DNA from: Halobacteriovorax sp.
GTDB lineage: Bacteria; Bdellovibrionota; Bacteriovoracia; Bacteriovoracales; Bacteriovoracaceae
Assembly: GCA_002720865.1 (NCBI GenBank)
Contig: PBIO01000032.1
Coordinates: 1 to 63,897 of the forward strand
DNA: 63,897 nt
Direction: 5' to 3'
The position numbers and the translations under genes were made by a program. Under the pieces are notes generated by a model, which saw nothing but the letters and a program-made list of their open reading frames with translations, was not told the origin of the DNA and searched no databases. Positions within the stretch are counted from its first letter, which is position 1, and every line of letters begins with the position of its first letter. Positions 1-63,897 of the stretch are shown one piece after another.

Positions 1-119
1 AGTGTAAGAAAGATATTCAAAATCTAGCTTGCGAAGCAAGTTGATCCAGGATGGATCAATTTTGAATGTCTAAAAACTAGGATGGTTTTAATTTTATCAC
101 CACCCAAGTAGGTCAGTTT
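1..119. repeat. Left copy of 119-bp terminal inverted repeat
   Basis: Positions 1-119 are the exact reverse complement of 63779-63897. The inner end (about 96-117) reads ATCACCACCCAAGTAGGTCAGT. This is the same terminal motif as both ends of the MITE-like element at 2751-2977. The interior contains short hairpins, one with arms TTGATCCA/TGGATCAA and another with arms CTTGC/GCAAG. It is probably one end of a dispersed repeat or IS-type element cut off by the window edge. It has no coding capacity here. Confidence 0.9.
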
Positions 120-209
120 ATAAAGATATAGGGTATCCCAAAGGAACAACAAAGAAAGAGATGTCTGGGGGAGATACCGTTTTCGCCTTAGAGACACCCT
201 AAATCTTAA

Positions 210-542
210 TTATCTATCTCTACAACTTCTAAGGGTATAGGAAATACTTCCCTGCCACTTAGGCTCTAGAGTTATATTGTCGTAAGACTTGTAATACTTT
301 TTTACTGACATAGAACCTAGCTTGATATCACGTGCTCTAACACTACAGCCGGCGTATCTTGCAATTCTTCTAATCTCCTTATTCGTAAAATTCACAATGC
401 TTGGAATAAGGGCTTCAGCCTTTAAGACCATATCAGCTTCAGAAATTGTTGAATAAACTGAGATAGTTTTAGTTTCAGACTTTCTACCGGCAAAGGCATT
501 AGTCGCCAAAAAAACGATAGTCATCGCTATAACAATTTTCAT
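210..542 (-). CDS. Small exported protein of unknown function
   Basis: Encodes 110 residues. An N-terminal hydrophobic stretch ending around AFA/G at residue 18-19 looks like a Sec signal peptide, so the mature protein is probably periplasmic or secreted. The mature part is basic, with two cysteines (around residues 65 and 107) that could form a disulfide. The ATG is preceded by a good Shine-Dalgarno sequence (AGGAGAG). No family is recognised. The gene lies alone between the terminal repeat and the divergently transcribed TIGR02147 gene. Confidence 0.65.
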   Translation of the reverse strand: MKIVIAMTIVFLATNAFAGRKSETKTISVYSTISEADMVLKAEALIPSIVNFTNKEIRRIARYAGCSVRARDIKLGSMSVKKYYKSYDNITLEPKWQGSISYTLRSCRDR

Positions 543-643
543 CTTCTCTCCTATTGATAAGATAAAAGCTCTCTTAAGGTGAGGGCAAATTAGTATGTGT
601 TATTCCTTTTCTCAAATAAAAAACATGGGGACAATTGATTAGT

Positions 644-659
644 GTTCACGGCCGTGAAC
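644..659. promoter_or_regulatory. Perfect 16-bp palindrome, candidate operator
   Basis: GTTCACGGCCGTGAAC is perfectly self-complementary. It lies about 100 bp from both flanking divergent genes (starts at 542 and 761). It has no loop or T-run, so a dimeric repressor or activator site is more likely than a terminator. The cognate regulator is unknown. Confidence 0.45.
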
Positions 660-760
660 GACCGGTTCAGTCTGGCCCCTACTATGAAATTAGGTAATGA
701 AATTCATGAAGTTCGACATGACGAATTGACGACGATTCATATAAATCATATTCCTGTGCG

Positions 761-1600
761 ATGGAATTATTGCCAAATATCACTCAGTACTGGGACTACA
801 GACAGTTTTTGACTGACTTCTATGTTTACAAGAAAGAGACAAAACGTGAGTTCAGCTACAAGATGTTTTGCAATAAAGCTGAGATTAGCTCCCCAAGCCA
901 TTTTAAAATGATTATCGATGGGAGTAGAAACCTAACAGCAAAATCAATTCCAAAGTACCTCAAAGGAATAGACTTCGAGTCAAAATCAGAAGAAGAATTT
1001 TTCAAAACTTTAGTAGATTATAACCAAGAAAAAGACGTTGAGAAAAAATCGGCTCTCTTCGAGGTCCTATTAAAGCTAAAAAGTAAAAAAGGTCTTTGCC
1101 CCCTTGAGTTCTATCAATTCGACTTTCTCGCGAATTGGTATAATGTTGCCATTTACGTCATGATGGATCTAGAAGATTTTGAATCTGATGTGAATTGGAT
1201 TTCTAACCGACTCAAAAAGAGGATTTCTAAAGAACATATCCTCTCCAGTTTAAATACCCTCTCCAAACTTGGATTGATCAAAAAAGATGAGCAAGGAAAC
1301 TTTGTTCAATCTAACGGGGCCCTATCCACCCCCGATGAGATTAGAACCTTGGCGGTAAGGCACTATCACCGAGATATGCTCCAATTGGCCATGACAAGTT
1401 TGGATGAGGATGATTTAAAGACAAGAGAATTCAATGGAGCAACAGTTCCTGTGGCAAAAGAAAATCTACCAATTATGAAAGAGAAGATTCGTCAATTTAG
1501 AAAAGAGATGAACGAACTCGCCACCAATTTTGATTCTAAAGATGAAATATACCAGCTTAATATTCAATTCTTCCCACTAACAAAGAGCCGTATGCAATGA
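761..1600 (+). CDS. TIGR02147 family protein
   Basis: The 279-residue protein has the typical opening of the TIGR02147 family (YRQFLTDFYVYKK, followed by FSYKMFCNKAEISSPSHFKMI and DGSRNL). This family is known mainly from Fibrobacter and Bdellovibrio relatives. The N-terminal part looks helix-turn-helix-like, so a DNA-binding or regulatory role has been suggested for the family, but the function is unproven. No signal peptide is visible. The stop overlaps the start of the next gene by four bases (ATGA), so the two are translationally coupled. No clear Shine-Dalgarno sequence precedes the ATG. Confidence 0.85.
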   Translation: MELLPNITQYWDYRQFLTDFYVYKKETKREFSYKMFCNKAEISSPSHFKMIIDGSRNLTAKSIPKYLKGIDFESKSEEEFFKTLVDYNQEKDVEKKSALFEVLLKLKSKKGLCPLEFYQFDFLANWYNVAIYVMMDLEDFESDVNWISNRLKKRISKEHILSSLNTLSKLGLIKKDEQGNFVQSNGALSTPDEIRTLAVRHYHRDMLQLAMTSLDEDDLKTREFNGATVPVAKENLPIMKEKIRQFRKEMNELATNFDSKDEIYQLNIQFFPLTKSRMQ

Positions 1601-2013
1601 AGAGAATAGGTCTACTAATTTTCACTACCCTTTTCCTAAACTCAGCTTTTACTGAAGAGACTAATCTTCTTTTAGGAGGAGTTGATGTTGGAAACGGAAG
1701 ACCCGTAAGTAGTGGCTTTGAGTTAAAGGAAGAATTTAAAACTGAGATCGACCTCATCGAGCATTTTGATCGAATCAAAGAACAGATTAAAAAAGGTGAG
1801 CATCCAACCGTAAAAGGTCTCGTTCGCCTAGGAAGATGTAATCCAAACAAAATAGACATCCCTACTTATCATTTTAAAAAGTTCTATGATCTAAAAGGCG
1901 GCAAAAGCCTTAAGAAGAAATATAGAGGGGCTATTCAACTTGGTCTCTATAAATGTAAAAACCCAGAGATCGTAAGAGTCACCGAGCAAACACTGGTTTC
2001 TAATCTAGAATAA
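1597..2013 (+). CDS. Exported protein coupled to TIGR02147 gene
   Basis: Encodes 138 residues with a signal peptide (MKRIGLLIFTTLFLNSAFT). The mature part carries two cysteines and a basic middle (KSLKKKYRG). It starts in a four-base overlap with the TIGR02147 gene, so the pair is co-expressed. The family is not recognised. A cytoplasmic TIGR02147 protein paired with a small exported product suggests a regulator and its target or partner, which is inference only. Confidence 0.7.
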   Translation: MKRIGLLIFTTLFLNSAFTEETNLLLGGVDVGNGRPVSSGFELKEEFKTEIDLIEHFDRIKEQIKKGEHPTVKGLVRLGRCNPNKIDIPTYHFKKFYDLKGGKSLKKKYRGAIQLGLYKCKNPEIVRVTEQTLVSNLE

Positions 2014-2028
2014 GGTATAATCCTTTTT

Positions 2029-2289
2029 ATGCTTGGTTTATTTATCGGTATATTAATCGGTTGTGTGCTCTTTATTCCGGCCCTCACAGAGGCCTTAAAC
2101 CTAGACCTGCCTGGTTGGATTCCAGCTTTAGCGGGGCTCTCCTTTCCTCTTCTTTTTTTAATTCGTTTTATAAAAGAAAGACAGACCAATAAGGCCGAAA
2201 ACCCAAAAACAAAAATGTCCGCTGATGAAAAAAAGGCTTTTAGGGATATAGAATCGGGCCCGGGAAGGGGCCCGAATATCAAATACTGA
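2029..2289 (+). CDS. Small membrane protein of unknown function
   Basis: Encodes 86 residues with two hydrophobic segments (about 1-19 and 28-47) followed by a charged cytoplasmic-type tail. It lies 15 bp after the preceding exported protein and probably belongs to the same transcript. The Shine-Dalgarno sequence is weak and distant. The last codons are built from a GC-rich hairpin (2254-2275). The gene is plausible from its hydrophobic pattern and position but no family is recognised. Confidence 0.5.
   Translation: MLGLFIGILIGCVLFIPALTEALNLDLPGWIPALAGLSFPLLFLIRFIKERQTNKAENPKTKMSADEKKAFRDIESGPGRGPNIKY
2254..2275. terminator. GC-rich hairpin at end of three-gene unit
   Basis: Arms TCGGGCCC (2254-2261) and GGGCCCGA (2268-2275) with a 6-nt loop. 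It sits within the last codons of the 86-residue ORF, close to the convergent gene ending at 2290. No T-run follows, so it may be a bidirectional block or a simple stabilising hairpin. Confidence 0.4.
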
Positions 2290-2667
2290 TTATTCTAAAA
2301 TACAAGATACGTGAAGTTTCTCTCCACCTGGAATAGTTAGCTTTCCAGTTAGGGCATCTTCATCTTTCTTTGTTTTTACACTTAGCTTTAAGATAATCTC
2401 TTCGGCATTTGAGTCAACGATGGCAAGCTTAATGCTTTTTCCCATGCTCCAATATCCAACAACTTGATCTTTTGGGAAGACTTGAGCTGTTTCAATATCT
2501 CCAACAGTCATCATTACATCAGACACAAGTGGGTTACCAGGTACACGTCCAGTGGTTCCAAATAGTTCAACTTTCTCACCGTCTGCTTTTAAACCTTGGC
2601 AAGAAAAGCCTCCAGTTGCATGGGCATTAAGTGATAATAATAAAGCAGCTAAGGCCAAAAATTTCAT
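2290..2667 (-). CDS. Exported protein of unknown function
   Basis: The start at 2667 is preferred over a longer upstream start because AGGAGAG precedes it at good spacing and the signal peptide (MKFLALAALLLSLNAHA) then begins the protein. This gives 125 residues. The mature protein has a cysteine near each end (FSCQG and VSCILE), compatible with a disulfide-closed beta-rich domain. It is convergent with the 2029-2289 gene. No family is recognised. Confidence 0.7.
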   Translation of the reverse strand: MKFLALAALLLSLNAHATGGFSCQGLKADGEKVELFGTTGRVPGNPLVSDVMMTVGDIETAQVFPKDQVVGYWSMGKSIKLAIVDSNAEEIILKLSVKTKKDEDALTGKLTIPGGEKLHVSCILE

Positions 2668-2741
2668 AGTTCTCTCCTGAATGTTAATTCTCAGAAGGCT
2701 TATATCAGATTGGGAATTTAAGGCTAACAAGTTGAAAACTT

Positions 2742-2750
2742 TACATAATT
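2742..2750. repeat. Left target-site duplication (9 bp)
   Basis: TACATAATT at 2742-2750 recurs as a direct repeat at 2978-2986, immediately outside the two ends of the inverted-repeat element. A matching 9-bp flank is what a transposition event leaves behind. Confidence 0.65.
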
Positions 2751-2977
2751 GAAACTGACCTACTTGAGTGGTGATGAAAAAAGCCAGGTAAGCAAGGAGC
2801 TAACTCGATTTCGTAGTTATCCAAGTCTTATCGACGCGCTATAGGGCAGCTGGATTATTTTTAGATCAAAAACAGACCAGTGGGGTTCAAACCTCTATAA
2901 ATCATCAATTCTAAAAGAGTTCTTTAGTTCGGTTTGAGACCTGGCATTATTCATCACCACGGTAGTAGGTCAGTGTC
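2751..2977. mobile_element. MITE-like element, 227 bp, with inverted ends and 9-bp target duplication
   Basis: The left end (from about 2752) and the reverse complement of the right end (to about 2976) both read ACTGACCTACT, three variable bases, then GTGGTGATG. They continue to match at GCCAGGT further in, giving imperfect inverted repeats of about 36 bp. Identical 9-bp sequences flank the element. It contains no ORF of useful size and no transposase, so it would need a transposase in trans. It fills the 318-bp gap between the genes starting at 2667 and ending at 2986, whose stop codon overlaps the right target duplication. Its ends match those of the repeats at both window ends. Confidence 0.7.
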
Positions 2978-2986
2978 TACATAATT
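2978..2986. repeat. Right target-site duplication (9 bp)
   Basis: TACATAATT, identical to 2742-2750. It overlaps the first base of the stop codon (2986-2988, reverse strand) of the lysozyme-like lipoprotein gene. Confidence 0.65.
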
Positions 2987-4158
2987 TACTTACAAATCTT
3001 GGCTTTATTGGCCGCTAAGGACCTAAAAATACCATGACAGGCGGGCTTAGGATTAGGCTTAAAATGCTTCTTTGAGCCTTTAAAACGCTTTAGATTCTCA
3101 GCTTTAGTATAGAGCGGACCATTATGCTTTCTATTGATTCTGGCCACTCCAGCAGCATACTTAACAGAGAAGCCTGGGCAGAGTTTATTTAGGTCTCTAA
3201 AACAAGCTGCCACGGAAGAGGTTAGCTTAAAAGTAGACTTAGAGGTCTTTGCCTTTACCCCCCTGCATCTTCCTTTATCTCCTGATTCAAACAAAGCATG
3301 AAGTTCATCGGGGCTCGATGCGTATGGCTTTGTCTCTTTTGCTCCGGCCAATTTATCATTAAGACATAGTTCACTTCTTTCAGATTTCGACTTGCCGCTA
3401 AGCTGACTTATATAAGATCTAAAAAGGTCTCGGCTATGATATTTGTATTTACCCTTTCCATAAAGGTTTAAAGAATTAGCTGAAACTTGAAAAGGTCCTG
3501 CTTCTTTAGTAATCGCAGAAGTATTAGTAGAAGAAATATCTCTTCCTCTTTTAAAGTCCCCTCCAGATTCTCTTTGCCCTAAAACATACATTAAGGCATA
3601 AGAAGTAGATAAGTTATCTAAGCTTTTAGAGGACTTCATCCCTTTATTAAATAGACTAAGGCTCATGGCATCTTTGTAACCTTGAGAAGGCTCAGATAAT
3701 AGATTTCCCACATTATTAGTTTCTGGATTACACATATCCTGAATCATTGAATAGGCTAAAGTCTTAGCATACTTAAAGCCAGCGCTTTCAGTTAGACCGC
3801 CATTACCTGTATAAACTGTGGTGCATGACCTATCTGTTCCATAGGCTTTTGCAATAAGGTCATCAATCTCTTTAGAAGATTCAATAGTTGTAATTTTTGT
3901 ATTTATTTTTAAATTATTGCAAGGGACTTGCCCGTAGCTTGGAGTAACAACATCATTAACTGCGGGACCTAAACCTCTTCTTAAAATATCTTTTTGAAAT
4001 TTTTGATCAAAGTTATCCGAACTCTTTTTTGTTCTACGAACCAAGTGTCCTTTACCTGGAGGACCGATCCTCTTTAGCTCCGTAGAACTAAGACCGGCTG
4101 GAGTCTCACAGCCTGTTAGTAAAAAACTGAATAATATTAAAATGATAAATCTTCTCAC
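2986..4158 (-). CDS. Putative lysozyme-like lipoprotein
   Basis: A GTG start at 4158 gives a lipoprotein signal (RRFIILILFSFLLTGC, lipobox LTGC) and 390 residues. A TTG start at 4221 would add 21 residues, and neither has a strong Shine-Dalgarno. In the middle, QRESGG followed by GPFQVSANS resembles the catalytic Glu and the downstream Gly-x-x-Gln-x-Ser pattern of the lysozyme/transglycosylase superfamily. The C-terminal part is basic and cysteine-containing. A cell-wall hydrolase role at the outer membrane is inference. A possible distant relative is the exported protein at 33498. A repeat element is inserted directly after its stop. Confidence 0.55.
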   Translation of the reverse strand: MRRFIILILFSFLLTGCETPAGLSSTELKRIGPPGKGHLVRRTKKSSDNFDQKFQKDILRRGLGPAVNDVVTPSYGQVPCNNLKINTKITTIESSKEIDDLIAKAYGTDRSCTTVYTGNGGLTESAGFKYAKTLAYSMIQDMCNPETNNVGNLLSEPSQGYKDAMSLSLFNKGMKSSKSLDNLSTSYALMYVLGQRESGGDFKRGRDISSTNTSAITKEAGPFQVSANSLNLYGKGKYKYHSRDLFRSYISQLSGKSKSERSELCLNDKLAGAKETKPYASSPDELHALFESGDKGRCRGVKAKTSKSTFKLTSSVAACFRDLNKLCPGFSVKYAAGVARINRKHNGPLYTKAENLKRFKGSKKHFKPNPKPACHGIFRSLAANKAKICK

Positions 4159-4370
4159 TCCTGTATTATCGGTATGTTTTAACACTGGGCTAAGAGGATT
4201 ATATTTATACAATAATTTCAATTACTTAAAGTAGTTCTCTATCAAAACTAGTGCCTTAAAAATCAGTCAATTATCAGGAAGTTTTGATGCAATAAGGCGG
4301 GAAAAGCTAATTTTCACATGATACTTTTTCTTTGCGTCAACATTCCGCCAAGATGGCATTCGGAGCAACA

Positions 4371-5825
4371 ATGAAGTTACTCATTCTACTTTTTCTTAGT
4401 TTTAATTTATCTGTGGCCTACTCTTCAGAGAACCCAAGAGTTCTTGCCCATGATGAGGCCATCAAGGCCGTTCACGATCTGCATTTTGTGAAAGATGGAA
4501 GAGGCATGACCTTAACCCCCGATGCGGTCAATATGTTTGCTTTTATGGCAAAGCTTTTTGGGCTATCAAAACCGAGGGATGGATTTGTCGAAGATAAAAG
4601 CGGAACGAAGGTTGGTCTTTTTACAAAGCGCTGGGGACTAGTTGAACACGATAAAGAGATTAAAGGTTTTTTCAATGTCCCCTATAAAAAGATGAATGTG
4701 GGGGCCATGGGCTGCGCCGTCTGCCACTCAGGAAAAGCTGCCGGACAATATATTATTGGTCTAGGAAATAAAAATATTGATGTGGGAAAACTTGCCAAGG
4801 ATGTTGAGAAGGCCAGTAAGCTTTGGAAAAAGATGACGGTCCTTAAAAGAAAATCTAAAGAGTACAAGAGAATTGAAAATGACTCCATGGCCTTTGCTAA
4901 AAGGCTTGGAAACGAGAAAGTAACTAATCTAACCCAAGGTCTTGTTCCTATATCAATGATCATGAGCTGGTTCTACCGAGCAGTTGCTAAAACCGAAATG
5001 CCAGATACAACTCCAAGAGGTGCCGTAAAAGTACCTCACTTTTGGGGTTACGGTAAAAAGAGGTTTGTTGGCCAATTCACTGATGGATTTGGAAATGGTA
5101 CTCATGCCGGTTGGGGATTAGCTGTGGAGTTAGCTGGAACACAAACGGCAGAGAATGTAAGAAAGATGATTCCAAAAATCGAACACGCCGAAAATATTCT
5201 AGCTGATATTCTTCCTCCGAAATACCCTTTTAAGGTTAATCAAATAATGGCCGCTCGAGGAAAAAAAGTTTTTAATAATACTTGTTTTAAATGCCATGGG
5301 ACTTACGAAAGAGATGCGGCAGGACTACCTATATATAAAGAGCCAAAACATATCGAAATTGACGTTGTTAAAACTGATAGAGATAGGTTACGCGGCTTGA
5401 CTCCTGAATTTCTTTCTCTTGTAGAGAGAAATCCTATTCCCGATTATATTCAACATAACGATGTTGACCCAGGCTACTTTGCCCCAAGACTCGAAGGAGT
5501 TTGGGCCCGCTTTCCATACCTTCATAACGGGTCAATTCCCAATATGATGGCCTTATTAACTCACCCCCTAGAAAGACCAAAATTCTGGGACCTACAAAGG
5601 GCCGGAGAAAGAGATAGATTTAGTGAAGAGCTTCTTGGTTTAACGCTCCCGAAGAAAGGAAGTAGAGAATATAAGAAACTAGTGCGAGAGGCTAAGTCAG
5701 GAGCGAGAGATGTTTATTCAACAGATCGAGAAGGACAGTCTTCAAAAGGACATTGGTTTAGATTCTCCGATAAATTATCAAATCAAGATAAGAAAGATTT
5801 AATAGAATATTTAAAAACAATCTAA
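4371..5825 (+). CDS. Diheme c-type cytochrome, RoxA/MauG-like
   Basis: The ATG at 4371 is chosen over an in-frame TTG at 4332 because GGAG precedes it and a signal peptide begins there. The 484-residue product has two heme c motifs, CAVCH near residue 115 and CFKCH near residue 305. A segment near residue 373 (RLEGVWARFPYLHNGS) is typical of diheme peroxidase-like and RoxA-like cytochromes. It should be a periplasmic redox enzyme or electron carrier; the substrate is unknown. The downstream polyferredoxin membrane protein (5903) is a plausible redox partner, with a strong hairpin between them. Confidence 0.8.
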   Translation: MKLLILLFLSFNLSVAYSSENPRVLAHDEAIKAVHDLHFVKDGRGMTLTPDAVNMFAFMAKLFGLSKPRDGFVEDKSGTKVGLFTKRWGLVEHDKEIKGFFNVPYKKMNVGAMGCAVCHSGKAAGQYIIGLGNKNIDVGKLAKDVEKASKLWKKMTVLKRKSKEYKRIENDSMAFAKRLGNEKVTNLTQGLVPISMIMSWFYRAVAKTEMPDTTPRGAVKVPHFWGYGKKRFVGQFTDGFGNGTHAGWGLAVELAGTQTAENVRKMIPKIEHAENILADILPPKYPFKVNQIMAARGKKVFNNTCFKCHGTYERDAAGLPIYKEPKHIEIDVVKTDRDRLRGLTPEFLSLVERNPIPDYIQHNDVDPGYFAPRLEGVWARFPYLHNGSIPNMMALLTHPLERPKFWDLQRAGERDRFSEELLGLTLPKKGSREYKKLVREAKSGARDVYSTDREGQSSKGHWFRFSDKLSNQDKKDLIEYLKTI

Positions 5826-5855
5826 ATTTCTGTAACAAAATTACTCTTAGAGACA

Positions 5856-5886
5856 CCAATTATAGCTAGTTTTCAGCTATAATTGG
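5856..5886 (+). terminator. 12-bp perfect hairpin between cytochrome and polyferredoxin genes
   Basis: Arms CCAATTATAGCT (5856-5867) and AGCTATAATTGG (5875-5886) pair perfectly around a 7-nt loop. It is AT-rich and has no T-run, and ends 16 bp before the next ATG with its Shine-Dalgarno (CGGAG) following. It could be a partial terminator, an mRNA processing or stability element, or an operator. Confidence 0.45.
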
Positions 5887-5902
5887 ATTATCGGAGAATT
5901 CT

Positions 5903-6994
5903 ATGAGTTACGCGAAGAACGCTTATAAACGCAGCAATGCAGAAAAGTTTTTTATCCTTATTTTCTTGCCTGCAGTCTTCATACTTTATTCAATCTATAA
6001 ATGGCCCCAGTGGTTTGTAGACCAAGGCCTTGTTCAAAACATGGATGTGTTTTGGATACTTGGAAAAAGCCCTAGTTTTTGGTACTCCACAATTTATACG
6101 GGAATCGTTTGCTGGATTTCCGGAAAAATTGTCCTAAGCGGAAAATCACCCTACAAGCGCGGTAAAAACCCAAAACTTTCAACCTATCAAAGAAATAAAT
6201 TTATTAGTATTTTTTTGGTTCAGTTTATCGTCTTCTGGCTCCTACCTTATGTGATTTCACCTCTTGGGGCAGGCAGAAGTCTACTTAGTGACCCGGTAAC
6301 GACGGGGTACTACTCTGCTTATGTTTATATCTCCAAAGGTTTTACTTCATGGGGATCAATGGTTTACTGCTTTATTTTAGTTCCGATTTCAGTTTGGTAC
6401 TTTGGAAAAAGATACTGCTCTTGGTTCTGTGCCTGCGGAAACTTAGCGGAGACAATCGGTGTTACGAAATGGGGAGCCGCTTGGGTAAAGCATAAAACTC
6501 CAACTGGAAAAACCGCTGAAAAGCTTGAAAGTATTCAAACCATTTTTATGATCTTTGGTTTCTTCTATGGCTTTTTGATTTTATTTAATATGTATAACGT
6601 CTTTACTGCGCCTGATTTATTGGCGGCTTCAAAAGCTTTTGAAGCCTTCGTTGTGGATTTTATTTTTGGTGCGGTAATTGGAATTGGAGCTTATCCATTT
6701 TTAGGTACAAGAATTTGGTGCCGTTACGGATGCCCCTTAGCAAAAATGATGGAGCTCTTTGGACGGTGGACCAAAGGCCATTTTGCCGTAAAGACAAATG
6801 AGAACTGCAAAGGCGTAGATCTATGTAGCCAGGTTTGCCCCATGGGAATTGACGTGGCCGGTTTCGCTCATAAGGATAAAAAACCTATTATCGGTGATTT
6901 TGGTCTCTACAATACAACCTGTATTGGCTGCGGTGGCTGCGTTGATGTTTGTCCATTTGATGCCCTTGAATTTCAATATAAGTCTTGGGTCTAA
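5903..6994 (+). CDS. Membrane-bound 4Fe-4S polyferredoxin (NapH/MauN/CcoG-like)
   Basis: The 363-residue protein has about five or six hydrophobic segments. It has cysteine motifs near residue 172 (CSWFCAC), a WCRYGCP motif, and two C-terminal ferredoxin-type clusters (CKGVDLCSQVCP and CIGCGGCVDVCP). This layout is that of NapH/MauN/CcoG-type membrane iron-sulfur proteins, which move electrons between the quinone pool or cytoplasm and periplasmic partners. The neighbouring diheme cytochrome is the likely partner. A good Shine-Dalgarno (GGAG) precedes the ATG and a strong terminator follows. Confidence 0.85.
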   Translation: MSYAKNAYKRSNAEKFFILIFLPAVFILYSIYKWPQWFVDQGLVQNMDVFWILGKSPSFWYSTIYTGIVCWISGKIVLSGKSPYKRGKNPKLSTYQRNKFISIFLVQFIVFWLLPYVISPLGAGRSLLSDPVTTGYYSAYVYISKGFTSWGSMVYCFILVPISVWYFGKRYCSWFCACGNLAETIGVTKWGAAWVKHKTPTGKTAEKLESIQTIFMIFGFFYGFLILFNMYNVFTAPDLLAASKAFEAFVVDFIFGAVIGIGAYPFLGTRIWCRYGCPLAKMMELFGRWTKGHFAVKTNENCKGVDLCSQVCPMGIDVAGFAHKDKKPIIGDFGLYNTTCIGCGGCVDVCPFDALEFQYKSWV

Positions 6995-6997
6995 AGA

Positions 6998-7023
6998 AAA
7001 GAGGCAACCGAAGTTGCCTCTTT
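6998..7023. terminator. Bidirectional intrinsic terminator
   Basis: Arms AAAGAGGCAAC (6998-7008) and GTTGCCTCTTT (7013-7023) around a CGAA tetraloop. The A/T-rich stem ends let it serve both the polyferredoxin gene and the convergent gene ending at 7031. Confidence 0.85.
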
Positions 7024-7030
7024 GAGAGAG

Positions 7031-8284
7031 TTAAAGAAGGGCGTCTATACGCTCTAAGAGAAGAGACTTACGATCAGGGATGAGATCACTTGTTTGTACA
7101 CGAGTTCTAAGTCTTCTAAGCTTTGGATCATAGAAACGCCCAAAGGTTTGTTCTTTTGAAAAAATTATGGCCTGACTCTCAAGAATATCTAAGTAAGCAT
7201 CCTCTTGAGCTTTGGTCATGATTTCAATTCTTCCAACCAATACTCTTACTAAGTTTTTCGGAGCTGGATTTAAGGTAAGCGGTAAAATCTTTTCAGTTTC
7301 AATCTGCGGTAATAAAAATAAGACTCTTGGTCCTGGAGTATGAAAATAAGATTTCTCCCAAGTGTTTACCATGGCCTTCGCTTCATCTTTAAAAAGTCCT
7401 TGGTTCACAAGAGCACTAATAATTACTTTCTTGGCCTGCTCAACATACTTATCAAAGGCGACACCATCCTCGGCCCTAGGTAATTCTAAGCTGGTCCCAG
7501 ATTTGATAGCGCCAATGACCTTTACGATGCCCTTTTCCCTATTAGAGTTTAAAACGATTGCCGAACTAATAGCCCTAGATGAAAGATTAGTCAGCTTAAG
7601 CATATTTCCACTTGGAGACTCTACTTTTAAAATACTTGGAAAATCAGCTACTCCTCTGTAGAAAATAAATTTTTCATGCTCATTATCAACCTCAATAGTA
7701 TTCGCCTTTACTTCACGAGCCGGATTCCAAATAGAATTAAAAGCGGTAGCTGGAGTATTTCCTACAAAGTCTACCGGTTTAAGTTTTACATCAAAGACAA
7801 ATTGGCTTGGCCCGATAGTTGTTATATCTTCGGCTTTAGGTGAGTAAGTCGTTGCCTTAGGGTAATACTGCGAGATAATTCCCTTAGGAAAATCGACAAC
7901 CACGTTTACTTTGGTTTCTGGTTTGCCATAAAAGTAGATCACAGGTGTTTCCATCTTCTGAGTAATACCAGCGTTTAGTGGATTAACCGGAAGAGATTGG
8001 CCTCGATTTAAGCTCAAGTTTCCTAAAACACCGCAAGGGACCTTTGTAGGAAATGATGGGCAATCGGGAGTTCCTGAAAATGCTCCTAGCGTTGAAATAT
8101 TGCCATTTTTATTAAGCCCATAGACAAAATTTGGTAATGGCTCTTCTTCATGGTGTAGACCCTCTTGGATCTTCCCATCTGCTCCCATAAAGGAAGTAAA
8201 TGTACCCCATTCATGGACCGTTAAATCATTGGCCCCTGCATTCAGAGAGGCCAAGACCACTAGGCTCGTAATAACGTTCTTCAT
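7031..8284 (-). CDS. Exported HEWGTFTS-motif protein of unknown function
   Basis: The 417-residue protein has a signal peptide (MKNVITSLVVLASLNAGA). It is followed by LTVHEWGTFTSFMGADG and LHHEEEPLPNFVYGL, a signature of a family of secreted proteins I recall from planctomycetes and delta-type proteobacteria. The function of the family is not known to me. Two cysteines (SFPTKVPCGVL region) may form a disulfide. AGGAG precedes the ATG. It is divergent from a LysR gene with an inverted-repeat operator between them, so it is a likely target of that regulator. Confidence 0.7.
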   Translation of the reverse strand: MKNVITSLVVLASLNAGANDLTVHEWGTFTSFMGADGKIQEGLHHEEEPLPNFVYGLNKNGNISTLGAFSGTPDCPSFPTKVPCGVLGNLSLNRGQSLPVNPLNAGITQKMETPVIYFYGKPETKVNVVVDFPKGIISQYYPKATTYSPKAEDITTIGPSQFVFDVKLKPVDFVGNTPATAFNSIWNPAREVKANTIEVDNEHEKFIFYRGVADFPSILKVESPSGNMLKLTNLSSRAISSAIVLNSNREKGIVKVIGAIKSGTSLELPRAEDGVAFDKYVEQAKKVIISALVNQGLFKDEAKAMVNTWEKSYFHTPGPRVLFLLPQIETEKILPLTLNPAPKNLVRVLVGRIEIMTKAQEDAYLDILESQAIIFSKEQTFGRFYDPKLRRLRTRVQTSDLIPDRKSLLLERIDALL

Positions 8285-8389
8285 GTTCTTTCTCCTCTTT
8301 TAAGCCCGCTTAAGTGCTGGCTTTTCTAAGATATGACCTATTTCTAGCAAACAGACTGACTTTCATTAAGTGCAAACTTACCAAGACAC

Positions 8390-8408
8390 ACTTGCATTTT
8401 ATGCAAGT
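8390..8408. promoter_or_regulatory. Inverted-repeat operator between LysR gene and its divergent neighbour
   Basis: ACTTGCAT (8390-8397), TTT, ATGCAAGT (8401-8408) form a perfect dyad ending about 20 bp before the LysR start. A half-site-like sequence (AGTGCAAACTT) lies about 20 bp upstream. This layout fits LysR autoregulation and control of the divergent exported gene. Confidence 0.6.
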
Positions 8409-8427
8409 TCGGTTAAACTAGAACTAT

Positions 8428-9282
8428 ATGGACAATCGTTTTCAGCTGAATAGCCATGATTGCGAGATCCTACTGGAATTTGAGAGACAGGGCTCCCTGC
8501 AGGCCCTAGCAGATGCACTCGGAAAAGATATTTCTGTTGTGTCGAGAAACCTAAAGGCCATTGCCGGCGAAACCTCTTGTTTAGAAAAAATAGGAGGACG
8601 CTGGGCCTTAACTCCTGAAGGTCTCGCTCTTAACCACTGGACTCGTGAAGCGGTGTATTCACAAAGACTCGCCTTGCAAAGACAAAAAAGTTTAGTCATT
8701 GCAACAACTCGCGAATTTGCGAGCCGAGTTCTAATTCCACAAACGAGAAGCTTGGTTGGAAATGAAGATCTCTCAATCTCCGTCATAAGCAGCGATGATG
8801 GAATAGAGGACCTGGTTCTTTCTGGTAAAGCTGACTTTGGCTTTGACTGCGGAAGACCAAAGGATCCCCTCGTCTCCTTTAAACGAGTGGCAAAGGAGCC
8901 CTTTGCTCTAGTCGCCTCCCCCGATTTCATAAAACGTTTTAAAATAAAAAGCTTTGAAGATTTAGAGTCTAGGGATCATTTAAAATTTGGAAGAAACCCA
9001 AACTCTATTTTAGACTTAGATGTTGAAGCGACAAGGTACTATGGAACTTTTTCTGATATTCAAACCTTAAGGGAGGCCTGTATACTTGGCTACGGTTGGG
9101 CAATCCTTCCTAAATACTCCGTAAAAAAAGAGTTAAAAGAGAAAATTTTAAAAGAAGTTAGCGGATTGAATATTGAGGACGAAAAATTTGGCGTCTGGTG
9201 GTTAAGAGAAAGGAAGTCATTAGAGCCATGGATAAAAAAAGCGACAAAATGGCTTAAGGAACAAGAAAAACATCTTATATAG
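8428..9282 (+). CDS. LysR-family transcriptional regulator
   Basis: Encodes 284 residues: an N-terminal winged helix (SLQALADALGKDISVVSRNLKAI, then LTPEGLAL) followed by a periplasmic-binding-like effector domain (SLVIATTREFASRVLIPQTR). It lies 8 bp before the PQQ sugar dehydrogenase gene and diverges from the HEWGTFTS gene. Both are therefore candidate targets through the dyad at 8390-8408. The effector is unknown. Confidence 0.85.
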   Translation: MDNRFQLNSHDCEILLEFERQGSLQALADALGKDISVVSRNLKAIAGETSCLEKIGGRWALTPEGLALNHWTREAVYSQRLALQRQKSLVIATTREFASRVLIPQTRSLVGNEDLSISVISSDDGIEDLVLSGKADFGFDCGRPKDPLVSFKRVAKEPFALVASPDFIKRFKIKSFEDLESRDHLKFGRNPNSILDLDVEATRYYGTFSDIQTLREACILGYGWAILPKYSVKKELKEKILKEVSGLNIEDEKFGVWWLRERKSLEPWIKKATKWLKEQEKHLI

Positions 9283-9290
9283 GTTTAATT

Positions 9291-10382
9291 ATGAAAGTTT
9301 TAGTATTTTTCTTTTTAATAAGTTTTCAGTTACAAGCAACTATTGTCTTCAAGGGCACCAGTGAAGGTCAAAAATTTGAAGTTGAGCAATTAGCAAGAGG
9401 TCTGGATATTCCATGGGGAATCGATTTTTTAAATAATGACGAGCTAATCTTCACGCAAAAAGACGGTGGCCTCAAGGTACTAAGCTTAAAATCTAAAAAA
9501 GTTCGAGAAATTAAAGGGGCACCAGAAGTTACCTATAAAGGTCAAGGTGGTTTTTTAGACGTAAGAAAAGATCCAAGCTCAGAATGGGTTTATTTTACTT
9601 ATTCCAAAAGAGTTGAACAAAGTATCGTTACCATTCTCGCTAGAGCAAAGGTTCTAAAGGATAAGTTAGCTGACTGGAAAATTATTCTTCAAACAAAAGT
9701 AGACTCTGCCAGAGGTGTTCATTTTGGTTCACGTATCACCTTTCAAGACGATTATGTTTATTTTGGCATGGGAGATCGCGGTGTCAGAGAAAATGGTCAA
9801 GACCTAAGTAATCATAGTGGTGCTATCATGCGTCTTCATAAAGACGGCCGCGTTCCGAGTGACAACCCCTTTGTTAAAAATAAAAAGGCCATGCCCGAAA
9901 TTTGGACTTATGGGCATAGAAACCCACAAGGTTTAGTCTACGATAAAAAACGTAAGATCCTCTGGGAGATGGAGCATGGTCCAAGGGGCGGCGATGAAAT
10001 AAACATCTTAACCAAAGGAGCTAATTACGGTTGGCCAAAGCAAGGATTTGGGAAAGAGTACTGGGGACCAGTTAGAGTTGGAAAAGATAAAGTTAAAGGA
10101 ACAATTGGTCCCGTTAAGTTTTACGTCCCCTCTATCGCTCCCTGTGGACTTGAAGTTTATTCTGGAAAAGTGTTTAAGAAATGGGAAGGTGATCTTTTTT
10201 CAGGGGCTCTTAAAATGAAGCACCTGAACAGAGTCGTTATAAAAAATAAAAAGGCTATTAAAGAAGAAAGACTTCTCGGAAAACTTGGTAGAAGAGTCCG
10301 CTCAGTTAGAGAAGGACCAGATGGCCTTCTCTATTTCTCTACTGATAACGGCAAGATCTACAGAATAAAACCTGGAGCTTAG
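9291..10382 (+). CDS. PQQ-dependent aldose sugar dehydrogenase-like protein
   Basis: The 363-residue protein has a signal peptide and the soluble glucose/sorbosone dehydrogenase six-blade pattern: LDIPWGIDFL, GQGGFLDVR, GVHFGSR, YFGMGDRG, GHRNPQGL, EHGPRGGDEIN, NYGWP and the terminal DGLLYFSTDNGKIYRI. By homology to YliI-like enzymes it oxidises aldoses in the periplasm using PQQ and calcium. No PQQ synthesis genes are in the window. It follows the LysR gene by 8 bp. Its stop overlaps the end of the convergent redoxin gene. Confidence 0.85.
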   Translation: MKVLVFFFLISFQLQATIVFKGTSEGQKFEVEQLARGLDIPWGIDFLNNDELIFTQKDGGLKVLSLKSKKVREIKGAPEVTYKGQGGFLDVRKDPSSEWVYFTYSKRVEQSIVTILARAKVLKDKLADWKIILQTKVDSARGVHFGSRITFQDDYVYFGMGDRGVRENGQDLSNHSGAIMRLHKDGRVPSDNPFVKNKKAMPEIWTYGHRNPQGLVYDKKRKILWEMEHGPRGGDEINILTKGANYGWPKQGFGKEYWGPVRVGKDKVKGTIGPVKFYVPSIAPCGLEVYSGKVFKKWEGDLFSGALKMKHLNRVVIKNKKAIKEERLLGKLGRRVRSVREGPDGLLYFSTDNGKIYRIKPGA

Positions 10383-10966
10383 TACTTAACTGAGCAGCCA
10401 TAGGCTCTTGTTTTAGCAACTTTAATTTTCTTTCCATCAAGAGCTGCATCAAGCGCATCGTAAACATAATTATCGGCAGTTTTTAGATCTTTAATATCTG
10501 CTGAAGAAATTGAGTCGATGGCCCCTTGGTAAACAAGTTTACCTTTTGGATCAATAATATACATATGCGGAGTCGTTTTTGCTTCGAACATTTTTCCAAT
10601 CTTTCCGCCTTTATCTAATAAAAGTGAATAGCTATCCATCCCCTCTTTCTTATACATAGCCTCCGCTGCTTTTAAGTCAGCGAGATGACCTTGCTTTCCA
10701 GGAGCCGAGCTATTGATGGTTAGCCAAACCACCTTTGACTTGAAGTGTTTTTGAAGTTTTTGCATACTTTTAGAGTCGTAATGTTTTCTTACAAATGGAC
10801 AGCCATCGTTGTACCACTCTAGAACAACATACTTTCCCTTATGCTCACTCAAGTTGGTATCTTTTGGATATCCTTTTAATTTAAAATAAGGAACCTCTGT
10901 TCCATTTTCAAAGGCCTGGGCAGAAAAGCTAAGAATAATTAAACTAATAAGTGAAAGTATTTTCAT
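10379..10966 (-). CDS. Exported thioredoxin-fold protein (redoxin/AhpC-TSA type)
   Basis: Encodes 195 residues with a signal peptide. The thioredoxin-fold core has WYNDGCPFVRKHYDS, with a single active cysteine at residue 56 in place of a CxxC, and the cis-proline motif TTPHMYIID. It ends in a conserved-looking YGCSVKY tail with a second cysteine. Single-Cys redoxins of this kind are peroxiredoxin-like; the substrate is unknown. It lies just downstream of the two heme-protein genes on the same strand. Confidence 0.8.
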   Translation of the reverse strand: MKILSLISLIILSFSAQAFENGTEVPYFKLKGYPKDTNLSEHKGKYVVLEWYNDGCPFVRKHYDSKSMQKLQKHFKSKVVWLTINSSAPGKQGHLADLKAAEAMYKKEGMDSYSLLLDKGGKIGKMFEAKTTPHMYIIDPKGKLVYQGAIDSISSADIKDLKTADNYVYDALDAALDGKKIKVAKTRAYGCSVKY

Positions 10967-11002
10967 TGGTTCTCCTTTTCGGAGATTATAATAGAAATTG
11001 CT

Positions 11003-11416
11003 CTAGAGGTCTTCGAAATTGTTCTCGGCCCACTTCTTAAAAGCTTCGACGACTTCTTTAGTCGGGATTGGACGCTTTGGCTTTCCGTCTCTATCTAGCT
11101 CAGGCATGCAGCTTCCCAGCATACAGCCGTCTTCTGTATAAAAAATAATATCATCAGCATTATCGATAATATCCTGCTTTGTTTCAAAAGAGACTCTCCC
11201 TGAGTTACTATTGTGACAATCTAAGCAGCTTACCTTGATATAGTTTTCGTACATGCTCTTAAAATTTGGTGCAATCGGTTCTTGCTGAATTACCATTGGC
11301 GGAAGTGTTCCGTCCCTAAGTTGCAAGATTCCTTTTTCCTTATTTAAGGGATTGCAAGAGGACAGGAGTCCTCCTGCAATAAGGCAGAGAAATATAAGCT
11401 TAACGAAAGATGCCAT
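11003..11416 (-). CDS. Heme-binding (CxxCH) lipoprotein
   Basis: The start at 11416 follows AGAGGGGAC and begins a lipoprotein signal with lipobox LSSC. The 137-residue protein has one heme c motif (CLDCH) and a second cysteine cluster (DGCMLGSCMPELDRDGKP), as in short cytochrome c-like domains. It should be anchored in the envelope as an electron carrier. It overlaps the end of the b562-like gene by 17 bp, so the two are coupled. Confidence 0.7.
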   Translation of the reverse strand: MASFVKLIFLCLIAGGLLSSCNPLNKEKGILQLRDGTLPPMVIQQEPIAPNFKSMYENYIKVSCLDCHNSNSGRVSFETKQDIIDNADDIIFYTEDGCMLGSCMPELDRDGKPKRPIPTKEVVEAFKKWAENNFEDL

Positions 11417-11798
11417 GTCCCCTCTTTCTAAGAGCATCCATTTCCTTTAACAGGGCAAGAGCCGAAGGCTTGTCCATAGGATTGGTGCCAAAGGCATCTT
11501 CGAGAAGTACCGTCTTTTCAAGCAGCATACTCATAAGTCCTCTGTATCTTGCAACTAGTTCAGCATCATCAGGGCTAACGCCATCAGGTAAAACATCCAT
11601 AGACTTTGTGATATTATCTTTAAGTCTTGCCACAACTTCTTTTTCAGCTTCTGAGTTCATTCCTCTTGCAGCTGCTCTAAAAGTTGTTTTAAAATCTTTC
11701 CCAATTTGCTCCATAAGTGGCTGAAGCTCGTTAGCGGTGGCAGGAGCTGAAAACAGCACTGCACTTAGTAAACTTAATCCGATCATTAGTACTCGCAT
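11400..11798 (-). CDS. Cytochrome b562-like periplasmic protein
   Basis: Encodes 132 residues with a signal peptide (ends near ATA/NE). The mature part looks all-helical, with a Met in the first helix (PLMEQIGKDF) and a His in the last (LRKRGHGIFR). These match the positions of the axial Met and His ligands of four-helix cytochrome b562. The call is by pattern, not alignment. Its gene overlaps the CxxCH lipoprotein gene, which supports a shared electron-transfer role. Confidence 0.6.
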   Translation of the reverse strand: MRVLMIGLSLLSAVLFSAPATANELQPLMEQIGKDFKTTFRAAARGMNSEAEKEVVARLKDNITKSMDVLPDGVSPDDAELVARYRGLMSMLLEKTVLLEDAFGTNPMDKPSALALLKEMDALRKRGHGIFR

Positions 11799-11905
11799 AT
11801 TCTTCTCCTTGTTTATTTAGATATGCTATAAATCTGTTCTAACCTTATCCAAGTATTCTTGAAATAACTAATAATGCATAGTATATATACCTATAAGGAA
11901 TACTT

Positions 11906-12718
11906 ATGGATCCAATAAAAAAAGAATATGAATACTTCCTAGTTCTTTGTGAAACCCCAAATATTTCAAGGGCTTCCGAGCTTTTGGGAATGCAACAGGG
12001 CTCTCTATCGAAGGCCCTAAAAAAGCTGGAGGACAGTTTTCAGGGAAAATTGTTCGTCAGGCAAGGTCGAGGACTAAGGCAAACTGAGCTAGGTATGCTT
12101 CTTCAAAAGCAAATTTTGAAGCTAAAGGAGGACTGGCAGGTTGGTCTTGAGAAGGACCGAGAGTCTCTTAGACAAGTGGCCGGCAGAATTAAAATAGGTT
12201 CTCACCAGATCACGGCCATCGATATTCTTTCTAAAGTCGTTCCTCGATTAAATGAGAAGTATAGTGAGCTTCAACTTGATATGGTTTTTAAAACCTCAAA
12301 TTTAATTACCCGAGATGTAATTGAGCATGAGCTAGATTTTGGCTTTGTGGCCAATCCCATTAGACATCCAAATCTCGTCATAAAAAGAATTCGAAAAGAT
12401 TTTATAGGCCTTTGGACTAAGGATTTAAAGAATCACGATAAAGTCATTTATTATAATCCTGATATGATTGAAGTTTCAAAAGTTTTAAAGAAATATAAAG
12501 ACTATAAGCATGTACCAGTAAGTGACTACGAAGTGCTTGCTCAGTTCGCTGTTCAAAGTCACGGCATCACAATTCTTCCAAACCCAGTAGCAGAGAGATA
12601 TAAAAAGCTAAAGAACTTTGGTGAGAAACTTCTCGAAGTAGATATATGCTTGATCTATCACGTGGATAGACCAAGAACTCATACTTTTAAAAAAGTTTTA
12701 GAAGAATTTAAACCCTAG
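11906..12718 (+). CDS. LysR-family transcriptional regulator
   Basis: Encodes 270 residues with the LysR helix-turn-helix (ISRASELLGMQQGSLSKALKKLEDSFQGKLFVR) and effector domain (GRIKIGSHQITAIDILSKVVP). AAGGA precedes the ATG. It is divergent from the b562-like gene (start 11798), 107 bp away, so the redox genes are candidate targets. The end overlaps the convergent helicase gene. Confidence 0.85.
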   Translation: MDPIKKEYEYFLVLCETPNISRASELLGMQQGSLSKALKKLEDSFQGKLFVRQGRGLRQTELGMLLQKQILKLKEDWQVGLEKDRESLRQVAGRIKIGSHQITAIDILSKVVPRLNEKYSELQLDMVFKTSNLITRDVIEHELDFGFVANPIRHPNLVIKRIRKDFIGLWTKDLKNHDKVIYYNPDMIEVSKVLKKYKDYKHVPVSDYEVLAQFAVQSHGITILPNPVAERYKKLKNFGEKLLEVDICLIYHVDRPRTHTFKKVLEEFKP

Positions 12719-14267
12719 GACGAGGCTTTCTATTGGAATTAGCTCCGCGGCGACTTCCTCTTGAACTCCCCTTTGAACCACCATCATCTTGTTTCTTGTC
12801 GCGATTTGCTCCTGATCTTGAGCGATTATTTCGTCCGCCACCTCGGGCATCACGACCACCGCGCTTACGGTCTCTACCTCCGCGGCCAGAAAAACCTTTT
12901 CCTCCGCCTCTTTTATCACCCGTATCTTTAGCATCTAATTCACCCAGGTCTTGGTAGCGACGAAGATCCTTTCTAAATTTTTGAGAAAAAAGAACTTTTA
13001 AGATCTGATCTTTACTTAGATCCTTTAGAGACTCTCTAAAAACATCATAAGTTTCATCAACTTTAAATTCATCTCCCTTTTCAGATACACTTTCCACAAG
13101 GTTTGCCATACGAGCAAGTTCCTTATTAACAAGGGCCACCTTAAGCTGTGGAACCGTAGGAAGTTTAGCTGGAGTAAGAGTTGTTTTTACGAACCTCTCT
13201 AAATAACGAAGCTTTCCCTTTTGAAAAGGGTCTATCAAAGTATAGGCTTTCCCTTTCGTTCCGGCCCTACCAGTTCTTCCGATTCTATGAACATAAGATT
13301 CCATATCTTGTGGGAACCCAAAGTTAATCACATGAGTAAGATTATTTACATCAATCCCTCTTGCTGCAACATCAGTGCATATAAGAAGGCTTAAATAACC
13401 AGACTTAAATTTCTTCATGGCCGCATCTCTTTGCGACTGATTTAAATCTCCATGAAGAACATCAACTTTATAACCTCTGGTTAGAAGCTCAGAACCAATC
13501 TCACTAACTTCACGTTTTGTTTTACAAAAAACAATTCCGTACATGTCGGTTTCAAAATCAAGAAGCCTACATAGGGCCTCCATCTGATGCTTAGGACGGA
13601 TTAAAAAATATTTTTGTTCAATATCAGCGTTACTTAAAGTTTTCTTTTCAATCTTTAAGATTTCAGGGTCCTTAAATTCTTTATTTACCAAATTAATAAT
13701 CGGCTTTGGCATGGTAGCTGAAAACATCCAGATATTTCTATCTTCAGGAAGAGCTTTTAAGATTTCTTGAACATCTTCAAGAAAGCCCATATTTAACATC
13801 TCATCAGCTTCATCTAAAATTAGCTGCTTTGTGTTCTGTAATCTAAGTACCCCGCGCTTCATGAGGTCCATGATTCTTCCGGTTGTACCTACGACAATCT
13901 GAGGTCTATTTTTTCTAAGGCCGTTAATTTGTTTATCGTAAGAAGTTCCCCCGTAAACAGTAAGAGTTCTTACGTCTAAGTATTTTCCAAATTTTCTTAT
14001 TTCTTCATGAACCTGATTTGCAAGCTCTCTGGTCGGAGCCAAGATAAGGGCCTGAACCTCATTACTTTTAAAATTAATTTGAGAAAGAAGTGGTAGAACA
14101 AAGGCAGCGGTTTTACCGGTACCTGTTTGTGCTTGCCCAACAAAATCAACTTTGCCATTTAAAAGTGTTGGTATCGCTTTTTCTTGTATCTCTGAAGGAG
14201 ATTTAAATCCCTCGTCTTCGATGGCCCGAAGCAATTCTTTGGAAAGATTTAAGTCTTCAAAATTCAT
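12708..14267 (-). CDS. DEAD-box ATP-dependent RNA helicase
   Basis: The 519-residue protein has all core motifs: Q motif region, AQTGTGKT (residues 46-53), PTRELA, GG, TPGR-like (GTTGRI), DEAD, SAT, the helicase C motifs (IVFCKTKRE, DVAARGID) and HRIGRTGR. After residue about 450 the tail is rich in Arg-Gly and Asn, an RNA-binding extension common in DeaD/RhlE-type helicases. It probably works in ribosome assembly or RNA turnover. AGGAAC precedes the ATG. Confidence 0.95.
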   Translation of the reverse strand: MNFEDLNLSKELLRAIEDEGFKSPSEIQEKAIPTLLNGKVDFVGQAQTGTGKTAAFVLPLLSQINFKSNEVQALILAPTRELANQVHEEIRKFGKYLDVRTLTVYGGTSYDKQINGLRKNRPQIVVGTTGRIMDLMKRGVLRLQNTKQLILDEADEMLNMGFLEDVQEILKALPEDRNIWMFSATMPKPIINLVNKEFKDPEILKIEKKTLSNADIEQKYFLIRPKHQMEALCRLLDFETDMYGIVFCKTKREVSEIGSELLTRGYKVDVLHGDLNQSQRDAAMKKFKSGYLSLLICTDVAARGIDVNNLTHVINFGFPQDMESYVHRIGRTGRAGTKGKAYTLIDPFQKGKLRYLERFVKTTLTPAKLPTVPQLKVALVNKELARMANLVESVSEKGDEFKVDETYDVFRESLKDLSKDQILKVLFSQKFRKDLRRYQDLGELDAKDTGDKRGGGKGFSGRGGRDRKRGGRDARGGGRNNRSRSGANRDKKQDDGGSKGSSRGSRRGANSNRKPRPRV

Positions 14268-14374
14268 AGTTAGTTCCTAATTAGATTAGGTCGTAAACTA
14301 TCGTTTTTTAAAGCAAATGCCCAATCATAGGGTAATTCCTACAATTGGGCTAAAAGTTCTTTAATTTAAAGGGC

Positions 14375-14911
14375 TTACGCACCCTCTCGAGAGACTTTTC
14401 CGCGAAAGGGTTCACCGGTTAGGTTAGTAATTTCCTGTGGAAAGTGATCGAGAATCCAAGATACAACATCTTTAATTGAGACCATCCCCACTGGTTTTTC
14501 ATCTTCATCCACAATAGGAATATGGCGATAGCCCCCTATATGCATATTATTTAAGACATAGGCGATGGCATCCTCTTCCCTTAGAGTTTGTGGATTAACA
14601 GTCATAACATCACTGGCCTTTAAAGATTTCCAATCATCTTTAAGACCTAAAACTTTCATAAGAAGATCTCTTTCAGTTAAGATTCCAGATAATTCTGCAG
14701 ACTTTGTTAAAACCACTGAACCAATTTTCTTTTCCTGCATAAGTTTTACGACATCACCTAGTGATGTGGACTCATCCAACGCAATAACAGATGGTTTTCT
14801 AATTTTATTAATTGGAAATTTAAAAGAGTCTGAAGAAAGACTCGTTCCTTTTGCATCTTGTTCCTTTGCAATTTCTTGTTCTTCCTCAAGTTGATCGTCC
14901 ATAAGAGACAT
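14375..14911 (-). CDS. CBS-domain protein
   Basis: Encodes 178 residues: a charged N-terminus of about 35 residues, then two CBS domains (PSVIALDESTSLGDVVKLMQEKKIGSVVL...GILTERDLL and VNPQTLREEDAIAYVLNNMHIGGYRHIPIVD...GMVSIKDVV). Tandem CBS pairs bind adenosyl nucleotides and sense energy or ionic state. No effector domain is attached. GGAGG precedes the start. Confidence 0.9.
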   Translation of the reverse strand: MSLMDDQLEEEQEIAKEQDAKGTSLSSDSFKFPINKIRKPSVIALDESTSLGDVVKLMQEKKIGSVVLTKSAELSGILTERDLLMKVLGLKDDWKSLKASDVMTVNPQTLREEDAIAYVLNNMHIGGYRHIPIVDEDEKPVGMVSIKDVVSWILDHFPQEITNLTGEPFRGKVSREGA

Positions 14912-14965
14912 AATTCCTCCGACTAAATAAATTTTACAAAAGGAAATTGTATCACAGATTCTTAT

Positions 14966-16018
14966 CTAATTTTTATATGGTAAATGCTGCGATAATTGAC
15001 TGATAACCTCTCGATTATGGGCATTATGATCAACTAGATGCTCTTTGATAGCTTGATAAAAGTGTTTTTCTCTAAGATGGTGACAACTTCTTATGACAAT
15101 AGGTTCAAAGCCTCGCAGGAGCTTATGTTCCCCTTGTGCGCCGGCCTCAAAAAGAGGAATTTTCTCCTTAATACAGAGTTCAATTCCTTGGTAATAACAA
15201 AGCTCGAAATGAAGAAAAGGATATTCCCTCTCAAAAAAGGGGTCAATCCCCCAGTATCTTCCGTAGAGACATTCCTCACCTGCAATAAAAAGACTCATGG
15301 CAACTAGAGATTCCTCTTTGTAAGCTAGAGCAATCCTAAGATTATCTTCCATAAAACCCGGTAGCAATTCAAAGAAGGCTTTATTCAAATAGGCATAACT
15401 TTGTTTTTTTCCTATGGTGCTTAAGTATAAATTAAAAATCTCTCCCATTAGAATCGAATCACACTCACTTCCTCTGACCCATTTAATTTGAAGCCCGGCT
15501 TTTTCAACTGCGGCTCTTTCTTTTTTTATATTTTTTCGTTTTCTCGTTTTAAGCTTTGAAAGAAATTCGTCGAAACTTTCATACTTATTTTTAAAGTGAT
15601 ACTGCAAAGTTTCTTTAAGAAGATAATCATTTTCGAGAAGAAGACTTGTTTCCTCTTCATTCGTAAAAAGAAAATGTGAGGAGGAAATAATTTTATTTTC
15701 AAAGTAAAACTTTTTAGCCTTTTCTAAGCACTCCTCAATATTTGAGCCAATGACTTTTGGGGCATTAATGGGAGTAAAAGGAAGAGCGTGAACAATTTTA
15801 GGATAGTAGGGAATGCTGTGGCGTTCATAAAATTCGGCCCAGGCCCAATCAAAAATATACTCTCCGTAGGAATGATTCTTAATATAACCAGGTAGTACAG
15901 ATGAGCTCCCTTCAATAAAAAAAGGCTCCCATCCACTCTCCTTACCGAGTAGCCCCGCAGACTCAAGTAGCCGATGGAATCGACCATCACAAAATGGATG
16001 CTTACTCTCAAAAATCAT
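14966..16018 (-). CDS. FemAB-like acyltransferase (COG3146, formerly DUF482)
   Basis: The ATG at 16018 gives about 350 residues; a TTG five codons upstream is also open. The sequences SYGEYIFDWAWAEFYERH and YYPKIVHALPFTPINAPKVIG, and the C-terminal EAGAQGEHKLLRGFEP, are characteristic of the peptidoglycan-biosynthesis/recognition FemAB_like family in the GNAT superfamily. It is predicted to be a cytoplasmic N-acyltransferase whose substrate is unproven. It is divergent from the exported protein gene at 16063. Confidence 0.85.
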   Translation of the reverse strand: MIFESKHPFCDGRFHRLLESAGLLGKESGWEPFFIEGSSSVLPGYIKNHSYGEYIFDWAWAEFYERHSIPYYPKIVHALPFTPINAPKVIGSNIEECLEKAKKFYFENKIISSSHFLFTNEEETSLLLENDYLLKETLQYHFKNKYESFDEFLSKLKTRKRKNIKKERAAVEKAGLQIKWVRGSECDSILMGEIFNLYLSTIGKKQSYAYLNKAFFELLPGFMEDNLRIALAYKEESLVAMSLFIAGEECLYGRYWGIDPFFEREYPFLHFELCYYQGIELCIKEKIPLFEAGAQGEHKLLRGFEPIVIRSCHHLREKHFYQAIKEHLVDHNAHNREVISQLSQHLPYKN

Positions 16019-16062
16019 AACACATCTTACCAATTGAATAAGAAATTGATATACTATTAAGT

Positions 16063-16497
16063 ATGAAAAAGATCCTAATCTTCACAATTATAGTGCCTCT
16101 TTTAATCTCTTCTGGAGGTTACAAGCCAAAGCCCTATGTGCCTAAGCCATACAAGCCAAAGGGCACGAGCAATCCTGCCCCTTCGAGTAGAAACGCTGAG
16201 GCTGACAGAAATTATAAATATGTTGAGGATGATCCGAAACCCAGAAAAGAAAAAGATCTTAAAGAGTATGTCTTTAGTATCCCAAGAAAGAATGTGACTA
16301 TTAATAACTTTAGCTACCAACAGGCGAAGTTCACTTTAAAGGGTACTTATAAAAAAGAAATGGATTTAACGGATTTTTTAAATCGCTTAAAAGCCTCTAT
16401 TCGCTCAGACAATAAACTTGAATTAAAGACCCATCAAACAAGCTTTGCTGGTTCTAAAACAAATCACTATGAAGTAACGGCCGATAATCTTTTTTAA
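16063..16497 (+). CDS. Exported Pro/Lys/Tyr-rich protein of unknown function
   Basis: Encodes 144 residues with a signal peptide. A low-complexity stretch of about 15 residues follows, made of KPKPY/VPKPY/KPKG repeats, then a charged linker and a compact C-terminal domain from about residue 75. The repeat stretch could bind anionic polymers such as peptidoglycan or lipopolysaccharide, which is speculation. It ends convergently with arsC, overlapping by four bases. Confidence 0.65.
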   Translation: MKKILIFTIIVPLLISSGGYKPKPYVPKPYKPKGTSNPAPSSRNAEADRNYKYVEDDPKPRKEKDLKEYVFSIPRKNVTINNFSYQQAKFTLKGTYKKEMDLTDFLNRLKASIRSDNKLELKTHQTSFAGSKTNHYEVTADNLF

Positions 16498-16916
16498 AGA
16501 TGACTCTCTAAGTTTAAAATAAAGTCTTTGATCTCATCTCGAACTCTTCGGTAAACCGCGAGGGCCTCTTCACCGCTAAGATTTTCCGCAAGTCTTGGTG
16601 GATCATCAAAACCCACATGAAGAACTTTTCCACCGGGGAAAAATGGACAGTTCTCGTTAGCATCAGAGCAAACCGTTACAACAATATCCATCACCACATC
16701 CTTAATCTCTTCAGTAGTTTTGGAATAATGCTCTGAAATATCAACACCAGCTTCCTTCATCACCTGAACGGCCACTGGGTTTAAACCATGCTTTTTCGTT
16801 CCAGCAGAATAAAAATTATAAGAATCACCTTTTAAGTGCCTACCAAAGCCCTCTCCCATTTGGGAGCGACAGGAGTTTCCGGTGCATAAGATCAATATGT
16901 TTTTCTTTTCTTTCAT
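16494..16916 (-). CDS. arsC: Thioredoxin-coupled arsenate reductase (low-MW phosphatase fold)
   Basis: Starting at 16916 gives 140 residues beginning just before the P-loop CTGNSCRS (Cys11 to Arg17). Cys83 and Cys90 in VTVCSDANENC have the spacing of the second and third redox cysteines of thioredoxin-linked ArsC. The family reduces arsenate to arsenite in the cytoplasm. A longer reading frame to 16979 exists but adds residues not seen in the family. It is divergent, at 50 bp, from the persulfide dioxygenase gene. No arsenite efflux gene is nearby. Confidence 0.85.
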   Translation of the reverse strand: MKEKKNILILCTGNSCRSQMGEGFGRHLKGDSYNFYSAGTKKHGLNPVAVQVMKEAGVDISEHYSKTTEEIKDVVMDIVVTVCSDANENCPFFPGGKVLHVGFDDPPRLAENLSGEEALAVYRRVRDEIKDFILNLESHL

Positions 16917-16966
16917 AGGGCAAGATTCTATACTTTTTGGCGTATTCTTTAAAGCCGGAGTTAGCG

Positions 16967-17668
16967 TTGCATCAATCAAAAATCTTATTTAGGCAACTTT
17001 TTGAAAAGAGCTCATCAACCTATACCTACCTATTGGCCGATCCTGAAAGCCAAGAAGGTATCCTCATAGATCCGGTAAAAGAAACCATTGAAAGAGATTT
17101 AAAGCTGCTTAAAGAATTAAATATTGCGCTTAAATACATCTTAGACACCCATGTTCACGCGGACCATATAACCTCCTCATCTGAGCTTAAAGAAAAGACC
17201 GGGGCTCAAATAGTTCTTGGAAAGGCCACAAATGTTGAATGCGCGGATATTCTTTTAGCTGATCAAGAAGAGCTTAAATTTGGCGGATTAACAATTAAGG
17301 CCATTGCTACTCCAGGTCATACTAATGGCTGCACCTCTTATCTTTGTGAATCCTATCTATTTTCAGGGGACACACTTTTAATCAGAGGCAATGGTAGAAC
17401 AGACTTTCAAGAAGGCTCAAGCGAAACTCTTTTTCATAGTGTAAGAGAAAAGCTTTTTACCCTGCCTGACTCAACAATTGTTTTTCCTGGGCATAACTAC
17501 GACGGGCACCTTATGAGCACCATAGGTGAAGAAAAAGCACATAACCCAAGATTAGGGCTTAATAAATCATTTGAAGAGTTTAAAGAGATAATGGAAAACT
17601 TAAATCTTGCTGAGCCTAAAAAAATAGATATTGCGGTACCAGCAAATTTAAAATGCGGTAGAAACTAA
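16967..17668 (+). CDS. ETHE1-like persulfide dioxygenase (MBL fold)
   Basis: A TTG at 16967 with GGAG 6 nt upstream is the best start and gives 233 residues opening with SKILFRQLFEKSSSTYTYLL, the usual ETHE1 beginning. Metal-ligand motifs follow: HVHADH (62-67), GHTNG, SGDTLLIRGNGRTDF and PGHNYDG. The family oxidises glutathione persulfide to sulfite with one non-heme iron. It is divergent from arsC, which suggests a shared thiol- or metal-stress context. Confidence 0.9.
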   Translation: MHQSKILFRQLFEKSSSTYTYLLADPESQEGILIDPVKETIERDLKLLKELNIALKYILDTHVHADHITSSSELKEKTGAQIVLGKATNVECADILLADQEELKFGGLTIKAIATPGHTNGCTSYLCESYLFSGDTLLIRGNGRTDFQEGSSETLFHSVREKLFTLPDSTIVFPGHNYDGHLMSTIGEEKAHNPRLGLNKSFEEFKEIMENLNLAEPKKIDIAVPANLKCGRN

Positions 17669-18321
17669 TCCTTATCTAGTTTTACCATTTTTGAGTCCTT
17701 GATATATTCATCAAAGCTAATATGATTTTCTTCCGTAACCGAACGAATCTTTTGAACAATATCCTTAACTCTTACAAGAGCTTTTTTCATTTTCTCAAAG
17801 ACTTCAGGGCTATAAGATTCATCCCTTTTCATTTTATCCATCATTCCAAAAGCAATAGTTAAGGGATTATTGATTTCATGATTATAAGTCGTGATCATTG
17901 CATTTAGAGCAGCGATCTCCTTTTTACTAGCAAACTCGATGGTAAGTTTCTTTATTTCTAATTGGGTTCTGATTCGCGCTTCAAGTACTTCAATATTGAC
18001 TGGCTTTGTAACATAATCATTGGCCCCTTCCCTAAGAGCTTCAACAATTGACTCTCCCTCCTCGTTTGAGGAGACCATAATAACGGGGAGAAGGTTTTTA
18101 CTTTCAGTTCTTCTGATCACCTTTAAAACTTCTATTCCTGAGAGACTTGGCATTTCAATATCTAAAAGAATAAGGTCCGCCTTAGTATTAAAATCAACCA
18201 ATGAAGCTTCTTCACCTGAGTGACAAAGCTCCACCTCATATCCTCTTTTCTTTAAAAGCTCAGCCGTGGCGATAGAAAGCACTTTATCATCATCGATATA
18301 AAATATTTTTGTCTTCATCAT
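17665..18321 (-). CDS. Receiver protein with C-terminal HisKA-like DHp domain but no ATPase domain
   Basis: The 218-residue protein has an N-terminal REC domain (acidic pocket DDD at 10-12, phospho-acceptor Asp54, Lys in VTKPVN). A linker helix leads into a histidine-kinase H-box, TTYNHEINNPLTIAFG, with His148. No N, G1 or G2 ATP-binding boxes follow, so it cannot autophosphorylate as a normal kinase. It could act as a two-site phosphotransfer protein. It is the last gene of a REC-Hpt-REC/DHp operon and is joined to the Hpt gene with no gap. Confidence 0.85.
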   Translation of the reverse strand: MMKTKIFYIDDDKVLSIATAELLKKRGYEVELCHSGEEASLVDFNTKADLILLDIEMPSLSGIEVLKVIRRTESKNLLPVIMVSSNEEGESIVEALREGANDYVTKPVNIEVLEARIRTQLEIKKLTIEFASKKEIAALNAMITTYNHEINNPLTIAFGMMDKMKRDESYSPEVFEKMKKALVRVKDIVQKIRSVTEENHISFDEYIKDSKMVKLDKD

Positions 18322-18671
18322 TAGCCTTTCTTAAGAATAGTATTTGTAATTTCTGAGCTTAACTCTAAAAATGCTTTTTCAAAGTCCTCTAGTTGATCCT
18401 TAATCGTTTCAATCTCATTATCCTTTGAATAAGCTTCGAGTTCTGAAGCAATATTTTTGGCATTTTGCGCGTAGAAAGTTCCGGCCTGTCCTTTTAAAGT
18501 ATGAGTTGAGATTCTTATAGCTTCTAGATCTCCCTCATTAATGGCATTTCTCAGTCTGCTTAACTCATTCGGAAGTTCTGCAATAAAAGACTCCGAAACC
18601 GAATGTAAGATTTCTTCATCTCCACCGAAAGCATCTAGTGTTTTTTGTTTATTAAAGATTTGAGAACTCAT
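18321..18671 (-). CDS. Stand-alone Hpt phosphotransfer protein
   Basis: Encodes 116 residues, all helical, with the Hpt motif ISTHTLKGQAGTF (phospho-acceptor His57). It transfers phosphate between receiver domains. The gene overlaps its neighbours by one base on each side, which indicates a single phosphorelay operon with the receiver proteins at 18671 and 17665. Confidence 0.9.
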   Translation of the reverse strand: MSSQIFNKQKTLDAFGGDEEILHSVSESFIAELPNELSRLRNAINEGDLEAIRISTHTLKGQAGTFYAQNAKNIASELEAYSKDNEIETIKDQLEDFEKAFLELSSEITNTILKKG

Positions 18672-19027
18672 TATTTCATGACCAACTTTAAAAGCTCTTC
18701 AATTCCCTCTGGCTTATAAAGAACAATATCGATTTCCGATTGGTGATCCTCTAAGGTAACCATGGTATCGCCAGTTAAGCAGATTATTTTACAGTCAGGA
18801 GAAGAATCCTTAATCATCTTACAAAGATCATTTCCATTTTGAATGGGTAGATAATAATCACAAACGAGAAATCCAATTTCATCCTTATGCTGATGATAAA
18901 GATCTAATGCGACCACTGGGTCCGCCGCTTCATAAATATTATGTAAAAAGCCCACGTCTTGAAGTCTTTCAACAACGAGCTCTCTAATATCGGCTTCATC
19001 TTCAACGAATAAGATACTTTTTTTCAT
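18671..19027 (-). CDS. Single-domain response regulator
   Basis: Encodes 118 residues forming one CheY-like receiver: acidic pocket ED (9-10), phospho-acceptor Asp57 in CDYYLP, Thr in CLTGDT and Lys in LYKPEG. There is no output domain. It is the first gene of the three-gene relay operon. No full histidine kinase is encoded beside it; the hybrid kinase at 52136 is one candidate source of phosphate, but this is a guess. Confidence 0.9.
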   Translation of the reverse strand: MKKSILFVEDEADIRELVVERLQDVGFLHNIYEAADPVVALDLYHQHKDEIGFLVCDYYLPIQNGNDLCKMIKDSSPDCKIICLTGDTMVTLEDHQSEIDIVLYKPEGIEELLKLVMK

Positions 19028-19045
19028 GGGTTGATTATACCCCAG

Positions 19046-19105
19046 GGGGGAAAAATATAAAATGCCGGTTTAGAGCGTCCATTCTTCCTTGACTCCAAAC
19101 CGGCA
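19046..19105 (-). terminator. Intrinsic terminator of Trp-rich gene
   Basis: On the minus strand TGCCGGTTT (19105-19097) pairs with AAACCGGCA (19071-19063) around a 25-nt loop, followed by a T-rich tail. It lies between the Trp-rich gene and the phosphorelay operon, separating the two transcripts. Confidence 0.65.
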
Positions 19106-19165
19106 ATTCTAAGTAATCTAGCAATTTAGTCTCTCAGGCCATTTTTTCTAAGGCCGAATATGAAA

Positions 19166-19417
19166 CTAAGCTGCCCACACTTCCTTGGTCCAAGTGGACT
19201 TTGTGTCGACTACCCAGTTTTTTGACCATAATTTTTCGTGTACGAATGCTTCTAGTTGCTCTGGAGATTGCACATCAATCCATAGCTCCATGTCCCAATC
19301 ACCCATTGTTGATCCGGCCCATTTAACTTCTGACCACTCTCCTAGCCACTTCCAATCACCCTTAGGGGCTTCCTTGTTCCATTTAACCCATACCTGGGCC
19401 ATCCACTTTCCTGACAT
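19166..19417 (-). CDS. Tryptophan-rich AsnC/Lrp effector-domain-like mini-protein
   Basis: Encodes 83 residues with 13 tryptophans (about 16 percent), spread through the whole chain. The pattern of VWVKW, then MGDWDMELWIDVQSPEQLEAFVHEKLW and WVVDTKSTWT, follows that of the Lrp/AsnC ligand-binding (RAM) domain (G-x-D-x-x-x-x-V, a helix, then V-x-x-T-x-T). No DNA-binding domain is attached. GAGG precedes the ATG and a terminator follows. A stand-alone RAM-like subunit that binds a small ligand or forms an oligomer is the likely fold; the role is unknown. Confidence 0.7.
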   Translation of the reverse strand: MSGKWMAQVWVKWNKEAPKGDWKWLGEWSEVKWAGSTMGDWDMELWIDVQSPEQLEAFVHEKLWSKNWVVDTKSTWTKEVWAA

Positions 19418-19534
19418 TCTCTACCTCGATTATTCGCTTTAATTAGCAAGTAACCCCTTATCGGAGCACCTCCCACAGGTTCGAATAAACCGAGAATATA
19501 AAATTTAAAAAGGAAAATTTTGCATCGCGCGTGC

Positions 19535-19563
19535 TTGCCAATAGCCTAGAAATTCACTACTTT
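19535..19563 (+). promoter_or_regulatory. Probable sigma-70 promoter of tRNA-Ala
   Basis: TTGCCA (19535-19540), a 17-bp spacer and TACTTT (19558-19563) lie 15 bp before the first base of the tRNA. Confidence 0.55.
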
Positions 19564-19577
19564 ATTTGAATCTAAAT

Positions 19578-19653
19578 GGGGGTATAGCTCAGTTGGGAGA
19601 GCGCTTCGCTGGCAGTGAAGAGGTCCTCGGTTCGATCCCGGGTACCTCCACCA
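19578..19653 (+). tRNA. tRNA-Ala (anticodon GGC)
   Basis: The 76-nt sequence folds as a standard cloverleaf. The acceptor stem GGGGGTA pairs with TACCTCC (one G-T pair). The D-arm has GCTC/GAGC. The anticodon loop CTGGCAG gives anticodon GGC on the stem CTTCG/TGAAG. The T-loop is TTCGATC. The CCA end is encoded. It reads GCC and GCU alanine codons. It stands alone between the Trp-rich gene and the dienelactone hydrolase gene. Confidence 0.97.
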
Positions 19654-19729
19654 TTCTTTTAAAAAACCACAGCTATTAAGTTTTTTTCGTTCCTTGATTA
19701 AGTGACTGACAAATACCTATAATTTCCAA

Positions 19730-20617
19730 ATGGAAAAAAACAATATCGCACCTGAAATTTACCAATTATACGATAAGTACTGTCATGGAAGTATGAAACG
19801 CCGTGAGTTCTTAAAAAGAGCAGGAATGCTAACCTTCGGTGGCATCTCCGGACTTGTTATGGCCAAGGCCTTGTTGCCTAATTACGCGAAGGCGCAGCTA
19901 ATCTCTTTTACAGACGAGCGAATTAAGGCCAAGTACGTTGAGTATGATTCGCCAGGAGGAAACTCTGGAAAAATGCGCGGGTATCTTGTTCAACCAAAAG
20001 GAAAAGGACCTTTTCCTGCGGTTTTGATTGTTCATGAAAATAGAGGTCTTAATCCACATATTGAAGATGTTGCTCGAAGAGCGGCCACAGAGGGATTCTT
20101 AGCATTCGCCCCAGACGCCTTATATCCACTTGGAGGTTACCCCGGTAATGATGATGACGGAAAGGTTATGCAAAAGAAACTTGATCGCGATAAAATTTTT
20201 ATCGATATGAAAAATGGAGCTAAATTTTTAAAGGCCCATTCTCTTTCAAATGGAAAACTTGGAGTAACAGGGTTCTGTTTTGGCGGTGCCGTCTCTAATT
20301 ACCTAGCAGCTGAGCTAGGTAGCGAATTAAAAATTGCTGTACCCTTTTATGGAACGGCCATTAAGTCGGAAGAAGTTAAAAAAATTAAATCATCTCTAAT
20401 TGTTCAGTACGCTGAAGACGACCCTCGAGTAAATGCAACCATGGATGAATATAAAAAAGCTCTTACGGCCATTGGAGTTGATTTTAAAATGCATATCTAC
20501 CCTGGAACAAAACACGGGTTTCATAACAACTCTACACCAAGGTACGATGAAAAAGCCGCCAAGCTAGCCTGGCAGCGAACCATTTCAGCTTTCAAAAAGC
20601 ATCTATTAATCGACTAA
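19730..20617 (+). CDS. Tat-exported dienelactone hydrolase family protein
   Basis: Encodes 295 residues. A twin-arginine signal sits at 24-30 (MKRREFLKRAG). The alpha/beta-hydrolase body has the dienelactone hydrolase signatures: VHENRGL, PDALYP, the nucleophile elbow GFCFGG (Cys), an Asp in YAEDDPR and His in KHGFHN. It should be a folded periplasmic cysteine-type hydrolase acting on lactones or esters. No clear Shine-Dalgarno is present. The long N-terminus before the Tat motif is common in this family. Confidence 0.9.
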   Translation: MEKNNIAPEIYQLYDKYCHGSMKRREFLKRAGMLTFGGISGLVMAKALLPNYAKAQLISFTDERIKAKYVEYDSPGGNSGKMRGYLVQPKGKGPFPAVLIVHENRGLNPHIEDVARRAATEGFLAFAPDALYPLGGYPGNDDDGKVMQKKLDRDKIFIDMKNGAKFLKAHSLSNGKLGVTGFCFGGAVSNYLAAELGSELKIAVPFYGTAIKSEEVKKIKSSLIVQYAEDDPRVNATMDEYKKALTAIGVDFKMHIYPGTKHGFHNNSTPRYDEKAAKLAWQRTISAFKKHLLID

Positions 20618-21301
20618 GACTTCTTGAGGGATAAAGTTTATCACTCTAAAAACTCCGGCTCCGTGGGTTAGAACAAAGACTCTCGAGTTTTCTGAAGTAG
20701 CGCTTAGTGCATGATCGTTATAAATTTCTTCAAAAGAGCCTTCCTCTGGTCCCAAGGATTTAGGGTCATAATAACTTGGCCCATCTAAATGCAAGATCTT
20801 TTTTCCATTTAGAAAAACATCCACGGCTCCATCTCTATTTGTGAAAGGACCAGCTTCTTTAAAGCTTATATCGTGTATTTGAGGATTAAAGACCCCTACC
20901 ATCATATTATTTTTTCTTATTTTTAAAAAACCTTTTTTAAGATCAGGTTTTAGATAAACCCGGGGGCCTCTATAGCCATTTCTTGTAAGTTCATTTGGCA
21001 AAATGACGATGACATCTTGGTTTTCATTATCTTTTTTGATTTTATCAAGAGAAGTTAAAAATAAATTATTCTCACTAAAGGAACGAAGACTGTTTTCACG
21101 AACCCTATAGGTTTGAATAAGTTTTCCTTTTATTTTAATTCTCATTTCATAATAAGGAGCACTGGGAGTCATCCATGGATGGTAATCATCTAACTCCGTC
21201 GTAATATCTTTAGCTTTTACATAACCCATAAACTTAAAATCGGATGCGTTGCTAGTCGCGCTTATTACTAATAGTAAAAATGTGAGCATAAATTTTTTCA
21301 T
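20606..21301 (-). CDS. Exported protein of unknown function
   Basis: Encodes 231 residues with a signal peptide (MKKFMLTFLLLVISATSNA). AGGAGA precedes the ATG. The mature protein is beta-rich in appearance with aromatic clusters (HPWMTPSAPYYEMRIKIKG). No cysteines, membrane segments or catalytic signature are seen. It ends convergently with the dienelactone hydrolase gene, overlapping by 12 bp. No family is recognised. Confidence 0.65.
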   Translation of the reverse strand: MKKFMLTFLLLVISATSNASDFKFMGYVKAKDITTELDDYHPWMTPSAPYYEMRIKIKGKLIQTYRVRENSLRSFSENNLFLTSLDKIKKDNENQDVIVILPNELTRNGYRGPRVYLKPDLKKGFLKIRKNNMMVGVFNPQIHDISFKEAGPFTNRDGAVDVFLNGKKILHLDGPSYYDPKSLGPEEGSFEEIYNDHALSATSENSRVFVLTHGAGVFRVINFIPQEVLVD

Positions 21302-21367
21302 TATCTTCTCCTAAATGTCGTTAATTCTTTTTATACCCAAATTGTATGAGTTCTAAGGACTTTCAAA

Positions 21368-21386
21368 CAGTAACGGTCTGTAACAT
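21368..21386. promoter_or_regulatory. GTAAC direct-repeat site before the TPR-winged-helix gene
   Basis: CAGTAACGGTCTGTAACAT holds two GTAAC repeats exactly 10 bp apart. Eighteen of nineteen bases match the reverse complement of the site at 24170-24187. Tandem half-sites one helical turn apart are typical for OmpR/SARP-type winged helices, which the downstream gene encodes at its C-terminus. Confidence 0.55.
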
Positions 21387-21525
21387 GGCCCTGATCCTTG
21401 TATAAATTTCAGCCTGTCTAAAAACCTGACAGTGTACAGTTAATGACGATTTAAATCTCATAATTATAGGTACTTACAAGCCTTTTTTTGGCACTTCCCT
21501 TGCTCTATATAAAGAAGGAGAAATA

Positions 21526-22593
21526 ATGAGAGTTTTTAATGATGTCATTCAAGCTAGCCTAGAAGAGCTAATTGATTACAAGTTAATGGGTGAATTCGAA
21601 TCCCTACAGCTTGAAAATTATGCTCTAGCAATCAAGGCCCATATTAGTGGGGATACGGTTGAGCTTCAAAAAGCGATAGACTCACTTGAAGGCTGCTTTA
21701 AAAAGCTAGCAAATTATCGCCTAGCTATTCTCAACAAAGAATTTCAAACGGAAGAACTTTCGGTAAACGAAGATTTTATGGGCGAAGCTCATTTTCTTAT
21801 GGGTCTAAACTTTGTTTACCACTCAGAGCACTTATTTGCTAAAAAGCATTTTCAAAAGGCATATCAATTCCTATGGAGATCTGGTGCGAAGAAAAAAGCT
21901 ATTAAATCACTATTAAATGTTGTTGTTTCTGAATCAAGAGAAAACAATCACAAAAAACTAATCGTTGATTATGAATTTATCACTAAAAAAGCCCTATCAA
22001 TTGGAGACAATATTAGCGCAGGGATTAGTCAGCTAAATATCTCTAGAGAATTTCAAATGTTAGGGGCCTTTGAACTAGCTTTTAAAACTTGTAATAGGGC
22101 CATTAATCTTCTTGAGGGTGATTTAGGTACTTCTCACTACTACTTTGCGATTATCCATAGATGTCATCTTCTTGTTGACCTCAAAAGGTTTCCGGAAGCC
22201 CTGGTTGACTTTCAAAAAGCTAAGGCATCTCCCTTTAAAGAAAACAAAAAAGCTCTTGATGTAGTTGAAGCCCTACTTGGCGATACAAAAGAGATCGATC
22301 TAAGTCATTTAGAACCTACCTGGAAAGCTCGACTACAAGATCATAGAAATGGAGTAAGCTTCAAAGACTTAACAGAGTCTGAGTCTCAACTCGTAAAATT
22401 CCTATCCAGCGGACCAAAAAGCAAACTAGAAATTATAGATGAGCTCTATGGAAAGAACCTAGACTTTGAGTCAGTAGATTCACGTTTTAGAGTTCTCTTA
22501 ATGAGATTAAGAAAGAAAAAACCAAACCTAGTAGTTTACTACCAAAAAAAATATGAGATCAGTGATGAAAACTTTTTATCTGAAATTGCTTAA
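21526..22593 (+). CDS. TPR-like protein with C-terminal winged-helix DNA-binding domain
   Basis: Encodes 355 residues. The first 260 are helical, TPR-like repeats (for example EAHFLMGLNFVYHSEHLFAKKHFQKAYQFL). From about residue 280 comes an OmpR/SARP-like winged helix (LTESESQLVKFLSSGPKSKLEIIDELYG, then SRFRVLLMRLRKKKP). This is the reverse of the usual SARP order, where the DNA-binding domain comes first. GAAGGAG precedes the ATG. Its end overlaps the start of the protease gene, so the two are coupled. Confidence 0.75.
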   Translation: MRVFNDVIQASLEELIDYKLMGEFESLQLENYALAIKAHISGDTVELQKAIDSLEGCFKKLANYRLAILNKEFQTEELSVNEDFMGEAHFLMGLNFVYHSEHLFAKKHFQKAYQFLWRSGAKKKAIKSLLNVVVSESRENNHKKLIVDYEFITKKALSIGDNISAGISQLNISREFQMLGAFELAFKTCNRAINLLEGDLGTSHYYFAIIHRCHLLVDLKRFPEALVDFQKAKASPFKENKKALDVVEALLGDTKEIDLSHLEPTWKARLQDHRNGVSFKDLTESESQLVKFLSSGPKSKLEIIDELYGKNLDFESVDSRFRVLLMRLRKKKPNLVVYYQKKYEISDENFLSEIA

Positions 22594-24160
22594 GGCCATA
22601 GTTCTTCTTGGACTAATCCTTAATTCAGCCATGGCATCTACTGATCCTCAGTGGATGGTGAAGATAACTTCTCAAGTTTCAGAAAAAGAATCAGTAACAG
22701 GAACAGGTTACCTCGTTCAGGTTGGTAATCAAATTTATGTAAGAACGGCCGCCCATGTGACCCTTGGGCTTGAAAACGTTAGCCTTAGTACCGGTGACGG
22801 ACAAGAACTTACTATCAATAAAGGTCAAGGCCTAACAAACAATAGCAATGATGATCAATTTATTTCAATCACTCAAAAAGACTTAAAGGTTCTTGGCGTT
22901 TATAAGGAAAACAGAGGTGCTTTTATAGTCAATCGTGAGACTTTAAAGGAAGCAAAAGAATCCAATAAAAAAAAAATGGTTGAAAGTGGTGATGACTCTG
23001 CATTTTACCTCGTTCCTTCGTGGACAAGAGGAAAGCCCAGAGAGTTTAAGTCAAAAGGAAAGTCGCTTCTAAGTTCAGACTTAAAAGGTTCTGCCCATGC
23101 ACAAGAATTAAGAAGCTCACTTACTGGCAACGTTGCAATAGCAGATATGCAAATTGTTCCAGGAGAAAGTGGTTCAGCACTAATCAAAGAAAATATCATC
23201 TACGGACATGCCCAATCATTTCAAAGAAGTTTTGAGCATTCAAGCTTCTCAACACCAAAGGTTGAAGAGAAAACTGTTCAAGCCCTTGTAAAAGGAAAAA
23301 AAGGTAGCCTCGATAATACAATTTGGAAAAGGCAAAATGGCGTCTTCTTTAGAGAAAGACAAACTAAAAGCGGATTAGTTCGAGAAGCAAACTTTATTAC
23401 AACAAAAGCAGGAGACGGTATCATAGCAGGCGGCGGAGACGGTATTATTGCAGGCGGCGGAGACGGTATTATTGCAGGCGGCGGAGACGGTATCATCGCA
23501 GGCGGCGGAGACGGTATTATCGCAGGCGGAAACAGTTCTGAAGAAAAAGTCTTACCAGGAATGGGAATGATTTATAATGACGAACCAACTTATGCCTTTA
23601 AAGTTACGAGATTTCTTGAAAACGGAAACCTAGAAAAAGAAGTCTATTATGCAAATTGGGAAAATTACCTTTATATAGACGAGTTAATGAAAAACAAAAA
23701 AAGCACTTTGATTGTTAAACCCATCACTAGTGTTGATGAGCTTGCCAAGATTATCGAAAAGAAATCGATGAATAGTCCTAGTGCAAAACGCTGCTCAATC
23801 AGCCAAGCAGAGTTAAATAATGGTTTTATTACCATTAGCCTCCCTGGTTTTAAGAGTCTAAGAGTAAGCCTTGAAAGTATCACACCAATTCATAAGATAG
23901 TTAGGTCTTCGAAAGACTCTTCTGACTGGACTGTTGATCTTAGAGGGCTTTTCTCAGTAGACCCATCAGAACTAGATAAAGAAACAAAAGGAAGTTTTAT
24001 CACATTAAGACATCCTAGCTTTTCCCACGTAAGACTAGCCTGTAAGCTCGAAATGGAAGAAATTCAAACTAAAGCGATCTCACAAACGAGTAGAAATACA
24101 ATAAAAACAAAGACTTTCCCCACAGAAGAAAGCAATTCACAAACCTATTTCAGAAAATAG
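22565..24160 (+). CDS. Exported trypsin-like serine protease with Gly-rich tandem repeat
   Basis: The start at 22565 (or 22553, four codons earlier) gives about 531 residues with a signal peptide ending near AMA/S. The protease part has His64 in RTAAHVT and Ser202 in PGESGSAL, the chymotrypsin-like active-site motifs; an Asp around 96-106 is a possible third member. Residues about 283-322 are five copies of GDGIIAGG. The C-terminal 200 residues are of unknown fold with two cysteines. The gene is coupled to the TPR-winged-helix regulator. Confidence 0.7.
   Translation: MKTFYLKLLKAIVLLGLILNSAMASTDPQWMVKITSQVSEKESVTGTGYLVQVGNQIYVRTAAHVTLGLENVSLSTGDGQELTINKGQGLTNNSNDDQFISITQKDLKVLGVYKENRGAFIVNRETLKEAKESNKKKMVESGDDSAFYLVPSWTRGKPREFKSKGKSLLSSDLKGSAHAQELRSSLTGNVAIADMQIVPGESGSALIKENIIYGHAQSFQRSFEHSSFSTPKVEEKTVQALVKGKKGSLDNTIWKRQNGVFFRERQTKSGLVREANFITTKAGDGIIAGGGDGIIAGGGDGIIAGGGDGIIAGGGDGIIAGGNSSEEKVLPGMGMIYNDEPTYAFKVTRFLENGNLEKEVYYANWENYLYIDELMKNKKSTLIVKPITSVDELAKIIEKKSMNSPSAKRCSISQAELNNGFITISLPGFKSLRVSLESITPIHKIVRSSKDSSDWTVDLRGLFSVDPSELDKETKGSFITLRHPSFSHVRLACKLEMEEIQTKAISQTSRNTIKTKTFPTEESNSQTYFRK
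23410..23529 (+). repeat. Five tandem 24-bp units encoding GDGIIAGG
   Basis: Five in-frame 24-bp units (23410, 23434, 23458, 23482, 23506) each begin GGAGACGGTAT and end GCAGGCGG. They differ mainly at third codon positions. The encoded Gly/Asp octapeptide could form a beta-roll-like or flexible linker. The units can change number by slippage without shifting the frame. Confidence 0.9.
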
Positions 24161-24187
24161 TAACGGCTTTGTTACAGGCCGTTACTG
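24159..24187. promoter_or_regulatory. GTTAC direct repeats inside a palindrome before gene 24238
   Basis: GTTAC at 24171 and 24181 repeat with a 10-bp step, and AGTAACGGC/GCCGTTACT forms a wider dyad over the same stretch. The site begins at the protease stop codon and lies about 50 bp before the next ATG. It could serve as operator, as terminator for the protease gene, or both. Confidence 0.5.
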
Positions 24188-24237
24188 TAATTCAATCCCA
24201 AAATCTCCTAAGATAAAAAAAACGAAAGGAGATTTAT

Positions 24238-24558
24238 ATGAAAAATTTATTATTACTAACGGCGATACTATTTTCAACAACATCTATTGCTTCAGATGAC
24301 TACCTTTATGTGCAACAAGCGCTTCTTTGTAGCACTTCCCAGGGAAAGCTTAATGTTAAATTGGCAGAGCTTCAAAGGTTTGGGCATACTGATATTACAA
24401 CTCTTGGTAAGTCTAAGGTGGTTACTAGTCCCGTTCGGCTAGCTCAAAAAAGCTATAAGTCAGAAGGATATTGGGTTCCAAGTGAGCTAAAGATTACTCC
24501 TGTTCCTACAGGAACAGACAAAATTTGTATCTTTGCGGATTGGAGAAAAAGTAAGTAG
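24238..24558 (+). CDS. Small exported protein of unknown function
   Basis: Encodes 106 residues with a signal peptide (MKNLLLLTAILFSTTSIA). AAAGGAG precedes the ATG. The mature part of about 87 residues has two cysteines (LLCSTS and KICIFAD) fit for one disulfide. The upstream direct-repeat site links it to the TPR-winged-helix regulator. A terminator follows. No family is recognised. Confidence 0.7.
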   Translation: MKNLLLLTAILFSTTSIASDDYLYVQQALLCSTSQGKLNVKLAELQRFGHTDITTLGKSKVVTSPVRLAQKSYKSEGYWVPSELKITPVPTGTDKICIFADWRKSK

Positions 24559-24571
24559 CTTAAATAAAAAA

Positions 24572-24590
24572 GGCCCTGCAATGCAGGGCC
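24572..24590. terminator. Intrinsic terminator between convergent genes
   Basis: GGCCCTGCA and TGCAGGGCC pair around a single central base. A-rich sequence on the left gives a T-run on the minus strand, so it best serves the EF-hand gene ending at 24601. It may also stop the 24238 transcript. Confidence 0.75.
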
Positions 24591-24600
24591 CTTGAGTCAA

Positions 24601-24864
24601 TTAGTTATTTTTATCTTCATCATGTCTTATGATGATGAGCTCATCTTTAAATTGATCTCTTTCATTTTTAGTAATGAATCCGTCATTGTTCTTATCGATT
24701 CTTTTAAATCTCTTGGTTTGTTTTGCTAACCATTCTTTCATTGAGATTTTTCCGTCTGAGTTTTCATCAACGAGATCGAAACGATCGACGCTTTTAGAAG
24801 TTTCTCCTTCAGAGAAGGAGCTAAAACTCATCACTAAAACTAAACTTGTTAATAAAACTTTCAT
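24601..24864 (-). CDS. Exported EF-hand calcium-binding protein
   Basis: The ATG at 24864 with GGAG upstream gives 87 residues with a signal peptide. Two EF-hand loops follow, DENSDGKISMKE and DKNNDGFITKNE, both with acidic residues at positions 1, 3, 5 and 12. It should bind two calcium ions in the periplasm. It carries the AATAAAACGATT-type promoter motif about 86 bp upstream (24950-24927). The Na+/Ca2+ antiporter gene lies 1 kb away. Confidence 0.85.
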   Translation of the reverse strand: MKVLLTSLVLVMSFSSFSEGETSKSVDRFDLVDENSDGKISMKEWLAKQTKRFKRIDKNNDGFITKNERDQFKDELIIIRHDEDKNN

Positions 24865-24926
24865 TTTCAACACTCCATTAAAAAAGGCCCAATGCCTTAT
24901 TTATGGGCCCATTTTTATCCCAAAAT

Positions 24927-24950
24927 GGAATTAGGAATAATCGTTTTATT
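24927..24950 (-). promoter_or_regulatory. AATAAAACGATT promoter-like motif, copy A
   Basis: Reading on the minus strand from 24950: AATAAAACGATTATTCCTAA, then TTCC. A GATAAA box begins 7 bp after the 24-bp block. It points to the EF-hand gene, whose ATG is 86 bp from the motif start. It is one of four copies in the window. Confidence 0.55.
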
Positions 24951-24976
24951 AACTTTTTTGCTTAGGTTAAACCTAA

Positions 24977-25222
24977 TTATCTTCGTCTAAGGAATTTGAA
25001 GCTATTTATATAAAGGTAGCCACCTTGGATAGTTCCCTTGATCCTAAGCTTCTCTTTACAATATTCCGTTAGTGATTCTGCTTTTAGATCCATATAGATG
25101 GGATACTCCCGTGAGTCCTGGTCGATAAGGCTCATCTCTAACACATTTCCGCCTTCATCCCAGTCTGTTGCTTTAATGGTTCCTTCAAAAATGCCTGCTC
25201 TACTAATAACTTCGCTGTACAT
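24977..25222 (-). CDS. Small cytoplasmic protein of unknown function
   Basis: Encodes 81 residues without signal peptide or membrane segment. The alternation of strands with glycine turns (GIFEGTIKATDWDEGGNVLEMSLID, then LRIKGTIQGGYLYINSFKFL) suggests a small beta-barrel, possibly OB-like. AAGGAG precedes the ATG. Motif copy B lies about 64 bp upstream. No family is recognised. Confidence 0.65.
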   Translation of the reverse strand: MYSEVISRAGIFEGTIKATDWDEGGNVLEMSLIDQDSREYPIYMDLKAESLTEYCKEKLRIKGTIQGGYLYINSFKFLRRR

Positions 25223-25262
25223 AAAGCTCTCCTTTTTGTTGCTTCTATTGTCGGCTCCAATT

Positions 25263-25286
25263 GGATTTCGTAATAATCGTTTTATT
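25263..25286 (-). promoter_or_regulatory. AATAAAACGATT promoter-like motif, copy B
   Basis: Minus strand from 25286: AATAAAACGATTATTACG, then AAATCC, followed after exactly 10 bp by GACAAT. It points to the 81-residue gene starting at 25222. Confidence 0.6.
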
Positions 25287-25323
25287 TGATGAAATAATTA
25301 GGAAAAAACTAACTGAATTCCTG

Positions 25324-25347
25324 AATAAAACGATTTTTTTAGAACCC
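25324..25347 (+). promoter_or_regulatory. AATAAAACGATT promoter-like motif, copy C
   Basis: Plus strand from 25324: AATAAAACGATTTTTTTAG, then AACCC, followed after exactly 10 bp by GACAAT. It points to the thioredoxin-fold gene at 25383 and is only 38 bp from copy B on the opposite strand, so the two form a divergent promoter pair. Confidence 0.6.
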
Positions 25348-25382
25348 AGATCGAGGTGACAATATGGGAAATGGAGGTATCT

Positions 25383-25619
25383 ATGAGACAGAAACAAATT
25401 GACCTATTTAGCACGAATTTGAGACGAGACAGGGCCATCATTCAATACGTAAGAAGCTTAGAGGATAGTCATTACCTCGTTAATATCTACGATCTTTCTA
25501 AAAAAGTTAAATCCAAGCTTTACGAATATCTTAAGTCTGGATGCGATATCGATAAAACCCCGGCCATCGTTGTGGATGGCGAAATCCTAAGTAGCTATAA
25601 CGATCTTAAAGCGAGCTAG
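25383..25619 (+). CDS. Small thioredoxin-fold protein without CxxC
   Basis: The ATG at 25383 with GGAGG upstream gives 78 residues. The chain resembles a glutaredoxin or thioredoxin fold: a helix and strand (HYLVNIYDLSKK), then TPAIVVDGEILSSYNDL with the cis-proline loop. There is no CxxC, only one cysteine (SGCDID), so it is not a standard reductase. Motif copy C drives it. Its last codons form the left copy of the 30-bp direct repeat that brackets the antiporter gene. Confidence 0.65.
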   Translation: MRQKQIDLFSTNLRRDRAIIQYVRSLEDSHYLVNIYDLSKKVKSKLYEYLKSGCDIDKTPAIVVDGEILSSYNDLKAS

Positions 25620-25637
25620 GAAATTGAGTATCTAAAG
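25608..25637. repeat. 30-bp direct repeat, left copy, bracketing the antiporter gene
   Basis: Positions 25608-25637 match 26555-26584 at 26 of 30 bases, starting with AAAGCGAGCTAGG. This copy holds the stop codons of both the thioredoxin-fold gene (plus) and the antiporter gene (minus). The two copies are 947 bp apart. Confidence 0.85.
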
Positions 25638-26554
25638 CTTAGGTACGAGATAAAGAGAATGACGAGAATGACCCCTTCCGGTCTTGTTAGTGTTCGGTCG
25701 CTTCTAAATAATGGATAGCAAATTATTGTGGCACCTAGCATGACCGGAAAGTCTATCCTGACGAGCTCATTACTCACAACGAGAGCACTTTCAGTAACAA
25801 CTCCTGAAACGCCTCCGATTGCTAGTATATTATAAAGATTACTTCCAACCACATTACCTATGGCAAGATCCCCTTTTCCTCTGATTGCGGCCATAACTGA
25901 AGCAATGACTTCTGGGAGTGAGGTTCCGCAGGCTACAATAGTTAGGCCAATAATTGTTTCTGAAACCCCTAAGGAGCGGGCCACCTCACTAGTTCCAAGA
26001 ACCAAGAATTTTGCTCCATAGATAACCGAAACTAATCCGACAAGAATTAAGATAGAGTTTATTAATAGTGAAGGCTTAACTCCTTCGTTTAGCTCTTTAC
26101 CCTTGGTTTCTTTAAGGGCATTTTTCACTAGTAGGTATGTATAACTAATACAAAGTCCTATCAAGAAAACAGCTTCATACTTCGCTAGCTTTTGGTCCCA
26201 AAGAAATCCATAAAAAAGGAATGTAATAAAAATAAGAAAAGGAATCTCTTTTTTAATAATTGATAAATTTATTTTTAAGGGAATGATGAGTGAGGATAAA
26301 CCTAGGATAAAGAGAATATTAAAAATATTACTCCCTATAATATTACCCATGGCAATCTCTGGATTACCAGACATACTGGCCTTTATACTAACTGCTAGTT
26401 CTGGAGCACTTGTTCCTAGGGCCATAATTGTTAGCCCCACAACGATGGAAGGTATTCCTAAACGAAGGGCAATTGAAGAAGCTCCTCTTACAAGGCCTTC
26501 TCCTCCGGCAATTAGTAATATGAAACCTATTATAATTTGAACAGTGCTAGTCAT
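25616..26554 (-). CDS. Na+/Ca2+ antiporter (CaCA family, YrbG/CaxA-like)
   Basis: The 312-residue integral membrane protein has about ten hydrophobic segments in two homologous halves. Each half has the CaCA alpha-repeat: VGLTIMALGTSAPELAVS with GNIIGSNIFNILFILG, and IGLTIVACGTSLPEVIAS with GNVVGSNLYNILAIGG. It exchanges sodium or potassium for calcium across the inner membrane. It is the last gene of the operon starting with the NhaR-like regulator. It is bracketed by a 30-bp direct repeat, and its final residues RYSIS copy those of the preceding PP2C protein (RYSAS). No Shine-Dalgarno is evident. Confidence 0.9.
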   Translation of the reverse strand: MTSTVQIIIGFILLIAGGEGLVRGASSIALRLGIPSIVVGLTIMALGTSAPELAVSIKASMSGNPEIAMGNIIGSNIFNILFILGLSSLIIPLKINLSIIKKEIPFLIFITFLFYGFLWDQKLAKYEAVFLIGLCISYTYLLVKNALKETKGKELNEGVKPSLLINSILILVGLVSVIYGAKFLVLGTSEVARSLGVSETIIGLTIVACGTSLPEVIASVMAAIRGKGDLAIGNVVGSNLYNILAIGGVSGVVTESALVVSNELVRIDFPVMLGATIICYPLFRSDRTLTRPEGVILVILFISYLSFRYSIS

Positions 26555-26584
26555 AAAGCGAGCTAGGAGGCTGAGTATCTGAAG
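26555..26584. repeat. 30-bp direct repeat, right copy
   Basis: The second copy of the repeat at 25608-25637. It spans the 8-bp gap before the antiporter start and the last codons of the PP2C gene. Confidence 0.85.
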
Positions 26585-27336
26585 AGGATAAGTGAGTTAT
26601 CGTCGTAAAGATAAGTTTCCGGGTCCTCTTCAGTTTTCTTTTTATAATTCAATACTCTTTCTTCAAATGATCCGGCCGTTGAAAAAGAGGCGATCTCCTC
26701 GATACGAAAATGCTTTGAAACTCCGTCGCTCATAAGAGCGATTATATCCCCATCCGCTAAAGGGATTTTTTGTGAGACTTCGATTCGCATGGGCTCAAAG
26801 CCTACTCCGTTTGAAACAATATTATCTTCCACAAGATGAGCCTCTTCCGATTGCTCATGGGGAATAAGACCCGATTCAATTCCGTAGCCAAGGGGTGAAT
26901 GCTCAATGGTTCGGTACTTTATTTTTCCGCGGCTTCCAAAAAGGTAGGAAACGGAGTCGCCGCAATTAAAAAACTGTACCTGACCTTCCTCGATAAGGAC
27001 TCCCGTAAAGGTAGCCCCGGCCCCAATTTTGAGGGCCTTAACTTCTAGATCAGCTTTTTCAATGGCATCTAGGAATTCTCCTCGGTCTAAGGATTTTGAT
27101 AATGCGTTTAGAATCGTTTCACAGACGATCTTGGAAGCTCTTTCTCCTCCCTGGTGACCGCCCATTCCATCAGAAACGACGAGGGCCTTACACTGCTCAT
27201 CTACGGCATAGACCCCAAGGCAATCTTGATTAGGCTTTTCGTAAATGGACTTACAGGAAAGTAAATCAGCGCTACCGTTTTTATACTCACAAAGAGTATG
27301 TTCTTTTTCCGATTGTAGAATGATGGACTTGCTCAT
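26563..27336 (-). CDS. PP2C-type serine/threonine phosphatase
   Basis: The 257-residue soluble protein has the PPM/PP2C metal-binding signatures: YAVDEQCKALVVSDGMGGHQGGERAS, FNCGDSVSYLF, ALMSDGVSKH and the terminal DDNSLILF. It removes phosphate from Ser/Thr residues using Mn2+ or Mg2+. Its start overlaps the kinase gene by one base, so the two form a coupled kinase/phosphatase switch, probably with the kinase or its targets as substrate. Confidence 0.92.
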   Translation of the reverse strand: MSKSIILQSEKEHTLCEYKNGSADLLSCKSIYEKPNQDCLGVYAVDEQCKALVVSDGMGGHQGGERASKIVCETILNALSKSLDRGEFLDAIEKADLEVKALKIGAGATFTGVLIEEGQVQFFNCGDSVSYLFGSRGKIKYRTIEHSPLGYGIESGLIPHEQSEEAHLVEDNIVSNGVGFEPMRIEVSQKIPLADGDIIALMSDGVSKHFRIEEIASFSTAGSFEERVLNYKKKTEEDPETYLYDDNSLILFRYSAS

Positions 27337-28067
27337 TAGTTTCTCCAGCTCATAGTTTCAAGATGAACTCTTAACTGCGAGAGGTTCTTAAACTTCTTTA
27401 GGATTAAGCTCTTTTTTAAACCACAACAAATATCTTTAACTTCTTGAGGTTGTTTTTGATAAGTTTTAGCTCCCCCAAGTACATCGTAAAGAATCCTTAC
27501 GGCGTCACAAATATCATCTTTAAAGTCTTGGGACTTAGGTGCCCCCCAATAAAACATATCAAGGAGTTTTAACTCAAAGCCAAGGCCAAATCTTTGAACG
27601 ATTATATTATCTGTATGAAGGTCCCCATGATATTCCCTTAACCCGTGAATATCCTCTAGACCTTTTACTAAAGTATGAAGTAAAAGCAGCCCCTGAAAAG
27701 GATGCATCTTTTTTCCTTTAAGAGAGTTTAAGAAGGAAGAAAGGGTTTCACCCTCAACATAATCAGAAATTAGATAAGTAATCTTATGATCTTCTATAAC
27801 GATCGTATCCTGCGTCAGATATTGAATGAGTATAGGACAAGACCTAAGTTTATGTAGTTTATTGGCATAAAATTTTGCTGACTTATTTGCTTTATTTCTT
27901 TCTGGTAGGAAGAACTTGGCCGCTCGCTCAATACCCGTAGCAACTTCGCGAATTTTATAAACCTCTCCTTCCCAGCCTTCCCCAAGTTTTTCAATGATCT
28001 CATACTTATCTGAGATAATTTCTCCTTCAGGAAAGTCGAATTTTAAGATTTTCTTTTTCTTTTTCAT
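27336..28067 (-). CDS. Small Ser/Thr protein kinase-like protein
   Basis: The 243-residue protein has a Gly-rich loop (GEGWEGEVYK, 29-38), a candidate ATP-binding Lys51 (AAKFF) and the catalytic loop HGDLHTDN (147-154; Asp149, Asn154). The DFG motif is altered to LDMFYW, keeping the metal-binding Asp. HGD in place of HRD is common in small bacterial kinases. There is no membrane segment or sensor domain. It lies between the deacylase and PP2C genes in one operon. Confidence 0.8.
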   Translation of the reverse strand: MKKKKKILKFDFPEGEIISDKYEIIEKLGEGWEGEVYKIREVATGIERAAKFFLPERNKANKSAKFYANKLHKLRSCPILIQYLTQDTIVIEDHKITYLISDYVEGETLSSFLNSLKGKKMHPFQGLLLLHTLVKGLEDIHGLREYHGDLHTDNIIVQRFGLGFELKLLDMFYWGAPKSQDFKDDICDAVRILYDVLGGAKTYQKQPQEVKDICCGLKKSLILKKFKNLSQLRVHLETMSWRN

Positions 28068-28076
28068 AACTGTCCC

Positions 28077-29093
28077 TTATTCAAAGTCTTCATGCCCAGG
28101 AATCTCATCAGGAGTAGGCTCAATCAAGTTTACACCAAGATGAAGGATCCTGGTTCCACCATCACAATTTGGTCTCACATTCTTTCCTATAACAACTCCA
28201 GCTCGATCGGCCTTAACCTCTTCTTTTACTTGCCCGAAGACATCATAAACTTTTGCAATGACCTGCCCTTCTTTAATTTCATCGGAGAGCTTTGGAAAGA
28301 CTTCTACAATGCCGCCTCTTTTTGAATGAATCCAATAGGAGTGATCACAAACAAAGGCGTCTGTAACCATATCCACAACTTTACCTTTAATCATTTTTAA
28401 AAATCTCATGGTATTTAAAACACCATCTAAGGTTTCATCCACGAGGTTTTGTTGAAAGGCGTTTGGATTTCCAATCTCAACCGTAATACAAGGAATGCCA
28501 TTATCATTGGCCCAAGACCGTAGGGTTCCCTCTTCATCTGACTTTTGAACGATTATATGAGGATTTTGAAGATAGGCCAAGGTCCTGGTTTCTTCTTGTT
28601 CTAAATCAGCTCTTAGGTAAAGGGAGTTTACTCTTCCATGACTGGCCGTATGCATATCTAGAAGATAATCGAATTTTTTTACAATCTTATTAATAAAATA
28701 GTGAGCGTAAATATTACTTGGGGGTCCCCCCTCTTTTTTACCAGGCATGATTCTATTTAAATCCACATTATCGGAAAAGAACCTTTGGTTTAGAAGGTAG
28801 CCAGGAACATTGGCGATGGGGACAAGAACCAGGCTTCCTTTTAATTTCTTAGGATCTATTTCTTGAATTAGTTTAAAGATTGTAGAAATTCCATTTAGCT
28901 CGTCCCCGTGAATGGCCGCGGTGATTCCGAGAACAGGGCCCTTTTCCATTCCTCTAACAACGACGAGAGGGACTCTCCAAGGAACCCCGAGGGCATTATC
29001 AGAAATATGAACTTGAAATCTATGAACTTCTCCTCTTTTGAGGCTTGAGATTTTTAATTCTTCTTTAGTTTTTACTGTTAATATTTTTTCCAT
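28077..29093 (-). CDS. Succinylglutamate desuccinylase/aspartoacylase-like zinc deacylase
   Basis: The 338-residue protein has the M14-like zinc site: HGDE at 62-65 (His62, Glu65), LDMHTAS with His148, and the probable catalytic Glu206 in ITVEIG. A C-terminal beta-rich domain follows. The family cleaves N-acyl amino acids or related amides. It starts 1 bp after the ATP-grasp-like ligase gene ends, so one enzyme may make and the other may break the same bond. That is inference. Confidence 0.85.
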   Translation of the reverse strand: MEKILTVKTKEELKISSLKRGEVHRFQVHISDNALGVPWRVPLVVVRGMEKGPVLGITAAIHGDELNGISTIFKLIQEIDPKKLKGSLVLVPIANVPGYLLNQRFFSDNVDLNRIMPGKKEGGPPSNIYAHYFINKIVKKFDYLLDMHTASHGRVNSLYLRADLEQEETRTLAYLQNPHIIVQKSDEEGTLRSWANDNGIPCITVEIGNPNAFQQNLVDETLDGVLNTMRFLKMIKGKVVDMVTDAFVCDHSYWIHSKRGGIVEVFPKLSDEIKEGQVIAKVYDVFGQVKEEVKADRAGVVIGKNVRPNCDGGTRILHLGVNLIEPTPDEIPGHEDFE

Positions 29094-29094
29094 G

Positions 29095-30525
29095 CTACAC
29101 CATGATTTCCTTTAAAAGTGACTCGTCATTATCAAGGGATTTAAAAAGTTTTATCCTAAACTGTCCCTTGGAAGTTATTAAATTCTGGGCCATTTTATCT
29201 ATAGCGATAATCGTTAAAACAGTTTGAATATAGGCTTCAATTAAATCATCTGTTCCAATTCCTAATTGATTAAAATCTTTCCTATCCATAAGCATCAATC
29301 TTGAGGTATCTGAATCCCATTGATTTTCCCCTGTCTTAATAGAAAGGTTTGTTCCTAAAACATCCCAACTTGCCGTGGTGAGCTCCGACGTTAAGGGAGT
29401 TCTGGCCCTTCTTGCATAAATAGCGCAAGGGGCAAATCCTTTTGGCGTGGAATAAACCATCATCCTAAGATCTGCGATAAAGATATTTCCTTTTTTATTG
29501 GGAACTGTCCCTACGTGAAAGAAACGTCCGTGCTCACTACTGGAGCTCCAGTCATAATGACCAATTAAGCTTTGAACAATAAATTGGTCATAGGGATAAT
29601 CCTCTTTCATAAAGGCATCAAGCTCTTCATCACTTGTAATGGTATAAACACCTTGCCCCGCATTTGAATAGGGGTTTTTAATAACGGCCTTTCCGCCGAA
29701 TTTTTGAACCCAAAGAGGAATCTCAAGCTTACTTACATCTTTAATAGTCTCTGGCATATTAATTTTTAGCCCAGTTTGGGCAATCTCAGAGTTAAAAAGC
29801 TCATAGGCCTTATTAGCAAGAAGCTTATTTCTCCCCCCAGAAAGACAAACAAGAGTTGAGTTATAAATAAAGGTTTTAGTTACGACTGGAATTCTATTCC
29901 AAGGCTTTTGAGTCACGTAACGAAAGGCAGCTCTAATTGGAACTTCTTCTCCATCTTGAAGAACATGCATAACTCCGTCTTTAAAACTAACATGTTGATC
30001 CTCTTCGTTAAAATGAGGGATTAATAAAACTTCTTCTCCGGACAGATCAGCCAGGGTTGCGGCGTAGCCTGAGGTTTCCATATAGTTTTTATCATAAATA
30101 ACAGCAAGCTTTCCCTTTGGAAGACGCTTCTTTTTCTTAACTGCTGGAAGAAAAGAGTTTTCTATTAAGAATTTATAACCGCGGTGCTCATCAGAATCAC
30201 TTCTAGGAGGCATGGACTTTTGTCCAGAAGGACAGGAGTTCGTTTCAAGAACAACCATCTTTCGGTTGCCAGCCTCAGTAGTCACATAAAAAAGATCCGA
30301 GCCTCCCCAGTAAAAATACTTTGCTTCATATTTTAAAAGTTCCCTTAATGCATCCACATCCACTTGAGGATTTAAATGAGAGTATCTATTTAAGATTCTC
30401 TCATGATCGAGATTAAAAAAATGGCTGACAAGGGCATGAAGCTGAGAGTTCAAAGCCTTTGGATAAAAGTGGTTCTCTTGTTCAAATTCATCTGGCTTAA
30501 ACAGCTCAATTTTTCTATCTTTCAT
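29095..30525 (-). CDS. ATP-grasp-like ligase, possibly circularly permuted
   Basis: The 476-residue soluble protein has features of ATP-grasp amide ligases: VVLETNSCPSGQKSMP near residue 90, AAFRYV, SGGRNKLLANKAYELFN, GGKAVIKNPYSNAGQGVYTI (a Lys and Gly-rich loop) and IADLRMMVY. The order, with the substrate-type segment first, resembles the glutathionylspermidine-synthase-like permuted group. The product is unknown. It lies between a LysR regulator (2 bp) and an AstE/AspA-like deacylase (1 bp). Confidence 0.6.
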   Translation of the reverse strand: MKDRKIELFKPDEFEQENHFYPKALNSQLHALVSHFFNLDHERILNRYSHLNPQVDVDALRELLKYEAKYFYWGGSDLFYVTTEAGNRKMVVLETNSCPSGQKSMPPRSDSDEHRGYKFLIENSFLPAVKKKKRLPKGKLAVIYDKNYMETSGYAATLADLSGEEVLLIPHFNEEDQHVSFKDGVMHVLQDGEEVPIRAAFRYVTQKPWNRIPVVTKTFIYNSTLVCLSGGRNKLLANKAYELFNSEIAQTGLKINMPETIKDVSKLEIPLWVQKFGGKAVIKNPYSNAGQGVYTITSDEELDAFMKEDYPYDQFIVQSLIGHYDWSSSSEHGRFFHVGTVPNKKGNIFIADLRMMVYSTPKGFAPCAIYARRARTPLTSELTTASWDVLGTNLSIKTGENQWDSDTSRLMLMDRKDFNQLGIGTDDLIEAYIQTVLTIIAIDKMAQNLITSKGQFRIKLFKSLDNDESLLKEIMV

Positions 30526-30527
30526 TT

Positions 30528-31394
30528 TTATAACTCATTCTTTAGTAGTTTATAACCAAGCCCTTTATAACTCTTTTTTACAATTCCCCAAACAGAAGTT
30601 TCAAGTTCTGTAACCTCTCCTAGAACAATAACATCCTTGTTCTGGCAGATTCGATTCTTGGCTACCTCAGGAACGATCACAAAACCTAGTCCATTTTCAG
30701 CAACCATTTGCTGTAAATCTATATCATCTGCCTCACCTATTATTTTAGGAGAGATTGTATTCTTGGAGAAGAATAGCTCAATTTCATACTTTAGAAAGGA
30801 TTCATTTGTATAATTAAAAAAGGGAATCTCATTTAAGGATTCAGGGAATCCCTTTTTATGCTTTCGGTACTTTTTATGGGCAATTGCGTAGGCTTTATTG
30901 ACCCCCATACGATAGCTGTCCATGGTGCTTGAGATTGAGTCCTTTGAGTCAGTAAACACAATATCAAGATTCCCTTCCTCTAAATCTGCCAATAAAAGGT
31001 GCCGCTGGTTTTCGATAATATTCACAGCGACCTCATCTCTTCCAAAAAGAGGTAGAATATTATCGTAAAGAAAGTACTGGGACATAAAGTGAGTGATCCC
31101 AATATCTAAACTCTTCTTAGGAATATTTAACTTATTTCTTAATGTAGAAGTAAGTTCCCGGGACTGCTCAAAGATTTGCTCGGCGTACCTTAAAGCTAGC
31201 TTCCCTTCTTTAGTCAAACTAAGGCTTCTATTTTTTCTCTCAAAAAGCTGGCAATCAAAGAATTCCTCTAAAAGCTTAATTTGATCACTAATGGTGGGCT
31301 GAGAAACAAAGAGCTTTTCAGAGGCGGACTTGATTGAGCCCTCCATCGAGACAATATAAAAGTAGTATAAGTGGTTGAAATTTAAGCGATCCAT
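30528..31394 (-). CDS. NhaR-like LysR transcriptional regulator
   Basis: Encodes 288 residues with the opening LNFNHLYYFYIVSMEGSIKSASEKLFVSQPTISDQIKLLEEFFDCQLFERK, close to NhaR, the sodium-responsive activator of nhaA in enterobacteria. The effector domain follows. It is the first gene of an operon whose last gene is a cation antiporter, which fits an ion-sensing role. Motif copy D lies in the 119-bp gap to the divergent gene at 31514. Confidence 0.85.
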   Translation of the reverse strand: MDRLNFNHLYYFYIVSMEGSIKSASEKLFVSQPTISDQIKLLEEFFDCQLFERKNRSLSLTKEGKLALRYAEQIFEQSRELTSTLRNKLNIPKKSLDIGITHFMSQYFLYDNILPLFGRDEVAVNIIENQRHLLLADLEEGNLDIVFTDSKDSISSTMDSYRMGVNKAYAIAHKKYRKHKKGFPESLNEIPFFNYTNESFLKYEIELFFSKNTISPKIIGEADDIDLQQMVAENGLGFVIVPEVAKNRICQNKDVIVLGEVTELETSVWGIVKKSYKGLGYKLLKNEL

Positions 31395-31441
31395 TTATTC
31401 TCCTATTAAATATAGTTAACTTTAACCTAATTAAAAAAGTA

Positions 31442-31465
31442 AATAAAACGATTTTTCCTAAATCC
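31442..31465 (+). promoter_or_regulatory. AATAAAACGATT promoter-like motif, copy D
   Basis: Plus strand from 31442: AATAAAACGATTTTTCCTAA, then ATCC, followed after exactly 10 bp by GATAAT. It points to the exported protein gene at 31514 (72 bp), and lies 48 bp before the divergent NhaR-like gene. Confidence 0.6.
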
Positions 31466-31513
31466 GTTTTTGCCCGATAATCCGATTAACAAGAAACACT
31501 TAGAGGTGGAAAA

Positions 31514-31747
31514 ATGAAAGAATCAAACTTTAAAATTAGCTTAGCCCTACTCTGCGCCGGAATTGTGCTTTTACTCTCACTTCCAGGAAAAGCGCAGGAA
31601 ACTATTAATGTACCAAGTTCAACTGACTCTGTTTCAGAGGAAATGAGCGCAGTTGAAGAAGGAGCGACCGAAGAGGAAGTTCCCACCACTATTATGAATC
31701 CGGATAACAGTGAACTTTCCGAAGATGAGGACCTCATCGAGGAATAG
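31514..31747 (+). CDS. Small exported acidic protein
   Basis: Encodes 77 residues with a signal peptide or anchor (ISLALLCAGIVLLLSLPGKAQ). A strongly acidic, Ser/Thr/Glu-rich, probably disordered tail of about 48 residues follows. GAGG precedes the ATG. It is divergent from the NhaR-like operon and is the likely target of motif copy D. An acidic exported tail could bind cations, which is speculation. Confidence 0.65.
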   Translation: MKESNFKISLALLCAGIVLLLSLPGKAQETINVPSSTDSVSEEMSAVEEGATEEEVPTTIMNPDNSELSEDEDLIEE

Positions 31748-31764
31748 TTATCTTTCAACCTCTA

Positions 31765-31803
31765 TGGGGTCGTCATAAGAGTCTCTTCTTATCGGCGGCC
31801 CCA
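31765..31803. terminator. Imperfect hairpin between convergent genes
   Basis: TGGGG and GGCG/GTCG-type arms with TAAGA/TCTTA pair imperfectly around a short loop between the genes ending at 31747 and 31820. No clear T-run is present, so terminator activity is uncertain. Confidence 0.35.
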
Positions 31804-31819
31804 GTGGTGTAGAGAAGAA

Positions 31820-33049
31820 CTACTCTTTTAAAAGGGCGTTCATAGAATCGCGAAACTGCTTCAAAACTTCCGGATCTGAATTGATATTTCCATGACCGCC
31901 CCAACCGTCATTGTAAGCCTTAAATTCGATATACTTATTGTCAGCGCCATGCATTTGGCTACCTCGAATTCCAAAGCGACCAAAGTCTCCACCGAGGTCT
32001 AATCCTTTTCTATCTTGGGTTTGATAAAAGTTTTTATGAACCTTTACGTTAGAGGCCTTATATAGTTTATCTTTATGATCCCTAGTCCAAACCGCTGAGA
32101 AGCTATATTCAGGAAGGGCCCAATTAGTTCCGAGTTTTTCATTAGATTTTTTCTTCGCCCAGTATTCCTTATTTCTATAAGGCTCACCTGCCAATTGAGG
32201 AATGACTTCTTCTATGGCGTGATGGGCTTCTATAACTGGATCAACGGAAAATGCTAAATCAATATCAACTCCGGCTTTTTTCATATGTTCCGCAAATTTA
32301 ACTAACGATCTGCCCCCAGAGCTATGGCTAGTAACAACAATTTTAGGCTTTATTTTAAGCTCTTTGGCCTTAGCTAAATATTGAGTTATACAGTCTCGCG
32401 CATTTTGAATTCCTTTAGGATTACTTTGAATTGAGTTTTTTGCGTCTCCTAGGATTCCCCTCCAGCTTTTAAGGTCCATGGCCTCATCAAGCCCGGCCAG
32501 AACTTCTGATTCTTCTGAGGGGAAACTATACCAATCTACAGACCGGCTTTGCTTCATAGTAAGAAGTTCAGACATAACTCCGCGGTTAAGACCTGACCAC
32601 TTTCTCTCCTTTCCTCTTTTTTCCTTATAGAGACTTTCCATTGTGCTATAAATTTTATCTCTAAGTTTTGGATCGACTTTTCCACCTAGACACTTATTAA
32701 ACCTGGCCATTGTAGCAGGTATTAGGGGTTCATAGGCTCCAGTTCCTTCGAAGGCAATCACCAATGCTTTTGATTCTTCAGTTGGCTCACATTTATTTAG
32801 TTTTTTATTAAGCTTATGACGATCTGTTTCCGTATCCATGATCGACCTGGCTTCCCAGTAGAAGTACTCTAAGGCATTTTTAAGCTCCGCTTCCGTCGTC
32901 ACTTTTTCTAAATTATCGCAGATGGTTTTTCTATTAAGAAGTCCTTCATGCTGATTGTTTAGTAAATCTTTTTCCCACTCGCAGTCACCAACTTCGGCGT
33001 TTGCGCTAATAGATAGTAGCCCAATAAATATAAGAATTAGTAATTTCAT
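31820..33049 (-). CDS. Exported alpha/beta-hydrolase (lipase-like) protein
   Basis: The 409-residue protein has a signal peptide (MKLLILIFIGLLSISANA). A lipase-like core is seen in ALVIAFEGTG near residue 95-104. The nucleophile elbow is VVTSHSSGGRS, where Ser243 sits in S-x-S-x-G, a variant of GxSxG. A candidate Asp is in FSVDPV and a candidate His in GGHGNI near the C-terminus. A secreted esterase or lipase is likely; the substrate is unknown. Confidence 0.65.
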   Translation of the reverse strand: MKLLILIFIGLLSISANAEVGDCEWEKDLLNNQHEGLLNRKTICDNLEKVTTEAELKNALEYFYWEARSIMDTETDRHKLNKKLNKCEPTEESKALVIAFEGTGAYEPLIPATMARFNKCLGGKVDPKLRDKIYSTMESLYKEKRGKERKWSGLNRGVMSELLTMKQSRSVDWYSFPSEESEVLAGLDEAMDLKSWRGILGDAKNSIQSNPKGIQNARDCITQYLAKAKELKIKPKIVVTSHSSGGRSLVKFAEHMKKAGVDIDLAFSVDPVIEAHHAIEEVIPQLAGEPYRNKEYWAKKKSNEKLGTNWALPEYSFSAVWTRDHKDKLYKASNVKVHKNFYQTQDRKGLDLGGDFGRFGIRGSQMHGADNKYIEFKAYNDGWGGHGNINSDPEVLKQFRDSMNALLKE

Positions 33050-33174
33050 TAATACCTCTCAAGACTTTATCGGTGTAAATACTTAAAAATTTGAGCACGC
33101 AGTACCCGAGTCAAGAACTACGGTAAGAACTTACAACTGTCTAAAAAAAGGTGAGCTAATGCTATAATCGCTCT

Positions 33175-33501
33175 ATGAAAAGAGATGAGCTGAAATGCCC
33201 AAGCTGCAATGATTTACTTACGGATTTAAAAAGTTCTTTTAGCTGTAAGTCATGCAAAAAATATTATCAAATAAAAATTTCTCGAAAAGGAGTCCAACTC
33301 TTTTTCTTTTTACTTCTTCCTTCTAGCTTTTTTATAACAGCCCTGTTTATTTTAAATTGGAAGCTATCTAATTTCCTAGATATGCCTAGTAGAGACTTTG
33401 TCCTCGGTGGGGCGATTCTCGTCGGTGTCCTAGGACTAATAATATCTTCGATTAAGATGAAGTCGGAATTTGAAGTTGGTAAGGAGATAAAAAAAGCATG
33501 A
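33175..33501 (+). CDS. Zinc-ribbon membrane protein
   Basis: Encodes 108 residues. An N-terminal zinc ribbon (CPSC near residue 9 and CKSC near 24) is followed by two transmembrane helices (about 43-62 and 74-91) and a short charged tail. Its function is unknown. The end overlaps the start of the lysozyme-like gene by four bases, so the two are co-expressed. Confidence 0.7.
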   Translation: MKRDELKCPSCNDLLTDLKSSFSCKSCKKYYQIKISRKGVQLFFFLLLPSSFFITALFILNWKLSNFLDMPSRDFVLGGAILVGVLGLIISSIKMKSEFEVGKEIKKA

Positions 33502-34331
33502 AGTTAGTAATCTTAGTTAGCCTGTTTTTAAGTATAAATATTCAAGCTGACGAAGTTGAACTTTTGGTAAAAGAGGTCGTAAACCCTAGCCTTAAAAAAG
33601 GTGCAGCTGACCCCAATACAGAACTTGCTAAAGTTTATGGAACTTGCGCTGTTATCAAGGCAAAGTCTACGGGACTAAGTTCTACGTGCAAGGAAAAGAC
33701 TCCCCCTCAGCTAAGAAATTTATTTTATTCATTCTGGCAAAGTACTGATAAATCAGTAGCCACCAAGAAAAAACTAGCTAAATTAATGGGCATGATTATT
33801 AAAGAATCTTCCGCCAACCCTGCGGCCGTGGCCGATATGAAGGGAGTCGGGAGTAAAGATAGTTATAAGAGTTTTTTTAAGGTGAATAAGTCATATGGAA
33901 TCATGTCTAGGAATCACTTCGCAACAACAGCATTGCTAGATAAACTTCTCGCACTAGAAACAGTAACCTTTGACAAGCAAACAAATTTTGGTCTGGCTCA
34001 GCAATCTGCCGACCGCTTAAGCATTCCTAAATGGGGAGGAACCTACCTCGCTGGACGAAAAGAGATGATTAAAAAAATGGACCCTAAGTCCTTTACTGAC
34101 TGGTGCTTAACGAAGGCCATCTATAGTGACTCCCAAAGCGATCTAGAAAAGTACTCCAGAGAAAAAATAAAGTCCTGTTCTATGGGCTATAAGACTAAAG
34201 CAGGTATTAAGTGCTTTGGCCGTACAGTAAACTTCTGCCCTAGAATGAATATCGAGTTGGCCTTAAGACAGCCCGCCAGATATTTCGAGACAAAGGCAGC
34301 TGCTCCCCTTTGTGCGAATCTATTCAAATAA
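33498..34331 (+). CDS. Exported lysozyme-like protein
   Basis: Encodes 277 residues with a signal peptide (ends near IQA/D). A helical domain contains MGMIIKESSANPAAVADM, with Glu103 a candidate catalytic acid, then YGIMSRNHF and NFGLAQQSADRL. These match the Glu and the G-x-x-Q-x-S type motif of lysozyme-superfamily muramidases. Several cysteines are in the C-terminal half. A peptidoglycan hydrolase for use on prey or self is inference. It is coupled to the zinc-ribbon membrane protein. Confidence 0.55.
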   Translation: MKLVILVSLFLSINIQADEVELLVKEVVNPSLKKGAADPNTELAKVYGTCAVIKAKSTGLSSTCKEKTPPQLRNLFYSFWQSTDKSVATKKKLAKLMGMIIKESSANPAAVADMKGVGSKDSYKSFFKVNKSYGIMSRNHFATTALLDKLLALETVTFDKQTNFGLAQQSADRLSIPKWGGTYLAGRKEMIKKMDPKSFTDWCLTKAIYSDSQSDLEKYSREKIKSCSMGYKTKAGIKCFGRTVNFCPRMNIELALRQPARYFETKAAAPLCANLFK

Positions 34332-34334
34332 AAA

Positions 34335-34841
34335 CTAACGCCAAAAGATAAGTTTTTTTAGTCCACTTGAAATTTTATCAGTGAAGATATGGCAGAGGTC
34401 CGCTAGGAAGGCTCCCCCAAATGACCAGACCAGCATCTGATACTGTACATACTCATAATTAAAGGCCCTTAACCAATAATAAAGAACGGTAAAATAATCT
34501 TTTGGTGAAAATTTTATTTTATCCATTTCATAAAGAATATAGGTCAGAAACCCAAGCATCAAAAATCCGTAGACGAATCTTGTAACTGTTCCAAATAAAA
34601 AGCTATGACTAAGCCCGCGGTGTTTAAAAAATACTGAATAAGGATAAAGAAAAAACCTCAGAGGACCGGTTCGGGCCTTTGGCATTAAGTCTGAATCTGG
34701 TGAAAAGATAAGAGTGGCTACTAGCCAACCAAAGGCAAAAGAACCAGTTACGAAGGGGTCTTGTCCAAAGCCTAATAAAGCTCCAGAAATGATCGCCCCT
34801 ATAAGTAAATTAACTCGGTCGTGAGTCCTACCAGCTGCCAT
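34335..34841 (-). CDS. DUF2227 putative metal-binding membrane protein
   Basis: Encodes 168 residues with about four hydrophobic segments. The opening SGRTHDR-like sequence (AAGRTHDRVNLL), FSPDSDL, KHRGLSHSFLFGT and the C-terminal DLCHIFTDKIS carry conserved His/Asp residues of the DUF2227 family, related to LexA-unlinked YdjM-like membrane hydrolases. Its function is unknown. Its ATG overlaps the RND exporter stop codon by one base, making it the last gene of that operon. Confidence 0.8.
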   Translation of the reverse strand: MAAGRTHDRVNLLIGAIISGALLGFGQDPFVTGSFAFGWLVATLIFSPDSDLMPKARTGPLRFFLYPYSVFFKHRGLSHSFLFGTVTRFVYGFLMLGFLTYILYEMDKIKFSPKDYFTVLYYWLRAFNYEYVQYQMLVWSFGGAFLADLCHIFTDKISSGLKKLIFWR

Positions 34842-37168
34842 TAAGCTTTTGATGCCTCACAGTTTTCCTTCTTTTCCTGAAAAAAGATAAGAAGGGCCGG
34901 GAGAAAAACTAAGTCCACAATAAGTGCAAAAGTTAAAATGACAGCGCAAAGTAATCCAAAATTCACATTAGGTATAAAGTCACCTAACATGTAAAGCCCA
35001 AAGCCACTGGTTAATATGACAGTTGTCACCATCAAAGCAGAACCAGTATAGGTATAAATTTTAGCAATCGTTTCATCTAAACTATATCCCTGGCTTCGGT
35101 ATCGATAAAAATTTGATAGGAAGTGAATGGTATCATCTACGGCAATACCTAAACATACAGAAGCCACTAAGCTAGAACCAATATTTAAATCAATCCCCAC
35201 AAGCTTCATAAAGGCTCCCCCAAAAACAAGAGGAAGTACATTTGGAACAAGAGAAAGCAATCCAAGCTTAATAGATCTAAAAATGATTGACATCAATAGG
35301 GCAACAAGAACCAAGGCCATTGTTACGGACTTAAAAAAGGTTTCAACTACGTAATCCATCATCCTCTGAAAAAGGAGAAATTTCCCTGTGATATAAACGT
35401 CAAGTCCTTCTTCTTTGGCCATTTTCTCGAGATCATCAACTCCGGATAACCACCCACGACTATCGTAAATTCCCCATAATAGGCTCATTCGAATTGAGTC
35501 ATTTTTAAGAGTCATTCTATTATTTAGGTCCATCCCTTGGGGAAGACTCATGCTATATAAAAAGAGCTGTTCAGCTATGGCCTTTTGTGTGAGCGGAAGC
35601 TTGTACTCTTCTTCTAGCCCTCCATAAAGGGATTTATTCATATCTTTAATAATGGAGATAATATCAATCGTTTTATTTACTTTAGGGTTAGCATCAATTC
35701 TATTTTTAAATCGCTCTACTTTTTGAAGAAAAGCAGGATCTTTAATTCCCTCTGGCTTACCTGTTTCGATAACAATCTCTGGTCCTGAGTTTCCTCCAAA
35801 GACTTCTCTTACAAAATCATTTCCAATTCTAAGGGTGGTTCCTTTTTTAAAGTACTCATAGGGGTTTGAGTTAACATTTGCTTGAGAGGCAATATAAAAA
35901 CTAACCACGGTTAATCCAGAAAAAATAACTAGGATGGGTGTCGTATACTTATGAAGTTTTAAGACCCAGCCCCTAGAAAATTCTGTCGGCTCTCCTGAAC
36001 TGTTTAATCTTTCAGAAAAAATCTTTGGAACCTTAAAATTAACTTTTGAAATCCAGGGAACCACAAAGAAGATGGTTACGATCCAGGCCAGCCCACATCC
36101 AAAGGCCGCAAGTAGTCCTAGCTGACGAATTGGTTGCAGTTCTGTAGTTGATAGAGAGAGAAAACCGATCATGGTGGAAACGGTTGTTAGAAAAGTTGGA
36201 ATTAGATTTTTATCTAATGCGTAAAAAGCGGCTTCTTTCGTATTTTTTCCCATACCTCGAAATTGATAGTAGCTCACCATAACATGGACGGAGTCAGCAA
36301 TAGAGATGGCGATTAAGATTCCCGGCAGAATTGAAAGAATAGAAGTAAATTTATAGCCAACATAAAAACAAAAACCAAGAGCTCCAACAACAGAGAAAAC
36401 GGTTACAGTTAGTGGCAATAGCATGGCCACAAAACTTCGAAAGACCCAAAGAAGATAAAAAATAATAAGTGCAAATAGGATTGGCATAATCTTTTCTGCA
36501 TCCTCATTCGCTATTTCTCTAAAGGCATCATTGACCGCGGCCTCGCCCATGATATGATAGGTATGGTCGTGTTTTCCCTCATAGGGCTTAACCATGGCCC
36601 TAGCATCTTTGATGATTTGCTCGTAATCAGGACTCGCCTCAAGAGTGACTAGTCTAGCAAAGATCATGGCCGACTTTCCATCTTTAGAAATCAGGTAACC
36701 AGGCATCACTTTATCAGCAAGGGCGGTTTCTTTTTTACTCGCTAAAAATTCACCAGTTAATTCACCCTCTTCTAAAAAAGGCTCTACGATAATATCGTCT
36801 TCTTCGGCGTAGGTGTAATTATAATTTATCAGGGAGTCGACTCTAAGAACTTGATGAACTTGCCAAGTTTTCTCTGTCACCTCTCTTAAGATTTCAATCG
36901 ACTCACGATCAAAGATCCCGGAGGGGCTATGTACGACTAGAACTAAATTCTCGTCATTTCCAAATTGTTTTTCAAATTTATCAAGTTGCTTGATGTTCGG
37001 ATCACTTTCCCTAAACCAAGTTCTGACATTATAGTCCTCGGAAAAGTTTGCCAAGCCGGGAGCTAAAAGTGCGATCAATAAGAACGACCACAACATATTT
37101 TTTAAAGGATTTTCTACAATGAATGTTGAGAGTTTATAAACAAACCCACTTTTCTCATTATCGCCCAT
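34841..37168 (-). CDS. RND/MMPL-type exporter (COG1033)
   Basis: The 775-residue protein has the twelve-helix RND layout: one membrane helix, a large periplasmic loop (FREVSDPN, VDSLINYNY), a five-helix bundle with a sterol-sensing-like core (LPGILIAISIADSVHVMVSYY), then a second half repeating it (SVCLGIAVDDTIHFLSNFYR). Asp residues in IADS and VDDT are the expected proton-relay positions. It probably moves lipids or hydrophobic molecules across the periplasm. It is in an operon with a LolA-like protein and a beta-barrel. Confidence 0.9.
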   Translation of the reverse strand: MGDNEKSGFVYKLSTFIVENPLKNMLWSFLLIALLAPGLANFSEDYNVRTWFRESDPNIKQLDKFEKQFGNDENLVLVVHSPSGIFDRESIEILREVTEKTWQVHQVLRVDSLINYNYTYAEEDDIIVEPFLEEGELTGEFLASKKETALADKVMPGYLISKDGKSAMIFARLVTLEASPDYEQIIKDARAMVKPYEGKHDHTYHIMGEAAVNDAFREIANEDAEKIMPILFALIIFYLLWVFRSFVAMLLPLTVTVFSVVGALGFCFYVGYKFTSILSILPGILIAISIADSVHVMVSYYQFRGMGKNTKEAAFYALDKNLIPTFLTTVSTMIGFLSLSTTELQPIRQLGLLAAFGCGLAWIVTIFFVVPWISKVNFKVPKIFSERLNSSGEPTEFSRGWVLKLHKYTTPILVIFSGLTVVSFYIASQANVNSNPYEYFKKGTTLRIGNDFVREVFGGNSGPEIVIETGKPEGIKDPAFLQKVERFKNRIDANPKVNKTIDIISIIKDMNKSLYGGLEEEYKLPLTQKAIAEQLFLYSMSLPQGMDLNNRMTLKNDSIRMSLLWGIYDSRGWLSGVDDLEKMAKEEGLDVYITGKFLLFQRMMDYVVETFFKSVTMALVLVALLMSIIFRSIKLGLLSLVPNVLPLVFGGAFMKLVGIDLNIGSSLVASVCLGIAVDDTIHFLSNFYRYRSQGYSLDETIAKIYTYTGSALMVTTVILTSGFGLYMLGDFIPNVNFGLLCAVILTFALIVDLVFLPALLIFFQEKKENCEASKA

Positions 37169-37182
37169 GAATTCTCCTTTCC

Positions 37183-38463
37183 TTAGAAAAATCGAGTCAG
37201 TGTAATATATGCATAAGAATTACCATCATATAGCTCCAACCCCGTTGGTATATTGGTCTTCTTAGGAGCATCATAATAGCGAAGCCCTGTTTTGATTTTC
37301 CATATATCGCTTAAACGTTGTGAATAACTTAGATTAAATAAGTACTCATGCTCTCTATCATAATCAAAGATTGCGCTAAAAAAGATTTCCTTCCCCATTA
37401 AATCGTTGAAGGCATATCTTAGGCCTAAAAAAATATCATTTTGAAAAAGTGACATTTCTTCAATTCGGCTCTGCTCAGGACCAAACATCGTTTGACCTTC
37501 AAGGTAGAAATAAGTTTCTGAGCCTGACTCATGGGCAAGAGACCACTCAAGGCCTAGTGCAACTTCTGTATTATCTTCAGATCTTCGAAGCCCCCTAGTC
37601 GTATAAATAAAAAGATCGTTATCAAAAGTTCTGGAAGCGGCTTCAAGTTTAAAAATAAAAGACTCTACTGGAAGTACAGCGGTCATTCCGACCTGATTTG
37701 ATCTATAGTAATAGGGAGTGGTTGGAAATGCTGTTGGTACAGGAGTCGTTCCCACCATGGCATAGCGATGAGTACCTATAACAGGAAAGCTTCTATCCAT
37801 ATGGTGTAGAAAATGAAAGGAAAGGTCGGCGTCCAAAATGGTATAGCTAAACCTTCCCCCAAATTGAACACCCCAATTTTGATTGGTTGTAGCGTCCCCG
37901 CCGTCAATAAAGATAACTCTTTCTAGGTCTACTCCAAAACCGAGACGGCTTCTGTCACCAGGGAAAATAGGTGCTTCAAATTTTGGAAAAAAGTATAGTG
38001 CAAAAGATCCATTTTCTAGGGACCTCTCTATCTCAATCGTGAGCTCTCCCTTTTTTTCAAGGGACTCAACATTCGAGTCATAATTTCTACTATTGATTTG
38101 ATCAGCCGGATGAAAAGCTTCTGTGGCCGTCCAATTAAATAGTTTGTAACCGGCCAATAACTTCCAGTTTTGCTCTGGTCCCGCCAACATACTAAAGTAA
38201 CCATCTTCAATAATAACCTGGGAGCGGTCTGAATCTTTTTGATCAACTCTTCCAAGTGCGCGAAAGACATGCTTATAAACATCTTGCTCAAAAGAAGATT
38301 CAACTCTTGAGAGAATCGCCACACCGGTATCTGCATTTTGAATATTATTATCACTTTCAAAACGCCTATACTCAAAGCCTATCTCACCTTGACCGGCCCA
38401 TTTTGAAGCTTCGCTAGCAAATAAAACACATGGGAATAGGAAAACAAGAAAAGATAGCTTCAT
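37183..38463 (-). CDS. Outer-membrane beta-barrel protein
   Basis: The 426-residue protein has a signal peptide (MKLSFLVFLFPCVLFASEA), many amphipathic strands and a C-terminal LYDGNSYAYITLTRFF ending in Phe, the usual outer-membrane insertion signal. It sits between the LolA-like and RND genes. A role as the outer-membrane part of the same export or lipid-transfer system is likely. Confidence 0.85.
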   Translation of the reverse strand: MKLSFLVFLFPCVLFASEASKWAGQGEIGFEYRRFESDNNIQNADTGVAILSRVESSFEQDVYKHVFRALGRVDQKDSDRSQVIIEDGYFSMLAGPEQNWKLLAGYKLFNWTATEAFHPADQINSRNYDSNVESLEKKGELTIEIERSLENGSFALYFFPKFEAPIFPGDRSRLGFGVDLERVIFIDGGDATTNQNWGVQFGGRFSYTILDADLSFHFLHHMDRSFPVIGTHRYAMVGTTPVPTAFPTTPYYYRSNQVGMTAVLPVESFIFKLEAASRTFDNDLFIYTTRGLRRSEDNTEVALGLEWSLAHESGSETYFYLEGQTMFGPEQSRIEEMSLFQNDIFLGLRYAFNDLMGKEIFFSAIFDYDREHEYLFNLSYSQRLSDIWKIKTGLRYYDAPKKTNIPTGLELYDGNSYAYITLTRFF

Positions 38464-39254
38464 CGCTTTAGCTTATTCTTTCTAAAGTCATTATCACTAA
38501 ACTTAACTCCGATTTTTCTTCCCTTCCAAGAAAAGATTGATTTCTTTTTAGTTTGAACATTATCCATCTTGATAACGGAAGCTCTATAAATAGTTTTTCC
38601 GCCTACTTTATAAGGCTTGTATCCTTCAAAAAGTGCAACTTTTAATAGCTGCTTCTTTCGATCGTAGTACTCGACCTTATGAGGATTACTAAACTTCTTC
38701 GAGATATAGCTAATCTGCTTACTGTATCCTGATTTATAAGTTGGCACTCTCTCTATCACATGAACAGGGTCGCCGTTATACTTCTCGTCTTTAAGCCATT
38801 TAAACTTATACTTTTCGATTTCTTGAGAACCTAAATCTTCGTATGAGAACTCAGAGCCCATAAAAGAGGCTGACTTATTTTTTGAAGAGATCTTCTTTAC
38901 TCGTCTTACTGAAGGAAGATAAAGCCACTGTTGATCATCCTTGTCTTTATGCGACCAAGTAAGCATCTTAGTCCCCTTAACATCCTTCGGGTTTTCAAAT
39001 ATTGAAATGGACTTATCTCCATCCCCCGCAACTTCCTTGGTTTTCCCGGTCATGATTCTAACCACTTTTTCACCGTGGGCATCAATTAAAACCATCTCGG
39101 TTTTGCCAGACTCGCCCACAAAACCATTATTATTTTGTTCAAATATTTTAGCTAATCTAAGACCCTTAGCTTCTGGCGTTTCAGCCTTTAAGTTGGACAC
39201 GGCCAACATCAGAAATAATAAGATAAAGAGTGGAGATAATTTTCCAATTCTCAC
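38460..39254 (-). CDS. LolA-like outer-membrane lipoprotein-sorting family protein
   Basis: A GTG at 39254 with a strong GGGAGGGG ribosome-binding site gives 264 residues with a signal peptide; a longer frame to 39296 lacks such a site. The sequence RIMTGKTKEVAGDGDKSISIFENPKDVKGTKMLTW and QWLYLPSVRRVKKISSKNKSASFMGSEFSYEDL is typical of PF17131 LolA_like proteins found next to RND/MMPL exporters. It would bind lipid in the periplasm. It overlaps the barrel gene by four bases. Confidence 0.85.
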   Translation of the reverse strand: MRIGKLSPLFILLFLMLAVSNLKAETPEAKGLRLAKIFEQNNNGFVGESGKTEMVLIDAHGEKVVRIMTGKTKEVAGDGDKSISIFENPKDVKGTKMLTWSHKDKDDQQWLYLPSVRRVKKISSKNKSASFMGSEFSYEDLGSQEIEKYKFKWLKDEKYNGDPVHVIERVPTYKSGYSKQISYISKKFSNPHKVEYYDRKKQLLKVALFEGYKPYKVGGKTIYRASVIKMDNVQTKKKSIFSWKGRKIGVKFSDNDFRKNKLKR

Positions 39255-39367
39255 GGTCCCCTCCCAGGGTAAAATGAAGTGTCCATATTTTAGCAAGTTT
39301 ATTGACGTAAATTAAGCCATTAGTTAGTATCACGCGGCTAGCCAACCTAACTTATTGCGGTGCAAAT

Positions 39368-40759
39368 ATGACCATCCATGTTAATAGAATTTTAAACTTG
39401 AAAAAAATCAAAGCTATTGGCTTTGATATGGACTATACCCTCGTCAGATACAATGCTGAGGCCTTTGAGCAAGATACCCATAAAGTTGTCCTTGAAAAGC
39501 TTGTGGACGTTTTAAATTATCCAAAGGAAATTAAAAATTTAGATTTTGATTATAATAGCGTTATCCAAGGGCTAGTTCTTGATAGAAAAAGAGGAAATCT
39601 TTTAAAAGTAAGCCGTTTTGGAAAAGTTAAGGCCGCCACTCACGGCACTCTTCCAATGCCTTTTAAGATCCAACAAAGTATTTATTCAAATAGTGTTATT
39701 GATCTCAATGATTCACATATTCAATCTTTAGATACGGCCTTTTCAATTAGTCATGGAATTCTCTTTGGTCAATTAGTTGATATGAAAGACCAAGGCTTAA
39801 ATCTTCCCTCCTACACGGCTATGAGTGAAGATATCAAGTATATGATTGATTACGCTCATTCCGACGGAAGCCTTAAAGGAATGGTGAGAAAAAATTTAAG
39901 TAAGTACATCGTTAAAGATCCGGAAGTAGCTAAACTTTTAGAAAGATATAAGCGCTATGGAAAAAAACTAATGGTCATTACCAACTCTGATTATAATTAT
40001 ACTGACTTACTTCTAACCCATACGATTGACCCCTTTTTAGAAGAACATAAAACTTGGCGAGATCTCTTTGAGCTAACGATCACTCAATCAGCAAAACCTA
40101 GATTTTTTACAGCGAAAAATGCCTTTTTAAAAATCGACCCTGAAACGGAGCTAATGAGTAATCACTTTGGTCCAGTCACCGATGGCATTTATCAAGGCGG
40201 AAGTGCCCAGAAACTTCAGGATGATCTAGGCCTTGATGGAGATGAGATTCTTTATTTAGGTGATCATATCTATGGGGATGTTGTGACTATTAAGAAAACA
40301 TGTAACTGGAGAACGGCCCTAGTCCTAGAACCCCTTATAGAAGAGATTAAGGCCCTATCTGAAAGTCAAAAAATCCAAAAAGAAATAGATCTACTCATGT
40401 TAGAAAAAGAAGAGCTTGAGAATCAAATCAATATTCTAGATTTAAAGAGACAGGAAGACGGTGAAAAAGTTCCTAAGAATGAGCTAAGTGAACTCTTCTC
40501 TAAGATGGATAAACTAAATCAAAAGATCTCGGTGCAGCTAGAGGAGTATCAAAGCTTCTTTAACCCCCATTGGGGAGCCATGATGAGGGCGGGTCAGGAA
40601 GAAAGTAGATTCGCTGATCAAGTTGAAAAGTATGCCTGTATCTATATGACAAAAGTCTCGGACTTAATCGCTTATTCTCCAAGGACTTACTTTAGACCAA
40701 TGAAGAGAATCCTTCCCCATGAAAGTTTCGAGAGTATGGTTACTCAGCCTCACGCATAA
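39368..40759 (+). CDS. HAD-IG family 5'-nucleotidase
   Basis: The 463-residue protein begins with the HAD motif GFDMDYTLVRYNAEAFE, the signature of cytosolic purine 5'-nucleotidase II-like HAD-IG proteins. It retains VITNSDYNYTD and the metal-binding LGDHIYGDV. A coiled-coil-like stretch lies near residues 335-385. The family dephosphorylates nucleoside monophosphates such as IMP or GMP. Its end overlaps the convergent HDAC-family gene by 20 bp. Confidence 0.9.
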   Translation: MTIHVNRILNLKKIKAIGFDMDYTLVRYNAEAFEQDTHKVVLEKLVDVLNYPKEIKNLDFDYNSVIQGLVLDRKRGNLLKVSRFGKVKAATHGTLPMPFKIQQSIYSNSVIDLNDSHIQSLDTAFSISHGILFGQLVDMKDQGLNLPSYTAMSEDIKYMIDYAHSDGSLKGMVRKNLSKYIVKDPEVAKLLERYKRYGKKLMVITNSDYNYTDLLLTHTIDPFLEEHKTWRDLFELTITQSAKPRFFTAKNAFLKIDPETELMSNHFGPVTDGIYQGGSAQKLQDDLGLDGDEILYLGDHIYGDVVTIKKTCNWRTALVLEPLIEEIKALSESQKIQKEIDLLMLEKEELENQINILDLKRQEDGEKVPKNELSELFSKMDKLNQKISVQLEEYQSFFNPHWGAMMRAGQEESRFADQVEKYACIYMTKVSDLIAYSPRTYFRPMKRILPHESFESMVTQPHA

Positions 40760-41732
40760 GGTAGCTAATAAACTGAGTATAGACTTGCCATGAATGAGGT
40801 CCATAACCTCCGGCCATGACCCAACATTGGGGAATGCCTCTTGATTTTAAAAAATGGTACACAAGTTTATCCCGTTCAAGCATTTGTTCTAAACTTAAGC
40901 GAAGTTTGTTTGAACTTGGAAGGGCATCTTTTTCGTAAGGGTCAGCTCCTGCCACCACCACTGCAAAGTTAACATGCTCTGAATGAACTTCGCGAAGCTC
41001 AGTTAAGCCTTTTTCTAATTTTTCTATATAATCCTCTTCTCCTTCATAGGGAATAGGAATATCGATATCACTTGGAATCCTCCATGGTCCGTCCCCAGAA
41101 CCAATATCAAGTGGCCACCCTTTTTCCATATGAATACTTAGAGTTTTAATTGAGGGATCGTCTTTTGTAATTGCGGCCGTTCCATCACCCTTATGGGCAT
41201 CCACATCTATAATCCAAGCTTTTTTAACCAGGTTTTCTTCTTGAAGCTTTCTTACTCCTATAACTAAATCATTTACTAAGCAGAAGCCTCTTCCCCCATC
41301 GGCCATGGCATGATGCATACCACCTCCAAGAAAAAAGCTCATTCCATCTTTAAGGGCTTCTCCCATTGAAAAGCTCGTTCCTCTTCCTTGCAGCAATATA
41401 TCTTGGACCATTTGTGAAAGATCTTTTTTAGCTAAACTAGGGTTATAACGATTTGGCTTTCCGTTATTGTCATAAAGCTCGAAGCATTCAATAATCTTTT
41501 CTTTGCTTTTTTCATTATCAAATAAGGCTTCAACAAAGTTCTTATCGTGTACCAATAGGAGCTCCGCTTTATTAAGTGGTGTCCAGTCTACGATATTAGT
41601 TAATTCAAATTTACCTGGATATTCTTGTCTTAAGGCCTCAAAGGTTCTGTGACTACGATCATCCCGTAGGGGCACTGTGACTCCATATGACTCTAATTGG
41701 CTAGATAAATGGGGATGATAGATGAGCTTCAC
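40740..41732 (-). CDS. Histone deacetylase/acetoin-utilisation family hydrolase
   Basis: The 330-residue protein has the class II/acetoin-type HDAC signatures: GGGMHHAMADGGRGFC (His-His), IIDVDAHKGDGTA (zinc Asp and His) and VVAGADPYEKD. It should be a cytoplasmic zinc deacetylase for acetylated lysines, polyamines or small amides. It stands alone on its strand. Confidence 0.9.
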   Translation of the reverse strand: MKLIYHPHLSSQLESYGVTVPLRDDRSHRTFEALRQEYPGKFELTNIVDWTPLNKAELLLVHDKNFVEALFDNEKSKEKIIECFELYDNNGKPNRYNPSLAKKDLSQMVQDILLQGRGTSFSMGEALKDGMSFFLGGGMHHAMADGGRGFCLVNDLVIGVRKLQEENLVKKAWIIDVDAHKGDGTAAITKDDPSIKTLSIHMEKGWPLDIGSGDGPWRIPSDIDIPIPYEGEEDYIEKLEKGLTELREVHSEHVNFAVVVAGADPYEKDALPSSNKLRLSLEQMLERDKLVYHFLKSRGIPQCWVMAGGYGPHSWQVYTQFISYLMREAE

Positions 41733-41768
41733 TGGCTTTTAATTCCTTTTCTTTTTATACTATTAAAG

Positions 41769-42836
41769 ATGCAAAGATTAATCTTTATTTTATTTGTCTT
41801 ATTTAGTCCACTTTTACTGGAAAAAGCATTCGGTGCTGGCACTAGAGGTGAGATTCAAAGGTTCACCCTTCTTCACGATCGTTTCATCGTGGATAGAGGG
41901 CTAAGAAAACTTCGCTACGATCAATTTTTAGATATAGATATCGTAGTTTCTAGTGGACTCAAAAGCTTCCTAGGTGAAATCGAGGCCTCCTCAAAAAATG
42001 CAGCGAGTACGACGGCCAGAGATGCAGCGGTCCTAGCTGCTTTGGCTAAGAAAGTTAATTCAGAAAGGTACTTAGATATTGACGTTAGCCTCGGTGTACC
42101 TCTGCCCTATATTCGCTATAGAAAATTTCAAATGCTCCCAGGTCTTTTTTATAATATTAATATGGCCGCTTCTAATACTCTTAGTAATCAAGATGATGGT
42201 CTTAATATAAAGGCCCAAAGTTATGTAAAGCTTGAAAAAAGAATGGGATTACTAAGTCGAATAAAATGGAATAAAAAAGAAGAGGTCCGTCTGGCTCTTT
42301 ACCGTTTTACTAAAACAGATGTGGCACTTGACCTCAACGTTTCACAAGTGGGTGCTAAAACAAGTGTTTTTAAATTTGATGACGCCATTGTTGATCACAA
42401 TATGATCGCATCAGATTGGACCTATATACTTACTAAGGAAAACTATACACTACTTGGTGAGATTCAAGAGCTACAGCTCCTTAGTCAGTCTGATGGCAAA
42501 AAAAGTCTTCATGGGACAAGTCCTTTTCTTCACACAAGATTAACCAACAATCTAAGAGTAGGAAATTTACTATTAAAGCCTTTTTACGGTGTTCATTATA
42601 GAAAGTGGTATGATGTTTTTGACGGACTCTATGTAGGTGCCTCGTTAAAATACAATATTGATATTCCCTTTGAATTCTTAATGAAAGTTTCAACCGAGTT
42701 CATTACTCTCATGCCAGAGTTTAAAACAAAGTACTTTCAATTTGTTTATAGTTTAAAAACACCTTTTCGAAACCCTAGGCAAAAGATCTGGGTCTCGGCC
42801 ATTCATAACGTAAATATTTCGATTCCTATTCCGTAA
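41769..42836 (+). CDS. Exported protein of unknown function, possible outer-membrane barrel
   Basis: The ATG at 41769 starts a signal peptide (MQRLIFILFVLFSPLLLEKAFG) and gives 355 residues. The rest has an Ala-rich helix (SSKNAASTTARDAAVLAALAKK), then alternating amphipathic strands to a C-terminal AIHNVNISIPIP. Barrel-like strands and the lack of cysteines fit an outer-membrane protein. No family is recognised. Confidence 0.65.
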   Translation: MQRLIFILFVLFSPLLLEKAFGAGTRGEIQRFTLLHDRFIVDRGLRKLRYDQFLDIDIVVSSGLKSFLGEIEASSKNAASTTARDAAVLAALAKKVNSERYLDIDVSLGVPLPYIRYRKFQMLPGLFYNINMAASNTLSNQDDGLNIKAQSYVKLEKRMGLLSRIKWNKKEEVRLALYRFTKTDVALDLNVSQVGAKTSVFKFDDAIVDHNMIASDWTYILTKENYTLLGEIQELQLLSQSDGKKSLHGTSPFLHTRLTNNLRVGNLLLKPFYGVHYRKWYDVFDGLYVGASLKYNIDIPFEFLMKVSTEFITLMPEFKTKYFQFVYSLKTPFRNPRQKIWVSAIHNVNISIPIP

Positions 42837-42930
42837 TCGGGCAGTTACGGCCTTAGAAAGTTTTACATTGGACTAGCGCAAGCTCTTAATTTCCGGTAAG
42901 TTACACATCCAATCGTGGGAAAAAGCACCA

Positions 42931-44073
42931 ATGAAAAAAACTTATAAACGCCTCTTGTGGCTCAGACATGAAACTAAACCTTTCGAGGAAAGAGCTCCGA
43001 TTACTCCGGCTGCTTGTCGAACTTTAATCAAGCTCGGTCACAAAGTCGCTGTCGAGTCTTCAAAAGGCAGAATATTTTCTGACGCTGAATATGGAGAAGC
43101 CGGCTGTGAAATTGTTAAGCCTGGTTCATGGGTAACGGCTCCGACAGATGCTTTTATTTTAGGTCTTAAAGAGCTTCCAAATGAAAATTTCCCGTTAAAC
43201 CATCGGCATATTTATTTTGCCCACGCCTTCAAAGGACAAGCTGGAGCAAGAGATCTTTTAAAGAGATTTGTTATCGGTGGTGGAAAGCTTTACGACTTAG
43301 AATACCTAGTAGATAAAAATAAAAAAAGGGTTGTAGCCTTTGGCCATTGGGCCGGATTTACGGGTGCTGCCTTAGCCCTAAAAGTTTGGGCCTTTAAAAA
43401 ATTAAATCTAAACGTTGATGATATAGCCCCGCTTATGCCTTTTAGCTCAAGCGAAGACCTTATTGAAAAAGTAGGGGGCTTCTTAGATCTTGCCGGTGAT
43501 AAACCAAAAGTTTTGATCCTTGGGCACAAAGGAAGAAGTGGTCGTGGAGCCAAGGCCCTATGTAGACAATTGGGGATTGAGTTTGAGGGCTGGGGACGAG
43601 CAGAAACTAAGCAAAATTCTGATCCTAAAAACCTACTTAGCTACGATATTTTGGTCAATACTGTCCTTATTAATAAAGCGACTAAAGCATTTTTAACTCC
43701 AGATTGTATCAAACAAGAAAAAAGACTTTCTGTGATTAGCGATGTTAGTTGTGATCCAACAGGACCTTATAATCCCTTGCCCATTTATAAAGACTGCACA
43801 ACCATGCAAAAGCCAAGTATAAAAATTGCGGACAACTTAGAGCTTATTGCCATTGATCATCTTCCAAGTTTACTGCCAAAGGAAAGCAGCAGTGACTTTA
43901 GCTCCGCCCTGCTTCCCTTCCTTATTGACTTGCTTCAGGCTGAGATCGAAGATACCGCTTGGGAGAGAAGCCTGACTCGCTTTTACGAGGAAGTTGAAGA
44001 ATACCAAATTTTTGATCCCATAAGCCCCATTATGGCCGAATCTGAGAGTGGCCCAGGCCTTAATCTCCACTAA
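42931..44073 (+). CDS. Saccharopine dehydrogenase (L-lysine-forming type)
   Basis: The 380-residue protein opens with LWLRHETKPFEERAPITPAACRTLIKLGHKV, the alanine dehydrogenase/LYS1-type substrate domain. It continues with YFAHAFKGQAGARDLL, LYDLEYLVD and a Rossmann segment (KPKVLILGHKGRSGRGA). The ISDVSCDPTGPYNPLP motif is typical of NAD+-dependent L-lysine-forming saccharopine dehydrogenase. It interconverts saccharopine with lysine plus 2-oxoglutarate. No other alpha-aminoadipate gene is in the window. Confidence 0.88.
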   Translation: MKKTYKRLLWLRHETKPFEERAPITPAACRTLIKLGHKVAVESSKGRIFSDAEYGEAGCEIVKPGSWVTAPTDAFILGLKELPNENFPLNHRHIYFAHAFKGQAGARDLLKRFVIGGGKLYDLEYLVDKNKKRVVAFGHWAGFTGAALALKVWAFKKLNLNVDDIAPLMPFSSSEDLIEKVGGFLDLAGDKPKVLILGHKGRSGRGAKALCRQLGIEFEGWGRAETKQNSDPKNLLSYDILVNTVLINKATKAFLTPDCIKQEKRLSVISDVSCDPTGPYNPLPIYKDCTTMQKPSIKIADNLELIAIDHLPSLLPKESSSDFSSALLPFLIDLLQAEIEDTAWERSLTRFYEEVEEYQIFDPISPIMAESESGPGLNLH

Positions 44074-44197
44074 AAATATCAAATATTTCAAATACTTAGC
44101 TAAGCACAGCATAATCTTTACAATCGAATTGCGCAATGCATTATTTCATCCTATAAAGACTCATCGAAACTGACTTTCATCTAAAGGGGGAACTTTG

Positions 44198-45283
44198 ATG
44201 AAAACTAAAATTACAGCAGCAATTATAGGTCTTATTCTAGCAGGCTCAGTCCAGGCCAAAGACCATAATGTAGATATAAAGTTCTCAAAGGGAATCTCAA
44301 AGAAATTCCGCAAGGCCATGGATAGAGACTTATCAGTTTTGGAAAGAATCGATTTTAAAAAAGAAGCAGATCAAGAAACTCTAAAAGTTCTAGGACTTGA
44401 TTCTTTAAATGCTGACTCTGCTACAAAGTGGTTAGAAGATAGAGTTCAAGTTGTGATTGAGGAGCTCTCTTCTAGAAAACTAGAGAAAAGTATAAAGATA
44501 GAGGAAAGATACTTTAGTTTTGAAAATGCCGGTGTAAATCCTAATATCGAAATCCCAACATCAACTCCAAGTGGCAAAGGCGTTACTGTTATGAGTAACC
44601 TAGGCGCTGCTCTTTATTTCGCTGGAAAATCAGCTGGAAGTCTTTTTTCATTTAAAGTTAAAACTGGATTTATGAAATCGGAAACAGTTAAGTTTAGCTC
44701 TCCAAGAGCTGGTCTTATTATGATTGGTCCAGGTCATTTTATGGAAAGATTTGACTACGATAAAAACGATCGAAAAGCTGAGGCCAATAGCTACAATAGA
44801 TTAGCTACTTTTTTTCACGAAGCAAGACATTCAGATGGTGCTGGGAAAGACCTTGGTTTCTTTCATGCGGTTTGCCCAGACGGACATGATTTCCAGGGAC
44901 TAAACGCTTGTGATAGAAACTTAAACGGACCTTATGCTGTAGGTGCGCAAATGATTAAGGAGTTCTTAAAAAACTGCGATAATTGTGACGACGAAGTACA
45001 GGAGCGAATGAAGCTTGCTTACCTAGGTTCAACAAACCGAATTATAAAAGTGACCAAAACTGTTGCTGAAATTGATAGTTTTGAAGTTAGTATGCTTCAG
45101 ACAACTCTCGATATGAAAGAGATCTTACTTCCGCTACTATCAGGTGCCGAACTTGAAGCCGCGCAAAAAGAAATTGCAGAAATTAAGGCTCAAATTTTGG
45201 CAATCGCCGAAAGAGAGGGCAAAATAATAGAAGTTCCATCAAAGTATGTTGATGCGTCACCTGAAGGTAGAAGGATTGAATAA
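44198..45283 (+). CDS. Exported zinc metallopeptidase-like protein (HExxH)
   Basis: The ATG at 44198 follows AAGGGGG at good spacing (a TTG three bases earlier is less likely). The 361-residue protein has a signal peptide and a zinc site TFFHEARHSDG (His207, Glu208, His211). A His/Cys/Asp-rich loop follows (FHAVCPDGHDFQGLNACDRN) and may hold the third ligand. The C-terminal region is helical. A secreted peptidase is likely; the subfamily is not clear. It overlaps the next gene by 8 bp. Confidence 0.7.
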   Translation: MKTKITAAIIGLILAGSVQAKDHNVDIKFSKGISKKFRKAMDRDLSVLERIDFKKEADQETLKVLGLDSLNADSATKWLEDRVQVVIEELSSRKLEKSIKIEERYFSFENAGVNPNIEIPTSTPSGKGVTVMSNLGAALYFAGKSAGSLFSFKVKTGFMKSETVKFSSPRAGLIMIGPGHFMERFDYDKNDRKAEANSYNRLATFFHEARHSDGAGKDLGFFHAVCPDGHDFQGLNACDRNLNGPYAVGAQMIKEFLKNCDNCDDEVQERMKLAYLGSTNRIIKVTKTVAEIDSFEVSMLQTTLDMKEILLPLLSGAELEAAQKEIAEIKAQILAIAEREGKIIEVPSKYVDASPEGRRIE

Positions 45284-45893
45284 GAAAACCAAAATAACTA
45301 TAGCTCTTATATTTTTAACCACCGCTTTTTTTGCGGTGGTTTTTTTATTAAATAAATCAAAGTCTAATCTCCCCTCTGCAAAAACAAATTTAGATTCTAT
45401 TCAAACAAGCTCTTCTAAGAAGCCAGAGAATGTTGACCATACCATTAAAGCCGATATGCATGTACACTCCGACAAAGATCACACCCATGTGATTAAAGTG
45501 ACAAAGGATGGAGTACAAAACCAAAGTGAGATTTGGGAAACAACTTTCTTTAATAATTACTTAGACGAGACTCTAAGCTCTCTCCCCACTTTAAAGGATT
45601 TAGAGAATCTAAAGGATAAAGATGTCCACCATGACCCAGAATTCGTAATGGAAGCGGGACTTAGGCTAGGAAAAATAAAAAAACAGGTTAAACTCAACAA
45701 AGATTTTGCTCCTAAGGCGATTGAGTTCTATACAAACTGTGCCAATAAAGAAGAAAGCTTTACTCCTATTAGAGGACTTTGCTTAGCCAACCTCATGATT
45801 ATGAAAAAGGAAGAAGGAGTAGAAGTCGATACTTCAAAGTTTCCCAAAGCAGTTGTAGACCTTGCCAAAAAAGCAATGGAATTTACCTTTTAA
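45276..45893 (+). CDS. Membrane-anchored His-rich protein with terminator-encoded membrane helix
   Basis: The TTG at 45276 (GAAGG upstream) overlaps the stop of the metallopeptidase gene and gives 205 residues. Residues about 7-25 form a membrane anchor (IALIFLTTAFFAVVFLL). A periplasmic domain follows with a His-rich stretch (ADMHVHSDKDHTHV, a possible metal site) and two cysteines. The anchor is encoded by a perfect intrinsic-terminator sequence. The stop overlaps the pseudouridine synthase start (TAATG). The function is unknown. Confidence 0.65.
   Translation: MNKKTKITIALIFLTTAFFAVVFLLNKSKSNLPSAKTNLDSIQTSSSKKPENVDHTIKADMHVHSDKDHTHVIKVTKDGVQNQSEIWETTFFNNYLDETLSSLPTLKDLENLKDKDVHHDPEFVMEAGLRLGKIKKQVKLNKDFAPKAIEFYTNCANKEESFTPIRGLCLANLMIMKKEEGVEVDTSKFPKAVVDLAKKAMEFTF
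45317..45346 (+). terminator. Intrinsic terminator inside a coding sequence
   Basis: AACCACCGC (45317-45325) and GCGGTGGTT (45333-45341) pair perfectly around a 7-T loop and run into TTTTTT. It lies 33 bp after the metallopeptidase stop and within the codons for the membrane helix of the next protein. It probably ends much of the upstream transcript and limits the downstream genes unless translation disrupts it. Confidence 0.85.
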
Positions 45894-46426
45894 TGACAAC
45901 TCTCATCCTCTTCAATAAACCTTTTGGGGTTGTGACTCAGTTTAGTCCCCACGAAAAGCATAAATGTCTAAAAGACTTTATAGATGTCAAAGACGTCTAT
46001 CCTGCCGGTAGATTAGATCATGACTCCGAAGGACTCCTTGTTCTAACTGATGACGGGAAACTCCAAGATCAAATTACCAGTCCAAAGTTTAAGATGCCTA
46101 AAACTTATCTTGCACAAGTGGATCACGATATTACCACAGAGGCTATAGAACAGCTTCGGGCCGGTGTAGAGCTTAAGGATGGTCTTACCCTGCCTGCGGA
46201 ATGTGAAAAAATAGACCCGCCAGAGCTTTGGGAAAGAGTTCCCCCGGTTAGATTTAGAAAATCGATTCCCACTAGCTGGATAAAGTTAACTATTAAAGAA
46301 GGAAAAAATAGGCAGGTCCGAAGAATGACGGCAGCGGTTGGATTTCCAACTCTTCGTTTAGTTAGAATAAAGATTGGACCCTACGAACTAGGAGAGCTCT
46401 CTCTTGGCAGCTACCGCGAACTTTAA
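45893..46426 (+). CDS. rRNA pseudouridine synthase (RsuA/RluE family)
   Basis: The ATG at 45893 overlaps the previous stop (TAATG) and gives 177 residues opening TLILFNKPFGVVTQFS. The catalytic motif is PAGRLDHDSEGLLVLTDDG (Asp in GRLD). The C-terminal motif is IKEGKNRQVRRMTAAVGFPTLRLVR. There is no S4 domain, as in RluE. It isomerises a uridine in 23S rRNA. It is the last gene of the unit starting at 44198. Confidence 0.9.
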   Translation: MTTLILFNKPFGVVTQFSPHEKHKCLKDFIDVKDVYPAGRLDHDSEGLLVLTDDGKLQDQITSPKFKMPKTYLAQVDHDITTEAIEQLRAGVELKDGLTLPAECEKIDPPELWERVPPVRFRKSIPTSWIKLTIKEGKNRQVRRMTAAVGFPTLRLVRIKIGPYELGELSLGSYREL

Positions 46427-47224
46427 GTAGCTTTCCACCTCTGGTAAATCCCCTAGATTTTCATGTTTTTTATAACCTTGAATAAGAATCTCTGACTTTC
46501 GAATCAGCTCATCAATTGTGGCCAAGCGGTCGTCCTTCATTAGCTCAGAATTTAGCATCCTTTTCATAGACCTAACTCTCCAAAGGTCCATAGCAAAATA
46601 TTTCCGAGAAAGTTGATCCTCATGTCCCCCATACTTAGTAATGATAGCCGATTCAATATAGCCCACTTCATACTTAGAGGTGATTTTTAGCCAAAGATCA
46701 TAATCTTCACAGACAGGGAAAGACTCATCAAAACCTCCAAACTCTTCAAGAACTTCTTTTTTGATCAATGAAGCTGAGGGTGAAATACAGCATAATGGTA
46801 AGCAATTTTGGTAAATATAACCGCCAGTCTTCTTATGTATTTTTTTAGGATTGACTCTCTTTCCATTCCTAATCCAAATTTCTTCACCGTGAACAAGTTT
46901 GATATTAGGAAAGATTTTTAGATAATCAACTTGTTCTTGAAGCCTATTTGTTAACCATTCATCGTCGCTATCAAGAAGGGCCACCCAGTCCCCAGAGCAT
47001 CTTTCGATAGCATAGTTTCGTGCGGAAGAAACCCCACTGTTTTCAATCTTATGGACTATTATCTTCCCTTCATAATCCTTTAAGAGCTCTTTCGTGTTAT
47101 CTGTTGAACCATCGTCAACGACGATAATTTCAAAAGGAGGATAAGTTTGATTTAAAACTGAATCCAAGCATCTTTTAAGAGTATGGGCCCTATTAAATGT
47201 AGGTATAATTACGCTAATGTTCAC
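46388..47224 (-). CDS. Family 2 glycosyltransferase
   Basis: The 278-residue GT-A fold enzyme begins SVIIPTFNRAHTLKRCLDSVLNQ. VVDDGSTDNT binds the nucleotide and LLDSDDEW is the metal-binding DxD-type motif. CEDYDLWLKI is the acceptor-side motif. It lacks membrane segments. It overlaps the aldo/keto reductase gene by 11 bp at its start and the convergent pseudouridine synthase gene by 39 bp at its end. Confidence 0.9.
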   Translation of the reverse strand: MNISVIIPTFNRAHTLKRCLDSVLNQTYPPFEIIVVDDGSTDNTKELLKDYEGKIIVHKIENSGVSSARNYAIERCSGDWVALLDSDDEWLTNRLQEQVDYLKIFPNIKLVHGEEIWIRNGKRVNPKKIHKKTGGYIYQNCLPLCCISPSASLIKKEVLEEFGGFDESFPVCEDYDLWLKITSKYEVGYIESAIITKYGGHEDQLSRKYFAMDLWRVRSMKRMLNSELMKDDRLATIDELIRKSEILIQGYKKHENLGDLPEVESYLKFAVAAKRELS

Positions 47225-48149
47225 TGACTATTTCTTTGACCTTATTCATCAATTCTTCACCCGGCAAATGCTCAAGAGCTTTCACAAGTCCATTTAGCTG
47301 CTCGCTATTTCTGGCTCCACATAAAAGTAAAGATACTTCTGTATAGGAAAGATTATGCCCGAGGGCCAATTCTAATCCATTATGTCCAGATACCTTTAAG
47401 AGAGGATTAATTTTCTCCATGGCCTTAAAGCGAGACTCTTTATCCATCTCCTTCCACCATGGGGCCCATGAACGGCAATCGGATTTATCAAATTTTCGAT
47501 CTCGGTCCACTCGTCCCGTTAAAATTCCTTTATCAAGTGTGCCCCAGCTCATAAAAGAAATTTTCTTTTCTTTAAGATAATCAAACAAACCAAGGGCATC
47601 TCTTTCAAAAAGATTTAGCTGATTTTGAACGGCTTCAATTTTAGCCACTTCAGCCGCCTTAGTAAGATCTTCAATATGAGTATTACAAAGACCGATATGC
47701 TTAATCTTTCCTTGCTCTTTGGCCTTGGCTAAAACTTCTACAGGTTTTCTAATATCAACTTTGGCGTCAGGCCAATGAATCATGAAAAGGTCTATATAAT
47801 CTGTGTTTAAATCTCTTAGTGATTGTTCTAACATTTTGCCTGTCACTGCTGGATCATTGGACATATCGACCCTTTTATTTTCATGCCAAGTAACACCACT
47901 TTTAGAAATAATAAAAACGTCTTCTCTACAGGACTTAAAGGCCTTTCCTATTCTTTGTTCTGATAGTCCAAAGCCATAAATCGGTGCCGTATCAAAGATT
48001 CGAATACCTAGTTCCTTAGCCTCTTTTAAGAGGTATAGAGCGGAGTTTTCTGTAATATCTCCAAAGCCATAGCCAGCTCCCTCTCCACTTATAGAAGCTC
48101 CACCAAAGCCTAAGGGTAATCTTCCCCTTTCTTTTACCAATAGCGTCAT
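47214..48149 (-). CDS. Aldo/keto reductase
   Basis: The start at 48149 follows a strong GGGAGGG and gives 311 residues. The TIM-barrel enzyme has FDTAPIYGFGLSEQRIG (catalytic Asp and Tyr), IISKSG (Lys), MIHWPD (His) and LGLCN. It reduces carbonyls with NADPH; the substrate is unknown. Overlap with the glycosyltransferase gene suggests a joint role in sugar metabolism. Confidence 0.9.
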   Translation of the reverse strand: MTLLVKERGRLPLGFGGASISGEGAGYGFGDITENSALYLLKEAKELGIRIFDTAPIYGFGLSEQRIGKAFKSCREDVFIISKSGVTWHENKRVDMSNDPAVTGKMLEQSLRDLNTDYIDLFMIHWPDAKVDIRKPVEVLAKAKEQGKIKHIGLCNTHIEDLTKAAEVAKIEAVQNQLNLFERDALGLFDYLKEKKISFMSWGTLDKGILTGRVDRDRKFDKSDCRSWAPWWKEMDKESRFKAMEKINPLLKVSGHNGLELALGHNLSYTEVSLLLCGARNSEQLNGLVKALEHLPGEELMNKVKEIVSEH

Positions 48150-48207
48150 TATCCCTCCCTTAGGTAGTTTGACACACAACTAGACAGGGCAATATAAAGG
48201 TCATCAA

Positions 48208-49230
48208 ATGAAAAAGAAACTCCTTATATTCGCTCATAGAGGTGAGGCCAGAGCCTTTCTTTCTAAGTTTCACTTCCAAAGCATGAGCTTTCTAGAGGGA
48301 CTTTATTCCTGTGCTGACCACTTTCTTCTCATTACCGGGGAAGGTCCCTGGAATGCAGGTCCTAAACTTGCCTTAGTTCTTGGAAAACTAGGAGATGAAA
48401 TTTCTGAAGTTATCAATCTAGGATTGGCCGGGGCATTAAGAGAATCAATAGAAGTTGGACAGATTTATAAAATTAGAACTGTCTACCTTGAGCAAAATAG
48501 TGGAACAGAATTCAGCTCCCACACCCTCCAGGAAAAGGGTGCTGATCTTATCACCTGTCATTCACGGGTTCTTGAGCCAAGTCTTGCCGATCAGCTAGAT
48601 AACTTTGCTCCCTTAGTGGACAGAGAGCTTTGGTCATTGGCCACAGTATGTTCAAAAAGTGGTCATAAGCTAAAAGCCTATAAACTTATTTCTGATAAGG
48701 TTGGAGAGACTGAGATTTGCCAAAGAGTAAAGGAAAGAGCTGATGAGTTCTCTCGAGAGCTTCTTAACTTCTACGTAAATTTAGAGCAAACAGTAGAAAC
48801 GAAAACGGTTGAAAAAGATTGGGATGGTTTTTATTTTACGACTTCTCTAAGAAACCAGCGTGAGAAGCTTCTCCATAGCCTAACTATTAAGCATGGAACA
48901 TTAGAAAAGGTGCTTGAGAAATTGGAGCTTTCTTCTATTTTAAATGAAGAAGTTACCCCTAAGAAAAAGGCCTCCATTTTAATTGAAAAAATGAAGTCTC
49001 TTCTCAATCCTGTACAAAAAGAACTTCAAGACTCCCTACAAGAGTTAAGCTCTGACTTAATTGGTGCCGGTGCCCAAGTAAAATTTTCATCTGACTTTGA
49101 ACGTCCACATTTTCATTTAAGCGCTTACATAGAGAGACAAGAAGATCTCGTCTCATTGATTAAGGCCATGGAAGAATTTGAGTACCCACGCTTTATCGAT
49201 ATCATTGAAGGAAAAGACCTCAATGTTTAG
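48208..49230 (+). CDS. MTAN/PNP-type nucleosidase-like protein with a long C-terminal extension
   Basis: The first 190 or so of 340 residues match the nucleoside phosphorylase/MTAN fold: FAHRGEARAFL, VINLGLAGALRESIEVGQ, VDRELWSLATVC (Glu for ribose) and LISDKVGE (catalytic-type Asp). About 150 residues follow that I do not recognise, mostly helical with a FERPHFHLSAYIE end. It overlaps the SPL-like radical-SAM gene by 8 bp. The fusion and pairing suggest processing of a nucleoside or DNA lesion. Confidence 0.7.
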   Translation: MKKKLLIFAHRGEARAFLSKFHFQSMSFLEGLYSCADHFLLITGEGPWNAGPKLALVLGKLGDEISEVINLGLAGALRESIEVGQIYKIRTVYLEQNSGTEFSSHTLQEKGADLITCHSRVLEPSLADQLDNFAPLVDRELWSLATVCSKSGHKLKAYKLISDKVGETEICQRVKERADEFSRELLNFYVNLEQTVETKTVEKDWDGFYFTTSLRNQREKLLHSLTIKHGTLEKVLEKLELSSILNEEVTPKKKASILIEKMKSLLNPVQKELQDSLQELSSDLIGAGAQVKFSSDFERPHFHLSAYIERQEDLVSLIKAMEEFEYPRFIDIIEGKDLNV

Positions 49231-50263
49231 TCGTATCTTAGTGGAACAAGAGGTTTTATCTCACCCCCGTACAAAATCTATTTTAGAGCGCTTCAAAACT
49301 GTACCCGTAAAAGAAATCAGCTCAATCTCTGATGTTTTTCAAAGAGTAAAGAAGCCCTATCTTCAAAAAAGAGACGATCTTCAGCTCTATATTGGAACAA
49401 AAAAGGGCCAGCTCGTAAAAAAAGCTCCCAATGCTTATGGCGTAAAAGGTGAAGAGCATTTTTACTTTATCCATTCATATAATTGTATTTATGAATGTGA
49501 GTATTGCTATCTACAAGGTTATTTTCAAAGCCCTGATCTTGTCTTTTTTATCAATCACGAAGAAATCGCTGAACAGATTACGGCCTTTTATAATAAATCT
49601 GACAAGGAAACGGTTTGGTTTCATGCCGGTGAGTTTTCAGACTCCTTGGCCCTTAGCCATATAACTGGAGAGCTTCCCTTTTACTTTGAGCTCTTTAAAA
49701 AACTACCCAAAGCTAAACTTGAACTTAGAACAAAGTCCGCCAATATCAAGCCTCTTTTAGACTTGGAGCCCGAAGATAATATCATCGTAACTTTTTCTCT
49801 TTCTCCGGCCCATAGAATTAAAAATACTGACTTAAAAACCCCTAGCTTAAAGCACCGCCTAAAGGCCATCGAATCCCTTGTGGCAAAAGGTTATAAAATT
49901 GGAATTCATTTTGATCCAGTAATTTTTGAAGATGATTTTTCAAATGCCTACAGCGAACTTTTAGATTCACTTAACAAAGTTTTACCGGCAGAGAACCTCG
50001 AGTATTTAAGTCTTGGGGTTGTTAGGTTTACAAAAGACGTTTACCACCAAGTTAGAAAAAATTATCCAAAATCGGACTTACTCGGAAGTGAATTTCAAAA
50101 AACACCAGAGGGGCTAGTACGCTATCCCCGTCCCCTTCGCATGGCCATGCTTCACAGACTTGAATCGCTTTGTTATGAATCTGGAATCAAAAAAGAAAAG
50201 GTTTATCTTTGCATGGAAGATGAGTTTTTTAACGAGAATAATAACGAGACTTCATGCGATTAA
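49223..50263 (+). CDS. Spore photoproduct lyase-like radical SAM protein
   Basis: The 346-residue protein has the 4Fe-4S motif NCIYECEYCYLQGYF (CxxxCxxC, as in SplB). The SPL-like pattern includes FHAGEFSDSLALSHITG, LRTKSANI and IVTFSLSPAHRI. By eye, the position of the SplB hydrogen-donor cysteine (ACTSD) is replaced here (GEFSD). It may therefore act on a different lesion or substrate. It is coupled to the nucleosidase-like gene. Its 3' end overlaps the convergent gene by 35 bp. Confidence 0.8.
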   Translation: MFSRILVEQEVLSHPRTKSILERFKTVPVKEISSISDVFQRVKKPYLQKRDDLQLYIGTKKGQLVKKAPNAYGVKGEEHFYFIHSYNCIYECEYCYLQGYFQSPDLVFFINHEEIAEQITAFYNKSDKETVWFHAGEFSDSLALSHITGELPFYFELFKKLPKAKLELRTKSANIKPLLDLEPEDNIIVTFSLSPAHRIKNTDLKTPSLKHRLKAIESLVAKGYKIGIHFDPVIFEDDFSNAYSELLDSLNKVLPAENLEYLSLGVVRFTKDVYHQVRKNYPKSDLLGSEFQKTPEGLVRYPRPLRMAMLHRLESLCYESGIKKEKVYLCMEDEFFNENNNETSCD

Positions 50264-51161
50264 TAAGTTCTTTGAATTCTCTTCCAAATTCCATTCGCCT
50301 TTCATGATCTTCCTTTAATAAAACCCATAGACCTTCAATCTCTCCCGCTTCTTTGTCTCTTTGCCAGGTATTAGTAAAGCCTTTGTGGTGCTCTAACACT
50401 TTATCAAATAGAGGTACGATTTCATCAGAAACTTCTTTAGGTAACATATTATTGTCTATTAAAAGCTTAAAGAATCCTAGGCCATAAATTAAGTTGTTAG
50501 TGGTGTACATTTCGCCTATCACTGAGTCCAGCATCCCGAGACTCATATCGTAAATGTCCTTTTTCATCTTCGGCGAAAACTTGTAACGCTTGTTTGCCTC
50601 CATAACTGTTTCAATAAAACGAAGGGACATTTCAGGTCTACAGTAATACTCAAGAAGACCCATTTGGTTTCTATATTCCGCAGGAGTTAATTTAGTTCCC
50701 TTATGAAGGCCATTAATCATAATAAGAGAAAGAGAGTTATAGGCTGTAACAACTTCTGTGCGAACGAGAGTTTTTACATAGACGTCATGAAGCCCACTTA
50801 TGACATTTAAAGGGTCTTTATAAAATGGGTCCTCTATATCTATGAAAGCGGGATCTTTAAAAAACTTATCTGCTTCCTCACTACATTTGATATCACGCTC
50901 TCTGGCCTTCGGCAGAAATTCTTTTAAATACTCTTCATAGGCTTTAGTAACAGAAGCGGACTCCACAGGGGATTTATCCTTAGGCTCATCCAAGTCTGGC
51001 TTTTCAAGATCTTTAACTTCCTCACCAGCATCTGGCTCAATCTCAACGACTTCTTCATTTTGAACAGCTTTCTCCATGGTCGGATTTAAAGCCTTCCAAA
51101 AATTATAAATGATAAGGAGGGCCAGGATGGAAAAAATGAATTTCTTAAACTTTGAATTCAT
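50229..51161 (-). CDS. Membrane-anchored helical protein of unknown function
   Basis: The ATG at 51161 gives about 310 residues. An N-terminal membrane anchor (FIFSILALLIIYNFWKAL) is followed by an acidic, Glu/Asp/Pro-rich linker to about residue 75. A helical domain with a few cysteines comes next. It probably lies in the periplasm. No family is recognised. Confidence 0.65.
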   Translation of the reverse strand: MNSKFKKFIFSILALLIIYNFWKALNPTMEKAVQNEEVVEIEPDAGEEVKDLEKPDLDEPKDKSPVESASVTKAYEEYLKEFLPKARERDIKCSEEADKFFKDPAFIDIEDPFYKDPLNVISGLHDVYVKTLVRTEVVTAYNSLSLIMINGLHKGTKLTPAEYRNQMGLLEYYCRPEMSLRFIETVMEANKRYKFSPKMKKDIYDMSLGMLDSVIGEMYTTNNLIYGLGFFKLLIDNNMLPKEVSDEIVPLFDKVLEHHKGFTNTWQRDKEAGEIEGLWVLLKEDHERRMEFGREFKELINRMKSRYYSR

Positions 51162-51207
51162 GAGCACTTGAAGTATCGATTAATATTTTTTAAGACTACC
51201 GGTACTT

Positions 51208-51675
51208 ATGAATCAGGTCAAAACGAAGTATTTTTTAAATGGACATGTCAGCGAACATTGGGACGTTCCCAGGTCCTGGATAATAGCGATAGAGGGCAGA
51301 GATTGGCCTTCCTTAGACAAATTGGCCGAGGAGTCCCTACTCCCCGAAGGGGGACTCCACCGACAAATCTCTAAATATTGCCCAATAAAAAAAGTGGAAC
51401 ATCTTATCAGTCTCAGATCCAGTCCGGATGAAGCGGGCATCTGGCACGATGATGGGTCTAGGGATCTGGCCTTCTCCTTATCCCTAAGCCTTAGACCTTT
51501 TAAGGGTGCTGGGCTTAGCCTACGTGAGAAAAATCGCCAAGATACGACCATTTCACTGGGTCCTAGGGATTTTGGGGTTCTAACCTGTTTTCTCACTGGC
51601 TCCAATGGATATGAGCATAAAACGGAAGAAGTCTTAGCCGGTGAGCGCTTGATATTGGCCGGATGGGTAAATTAA
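51208..51675 (+). CDS. 2OG-Fe(II) oxygenase-like protein
   Basis: The 155-residue double-stranded beta-helix protein has the iron triad HxD...H: GIWHDDGSRD (His80, Asp82) and GYEHKTEEV (His137). Arg147 in GERLILAGW is the likely 2-oxoglutarate anchor. This is the minimal core of the family. It hydroxylates an unknown protein or small molecule. It is divergent from the anchored helical protein and close to rpmB; some relatives hydroxylate ribosomal proteins, so a ribosomal target is conceivable but unproven. Confidence 0.75.
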   Translation: MNQVKTKYFLNGHVSEHWDVPRSWIIAIEGRDWPSLDKLAEESLLPEGGLHRQISKYCPIKKVEHLISLRSSPDEAGIWHDDGSRDLAFSLSLSLRPFKGAGLSLREKNRQDTTISLGPRDFGVLTCFLTGSNGYEHKTEEVLAGERLILAGWVN

Positions 51676-51778
51676 CACGGTGCAAATTATTTTCTTGGGC
51701 CCTCTTGCTCTTTGGCAAAGCTTGATATAAATTAACCCACCTAAATACGCCCATTTGAAGAAGATAAAGGAAGTGGTT

Positions 51779-52015
51779 ATGGCCCGTACATGTGATTTAA
51801 CAGGAAAAAGAAGACTCGTAGGAAACAAAGTTTCTCACGCAAAAAATAGAACAAAGATGACTCAGAAGCCTAATCTTCAGACGAAACGTGTATTCGACCC
51901 TGAAACTGGTGAGACTATCCGTCTTAGACTTTCAACTTCAGCTATCAGAACTTTAGATAAAGTTGGTAGCCTTTCTAAATTCTTAAGAAAGTACAGACAC
52001 CTAATCGAAGGTTAA
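51779..52015 (+). CDS. rpmB: 50S ribosomal protein L28
   Basis: The ATG at 51779 with AAGGA upstream gives 78 residues, the usual L28 length. RTCDLTGKRRLVGNKVSHAKNRTK and LRLSTSAIRTLDKVGSLSKFLRKY are L28 signatures. It has a single N-terminal cysteine and lacks the zinc-type CxxC pattern. It is a single-gene unit with its own terminator. Confidence 0.97.
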   Translation: MARTCDLTGKRRLVGNKVSHAKNRTKMTQKPNLQTKRVFDPETGETIRLRLSTSAIRTLDKVGSLSKFLRKYRHLIEG

Positions 52016-52042
52016 AACTTAATAAAATCAATTAATCATACT

Positions 52043-52072
52043 AAAAAGGACGGTTATACCGTCCTTTTTTTT
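52043..52072 (+). terminator. Intrinsic terminator after rpmB
   Basis: AAAAAGGACGGT and ACCGTCCTTTTT pair around TAT, followed by more T residues. Confidence 0.9.
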
Positions 52073-52135
52073 GTGCTCAATTCTTCACACCTAAAACTTT
52101 GATTTTTTAGACCAAATTCCGAAAAGACTATAGAG

Positions 52136-54313
52136 ATGAAGAAACTCGTAGATAGTCTTATTCAATTCTTTATTCCTAGTCATTTGGATAGAGAAAAAAT
52201 CCCCCAAGCAAAACTTCTTTGCTTGTCTGCCCCCGTTATCGGGCTTTTAACTATGGCCGTTTTTCTTTTTCCACCCGAGCCAGATGAAATCCTCGTAGGT
52301 TTTGGTTTATTTGGGTCACTACTTCTTTTATGCATTCCCTTTATTATAAAATTTTCTGAAAACTATAACCTCTCCTCAGCCGTTTTCACTTCGGTTAGCT
52401 TGGCCCTATTCCCTCTTTGCCTTTTTGAATACGGAGGAATGTATTCCCCTGTTCTTGTATGGCTCCCCTTAATGCCGGTTCTCTTAGGATATTTACTAGG
52501 ATGGAAAGAGGGAGCTAAGATTTCGGGACTACTTGCTATAGAGCTTTTGGTTCTATCTTTTTTAGAATCTATAACCGTCCATACGATTTCAACCTTATTG
52601 GCCATGGCCGCAGGAGTTTTGCTTTCTTACAGATTAGAAAGTAAAAAACGAAATAGTGAGTTTCAATTATCTGATACACAAAGCAGTCTACAAGAAGCCT
52701 TGAGAGTTAAAGAACTTTTTTGGAATAATATCAGTCATGAGATTAGAACTCCTTTAAATGGAATTCTAGGTATGACTCAAATTCTAATGGAAGCAAAACA
52801 CTCTAAGGAGCAAGAAGAGCTTCTTAGAATAATTAAAGAAAGCGGAATCCATTTAAAGGCCGTTCTAAACGATGTAGTGGATTACTCCCAGCTAGAACTT
52901 GGGGATTTAAAATTAAAAAAAGAGCCTTTGGTCATTCAAGATTCTTTTGCAAAAGTAATCTCTATGTTTGACGAATATTTATTAGAAAAAGATGTTCAGC
53001 TCTCCTTTGAGATTCATCGTTTTTTTCCAGAAGCCCTCCTCACCGATAGCTACCGAGTAAAGCAAGTATTGATTCACTTGGTTAGTAATGCCGTAAAGTT
53101 TACTAACTCTGGTTTTATTAAAGTAAGAGCTGAGTTAACAGATGAAGAGAACGTCTTCTTATTTAGTGTAACTGACTCTGGTAAGGGAATAAAAAAACAA
53201 GCCCACTCGAAGATTTTCACCACTTTTTATCAGGGTGACCTCTCCTCTACTCGTGAACATGGTGGAGCAGGCCTTGGACTGGCCCTTTGCAAGAGACTGG
53301 TCGATCTCCTCGGTGGAAAAATCGAGTTTGAATCTGCTCCAGGAAAAGGCTCGCACTTCTTTTTTACCATAAAGGCCATGCCCCTAGATTTATCCTATGA
53401 ACTCCAAAGCAATTCCAATAATGTTCTCACTCCAACTCTTACGGAGTTTAACTTAAATCAGATCATGAAAAAGGAAGATCAGAGGAATAAAGAGAGAGAG
53501 AGTCATGGGCTGAATGTTCTCGTTGTAGAAGATAACCCAGTCAATCTAACTCTAATGGAAACTCTCCTTAAACAATTAGGTCATAGAGTTTCTCTTAGTG
53601 AAAATGGTCGGGAAGCACTAGAAGAACTTGAAAAGCATGATTACGATATTATCTTTATGGATATTCAAATGCCCATTATGGATGGAATCAAATGTACAAA
53701 ACAAATTCTAAAGCTCTACGGCGAAGATCGACCGGCCATAGTTGCGGTAACGGCTAATGTTCATCAAAGAGAGGAATGCTTAAAAATAGGGTTTGATGAT
53801 TTTATAGGTAAGCCAATAAATATTTCAAAGATTAAAGATGTTCTTTCTAAGCTTCTCTCTACTCACAGAAGTTATATTCAGGTTGCAGAGCAGGAAGAGC
53901 TAGAGATGGAAAAAAGTGAAGAAGTGTCGACAAAGATCGACGTCGTCGTGACAGGACCCGATAGCCTTTTTGATGCCAAATCTTTCGTAGAGAACTTTGG
54001 CAATGATCAAGAAATTATTCAATTTTTAGTCGAGCAGTTTAAAGAAAGCGCTCCAAGGCTAATTGATGAAATTGACCAGGCCTTAAGTGAAAATAATTTT
54101 GTAAAACTAGAAGCCTCCGCCCATAGCCTAAAGGGCGCCCTATCGAACTTCTTTTGTCTAGAACTCAGGGAGATAGCGAGTCAGCTTGAGCATTGTGCGA
54201 GGAAAAAAGACTCCAAAAATGCTCTTGGCCTTTACTACGAGTTAAAAAATCAAGTGAGTTTATTACAAAGTGAATTAGATGAGAACTTTGGACAAAAGAA
54301 AGCCGCGAGTTGA
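52136..54313 (+). CDS. Hybrid histidine kinase (TM-HisKA-HATPase-REC-Hpt)
   Basis: The 725-residue protein has about six N-terminal membrane segments with little periplasmic sequence (to about residue 160). HisKA follows with NISHEIRTPLNG (His201), then HATPase (LVSNAVKF, DSGKGI, GGAGLGLALC), a receiver (phospho-acceptor Asp509 in FMDIQMP) and a C-terminal Hpt (SAHSLKGALS, His663). It is a full internal phosphorelay of the BarA/EvgS type without a periplasmic sensor domain. No response regulator is next to it; the relay operon at 17665-19027 could be a target. Confidence 0.92.
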   Translation: MKKLVDSLIQFFIPSHLDREKIPQAKLLCLSAPVIGLLTMAVFLFPPEPDEILVGFGLFGSLLLLCIPFIIKFSENYNLSSAVFTSVSLALFPLCLFEYGGMYSPVLVWLPLMPVLLGYLLGWKEGAKISGLLAIELLVLSFLESITVHTISTLLAMAAGVLLSYRLESKKRNSEFQLSDTQSSLQEALRVKELFWNNISHEIRTPLNGILGMTQILMEAKHSKEQEELLRIIKESGIHLKAVLNDVVDYSQLELGDLKLKKEPLVIQDSFAKVISMFDEYLLEKDVQLSFEIHRFFPEALLTDSYRVKQVLIHLVSNAVKFTNSGFIKVRAELTDEENVFLFSVTDSGKGIKKQAHSKIFTTFYQGDLSSTREHGGAGLGLALCKRLVDLLGGKIEFESAPGKGSHFFFTIKAMPLDLSYELQSNSNNVLTPTLTEFNLNQIMKKEDQRNKERESHGLNVLVVEDNPVNLTLMETLLKQLGHRVSLSENGREALEELEKHDYDIIFMDIQMPIMDGIKCTKQILKLYGEDRPAIVAVTANVHQREECLKIGFDDFIGKPINISKIKDVLSKLLSTHRSYIQVAEQEELEMEKSEEVSTKIDVVVTGPDSLFDAKSFVENFGNDQEIIQFLVEQFKESAPRLIDEIDQALSENNFVKLEASAHSLKGALSNFFCLELREIASQLEHCARKKDSKNALGLYYELKNQVSLLQSELDENFGQKKAAS

Positions 54314-54328
54314 GATCGCGGCTTTTCT
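54301..54328 (+). terminator. Intrinsic terminator overlapping hybrid kinase stop codon
   Basis: AGCCGCGA (54301-54308) and TCGCGGCT (54316-54323) pair, followed by TTTCTT. The stop codon lies in the loop. Confidence 0.85.
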
Positions 54329-54353
54329 TAATATGAAATATAAGGACAGTCTT

Positions 54354-56039
54354 TTAGTACTGAACCTCTACTTCCTCAATTAAAAAGCCCCATTTGTTTA
54401 CAGAGCGATCTGATTTAAAAGTTGCGATGATAGTATCACCTTCAACAAAGTCAGTTGTATAAGACTCACCCTTTCCGCTAACTTTTGTCACAACTTGACG
54501 GTTTTTAGCAGCAACTTGGATATAGTCATAGTTCTTTTCAAGGTCATATTTAGCAACTTTTAGTCTAATAAACTTTGCTCCATCAACTTTGAAAGTTCTT
54601 TCTTCTTTAGCATTATCCGCATAAGGATGAGCTGTTTCCCAGTTCTCTGAAAGTCTAACTGTTTTCCACTGACCTGGCTTAGGCTCATTTCTTTCGGGAC
54701 GGGTATCAGTTAAAAGATTATAAACATCTGCTCGTCCCGCATTTACAGTTTTTCCTCTATAGGCTGCAACAGGAACTGAAGTGGCCAGAAGTCTTTCTCT
54801 CATTTCAGCATGTGGCATTCTTCCTTCCTTAGAAAGAAGTAATCCTAGGATCCCTGAAACATGGGGAGTTGCCATAGAAGTTCCAGAGTAAGCTTTGTAA
54901 CCACCATTTTTAACAGTCGATAAAATTCTATGCCCTGGAGCTGCGATATCAACAGTTGTTCTTCCATAACAAGAAAAAGATGCTAGTTCGTCTTGGGCCG
55001 TATGAGCGGCTACAGAAATAACATTATCGATCTCATAATTTGAAGGGTAATGAGGTCTTTCATCGTTATTAGTTCTTGAGTTTCCAGCCGCTGCCGTAAA
55101 AATAATTCCAGCGTCACTTGCTCTTTGAATGGCATCTGCTAAACCTTGAGAAAAGCCTCCGCCTCCCCAAGAGTTTGACATAAGATCAACACCAACTTTT
55201 GTTGCATAATCAACAGACTTAATTGCATTCTCAGTTGTTCCAGAACCTGCATCTGTTAAGAACTTAACGGCAACAAGGGTAACATCAGCCATAACTCCGG
55301 CCACGCCTTCGTCATTATTATGAACGGCACCAATTGTTCCCGCACAGTGAGTCCCATGGGAGTGACCATCAGCCGGGTCACCATCATTATTTGCAAAGTC
55401 ATATCCATGAATATCATCGACATAACCATTTCCATCATCATCTACACCAGGAGTTCCGTTTGCTTCGGCCTCATTCACCCACATATTATCTCGGAGGTCA
55501 GGGTGAGTGTATTCGATTCCCGTATCAATAACGGCAATTTTAATATCTTTTGAACCTTTTGTAATTTTCCAAGCTTTTAGAGCGTTGATATCAGCCCCAG
55601 CTCTTCCTGGTGAAGTTCTTCCGGGCTCATTACGACCAGTATTTTTTAAGCCCCAAAGCGAACCGAAGCTTGGGTCATTAGGTGTTTCATTAGTTAACCC
55701 AGTATTAGGTAGACCAAGAAAGTCTTCCATATTTATTTCTTTAACCGGCTTAACAATTGAGTATATAAAGTTAGGCTCAGCATATTCAACAGCTGCATTA
55801 TTATTAAGAGTCGCTTTCATAGACTCTAAGTTTTTCTCTTCAACTTTTAAAACGTGAATCTGTCCGTAAGAAAGATCAATAGTTCTTTTAACATCAAAAC
55901 CTAGTGACTTAGATAAACTTTTTAAATTCTTTGTATCCTTGAATTTAACAAGTAATTCTCCAGGTACATGTTGAGCGGCAAAAGCCTGAGCAGACAATCC
56001 GAGCAGTAAGCCGCCGGCTAGCGCAAATTTAGAAACCAT
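54354..56039 (-). CDS. Secreted subtilisin-like serine protease (S8) with propeptide and C-terminal CUB-like domain
   Basis: The 561-residue protein has a signal peptide, an inhibitor-type propeptide (about 25-95, PGELLVKFK) and the S8 domain. Asp172 is in AVIDTGIEYTHPD, His228 in GHSHGTH, Asn320 in AAAGN and Ser388 in SGTSMATPH. An acidic insert near 199-210 (VDDDGNGYVDD) looks like a calcium site. After about residue 445 comes a beta-rich domain (YDYIQVAAKNRQ, DTIIATFKSDRS) of pre-peptidase or CUB type. It is a likely secreted protease for digesting protein. Confidence 0.93.
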   Translation of the reverse strand: MVSKFALAGGLLLGLSAQAFAAQHVPGELLVKFKDTKNLKSLSKSLGFDVKRTIDLSYGQIHVLKVEEKNLESMKATLNNNAAVEYAEPNFIYSIVKPVKEINMEDFLGLPNTGLTNETPNDPSFGSLWGLKNTGRNEPGRTSPGRAGADINALKAWKITKGSKDIKIAVIDTGIEYTHPDLRDNMWVNEAEANGTPGVDDDGNGYVDDIHGYDFANNDGDPADGHSHGTHCAGTIGAVHNNDEGVAGVMADVTLVAVKFLTDAGSGTTENAIKSVDYATKVGVDLMSNSWGGGGFSQGLADAIQRASDAGIIFTAAAGNSRTNNDERPHYPSNYEIDNVISVAAHTAQDELASFSCYGRTTVDIAAPGHRILSTVKNGGYKAYSGTSMATPHVSGILGLLLSKEGRMPHAEMRERLLATSVPVAAYRGKTVNAGRADVYNLLTDTRPERNEPKPGQWKTVRLSENWETAHPYADNAKEERTFKVDGAKFIRLKVAKYDLEKNYDYIQVAAKNRQVVTKVSGKGESYTTDFVEGDTIIATFKSDRSVNKWGFLIEEVEVQY

Positions 56040-56239
56040 AATCCCTCCGTGGATTTATAGGACCCTTCTCCCTCTTAGAGTGGGTGTAAATTATCACTAT
56101 TATTAGAATACTTGACTGACGCGCTGCTCAGGAAATAGGAAATGCCTAGGCAAGAACTACCCTCTCTAAGAAGCTCTGCAGCATTGATCAAAATTCCTGT
56201 AAAATAAGAACGTTAGTAGATAACTAGGCGGAAGAATAA

Positions 56240-57028
56240 ATGATTTTAGGAAGCTCAAAAGATTCAGTTCTCATTAAGAAAATATATCTTCGTATCTGGA
56301 CTCTTCGTGATGAAGTTGAGGCCGTAATAAAGGCCCGTGTCGAGGCCGGCGGTGAAGATAATATTTCTATAGATGACTTGATCGAAGAGTATAAAAGTAA
56401 ATCAACCACTTCCCTAGACGGAGAAAACGTAACTTTAGAAGTTCTTAACGGCGGAAAGTCCGAAGAGGACGAAGAAGAAAAAGATAAAGAAGCAGAACCG
56501 GAGGCCGAAGCTGAGTCTGAATCGGAAGCAGAAACAGAAACAGAAACGGAAACGGAAGCAGAGACTGAAGCTGATACTGAAGCAGAGGCAGAAGCTGAAA
56601 CTCAAACCGAAGAAAAAGATGGACCTGTTGATGTTATTCAAAGACGTCCCTCAATTCCAGAAGATAAACTCTACAATGGAACGACAGTCCTAACTGAAAT
56701 GAATATGGAAGAGATGTATTTCTTTTCCAATCAATCCTTCTTAGAAGGTCAGTCGATTGTAATAGAGTTTCTCGTGCCAAAGAAATTTGTTATAAATGCG
56801 GACGTGTTTTACAGCCGTCCTTATAATATGAAGTCTCGAATCATTAGAGATAATAATTTAATTTACCGCGTGGCCGTACGCTTTAGTTTTCTTAAGCCTG
56901 GTGAAAGAACACTTCTAAGACAATTTGTTAAATCTGTTGAACCGGATATGACAAAGACAGTTAAGCCTAAGGCCGCTCCAAAAAAGCAGTCCGATGGGTT
57001 TGATGACTTAGACGACTTAGATCTGTAG
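56240..57028 (+). CDS. PilZ-like protein with long acidic Glu/Ala/Thr repeat linker
   Basis: The 262-residue protein has a helical N-terminus. From about residue 75 to 130 it is almost wholly Glu with Ala, Thr, Ser and Asp in an EAEAETET-type repeat. A C-terminal PilZ-like beta-barrel follows (QSFLEGQSIVIEFLVPKKFVINADVFYSRPYN, then YRVAVRFSFLKPGERTLLRQFV), and the tail is DDLDDLDL. I do not see a clear RxxxR plus DxSxxG c-di-GMP site, so binding is uncertain. GGAAG precedes the ATG. Confidence 0.65.
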   Translation: MILGSSKDSVLIKKIYLRIWTLRDEVEAVIKARVEAGGEDNISIDDLIEEYKSKSTTSLDGENVTLEVLNGGKSEEDEEEKDKEAEPEAEAESESEAETETETETEAETEADTEAEAEAETQTEEKDGPVDVIQRRPSIPEDKLYNGTTVLTEMNMEEMYFFSNQSFLEGQSIVIEFLVPKKFVINADVFYSRPYNMKSRIIRDNNLIYRVAVRFSFLKPGERTLLRQFVKSVEPDMTKTVKPKAAPKKQSDGFDDLDDLDL

Positions 57029-57034
57029 GCCTCC

Positions 57035-57211
57035 CTACTCTTTTCTCGTCATTACAGCAGCATCTTGAACGGCAGGTCTTCGCTGGGCATTCTTTAGATT
57101 TTCTTTCTCTGCCAAATCCTGTTCCATTTTTATACTTAGGAAATATAGAGGAAGAATTAAAAGAACCAGTACAGCTGCTATGGCCATGTTCCTTTTCTTC
57201 CTAGTGCTCAT
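57035..57211 (-). CDS. Small single-helix membrane protein (58 residues)
   Basis: The ATG at 57211 follows a very strong AGGAGGGAAGG. The reading frame begins MSTRKKRNM, has one membrane helix (AIAAVLVLLILPLYFLSI), and ends in a charged tail (RRPAVQDAAVMTRKE) with stop at 57035-57037. It lies downstream of the TolR/ExbD gene on the same strand, 144 bp away. It was too short for a routine search. The function is unknown. Confidence 0.7.
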   Translation of the reverse strand: MSTRKKRNMAIAAVLVLLILPLYFLSIKMEQDLAEKENLKNAQRRPAVQDAAVMTRKE

Positions 57212-57355
57212 TCCTTCCCTCCTTAGTGAATATTAAAGGAATCTGAGAAGTTAATTTATTATACCATGGAATCTCCAAGCCCCATTAGAATGGGGACTAG
57301 GGCCTTTTAATAACCTAAAAGACTAAAATCACTTGATTAAAATAGGCAGACTTTG

Positions 57356-57766
57356 CTATTTCGATTCGGCAGCAATGGCAAACTTACTGGCCCCTGCGGC
57401 CTTGGCCAAGTCAATTATATCAACAGCATTACCAAGCTTAGAGGTCTTATCACCCTCTAAAATGACCAGAGTGGTCTCTTCTTTTTTTAAGGCCAAGCTT
57501 ATCTTTTCTTGTAGCATGGAGAGCTCTACCTCTTCACCTTGGACGAGGACTTGATTATTGGCAGTTAATGAAATGATGACGGCCGTTTCAGCCTTGCCTT
57601 CTCCAGCTGCTTTCACTTGTGGTAAATCAATATCAAGTCCCGAATTTACTGAGATTGAAGAAGTCACCATAAAGATAATAAGAAGCACCAACATGACATC
57701 TATTAAGGGAGTCATATTGATCTCTGCCATTATCTCATCATCATCATTATCAATTTTTAAACTCAT
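57356..57766 (-). CDS. ExbD/TolR family biopolymer transport protein
   Basis: Encodes 136 residues. One membrane helix carries the family motif MTPLIDVMLVLLIIFMV, with the conserved proton-path Asp. A periplasmic domain ends with LAKAAGASKFAIA. With the TolQ/ExbB-like protein it uses proton flow to energise an outer-membrane or envelope process. It overlaps the upstream gene by four bases. No TonB or TolA is nearby. Confidence 0.93.
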   Translation of the reverse strand: MSLKIDNDDDEIMAEINMTPLIDVMLVLLIIFMVTSSISVNSGLDIDLPQVKAAGEGKAETAVIISLTANNQVLVQGEEVELSMLQEKISLALKKEETTLVILEGDKTSKLGNAVDIIDLAKAAGASKFAIAAESK

Positions 57767-58368
57767 AACTTTATTTCTTCAGCTAAGTCTTCAACCTTAT
57801 TTCTAAACTCTAAGTTCAAACCACCTAGTTTCGTTTGAAAATAGTTATAAAGAATCACTGCCATGACTGCCACTAGGATTCCCGCAGCTGTTGCAATAAG
57901 AGCTTCCGAAAGTCCTGCTGCCACAACATCAAATCCACTTTTACCGGTTAGGGCAATATTTTGAAAAGATTTGATAATCCCGACAACTGTTCCGAAGAGT
58001 CCTATAAAAGGAGCTGAACTTCCGATCGTTCCTAAAACCCACAAAAATCTTTTAAGACCTAATTTTGTTTCATTTAATCTTCTTCCAAGTCGTCCCTCAA
58101 ACTCATCCTTTGAAAGTTCTCGTTTATCAAGGGCAACTAAATAAGCCGATGCGATAAGTGGGTGGGCATTGTGACATAGCCCCTTGGCCTCATTAAACTT
58201 TTTCTCTGCTAAAAGTTTAGAGGCCTTTTGATGAAGGGCCTTGTACTGGCGATTAAAGTGAGCGAGAAAAAACCATTTTTCGATGGCCACGGCCCAGATA
58301 AGAAGGGAACAAATGAGTAGGGGGACCATTATAAATCCACCCTCACGAATTAGAGAGATGATCTCCAT
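57763..58368 (-). CDS. MotA/TolQ/ExbB family proton channel protein
   Basis: The 201-residue protein has three membrane helices (about 12-32, 110-132, 150-175) and the family signature GTIGSSAPFIGLFGTVVGIIKSFQNIA. The second half ends AAGLSEALIATAAGILVAVMAVILYN. It pairs with the ExbD/TolR protein encoded next. Confidence 0.95.
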   Translation of the reverse strand: MEIISLIREGGFIMVPLLICSLLIWAVAIEKWFFLAHFNRQYKALHQKASKLLAEKKFNEAKGLCHNAHPLIASAYLVALDKRELSKDEFEGRLGRRLNETKLGLKRFLWVLGTIGSSAPFIGLFGTVVGIIKSFQNIALTGKSGFDVVAAGLSEALIATAAGILVAVMAVILYNYFQTKLGGLNLEFRNKVEDLAEEIKL

Positions 58369-58445
58369 GACGCGCTCCTATAAGCTACTAGATTCTACCC
58401 CCTATCATCTCTATACGGTCGCAAACATTCAAGCTAGAATAACTC

Positions 58446-59474
58446 ATGCTTACGAAGGTTCAAACAAGCCGTGGAAAAGCCTCAGGCTGGCTGCTGCTCT
58501 TATTCATATTCTTGGTATTCTTTAGTGCCGCGATCACAGAGTTCTTTCAGGCCCCAACTGAAAAATCTCATGTCCTCAATCAGTACCGAACCTTAATAGA
58601 AGATAAAAAATTAGCTTCAACTTCTAAGATTATCTTAAAAAACTCACTTGGTTCTTTTACCCTTTCTCGAAATGGCGATAGCTGGAGGCTAACTTCTCCT
58701 AGGAATCTTCCGGCAAATAATAAGACCTTAGATTTAATCCTTTCAACTCTATCAAATATAAATATTAGAAAAGTCTATCCAAGTGATCCGATCAATATGT
58801 CGAATTTTTCACTAGACGCCCCGGTCATGAACTTTAGCTTGATTGACGTAAAAGGAAATAAAGTTGACTACCTTTTAGGCCTGGTTAATCCCATTGATAA
58901 TACAACCTATATTCAAATTCCTCAGAAGGATATTATTTATCAAGTAGACGCTCTTAAGAATACTTTTGAATCTTTTGATTTATCCGATTTTATTGACTCA
59001 AAGATCTTTACTCTCGACTCCACAGAAGCAAAAAAACTCGCTATCTACCGCGGCAGTAAAGCGAGTAAGAACGTACAAATCTCCTTTGACCTCATCAAAG
59101 GAAATTGGGTTGGAAAAAGTAATCGCGTCCTAAGAGAGGATAAAGTAAACGAGTACTTTGGAAAACTCTTTAGTTTAAAGAGCTCATTGATTATTGATAA
59201 GTCTAGTGACGAGCTTAAGAAGAGCTTAGAGGAAAAACTAGAAAAACCTCTTTATGAAATAGAGGTTGTGCAAAAAAATGGTGTAGCTCTACAGTATAAG
59301 GTTTCTCATATAGTAAACACTATTCCTGGTCTTAAAATTGAGAAAAGGCAACACGTCATAGTAAAGGCTTCTAATAGAAAAAACCTTTTTCTTATTCACA
59401 AAGATAATTTACCGCTTTTTTCACAAAGACAAAGTCAATATAGAGATTTAAATTTTAAGAAGCTTTTTTACTAG
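58446..59474 (+). CDS. DUF4340 domain membrane-anchored protein
   Basis: Encodes 342 residues with one N-terminal membrane helix (SGWLLLLFIFLVFFSAAI). A periplasmic region follows with SKIILKNSLGSFTLSRNGDSWRLTSP, LLGLVNPIDNTTYIQI and LSDFIDSKIFTLD, the pattern of DUF4340. This domain is often encoded with ABC-type gliding or auxiliary transport genes, which are not seen here. It overlaps the convergent HD-GYP gene by 20 bp. Confidence 0.8.
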   Translation: MLTKVQTSRGKASGWLLLLFIFLVFFSAAITEFFQAPTEKSHVLNQYRTLIEDKKLASTSKIILKNSLGSFTLSRNGDSWRLTSPRNLPANNKTLDLILSTLSNINIRKVYPSDPINMSNFSLDAPVMNFSLIDVKGNKVDYLLGLVNPIDNTTYIQIPQKDIIYQVDALKNTFESFDLSDFIDSKIFTLDSTEAKKLAIYRGSKASKNVQISFDLIKGNWVGKSNRVLREDKVNEYFGKLFSLKSSLIIDKSSDELKKSLEEKLEKPLYEIEVVQKNGVALQYKVSHIVNTIPGLKIEKRQHVIVKASNRKNLFLIHKDNLPLFSQRQSQYRDLNFKKLFY

Positions 59475-60918
59475 CCATTATTCTAGAATTAGATGGAAGC
59501 TTATGTTCTTTAATAATTTTTGCAGGATCCACAAAAGACTTAATCAAACATTCCACGATTAGAGAATTATAGCGAGTCATCTGTTCGCGTTTTTCTAAAA
59601 AGATCTTTAAAGCATCAACTGGTTTTTCACCGGTTTCAACAATAGTATTGGCAAAATCATTGGCACAGCAAACAATATTAGAAAGAGTTAAAATCTTAGA
59701 TCCACGCTTTCCATGAGGAAAACCTGTTCCATCAAAATATTCATGATGCTGAAGGATCATTTGTTGAACAGAATTACCTACTGTTCTATTCCCTTCAAAC
59801 ATTGCGGCTCCTAGTTCAGGATGCTTTTTATATTGCTCCCAATCCTCGTCCGTATAGTCTTCCTTCTTCTTTTCAATCAATTCCTTCGGGAGCTGCATCT
59901 TTCCTACATCGTGAAAAAGACAGGCCATAGCGGTAGCTTCAATAGTTGTCTTAGATTGCCATTCAAATCTTTTGATAATGGCCGCAGCAAAGACGGTTGT
60001 TAAGTATGAGTGAGAATAAGCGCTAGGATCAAAGTCCTGCCATTCTCTCAAGGTTTTATAGAGGCTCTCATCCTTTTCAATTAGGTTATAAACATTCTCG
60101 CAAACCTGTTTTCCTTGCTCCATAACTTGAGGCTTCATTCCCTCTTGAAAAGCTGTTTCTAAGAATTTTTCTGAAACATTTTTAAGCATGGATAGTTTTT
60201 TATCTCCACCAACGCCTTTTGTTTTAATAAGTTTTTGAGTTAGGAAATTTGTGTACTGAATATACTTTCTTCGATCTTTTACATGGAAATATAAATAATC
60301 GACATTTTTTTCATTCTTATATTTATCAATTCTCTCTTTAGAAAAAGTATCCCCGGCATGAAGAATTTTTAAATATCTACCGGCACCTAATTTGATAAAG
60401 ACATCAAAGAGGACGGCCTTTGAAGTATAGAATTCATCAATCTTAACTTTGGTATAGTTATCGTCTTCACTCTTAACTTCTTCTTCTTCTCTTTGCCCAT
60501 CTTGCTTATCAAGACTTTGCATCATATCACCAAGCGACTGATGACCTTCTAAACATTCATGAAGAGCATTCATTTCAAATGGAAGTTCTAAAACTTCTGT
60601 TGCACCTAATTTTTTATAGGCCTCTTCATCATATATATCATCGCTAAGAGCTTTTTCTTCTTCAGTCATTGGCTTATGAATCAGAACGACACGCTGAGAG
60701 GGATAATTTGTTTTAAGAAATTTTAAAACTTGAAGACCTGAGTGATCCTTAATTTCAATATTCATGATAACGGCAAAGAACTTTGTATTGTACATGGCCA
60801 GCTGCACGTCTTTCCCATTAGTCACAACATCCACTTTATAGAGCTGCTCTTCCAAGAACTTCTTGGCTGAACTTATCCACTCCTCATTTGGATCTGCTAA
60901 TAAAACTTTTAAGGCCAA
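59455..60918 (-). CDS. Degenerate receiver plus HD-GYP domain protein
   Basis: The 487-residue protein has an N-terminal receiver-like domain whose phospho-acceptor position is Asn53 (IMNIEI) instead of Asp. A long middle region of about 180 residues follows. The HD-GYP domain has FHDVGKMQLP, KKHPELGAAMF, QHHEYFDGTGFP and SNIVCCANDFAN. The GYP motif reads GFP. HD-GYP proteins hydrolyse c-di-GMP. The altered receiver suggests it is not controlled by phosphorylation. Confidence 0.88.
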   Translation of the reverse strand: MALKVLLADPNEEWISSAKKFLEEQLYKVDVVTNGKDVQLAMYNTKFFAVIMNIEIKDHSGLQVLKFLKTNYPSQRVVLIHKPMTEEEKALSDDIYDEEAYKKLGATEVLELPFEMNALHECLEGHQSLGDMMQSLDKQDGQREEEEVKSEDDNYTKVKIDEFYTSKAVLFDVFIKLGAGRYLKILHAGDTFSKERIDKYKNEKNVDYLYFHVKDRRKYIQYTNFLTQKLIKTKGVGGDKKLSMLKNVSEKFLETAFQEGMKPQVMEQGKQVCENVYNLIEKDESLYKTLREWQDFDPSAYSHSYLTTVFAAAIIKRFEWQSKTTIEATAMACLFHDVGKMQLPKELIEKKKEDYTDEDWEQYKKHPELGAAMFEGNRTVGNSVQQMILQHHEYFDGTGFPHGKRGSKILTLSNIVCCANDFANTIVETGEKPVDALKIFLEKREQMTRYNSLIVECLIKSFVDPAKIIKEHKLPSNSRIMASKKAS

Positions 60919-61026
60919 ATTTCACCACCCGAAACTTATTCAATAGTCTTAAACTTTTCGGCATTTTGATGGAAAAACTGAAGAGGAAAAATACGTCTAA
61001 GTATCCGAATTAATAGGTCTTAAACG

Positions 61027-61052
61027 CAAAAAGGAGACCGAATCGGTCTCCT
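61027..61052 (-). terminator. Intrinsic terminator after rpmG
   Basis: On the minus strand AGGAGACCG and CGGTCTCCT pair around a 3-nt loop and run into TTTTT. Confidence 0.9.
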
Positions 61053-61079
61053 AATATTTAAAGCTTTAATTTTACGTTA

Positions 61080-61256
61080 TTACTTTATTTCTTTATGAAG
61101 AGTATGCTTTCTCATGAAAGGATTGTACTTCATCTTTTCAAGACGATCTGGTGTATTCTTCTTGTTTTTCGTCGTTGAATATCTAGATGGAGATTTCCCC
61201 AATTTTCTAGCTTCTGTACATTCTAATGTAATAATAACTCTAGGCCCTTTTGCCAT
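61080..61256 (-). CDS. rpmG: 50S ribosomal protein L33
   Basis: The 58-residue frame begins [20 protein letters not shown]. It contains [27 protein letters not shown], the L33 signature. The zinc-type CxxC pairs are absent (CTEA and YNPF), so this is the zinc-independent form. It was too short for a routine ORF search. Single gene with its own terminator. Confidence 0.95.
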
Positions 61257-61345
61257 AACTAACTCCTGAATTCGCTGCTCTGAGTGTGGGATAATCTACA
61301 CAAGCCGTATTGTCCTGACAATCAAAAATTGCTAGTCTCCCCTAT

Positions 61346-61630
61346 ATGACAAAGGTTACTTCAGATAATTGGACATTTTGCCACTTTAAGACCCCTGAGC
61401 TTAAGGCTTTTATCTCCATGTGTGGGGTCCCAGACCTTGGTAGTGAGGCTCAGATTAACTATGTGGTGACCCTTACGGATCTAGAGCACCAGGAGCTTTT
61501 TCAAAGTGAATTCAGTGACTTAGATCTTGCTCTGGCCTGTCTCAATGAGCGTTATGGACATTGGGAATTCTTCGATGCTGAGAATCCACCCCAAACTGAT
61601 GGCTGCAGCACCTGCGATAATAAGCAGTAA
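61346..61630 (+). CDS. Small cysteine-containing cytoplasmic protein of unknown function
   Basis: Encodes 94 residues with no signal peptide. A mixed alpha/beta core (INYVVTLTDLEHQELFQSEF, then DLDLALACLNERYGHWEFFD) precedes a C-terminal DGCSTCDNKQ, a CxxC that may bind metal. It lies between rpmG and rpmE. No family is recognised. Confidence 0.6.
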   Translation: MTKVTSDNWTFCHFKTPELKAFISMCGVPDLGSEAQINYVVTLTDLEHQELFQSEFSDLDLALACLNERYGHWEFFDAENPPQTDGCSTCDNKQ

Positions 61631-61735
61631 GGCCAGCTATTGACAAAGAAACCTAAATTTAAGAGATTAGGTCCCCAATAAGCAATAAAAACCTGTTCTT
61701 GTATATAAGCAAGGACATAAAAAAGGTCCCAAAAT

Positions 61736-61948
61736 ATGAAAGAAGGAATTCACCCAGAGTACAATGCATGCACAATTACTTGCGTTTGCGGAGCTACTTA
61801 CGACACAAAATCTACAGCTAAATTAGAAAAAATCGATATCTGTGCTGCTTGTCACCCGTTCTATACTGGTAAACAAAAAGTTCTCGATACTGAAGGACGT
61901 ATTGATAAATTCAATAAGAAATTTGGTAACAGATTTAAGAAAAAATAA
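61736..61948 (+). CDS. rpmE: 50S ribosomal protein L31 (zinc-binding type)
   Basis: The 70-residue protein begins [12 protein letters not shown] and contains CVCG and [13 protein letters not shown], the zinc-binding cysteines of the long L31 form. It ends [14 protein letters not shown]. An imperfect ACCTAA/TTAGGT inverted repeat lies in the leader (about 61650-61672) and could be an autoregulatory structure. It has its own terminator. Confidence 0.96.
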
Positions 61949-61969
61949 TCAAAATATAAATTTGATATT

Positions 61970-61999
61970 AAAAAAGGACTGCTTCGGCGGTCCTTTTTT
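61970..61999 (+). terminator. Intrinsic terminator after rpmE
   Basis: AAAAAAGGACTGC and GCGGTCCTTTTTT pair around a stable C(TTCG)G tetraloop, followed by T residues. Confidence 0.9.
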
Positions 62000-62070
62000 T
62001 TGTCCATCTCGCTCATATTAATCCGAACAAAATTAATAAAGTAAGTCCTGCAAATTACCGAAAAGAGAAT

Positions 62071-62961
62071 GTGAGAGTTTATCTTTTAATACTTTTATCA
62101 TTCTTGCTTTCTTGTCAAAGCAACTCCTGGAGAACTCCCTCTAGCGATGAGAAAATTATTGATATTGTTTTTGATCTAGATTGGACTCTTATTAGTAAGG
62201 TCGAAGAAAACTACCGAGGCCAAAAAGGAGTCATCGTTGTAGGTGATGAGCTTTACCGTGTTCATGACTGGGCCAGAGAAATTGTAACGGCCTTTCATAA
62301 CAACCCAAGATACCGAGTTTCCTTTTTTAGCGGTGGGCCGGCCCTTAGGAATATGAACGTTTTATCCCAAGTAAAACTTATCGATGGTAGTGGCAAAAGT
62401 TTTTCAGAGATCGCCTATAAGAAACTTCATCGTCACGATATAACCGAAGTTGAGCCTGGTCCCGAAATTGAAAACCCAAGACCAGGGGATCGCTGGAAAA
62501 AAGACCTACGAAAAGTTAACTCGGATACAAAAAGAGTTATTCTCATCGATGATGATTTTCGTCACGCCCTAGATAGCAATCAAAGAAAAAATATTTTGTG
62601 GACTGGAAAAGGCCTTTTTCACTATGAAAGTAGCACTGATCTTAGCGCTGGCAAAATAGAAAAGCCTTTTAATGAATTTGTTCCTTCCTCCGTGCAAGAG
62701 TGGAGCCTACAAAGAAATAAGCTGGCACTTGTATATGGCATTATTGAAGAATCAGCGTCAGAGCTCGATAGAGATTCTAGTCAGCTAAGCCGTCTTATTC
62801 AACAAAGAGTTGAGGATGCTGGGATTGAGAAAAATGTCCTCTCTGCTAGGGGCCGAGAGCTCTTCTACCTAGGATCAAGCAAACTAAAAAAGCTTAATAG
62901 AAGAGCGCAAAGGGTGGCAGTTGATCAGCGCTGTTTTGACCTCCTTGGCCCACTCCTATAA
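62071..62961 (+). CDS. HAD-superfamily lipoprotein
   Basis: A GTG at 62071 gives 296 residues with a lipoprotein signal (LLILLSFLLSC). The HAD motifs follow: DLDWTLISK (DxDxT), FFSGGP and VILIDDDFRHA. It would be an envelope-anchored phosphatase; the substrate is unknown. The C-terminal 90 residues are helical and basic with one cysteine. The upstream region lacks a clear ribosome-binding site. Confidence 0.75.
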   Translation: MRVYLLILLSFLLSCQSNSWRTPSSDEKIIDIVFDLDWTLISKVEENYRGQKGVIVVGDELYRVHDWAREIVTAFHNNPRYRVSFFSGGPALRNMNVLSQVKLIDGSGKSFSEIAYKKLHRHDITEVEPGPEIENPRPGDRWKKDLRKVNSDTKRVILIDDDFRHALDSNQRKNILWTGKGLFHYESSTDLSAGKIEKPFNEFVPSSVQEWSLQRNKLALVYGIIEESASELDRDSSQLSRLIQQRVEDAGIEKNVLSARGRELFYLGSSKLKKLNRRAQRVAVDQRCFDLLGPLL

Positions 62962-63020
62962 TTATTACTTTTAGCCTAGTTTTTACTTAAATCAATGATT
63001 TCAAATGTTATATCCTCCTC

Positions 63021-63770
63021 ATGAACATTTTTATCAGCCTAGTTTTAATGATGACCCTTTCCTGTTTTCAAGTTAGCAATGCCTCAATCGATATTGATAG
63101 CGCGAAGGAGTTATCCCATTTAATAGTTAACGAATTTAGCAATGATCTAAAAGTGAAAGACCTTATTATAGAGGTTGAGTTCAAAGATGATTTAAGTCTT
63201 CCAAGTGCATACGCAAACTGGAAAGTTAAAAAGAAAGTAGGACTTATAAAAATTTCAAATAAACTACTCAAACTAAACTCATTAGATAGAAAGAGTTTTG
63301 CTTCAATAATTTGTCATGAGATAGGACATTTTTTAGGAGGAACACCTTATGTAAGAGTAAAGAAAGGTACAGGCATTTTCAGTTTTGCTAACAATTATCC
63401 AAATATGTCAGCCGAAGGTCAGGCGGATTTTTTTTCAACTTCAGTTTGCTTGCCGAGAATAGTTAAGTTTCTTACGAAAGAGTCGCTCCCTACAATAGAT
63501 CTCTGTCATCCAGATGATTCAACTTGTAATCTTTCGCTTAACTCAATTATACAGGTATTAGAGGTCTACAAAGAAATTCTAAATACCGTTGATATTGATA
63601 CCTCACCTATTGATATTTTTAATCTAACAACCTATCCCACTGCTGTTATGATCGATAAACCTGGCGAATATCCAAGTATGCCTTGTAGGGCGAAGACTCT
63701 AATTGAAGGATACTATCTCTCAAGAGGAGATAATTCTCCAAGGCCAGATTGCTGGTATCACGAAGACTAA
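63021..63770 (+). CDS. Exported HExxH metalloprotease-like protein
   Basis: Encodes 249 residues with a signal peptide (ends near SNA/S). The zinc motif is IICHEIGHFLGG (His99, Glu100, His103). A downstream SAEGQADFFST contains a Glu at about 132 that would be the third ligand, as in gluzincins. Several cysteines in the C-terminal half suggest disulfides. It is probably a secreted peptidase. The terminal repeat starts 9 bp after its stop. Confidence 0.7.
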   Translation: MNIFISLVLMMTLSCFQVSNASIDIDSAKELSHLIVNEFSNDLKVKDLIIEVEFKDDLSLPSAYANWKVKKKVGLIKISNKLLKLNSLDRKSFASIICHEIGHFLGGTPYVRVKKGTGIFSFANNYPNMSAEGQADFFSTSVCLPRIVKFLTKESLPTIDLCHPDDSTCNLSLNSIIQVLEVYKEILNTVDIDTSPIDIFNLTTYPTAVMIDKPGEYPSMPCRAKTLIEGYYLSRGDNSPRPDCWYHED

Positions 63771-63778
63771 TGATCTAA

Positions 63779-63897
63779 AAACTGACCTACTTGGGTGGTG
63801 ATAAAATTAAAACCATCCTAGTTTTTAGACATTCAAAATTGATCCATCCTGGATCAACTTGCTTCGCAAGCTAGATTTTGAATATCTTTCTTACACT
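63779..63897. repeat. Right copy of 119-bp terminal inverted repeat
   Basis: The exact reverse complement of 1-119. Its inner end reads ACTGACCTACTTGGGTGG, matching the MITE-like element ends. It begins right after the HExxH gene. The window probably stops inside a repeat element. Confidence 0.9.

Follow-up and report, generated by a model that had tools for sequence, protein, structure and literature searches.

At the tail of an operon in Halobacteriovorax sp., a single calcium/sodium antiporter gene lies exactly between two copies of a short direct repeat, an arrangement that raises the question of whether these copies act as recombination sites for the loss and regain of the gene or are what remains of a past event. 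Within the window, by which we mean the entire 63,897-nucleotide stretch of DNA that was analysed, the original prediction had placed the copies at 25608-25637 and 26555-26584 (26 of 30 bases identical, 947 bp apart). We recovered this pair and found it slightly longer, with 29 of 34 positions identical between 25604-25637 and 26551-26584 at a spacing of 947. The repeat core is identical at 27 of 31 positions, the longest exact run is 15 bp, and the copies have diverged by 13-15%; three of the five mismatches make up one codon (ATT versus GCC). The repeat itself carries no strand assignment: copy 1 spans the 3' end of a plus-strand thioredoxin-like gene where it overlaps the 3' end of the minus-strand antiporter gene, and copy 2 spans the minus-strand 3' end of a PP2C phosphatase gene, an 8-nt spacer and the antiporter start codon. 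As had been proposed, and as follows from the ORF and repeat coordinates, recombination between the copies would delete precisely the antiporter gene and leave overlapping convergent stops, with PP2C receiving the CTAG overlap that the antiporter gene now shares with the thioredoxin-like gene.

With a score of 19 (+1/-2), this is the top local repeat of the 64-kb window once tandem and paralogous repeats are set aside; ranking next are a match between the two antiporter halves and a short motif between genes. In 100 order-3 Markov sequences the best score was 18, giving a fitted E of ~0.007 per window, a value at which such a score could arise by chance about once or less per genome and which speaks for a chance similarity of two gene ends. 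Against this, the stop codons of the antiporter and PP2C, neighboring genes on one strand, fall within the two copies in the same frame, an in-register coincidence that makes a chance origin far less likely, and the DNA homologous to a sister species breaks off at the same spot; we therefore consider coincidence very unlikely. The similarity is confined to the repeat, as gapped alignment found none beyond its edges (right flank 24 versus 26.3 for shuffled sequences; left flank 20 versus 25.2), and a pattern search of the 4.9-Mb genome with three mismatches returned these two copies only. No transcription terminator or structured RNA was found at the repeat, and copy 1 folds no better than its shuffles (z +1.03).

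The antiporter is the last of six consecutive minus-strand genes, separated in operon order by 2, 1, 9, -1 and 8 nt, a spacing from which co-transcription as one operon is probable. The first encodes a LysR-family regulator (30528-31394; 288 aa) whose closest NCBIfam model, NhaR, scores below its cut-off; it is followed by a 476-aa protein (29095-30525) that is ATP-grasp/RimK-like by eye only and matches no Pfam or NCBIfam model, an AstE/AspA-type deacylase (28077-29093; 338 aa), a protein kinase (27336-28067; 243 aa) that is the usual partner of this PP2C, the PP2C-type Ser/Thr phosphatase (26563-27336; 257 aa), and the antiporter (25616-26554; 312 aa; PF01699). The latter matches TIGR00367 over residues 4-304 with a score of 242.7 against a cut-off of 179.65, and its residues 7-304 can be aligned with the solved exchanger NCX_Mj. 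Converging on it from the other side is the small thioredoxin-like ORF (25383-25619, plus strand; 78 aa), which has a Shine-Dalgarno sequence (GGAGG) ahead of its ATG at 25383 and a stop codon that overlaps that of the antiporter gene at CTAG (25616-25619). This ORF lacks a CxxC motif and is shorter at its C-terminus than two distant homologues (23-27% identical) from two other genomes; it is possibly a decaying or repurposed gene.

Two further features of this part of the window concern repeated sequence. The motif AATAATCGTTTTATT, with at most one mismatch, has 11 matches in the 4.9-Mb genome against three for a reversed control. Five of the 11 lie in a single 8-kb stretch of the window (23816, 24936, 25272, and, on the minus strand, 25324 and 31442), and one match stands upstream of the LysR gene, a position at which the motif is conserved in the sister species (C74:1186), so that it is possibly a candidate operator of the NhaR-like LysR regulator. 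Copies of this motif also account for a 25-bp repeat flanking an 81-aa gene. Separately, a 535-aa gene (22553-24160) contains an array of 24-nt repeats coding GGGDGIIA at 23411-23529.

Which of the two genes owns the duplicated tail can be read from their relatives. In the window, the antiporter ends in RYSIS and PP2C in RYSAS, the I/A difference being the codon noted above. PP2C relatives end comparably, in FKYASS (sister species), FKYKLNK (G022) and FKYNLEK (G010), which makes a short stretch behind F-K/R-Y an ordinary feature of PP2C, while antiporter relatives have a non-conserved tail with unrelated end residues; the coding half of the repeat thus belongs, in all likelihood, to PP2C. This fits the last five antiporter codons being a copy of the PP2C tail, as the original prediction had suggested. 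The remaining half falls at the thioredoxin-like gene's end in copy 1 and in the PP2C/antiporter spacer in copy 2.

The sister species, G001, provides the closest comparison. A block of 80.6% DNA identity runs from 26580 to 31817 and ends inside copy 2. Across it the operon is conserved, terminating with PP2C (85% identical), and both the antiporter and the thioredoxin-like gene are absent; downstream of a PP2C end that differs from that of the window lie 156 nt, a CheY gene and then a 274-aa gene. No antiporter remnant was found in the G001 spacer (14 versus 13.1 +/- 2.2 for shuffled sequences). G001 is a metagenome-assembled genome that is 81% complete, and the copy in G111 is the same DNA at 99.9% identity, probably cross-binned contamination and thus no second witness; a scan of genome contigs recovered G001-type DNA alone, twice. 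More widely, the antiporter is present in none of 37 other PP2C loci and PP2C in none of 24 antiporter loci, and among the 38 PP2C loci examined the window alone has an antiporter or thioredoxin-like gene beside PP2C. Within the phylum, antiporter homologues reach 47% identity at most and are located elsewhere. The window genome (G000), G001 and a third species of the genus (G002) each carry a further, distant antiporter homologue at another site, which makes the window antiporter an extra copy. Plasmid and viral searches with the antiporter returned distant antiporters or nothing, and no close relative. Together, these comparisons support the view that the antiporter is an added, lineage-specific accessory gene, the direction of change being read mainly from the one close relative, G001; the gene may instead be ancestral and have been lost there.

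The wider neighborhood is itself variable. From ~19.7 to ~33-34 kb, beginning at a tRNA-Ala(GGC) gene (19578-19653, plus strand) that forms its left edge, the three species all differ in gene content. In G002 (99% complete) both flanks are retained, the left one up to the tRNA and the right one from ~34 kb, and between them lie molybdenum-cofactor-type genes, so assigned by eye, and others, with no LysR operon and no antiporter; in G001, too, the DNA after the tRNA is different. The comparisons with both species, which show different content between the same flanks as in a hot spot of gene gain, thus place the antiporter among the accessory genes of a variable interval. A search for an island-type att repeat matching the tRNA found none, and none of the window genes scanned matched an integrase, transposase or recombinase family.

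Taking these observations together, we favor as the probable explanation that the antiporter was gained at the operon tail by illegitimate recombination, which left a 31-34-bp direct-repeat scar around it. The repeat most likely records ordinary gene gain at a hot spot of variable gene content, and a switch or mobile cassette is the less likely reading. Behind PP2C, then the last gene of a LysR/ATP-grasp-like/AstE/kinase/PP2C operon, an accessory Na+/Ca2+ antiporter gene would have been added, and recombination would have left a 31-34-bp stretch that includes the PP2C 3' end on either side of the newcomer, thereby making it the sixth gene of the operon, 8 nt behind PP2C. Two routes can be envisaged: insertion at a former PP2C/thioredoxin-like junction with duplication of 31-34 bp of the target, or fusion of a segment carrying the antiporter to a truncated thioredoxin-like gene, the joint being patched by a copy of the PP2C 3' end. 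We infer the route itself, and the former PP2C/thioredoxin-like neighborhood is presumed. An empty site, with PP2C adjoining the thioredoxin-like gene across one repeat copy, is absent from all available genomes; the junction that the original prediction expected in relatives did not materialize, the neighbors in G001 and G002 being entirely different.

The break of G001 homology at 26580, inside the repeat, counts in favor of gene gain. A comparatively unlikely, yet credible, alternative is that the antiporter is an older operon member and that no insertion took place, 31-34 nt having been copied later from the PP2C 3' end and pasted at the antiporter/thioredoxin-like junction, as a templated patch in a deletion or joining event that truncated the thioredoxin-like gene. 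The missing C-terminal stretch of that ORF would agree with this, although homologues only 23-27% identical mean that its length says little, as would the extension of the repeat into the antiporter start codon region (TTTATGA versus TTTAAGA). Such a history, however, needs losses of the antiporter, since G001 and the other PP2C loci lack it.

Under the gene-gain account, the event does not appear recent, because the divergence between the copies approaches the 20% that separates G000 from G001 and because the antiporter is native in composition: its GC content (0.386) and codon score (10th percentile) are ordinary, PP2C being the more unusual gene. A foreign origin of the antiporter is accordingly unsupported by composition. 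Thus, of the earlier suggestion of a recent insertion of a cargo gene, the added gene stands, given G001 and the 37 PP2C loci without it, and the recency does not. The repeat would now be an old, passive scar, at which loss by slippage or annealing might occur, though it would be rare.

The same repeat had also been proposed as a switch for reversible loss, and the ~30-bp copies as functional sites for excision and regain of the antiporter, or as the ends of a mobile cassette, remain to be weighed. The exact geometry, whereby recombination would take out a single gene and re-create a neat convergent overlap, speaks for this reading, as does RecA-independent excision at imperfect short repeats, a very infrequent event that PCR revealed in E. 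coli (PMC5426353). That study, of the microcin H47 island and pUY-FRT, also sets the scale: excision was readily detected with 46-bp perfect repeats 886 bp apart, and proved difficult to detect where an island offered perfect runs of 11-20 bp; this gives no indication of a working switch here. The copies are not the near-identical sites of a switch, agreeing at 29 of 34 positions, being 13-15% diverged and sharing no exact run above 15 bp; they are the only two in the genome, no integrase or other recombinase family was matched among the genes checked, and no plasmid or virus searched carries a close relative of the antiporter. We consequently regard a functional switch or mobile cassette as extremely improbable.

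Whether such scars are common in this genome was addressed by a census of local direct repeats over 2.0 Mb of G000, most of which proved to be paralogues or repeats within one gene. The sole close parallel is a 151-nt, 94% identical pair (C14:668929-669079/669785-669935; L133 8929-9079/9785-9935) whose first copy begins within the final 24 nt of an upstream 195-aa gene and which flanks one 178-aa gene. Other candidates dissolved on inspection: the sequence of C14:179825 resembles part of two tRNA genes, C11:302829 proved to be a palindrome of the dispersed kind, and at C14:931992 a duplicate of the start of the following gene has degraded (gapped score 183 versus 74 +/- 9). Scars of this kind around added genes are thus occasional, not systematic, in G000. 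It is highly doubtful that this lineage repeatedly adds single genes behind stop codons, placing a copy of the upstream 3' tail beyond the newcomer; were it true, duplication lengths from 31-34 nt to 151 nt would point to an uncharacterized gene-capture or end-joining route in predatory bacteria.

Two other repeats were observed along the way. A 51-nt repeat of 94% identity (L133 5902-5952/7984-8034) surrounds a HigBA-like toxin-antitoxin pair and two further genes; it lies 3 kb from the 151-nt pair and gives a 48-nt match with two mismatches. The dispersed element AAGTAACCA[C/G]GTAC has 22 exact copies in G000 (for example, L133 9067 and 9144) against none for a reversed control, occurs in G002 as well, and is a candidate REP-like repeat.

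The locus thus offers a readable trace of an operon gaining a tail gene, in which the newcomer would sit 8 nt behind its predecessor, take over the stop region and leave a duplicated tail. It adds one more example of operon evolution by tail accretion in Bdellovibrionota and demonstrates no new mechanism.

Among known systems, transposon target-site duplications, which usually measure 2-14 bp, likewise flank inserted DNA as direct repeats. Here, however, the repeat is 31-34 bp long and the insert lacks both a transposase and terminal inverted repeats: the antiporter is the sole ORF between the copies, and an inverted-repeat scan found none bounding it, so a transposon insertion was rejected. 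The locus resembles an integron gene cassette in being a single, promoterless-looking gene bracketed by direct repeats. It differs in having two copies genome-wide, no array, no attC-like hairpin and no integron integrase among the window genes scanned, and an attC site, with its inverted structure, GTTRRRY core and many copies, was likewise rejected on the uniqueness of the pair, its folding and the lack of GTTRRRY. Nothing that would support a mobile system, be it a transposase, inverted repeats, a cassette site or a further copy of the pair elsewhere in the genome, was found. The islands and plasmid segments of PMC5426353 are similar in that cargo lies between imperfect short direct repeats with no dedicated recombinase seen; unlike those, the present case comprises one gene, 31-34-bp repeats and a 15-bp longest exact run, and any excision is hypothetical. 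Finally, regions of difference in Halobacteriovorax (PMC5760749) and gene-content hot spots next to tRNA genes are comparable. The interval studied here departs from them in having no integrase or transposase among the genes checked and no att repeat to the tRNA, and matches them in holding different genes within the same flanks in close strains or species.
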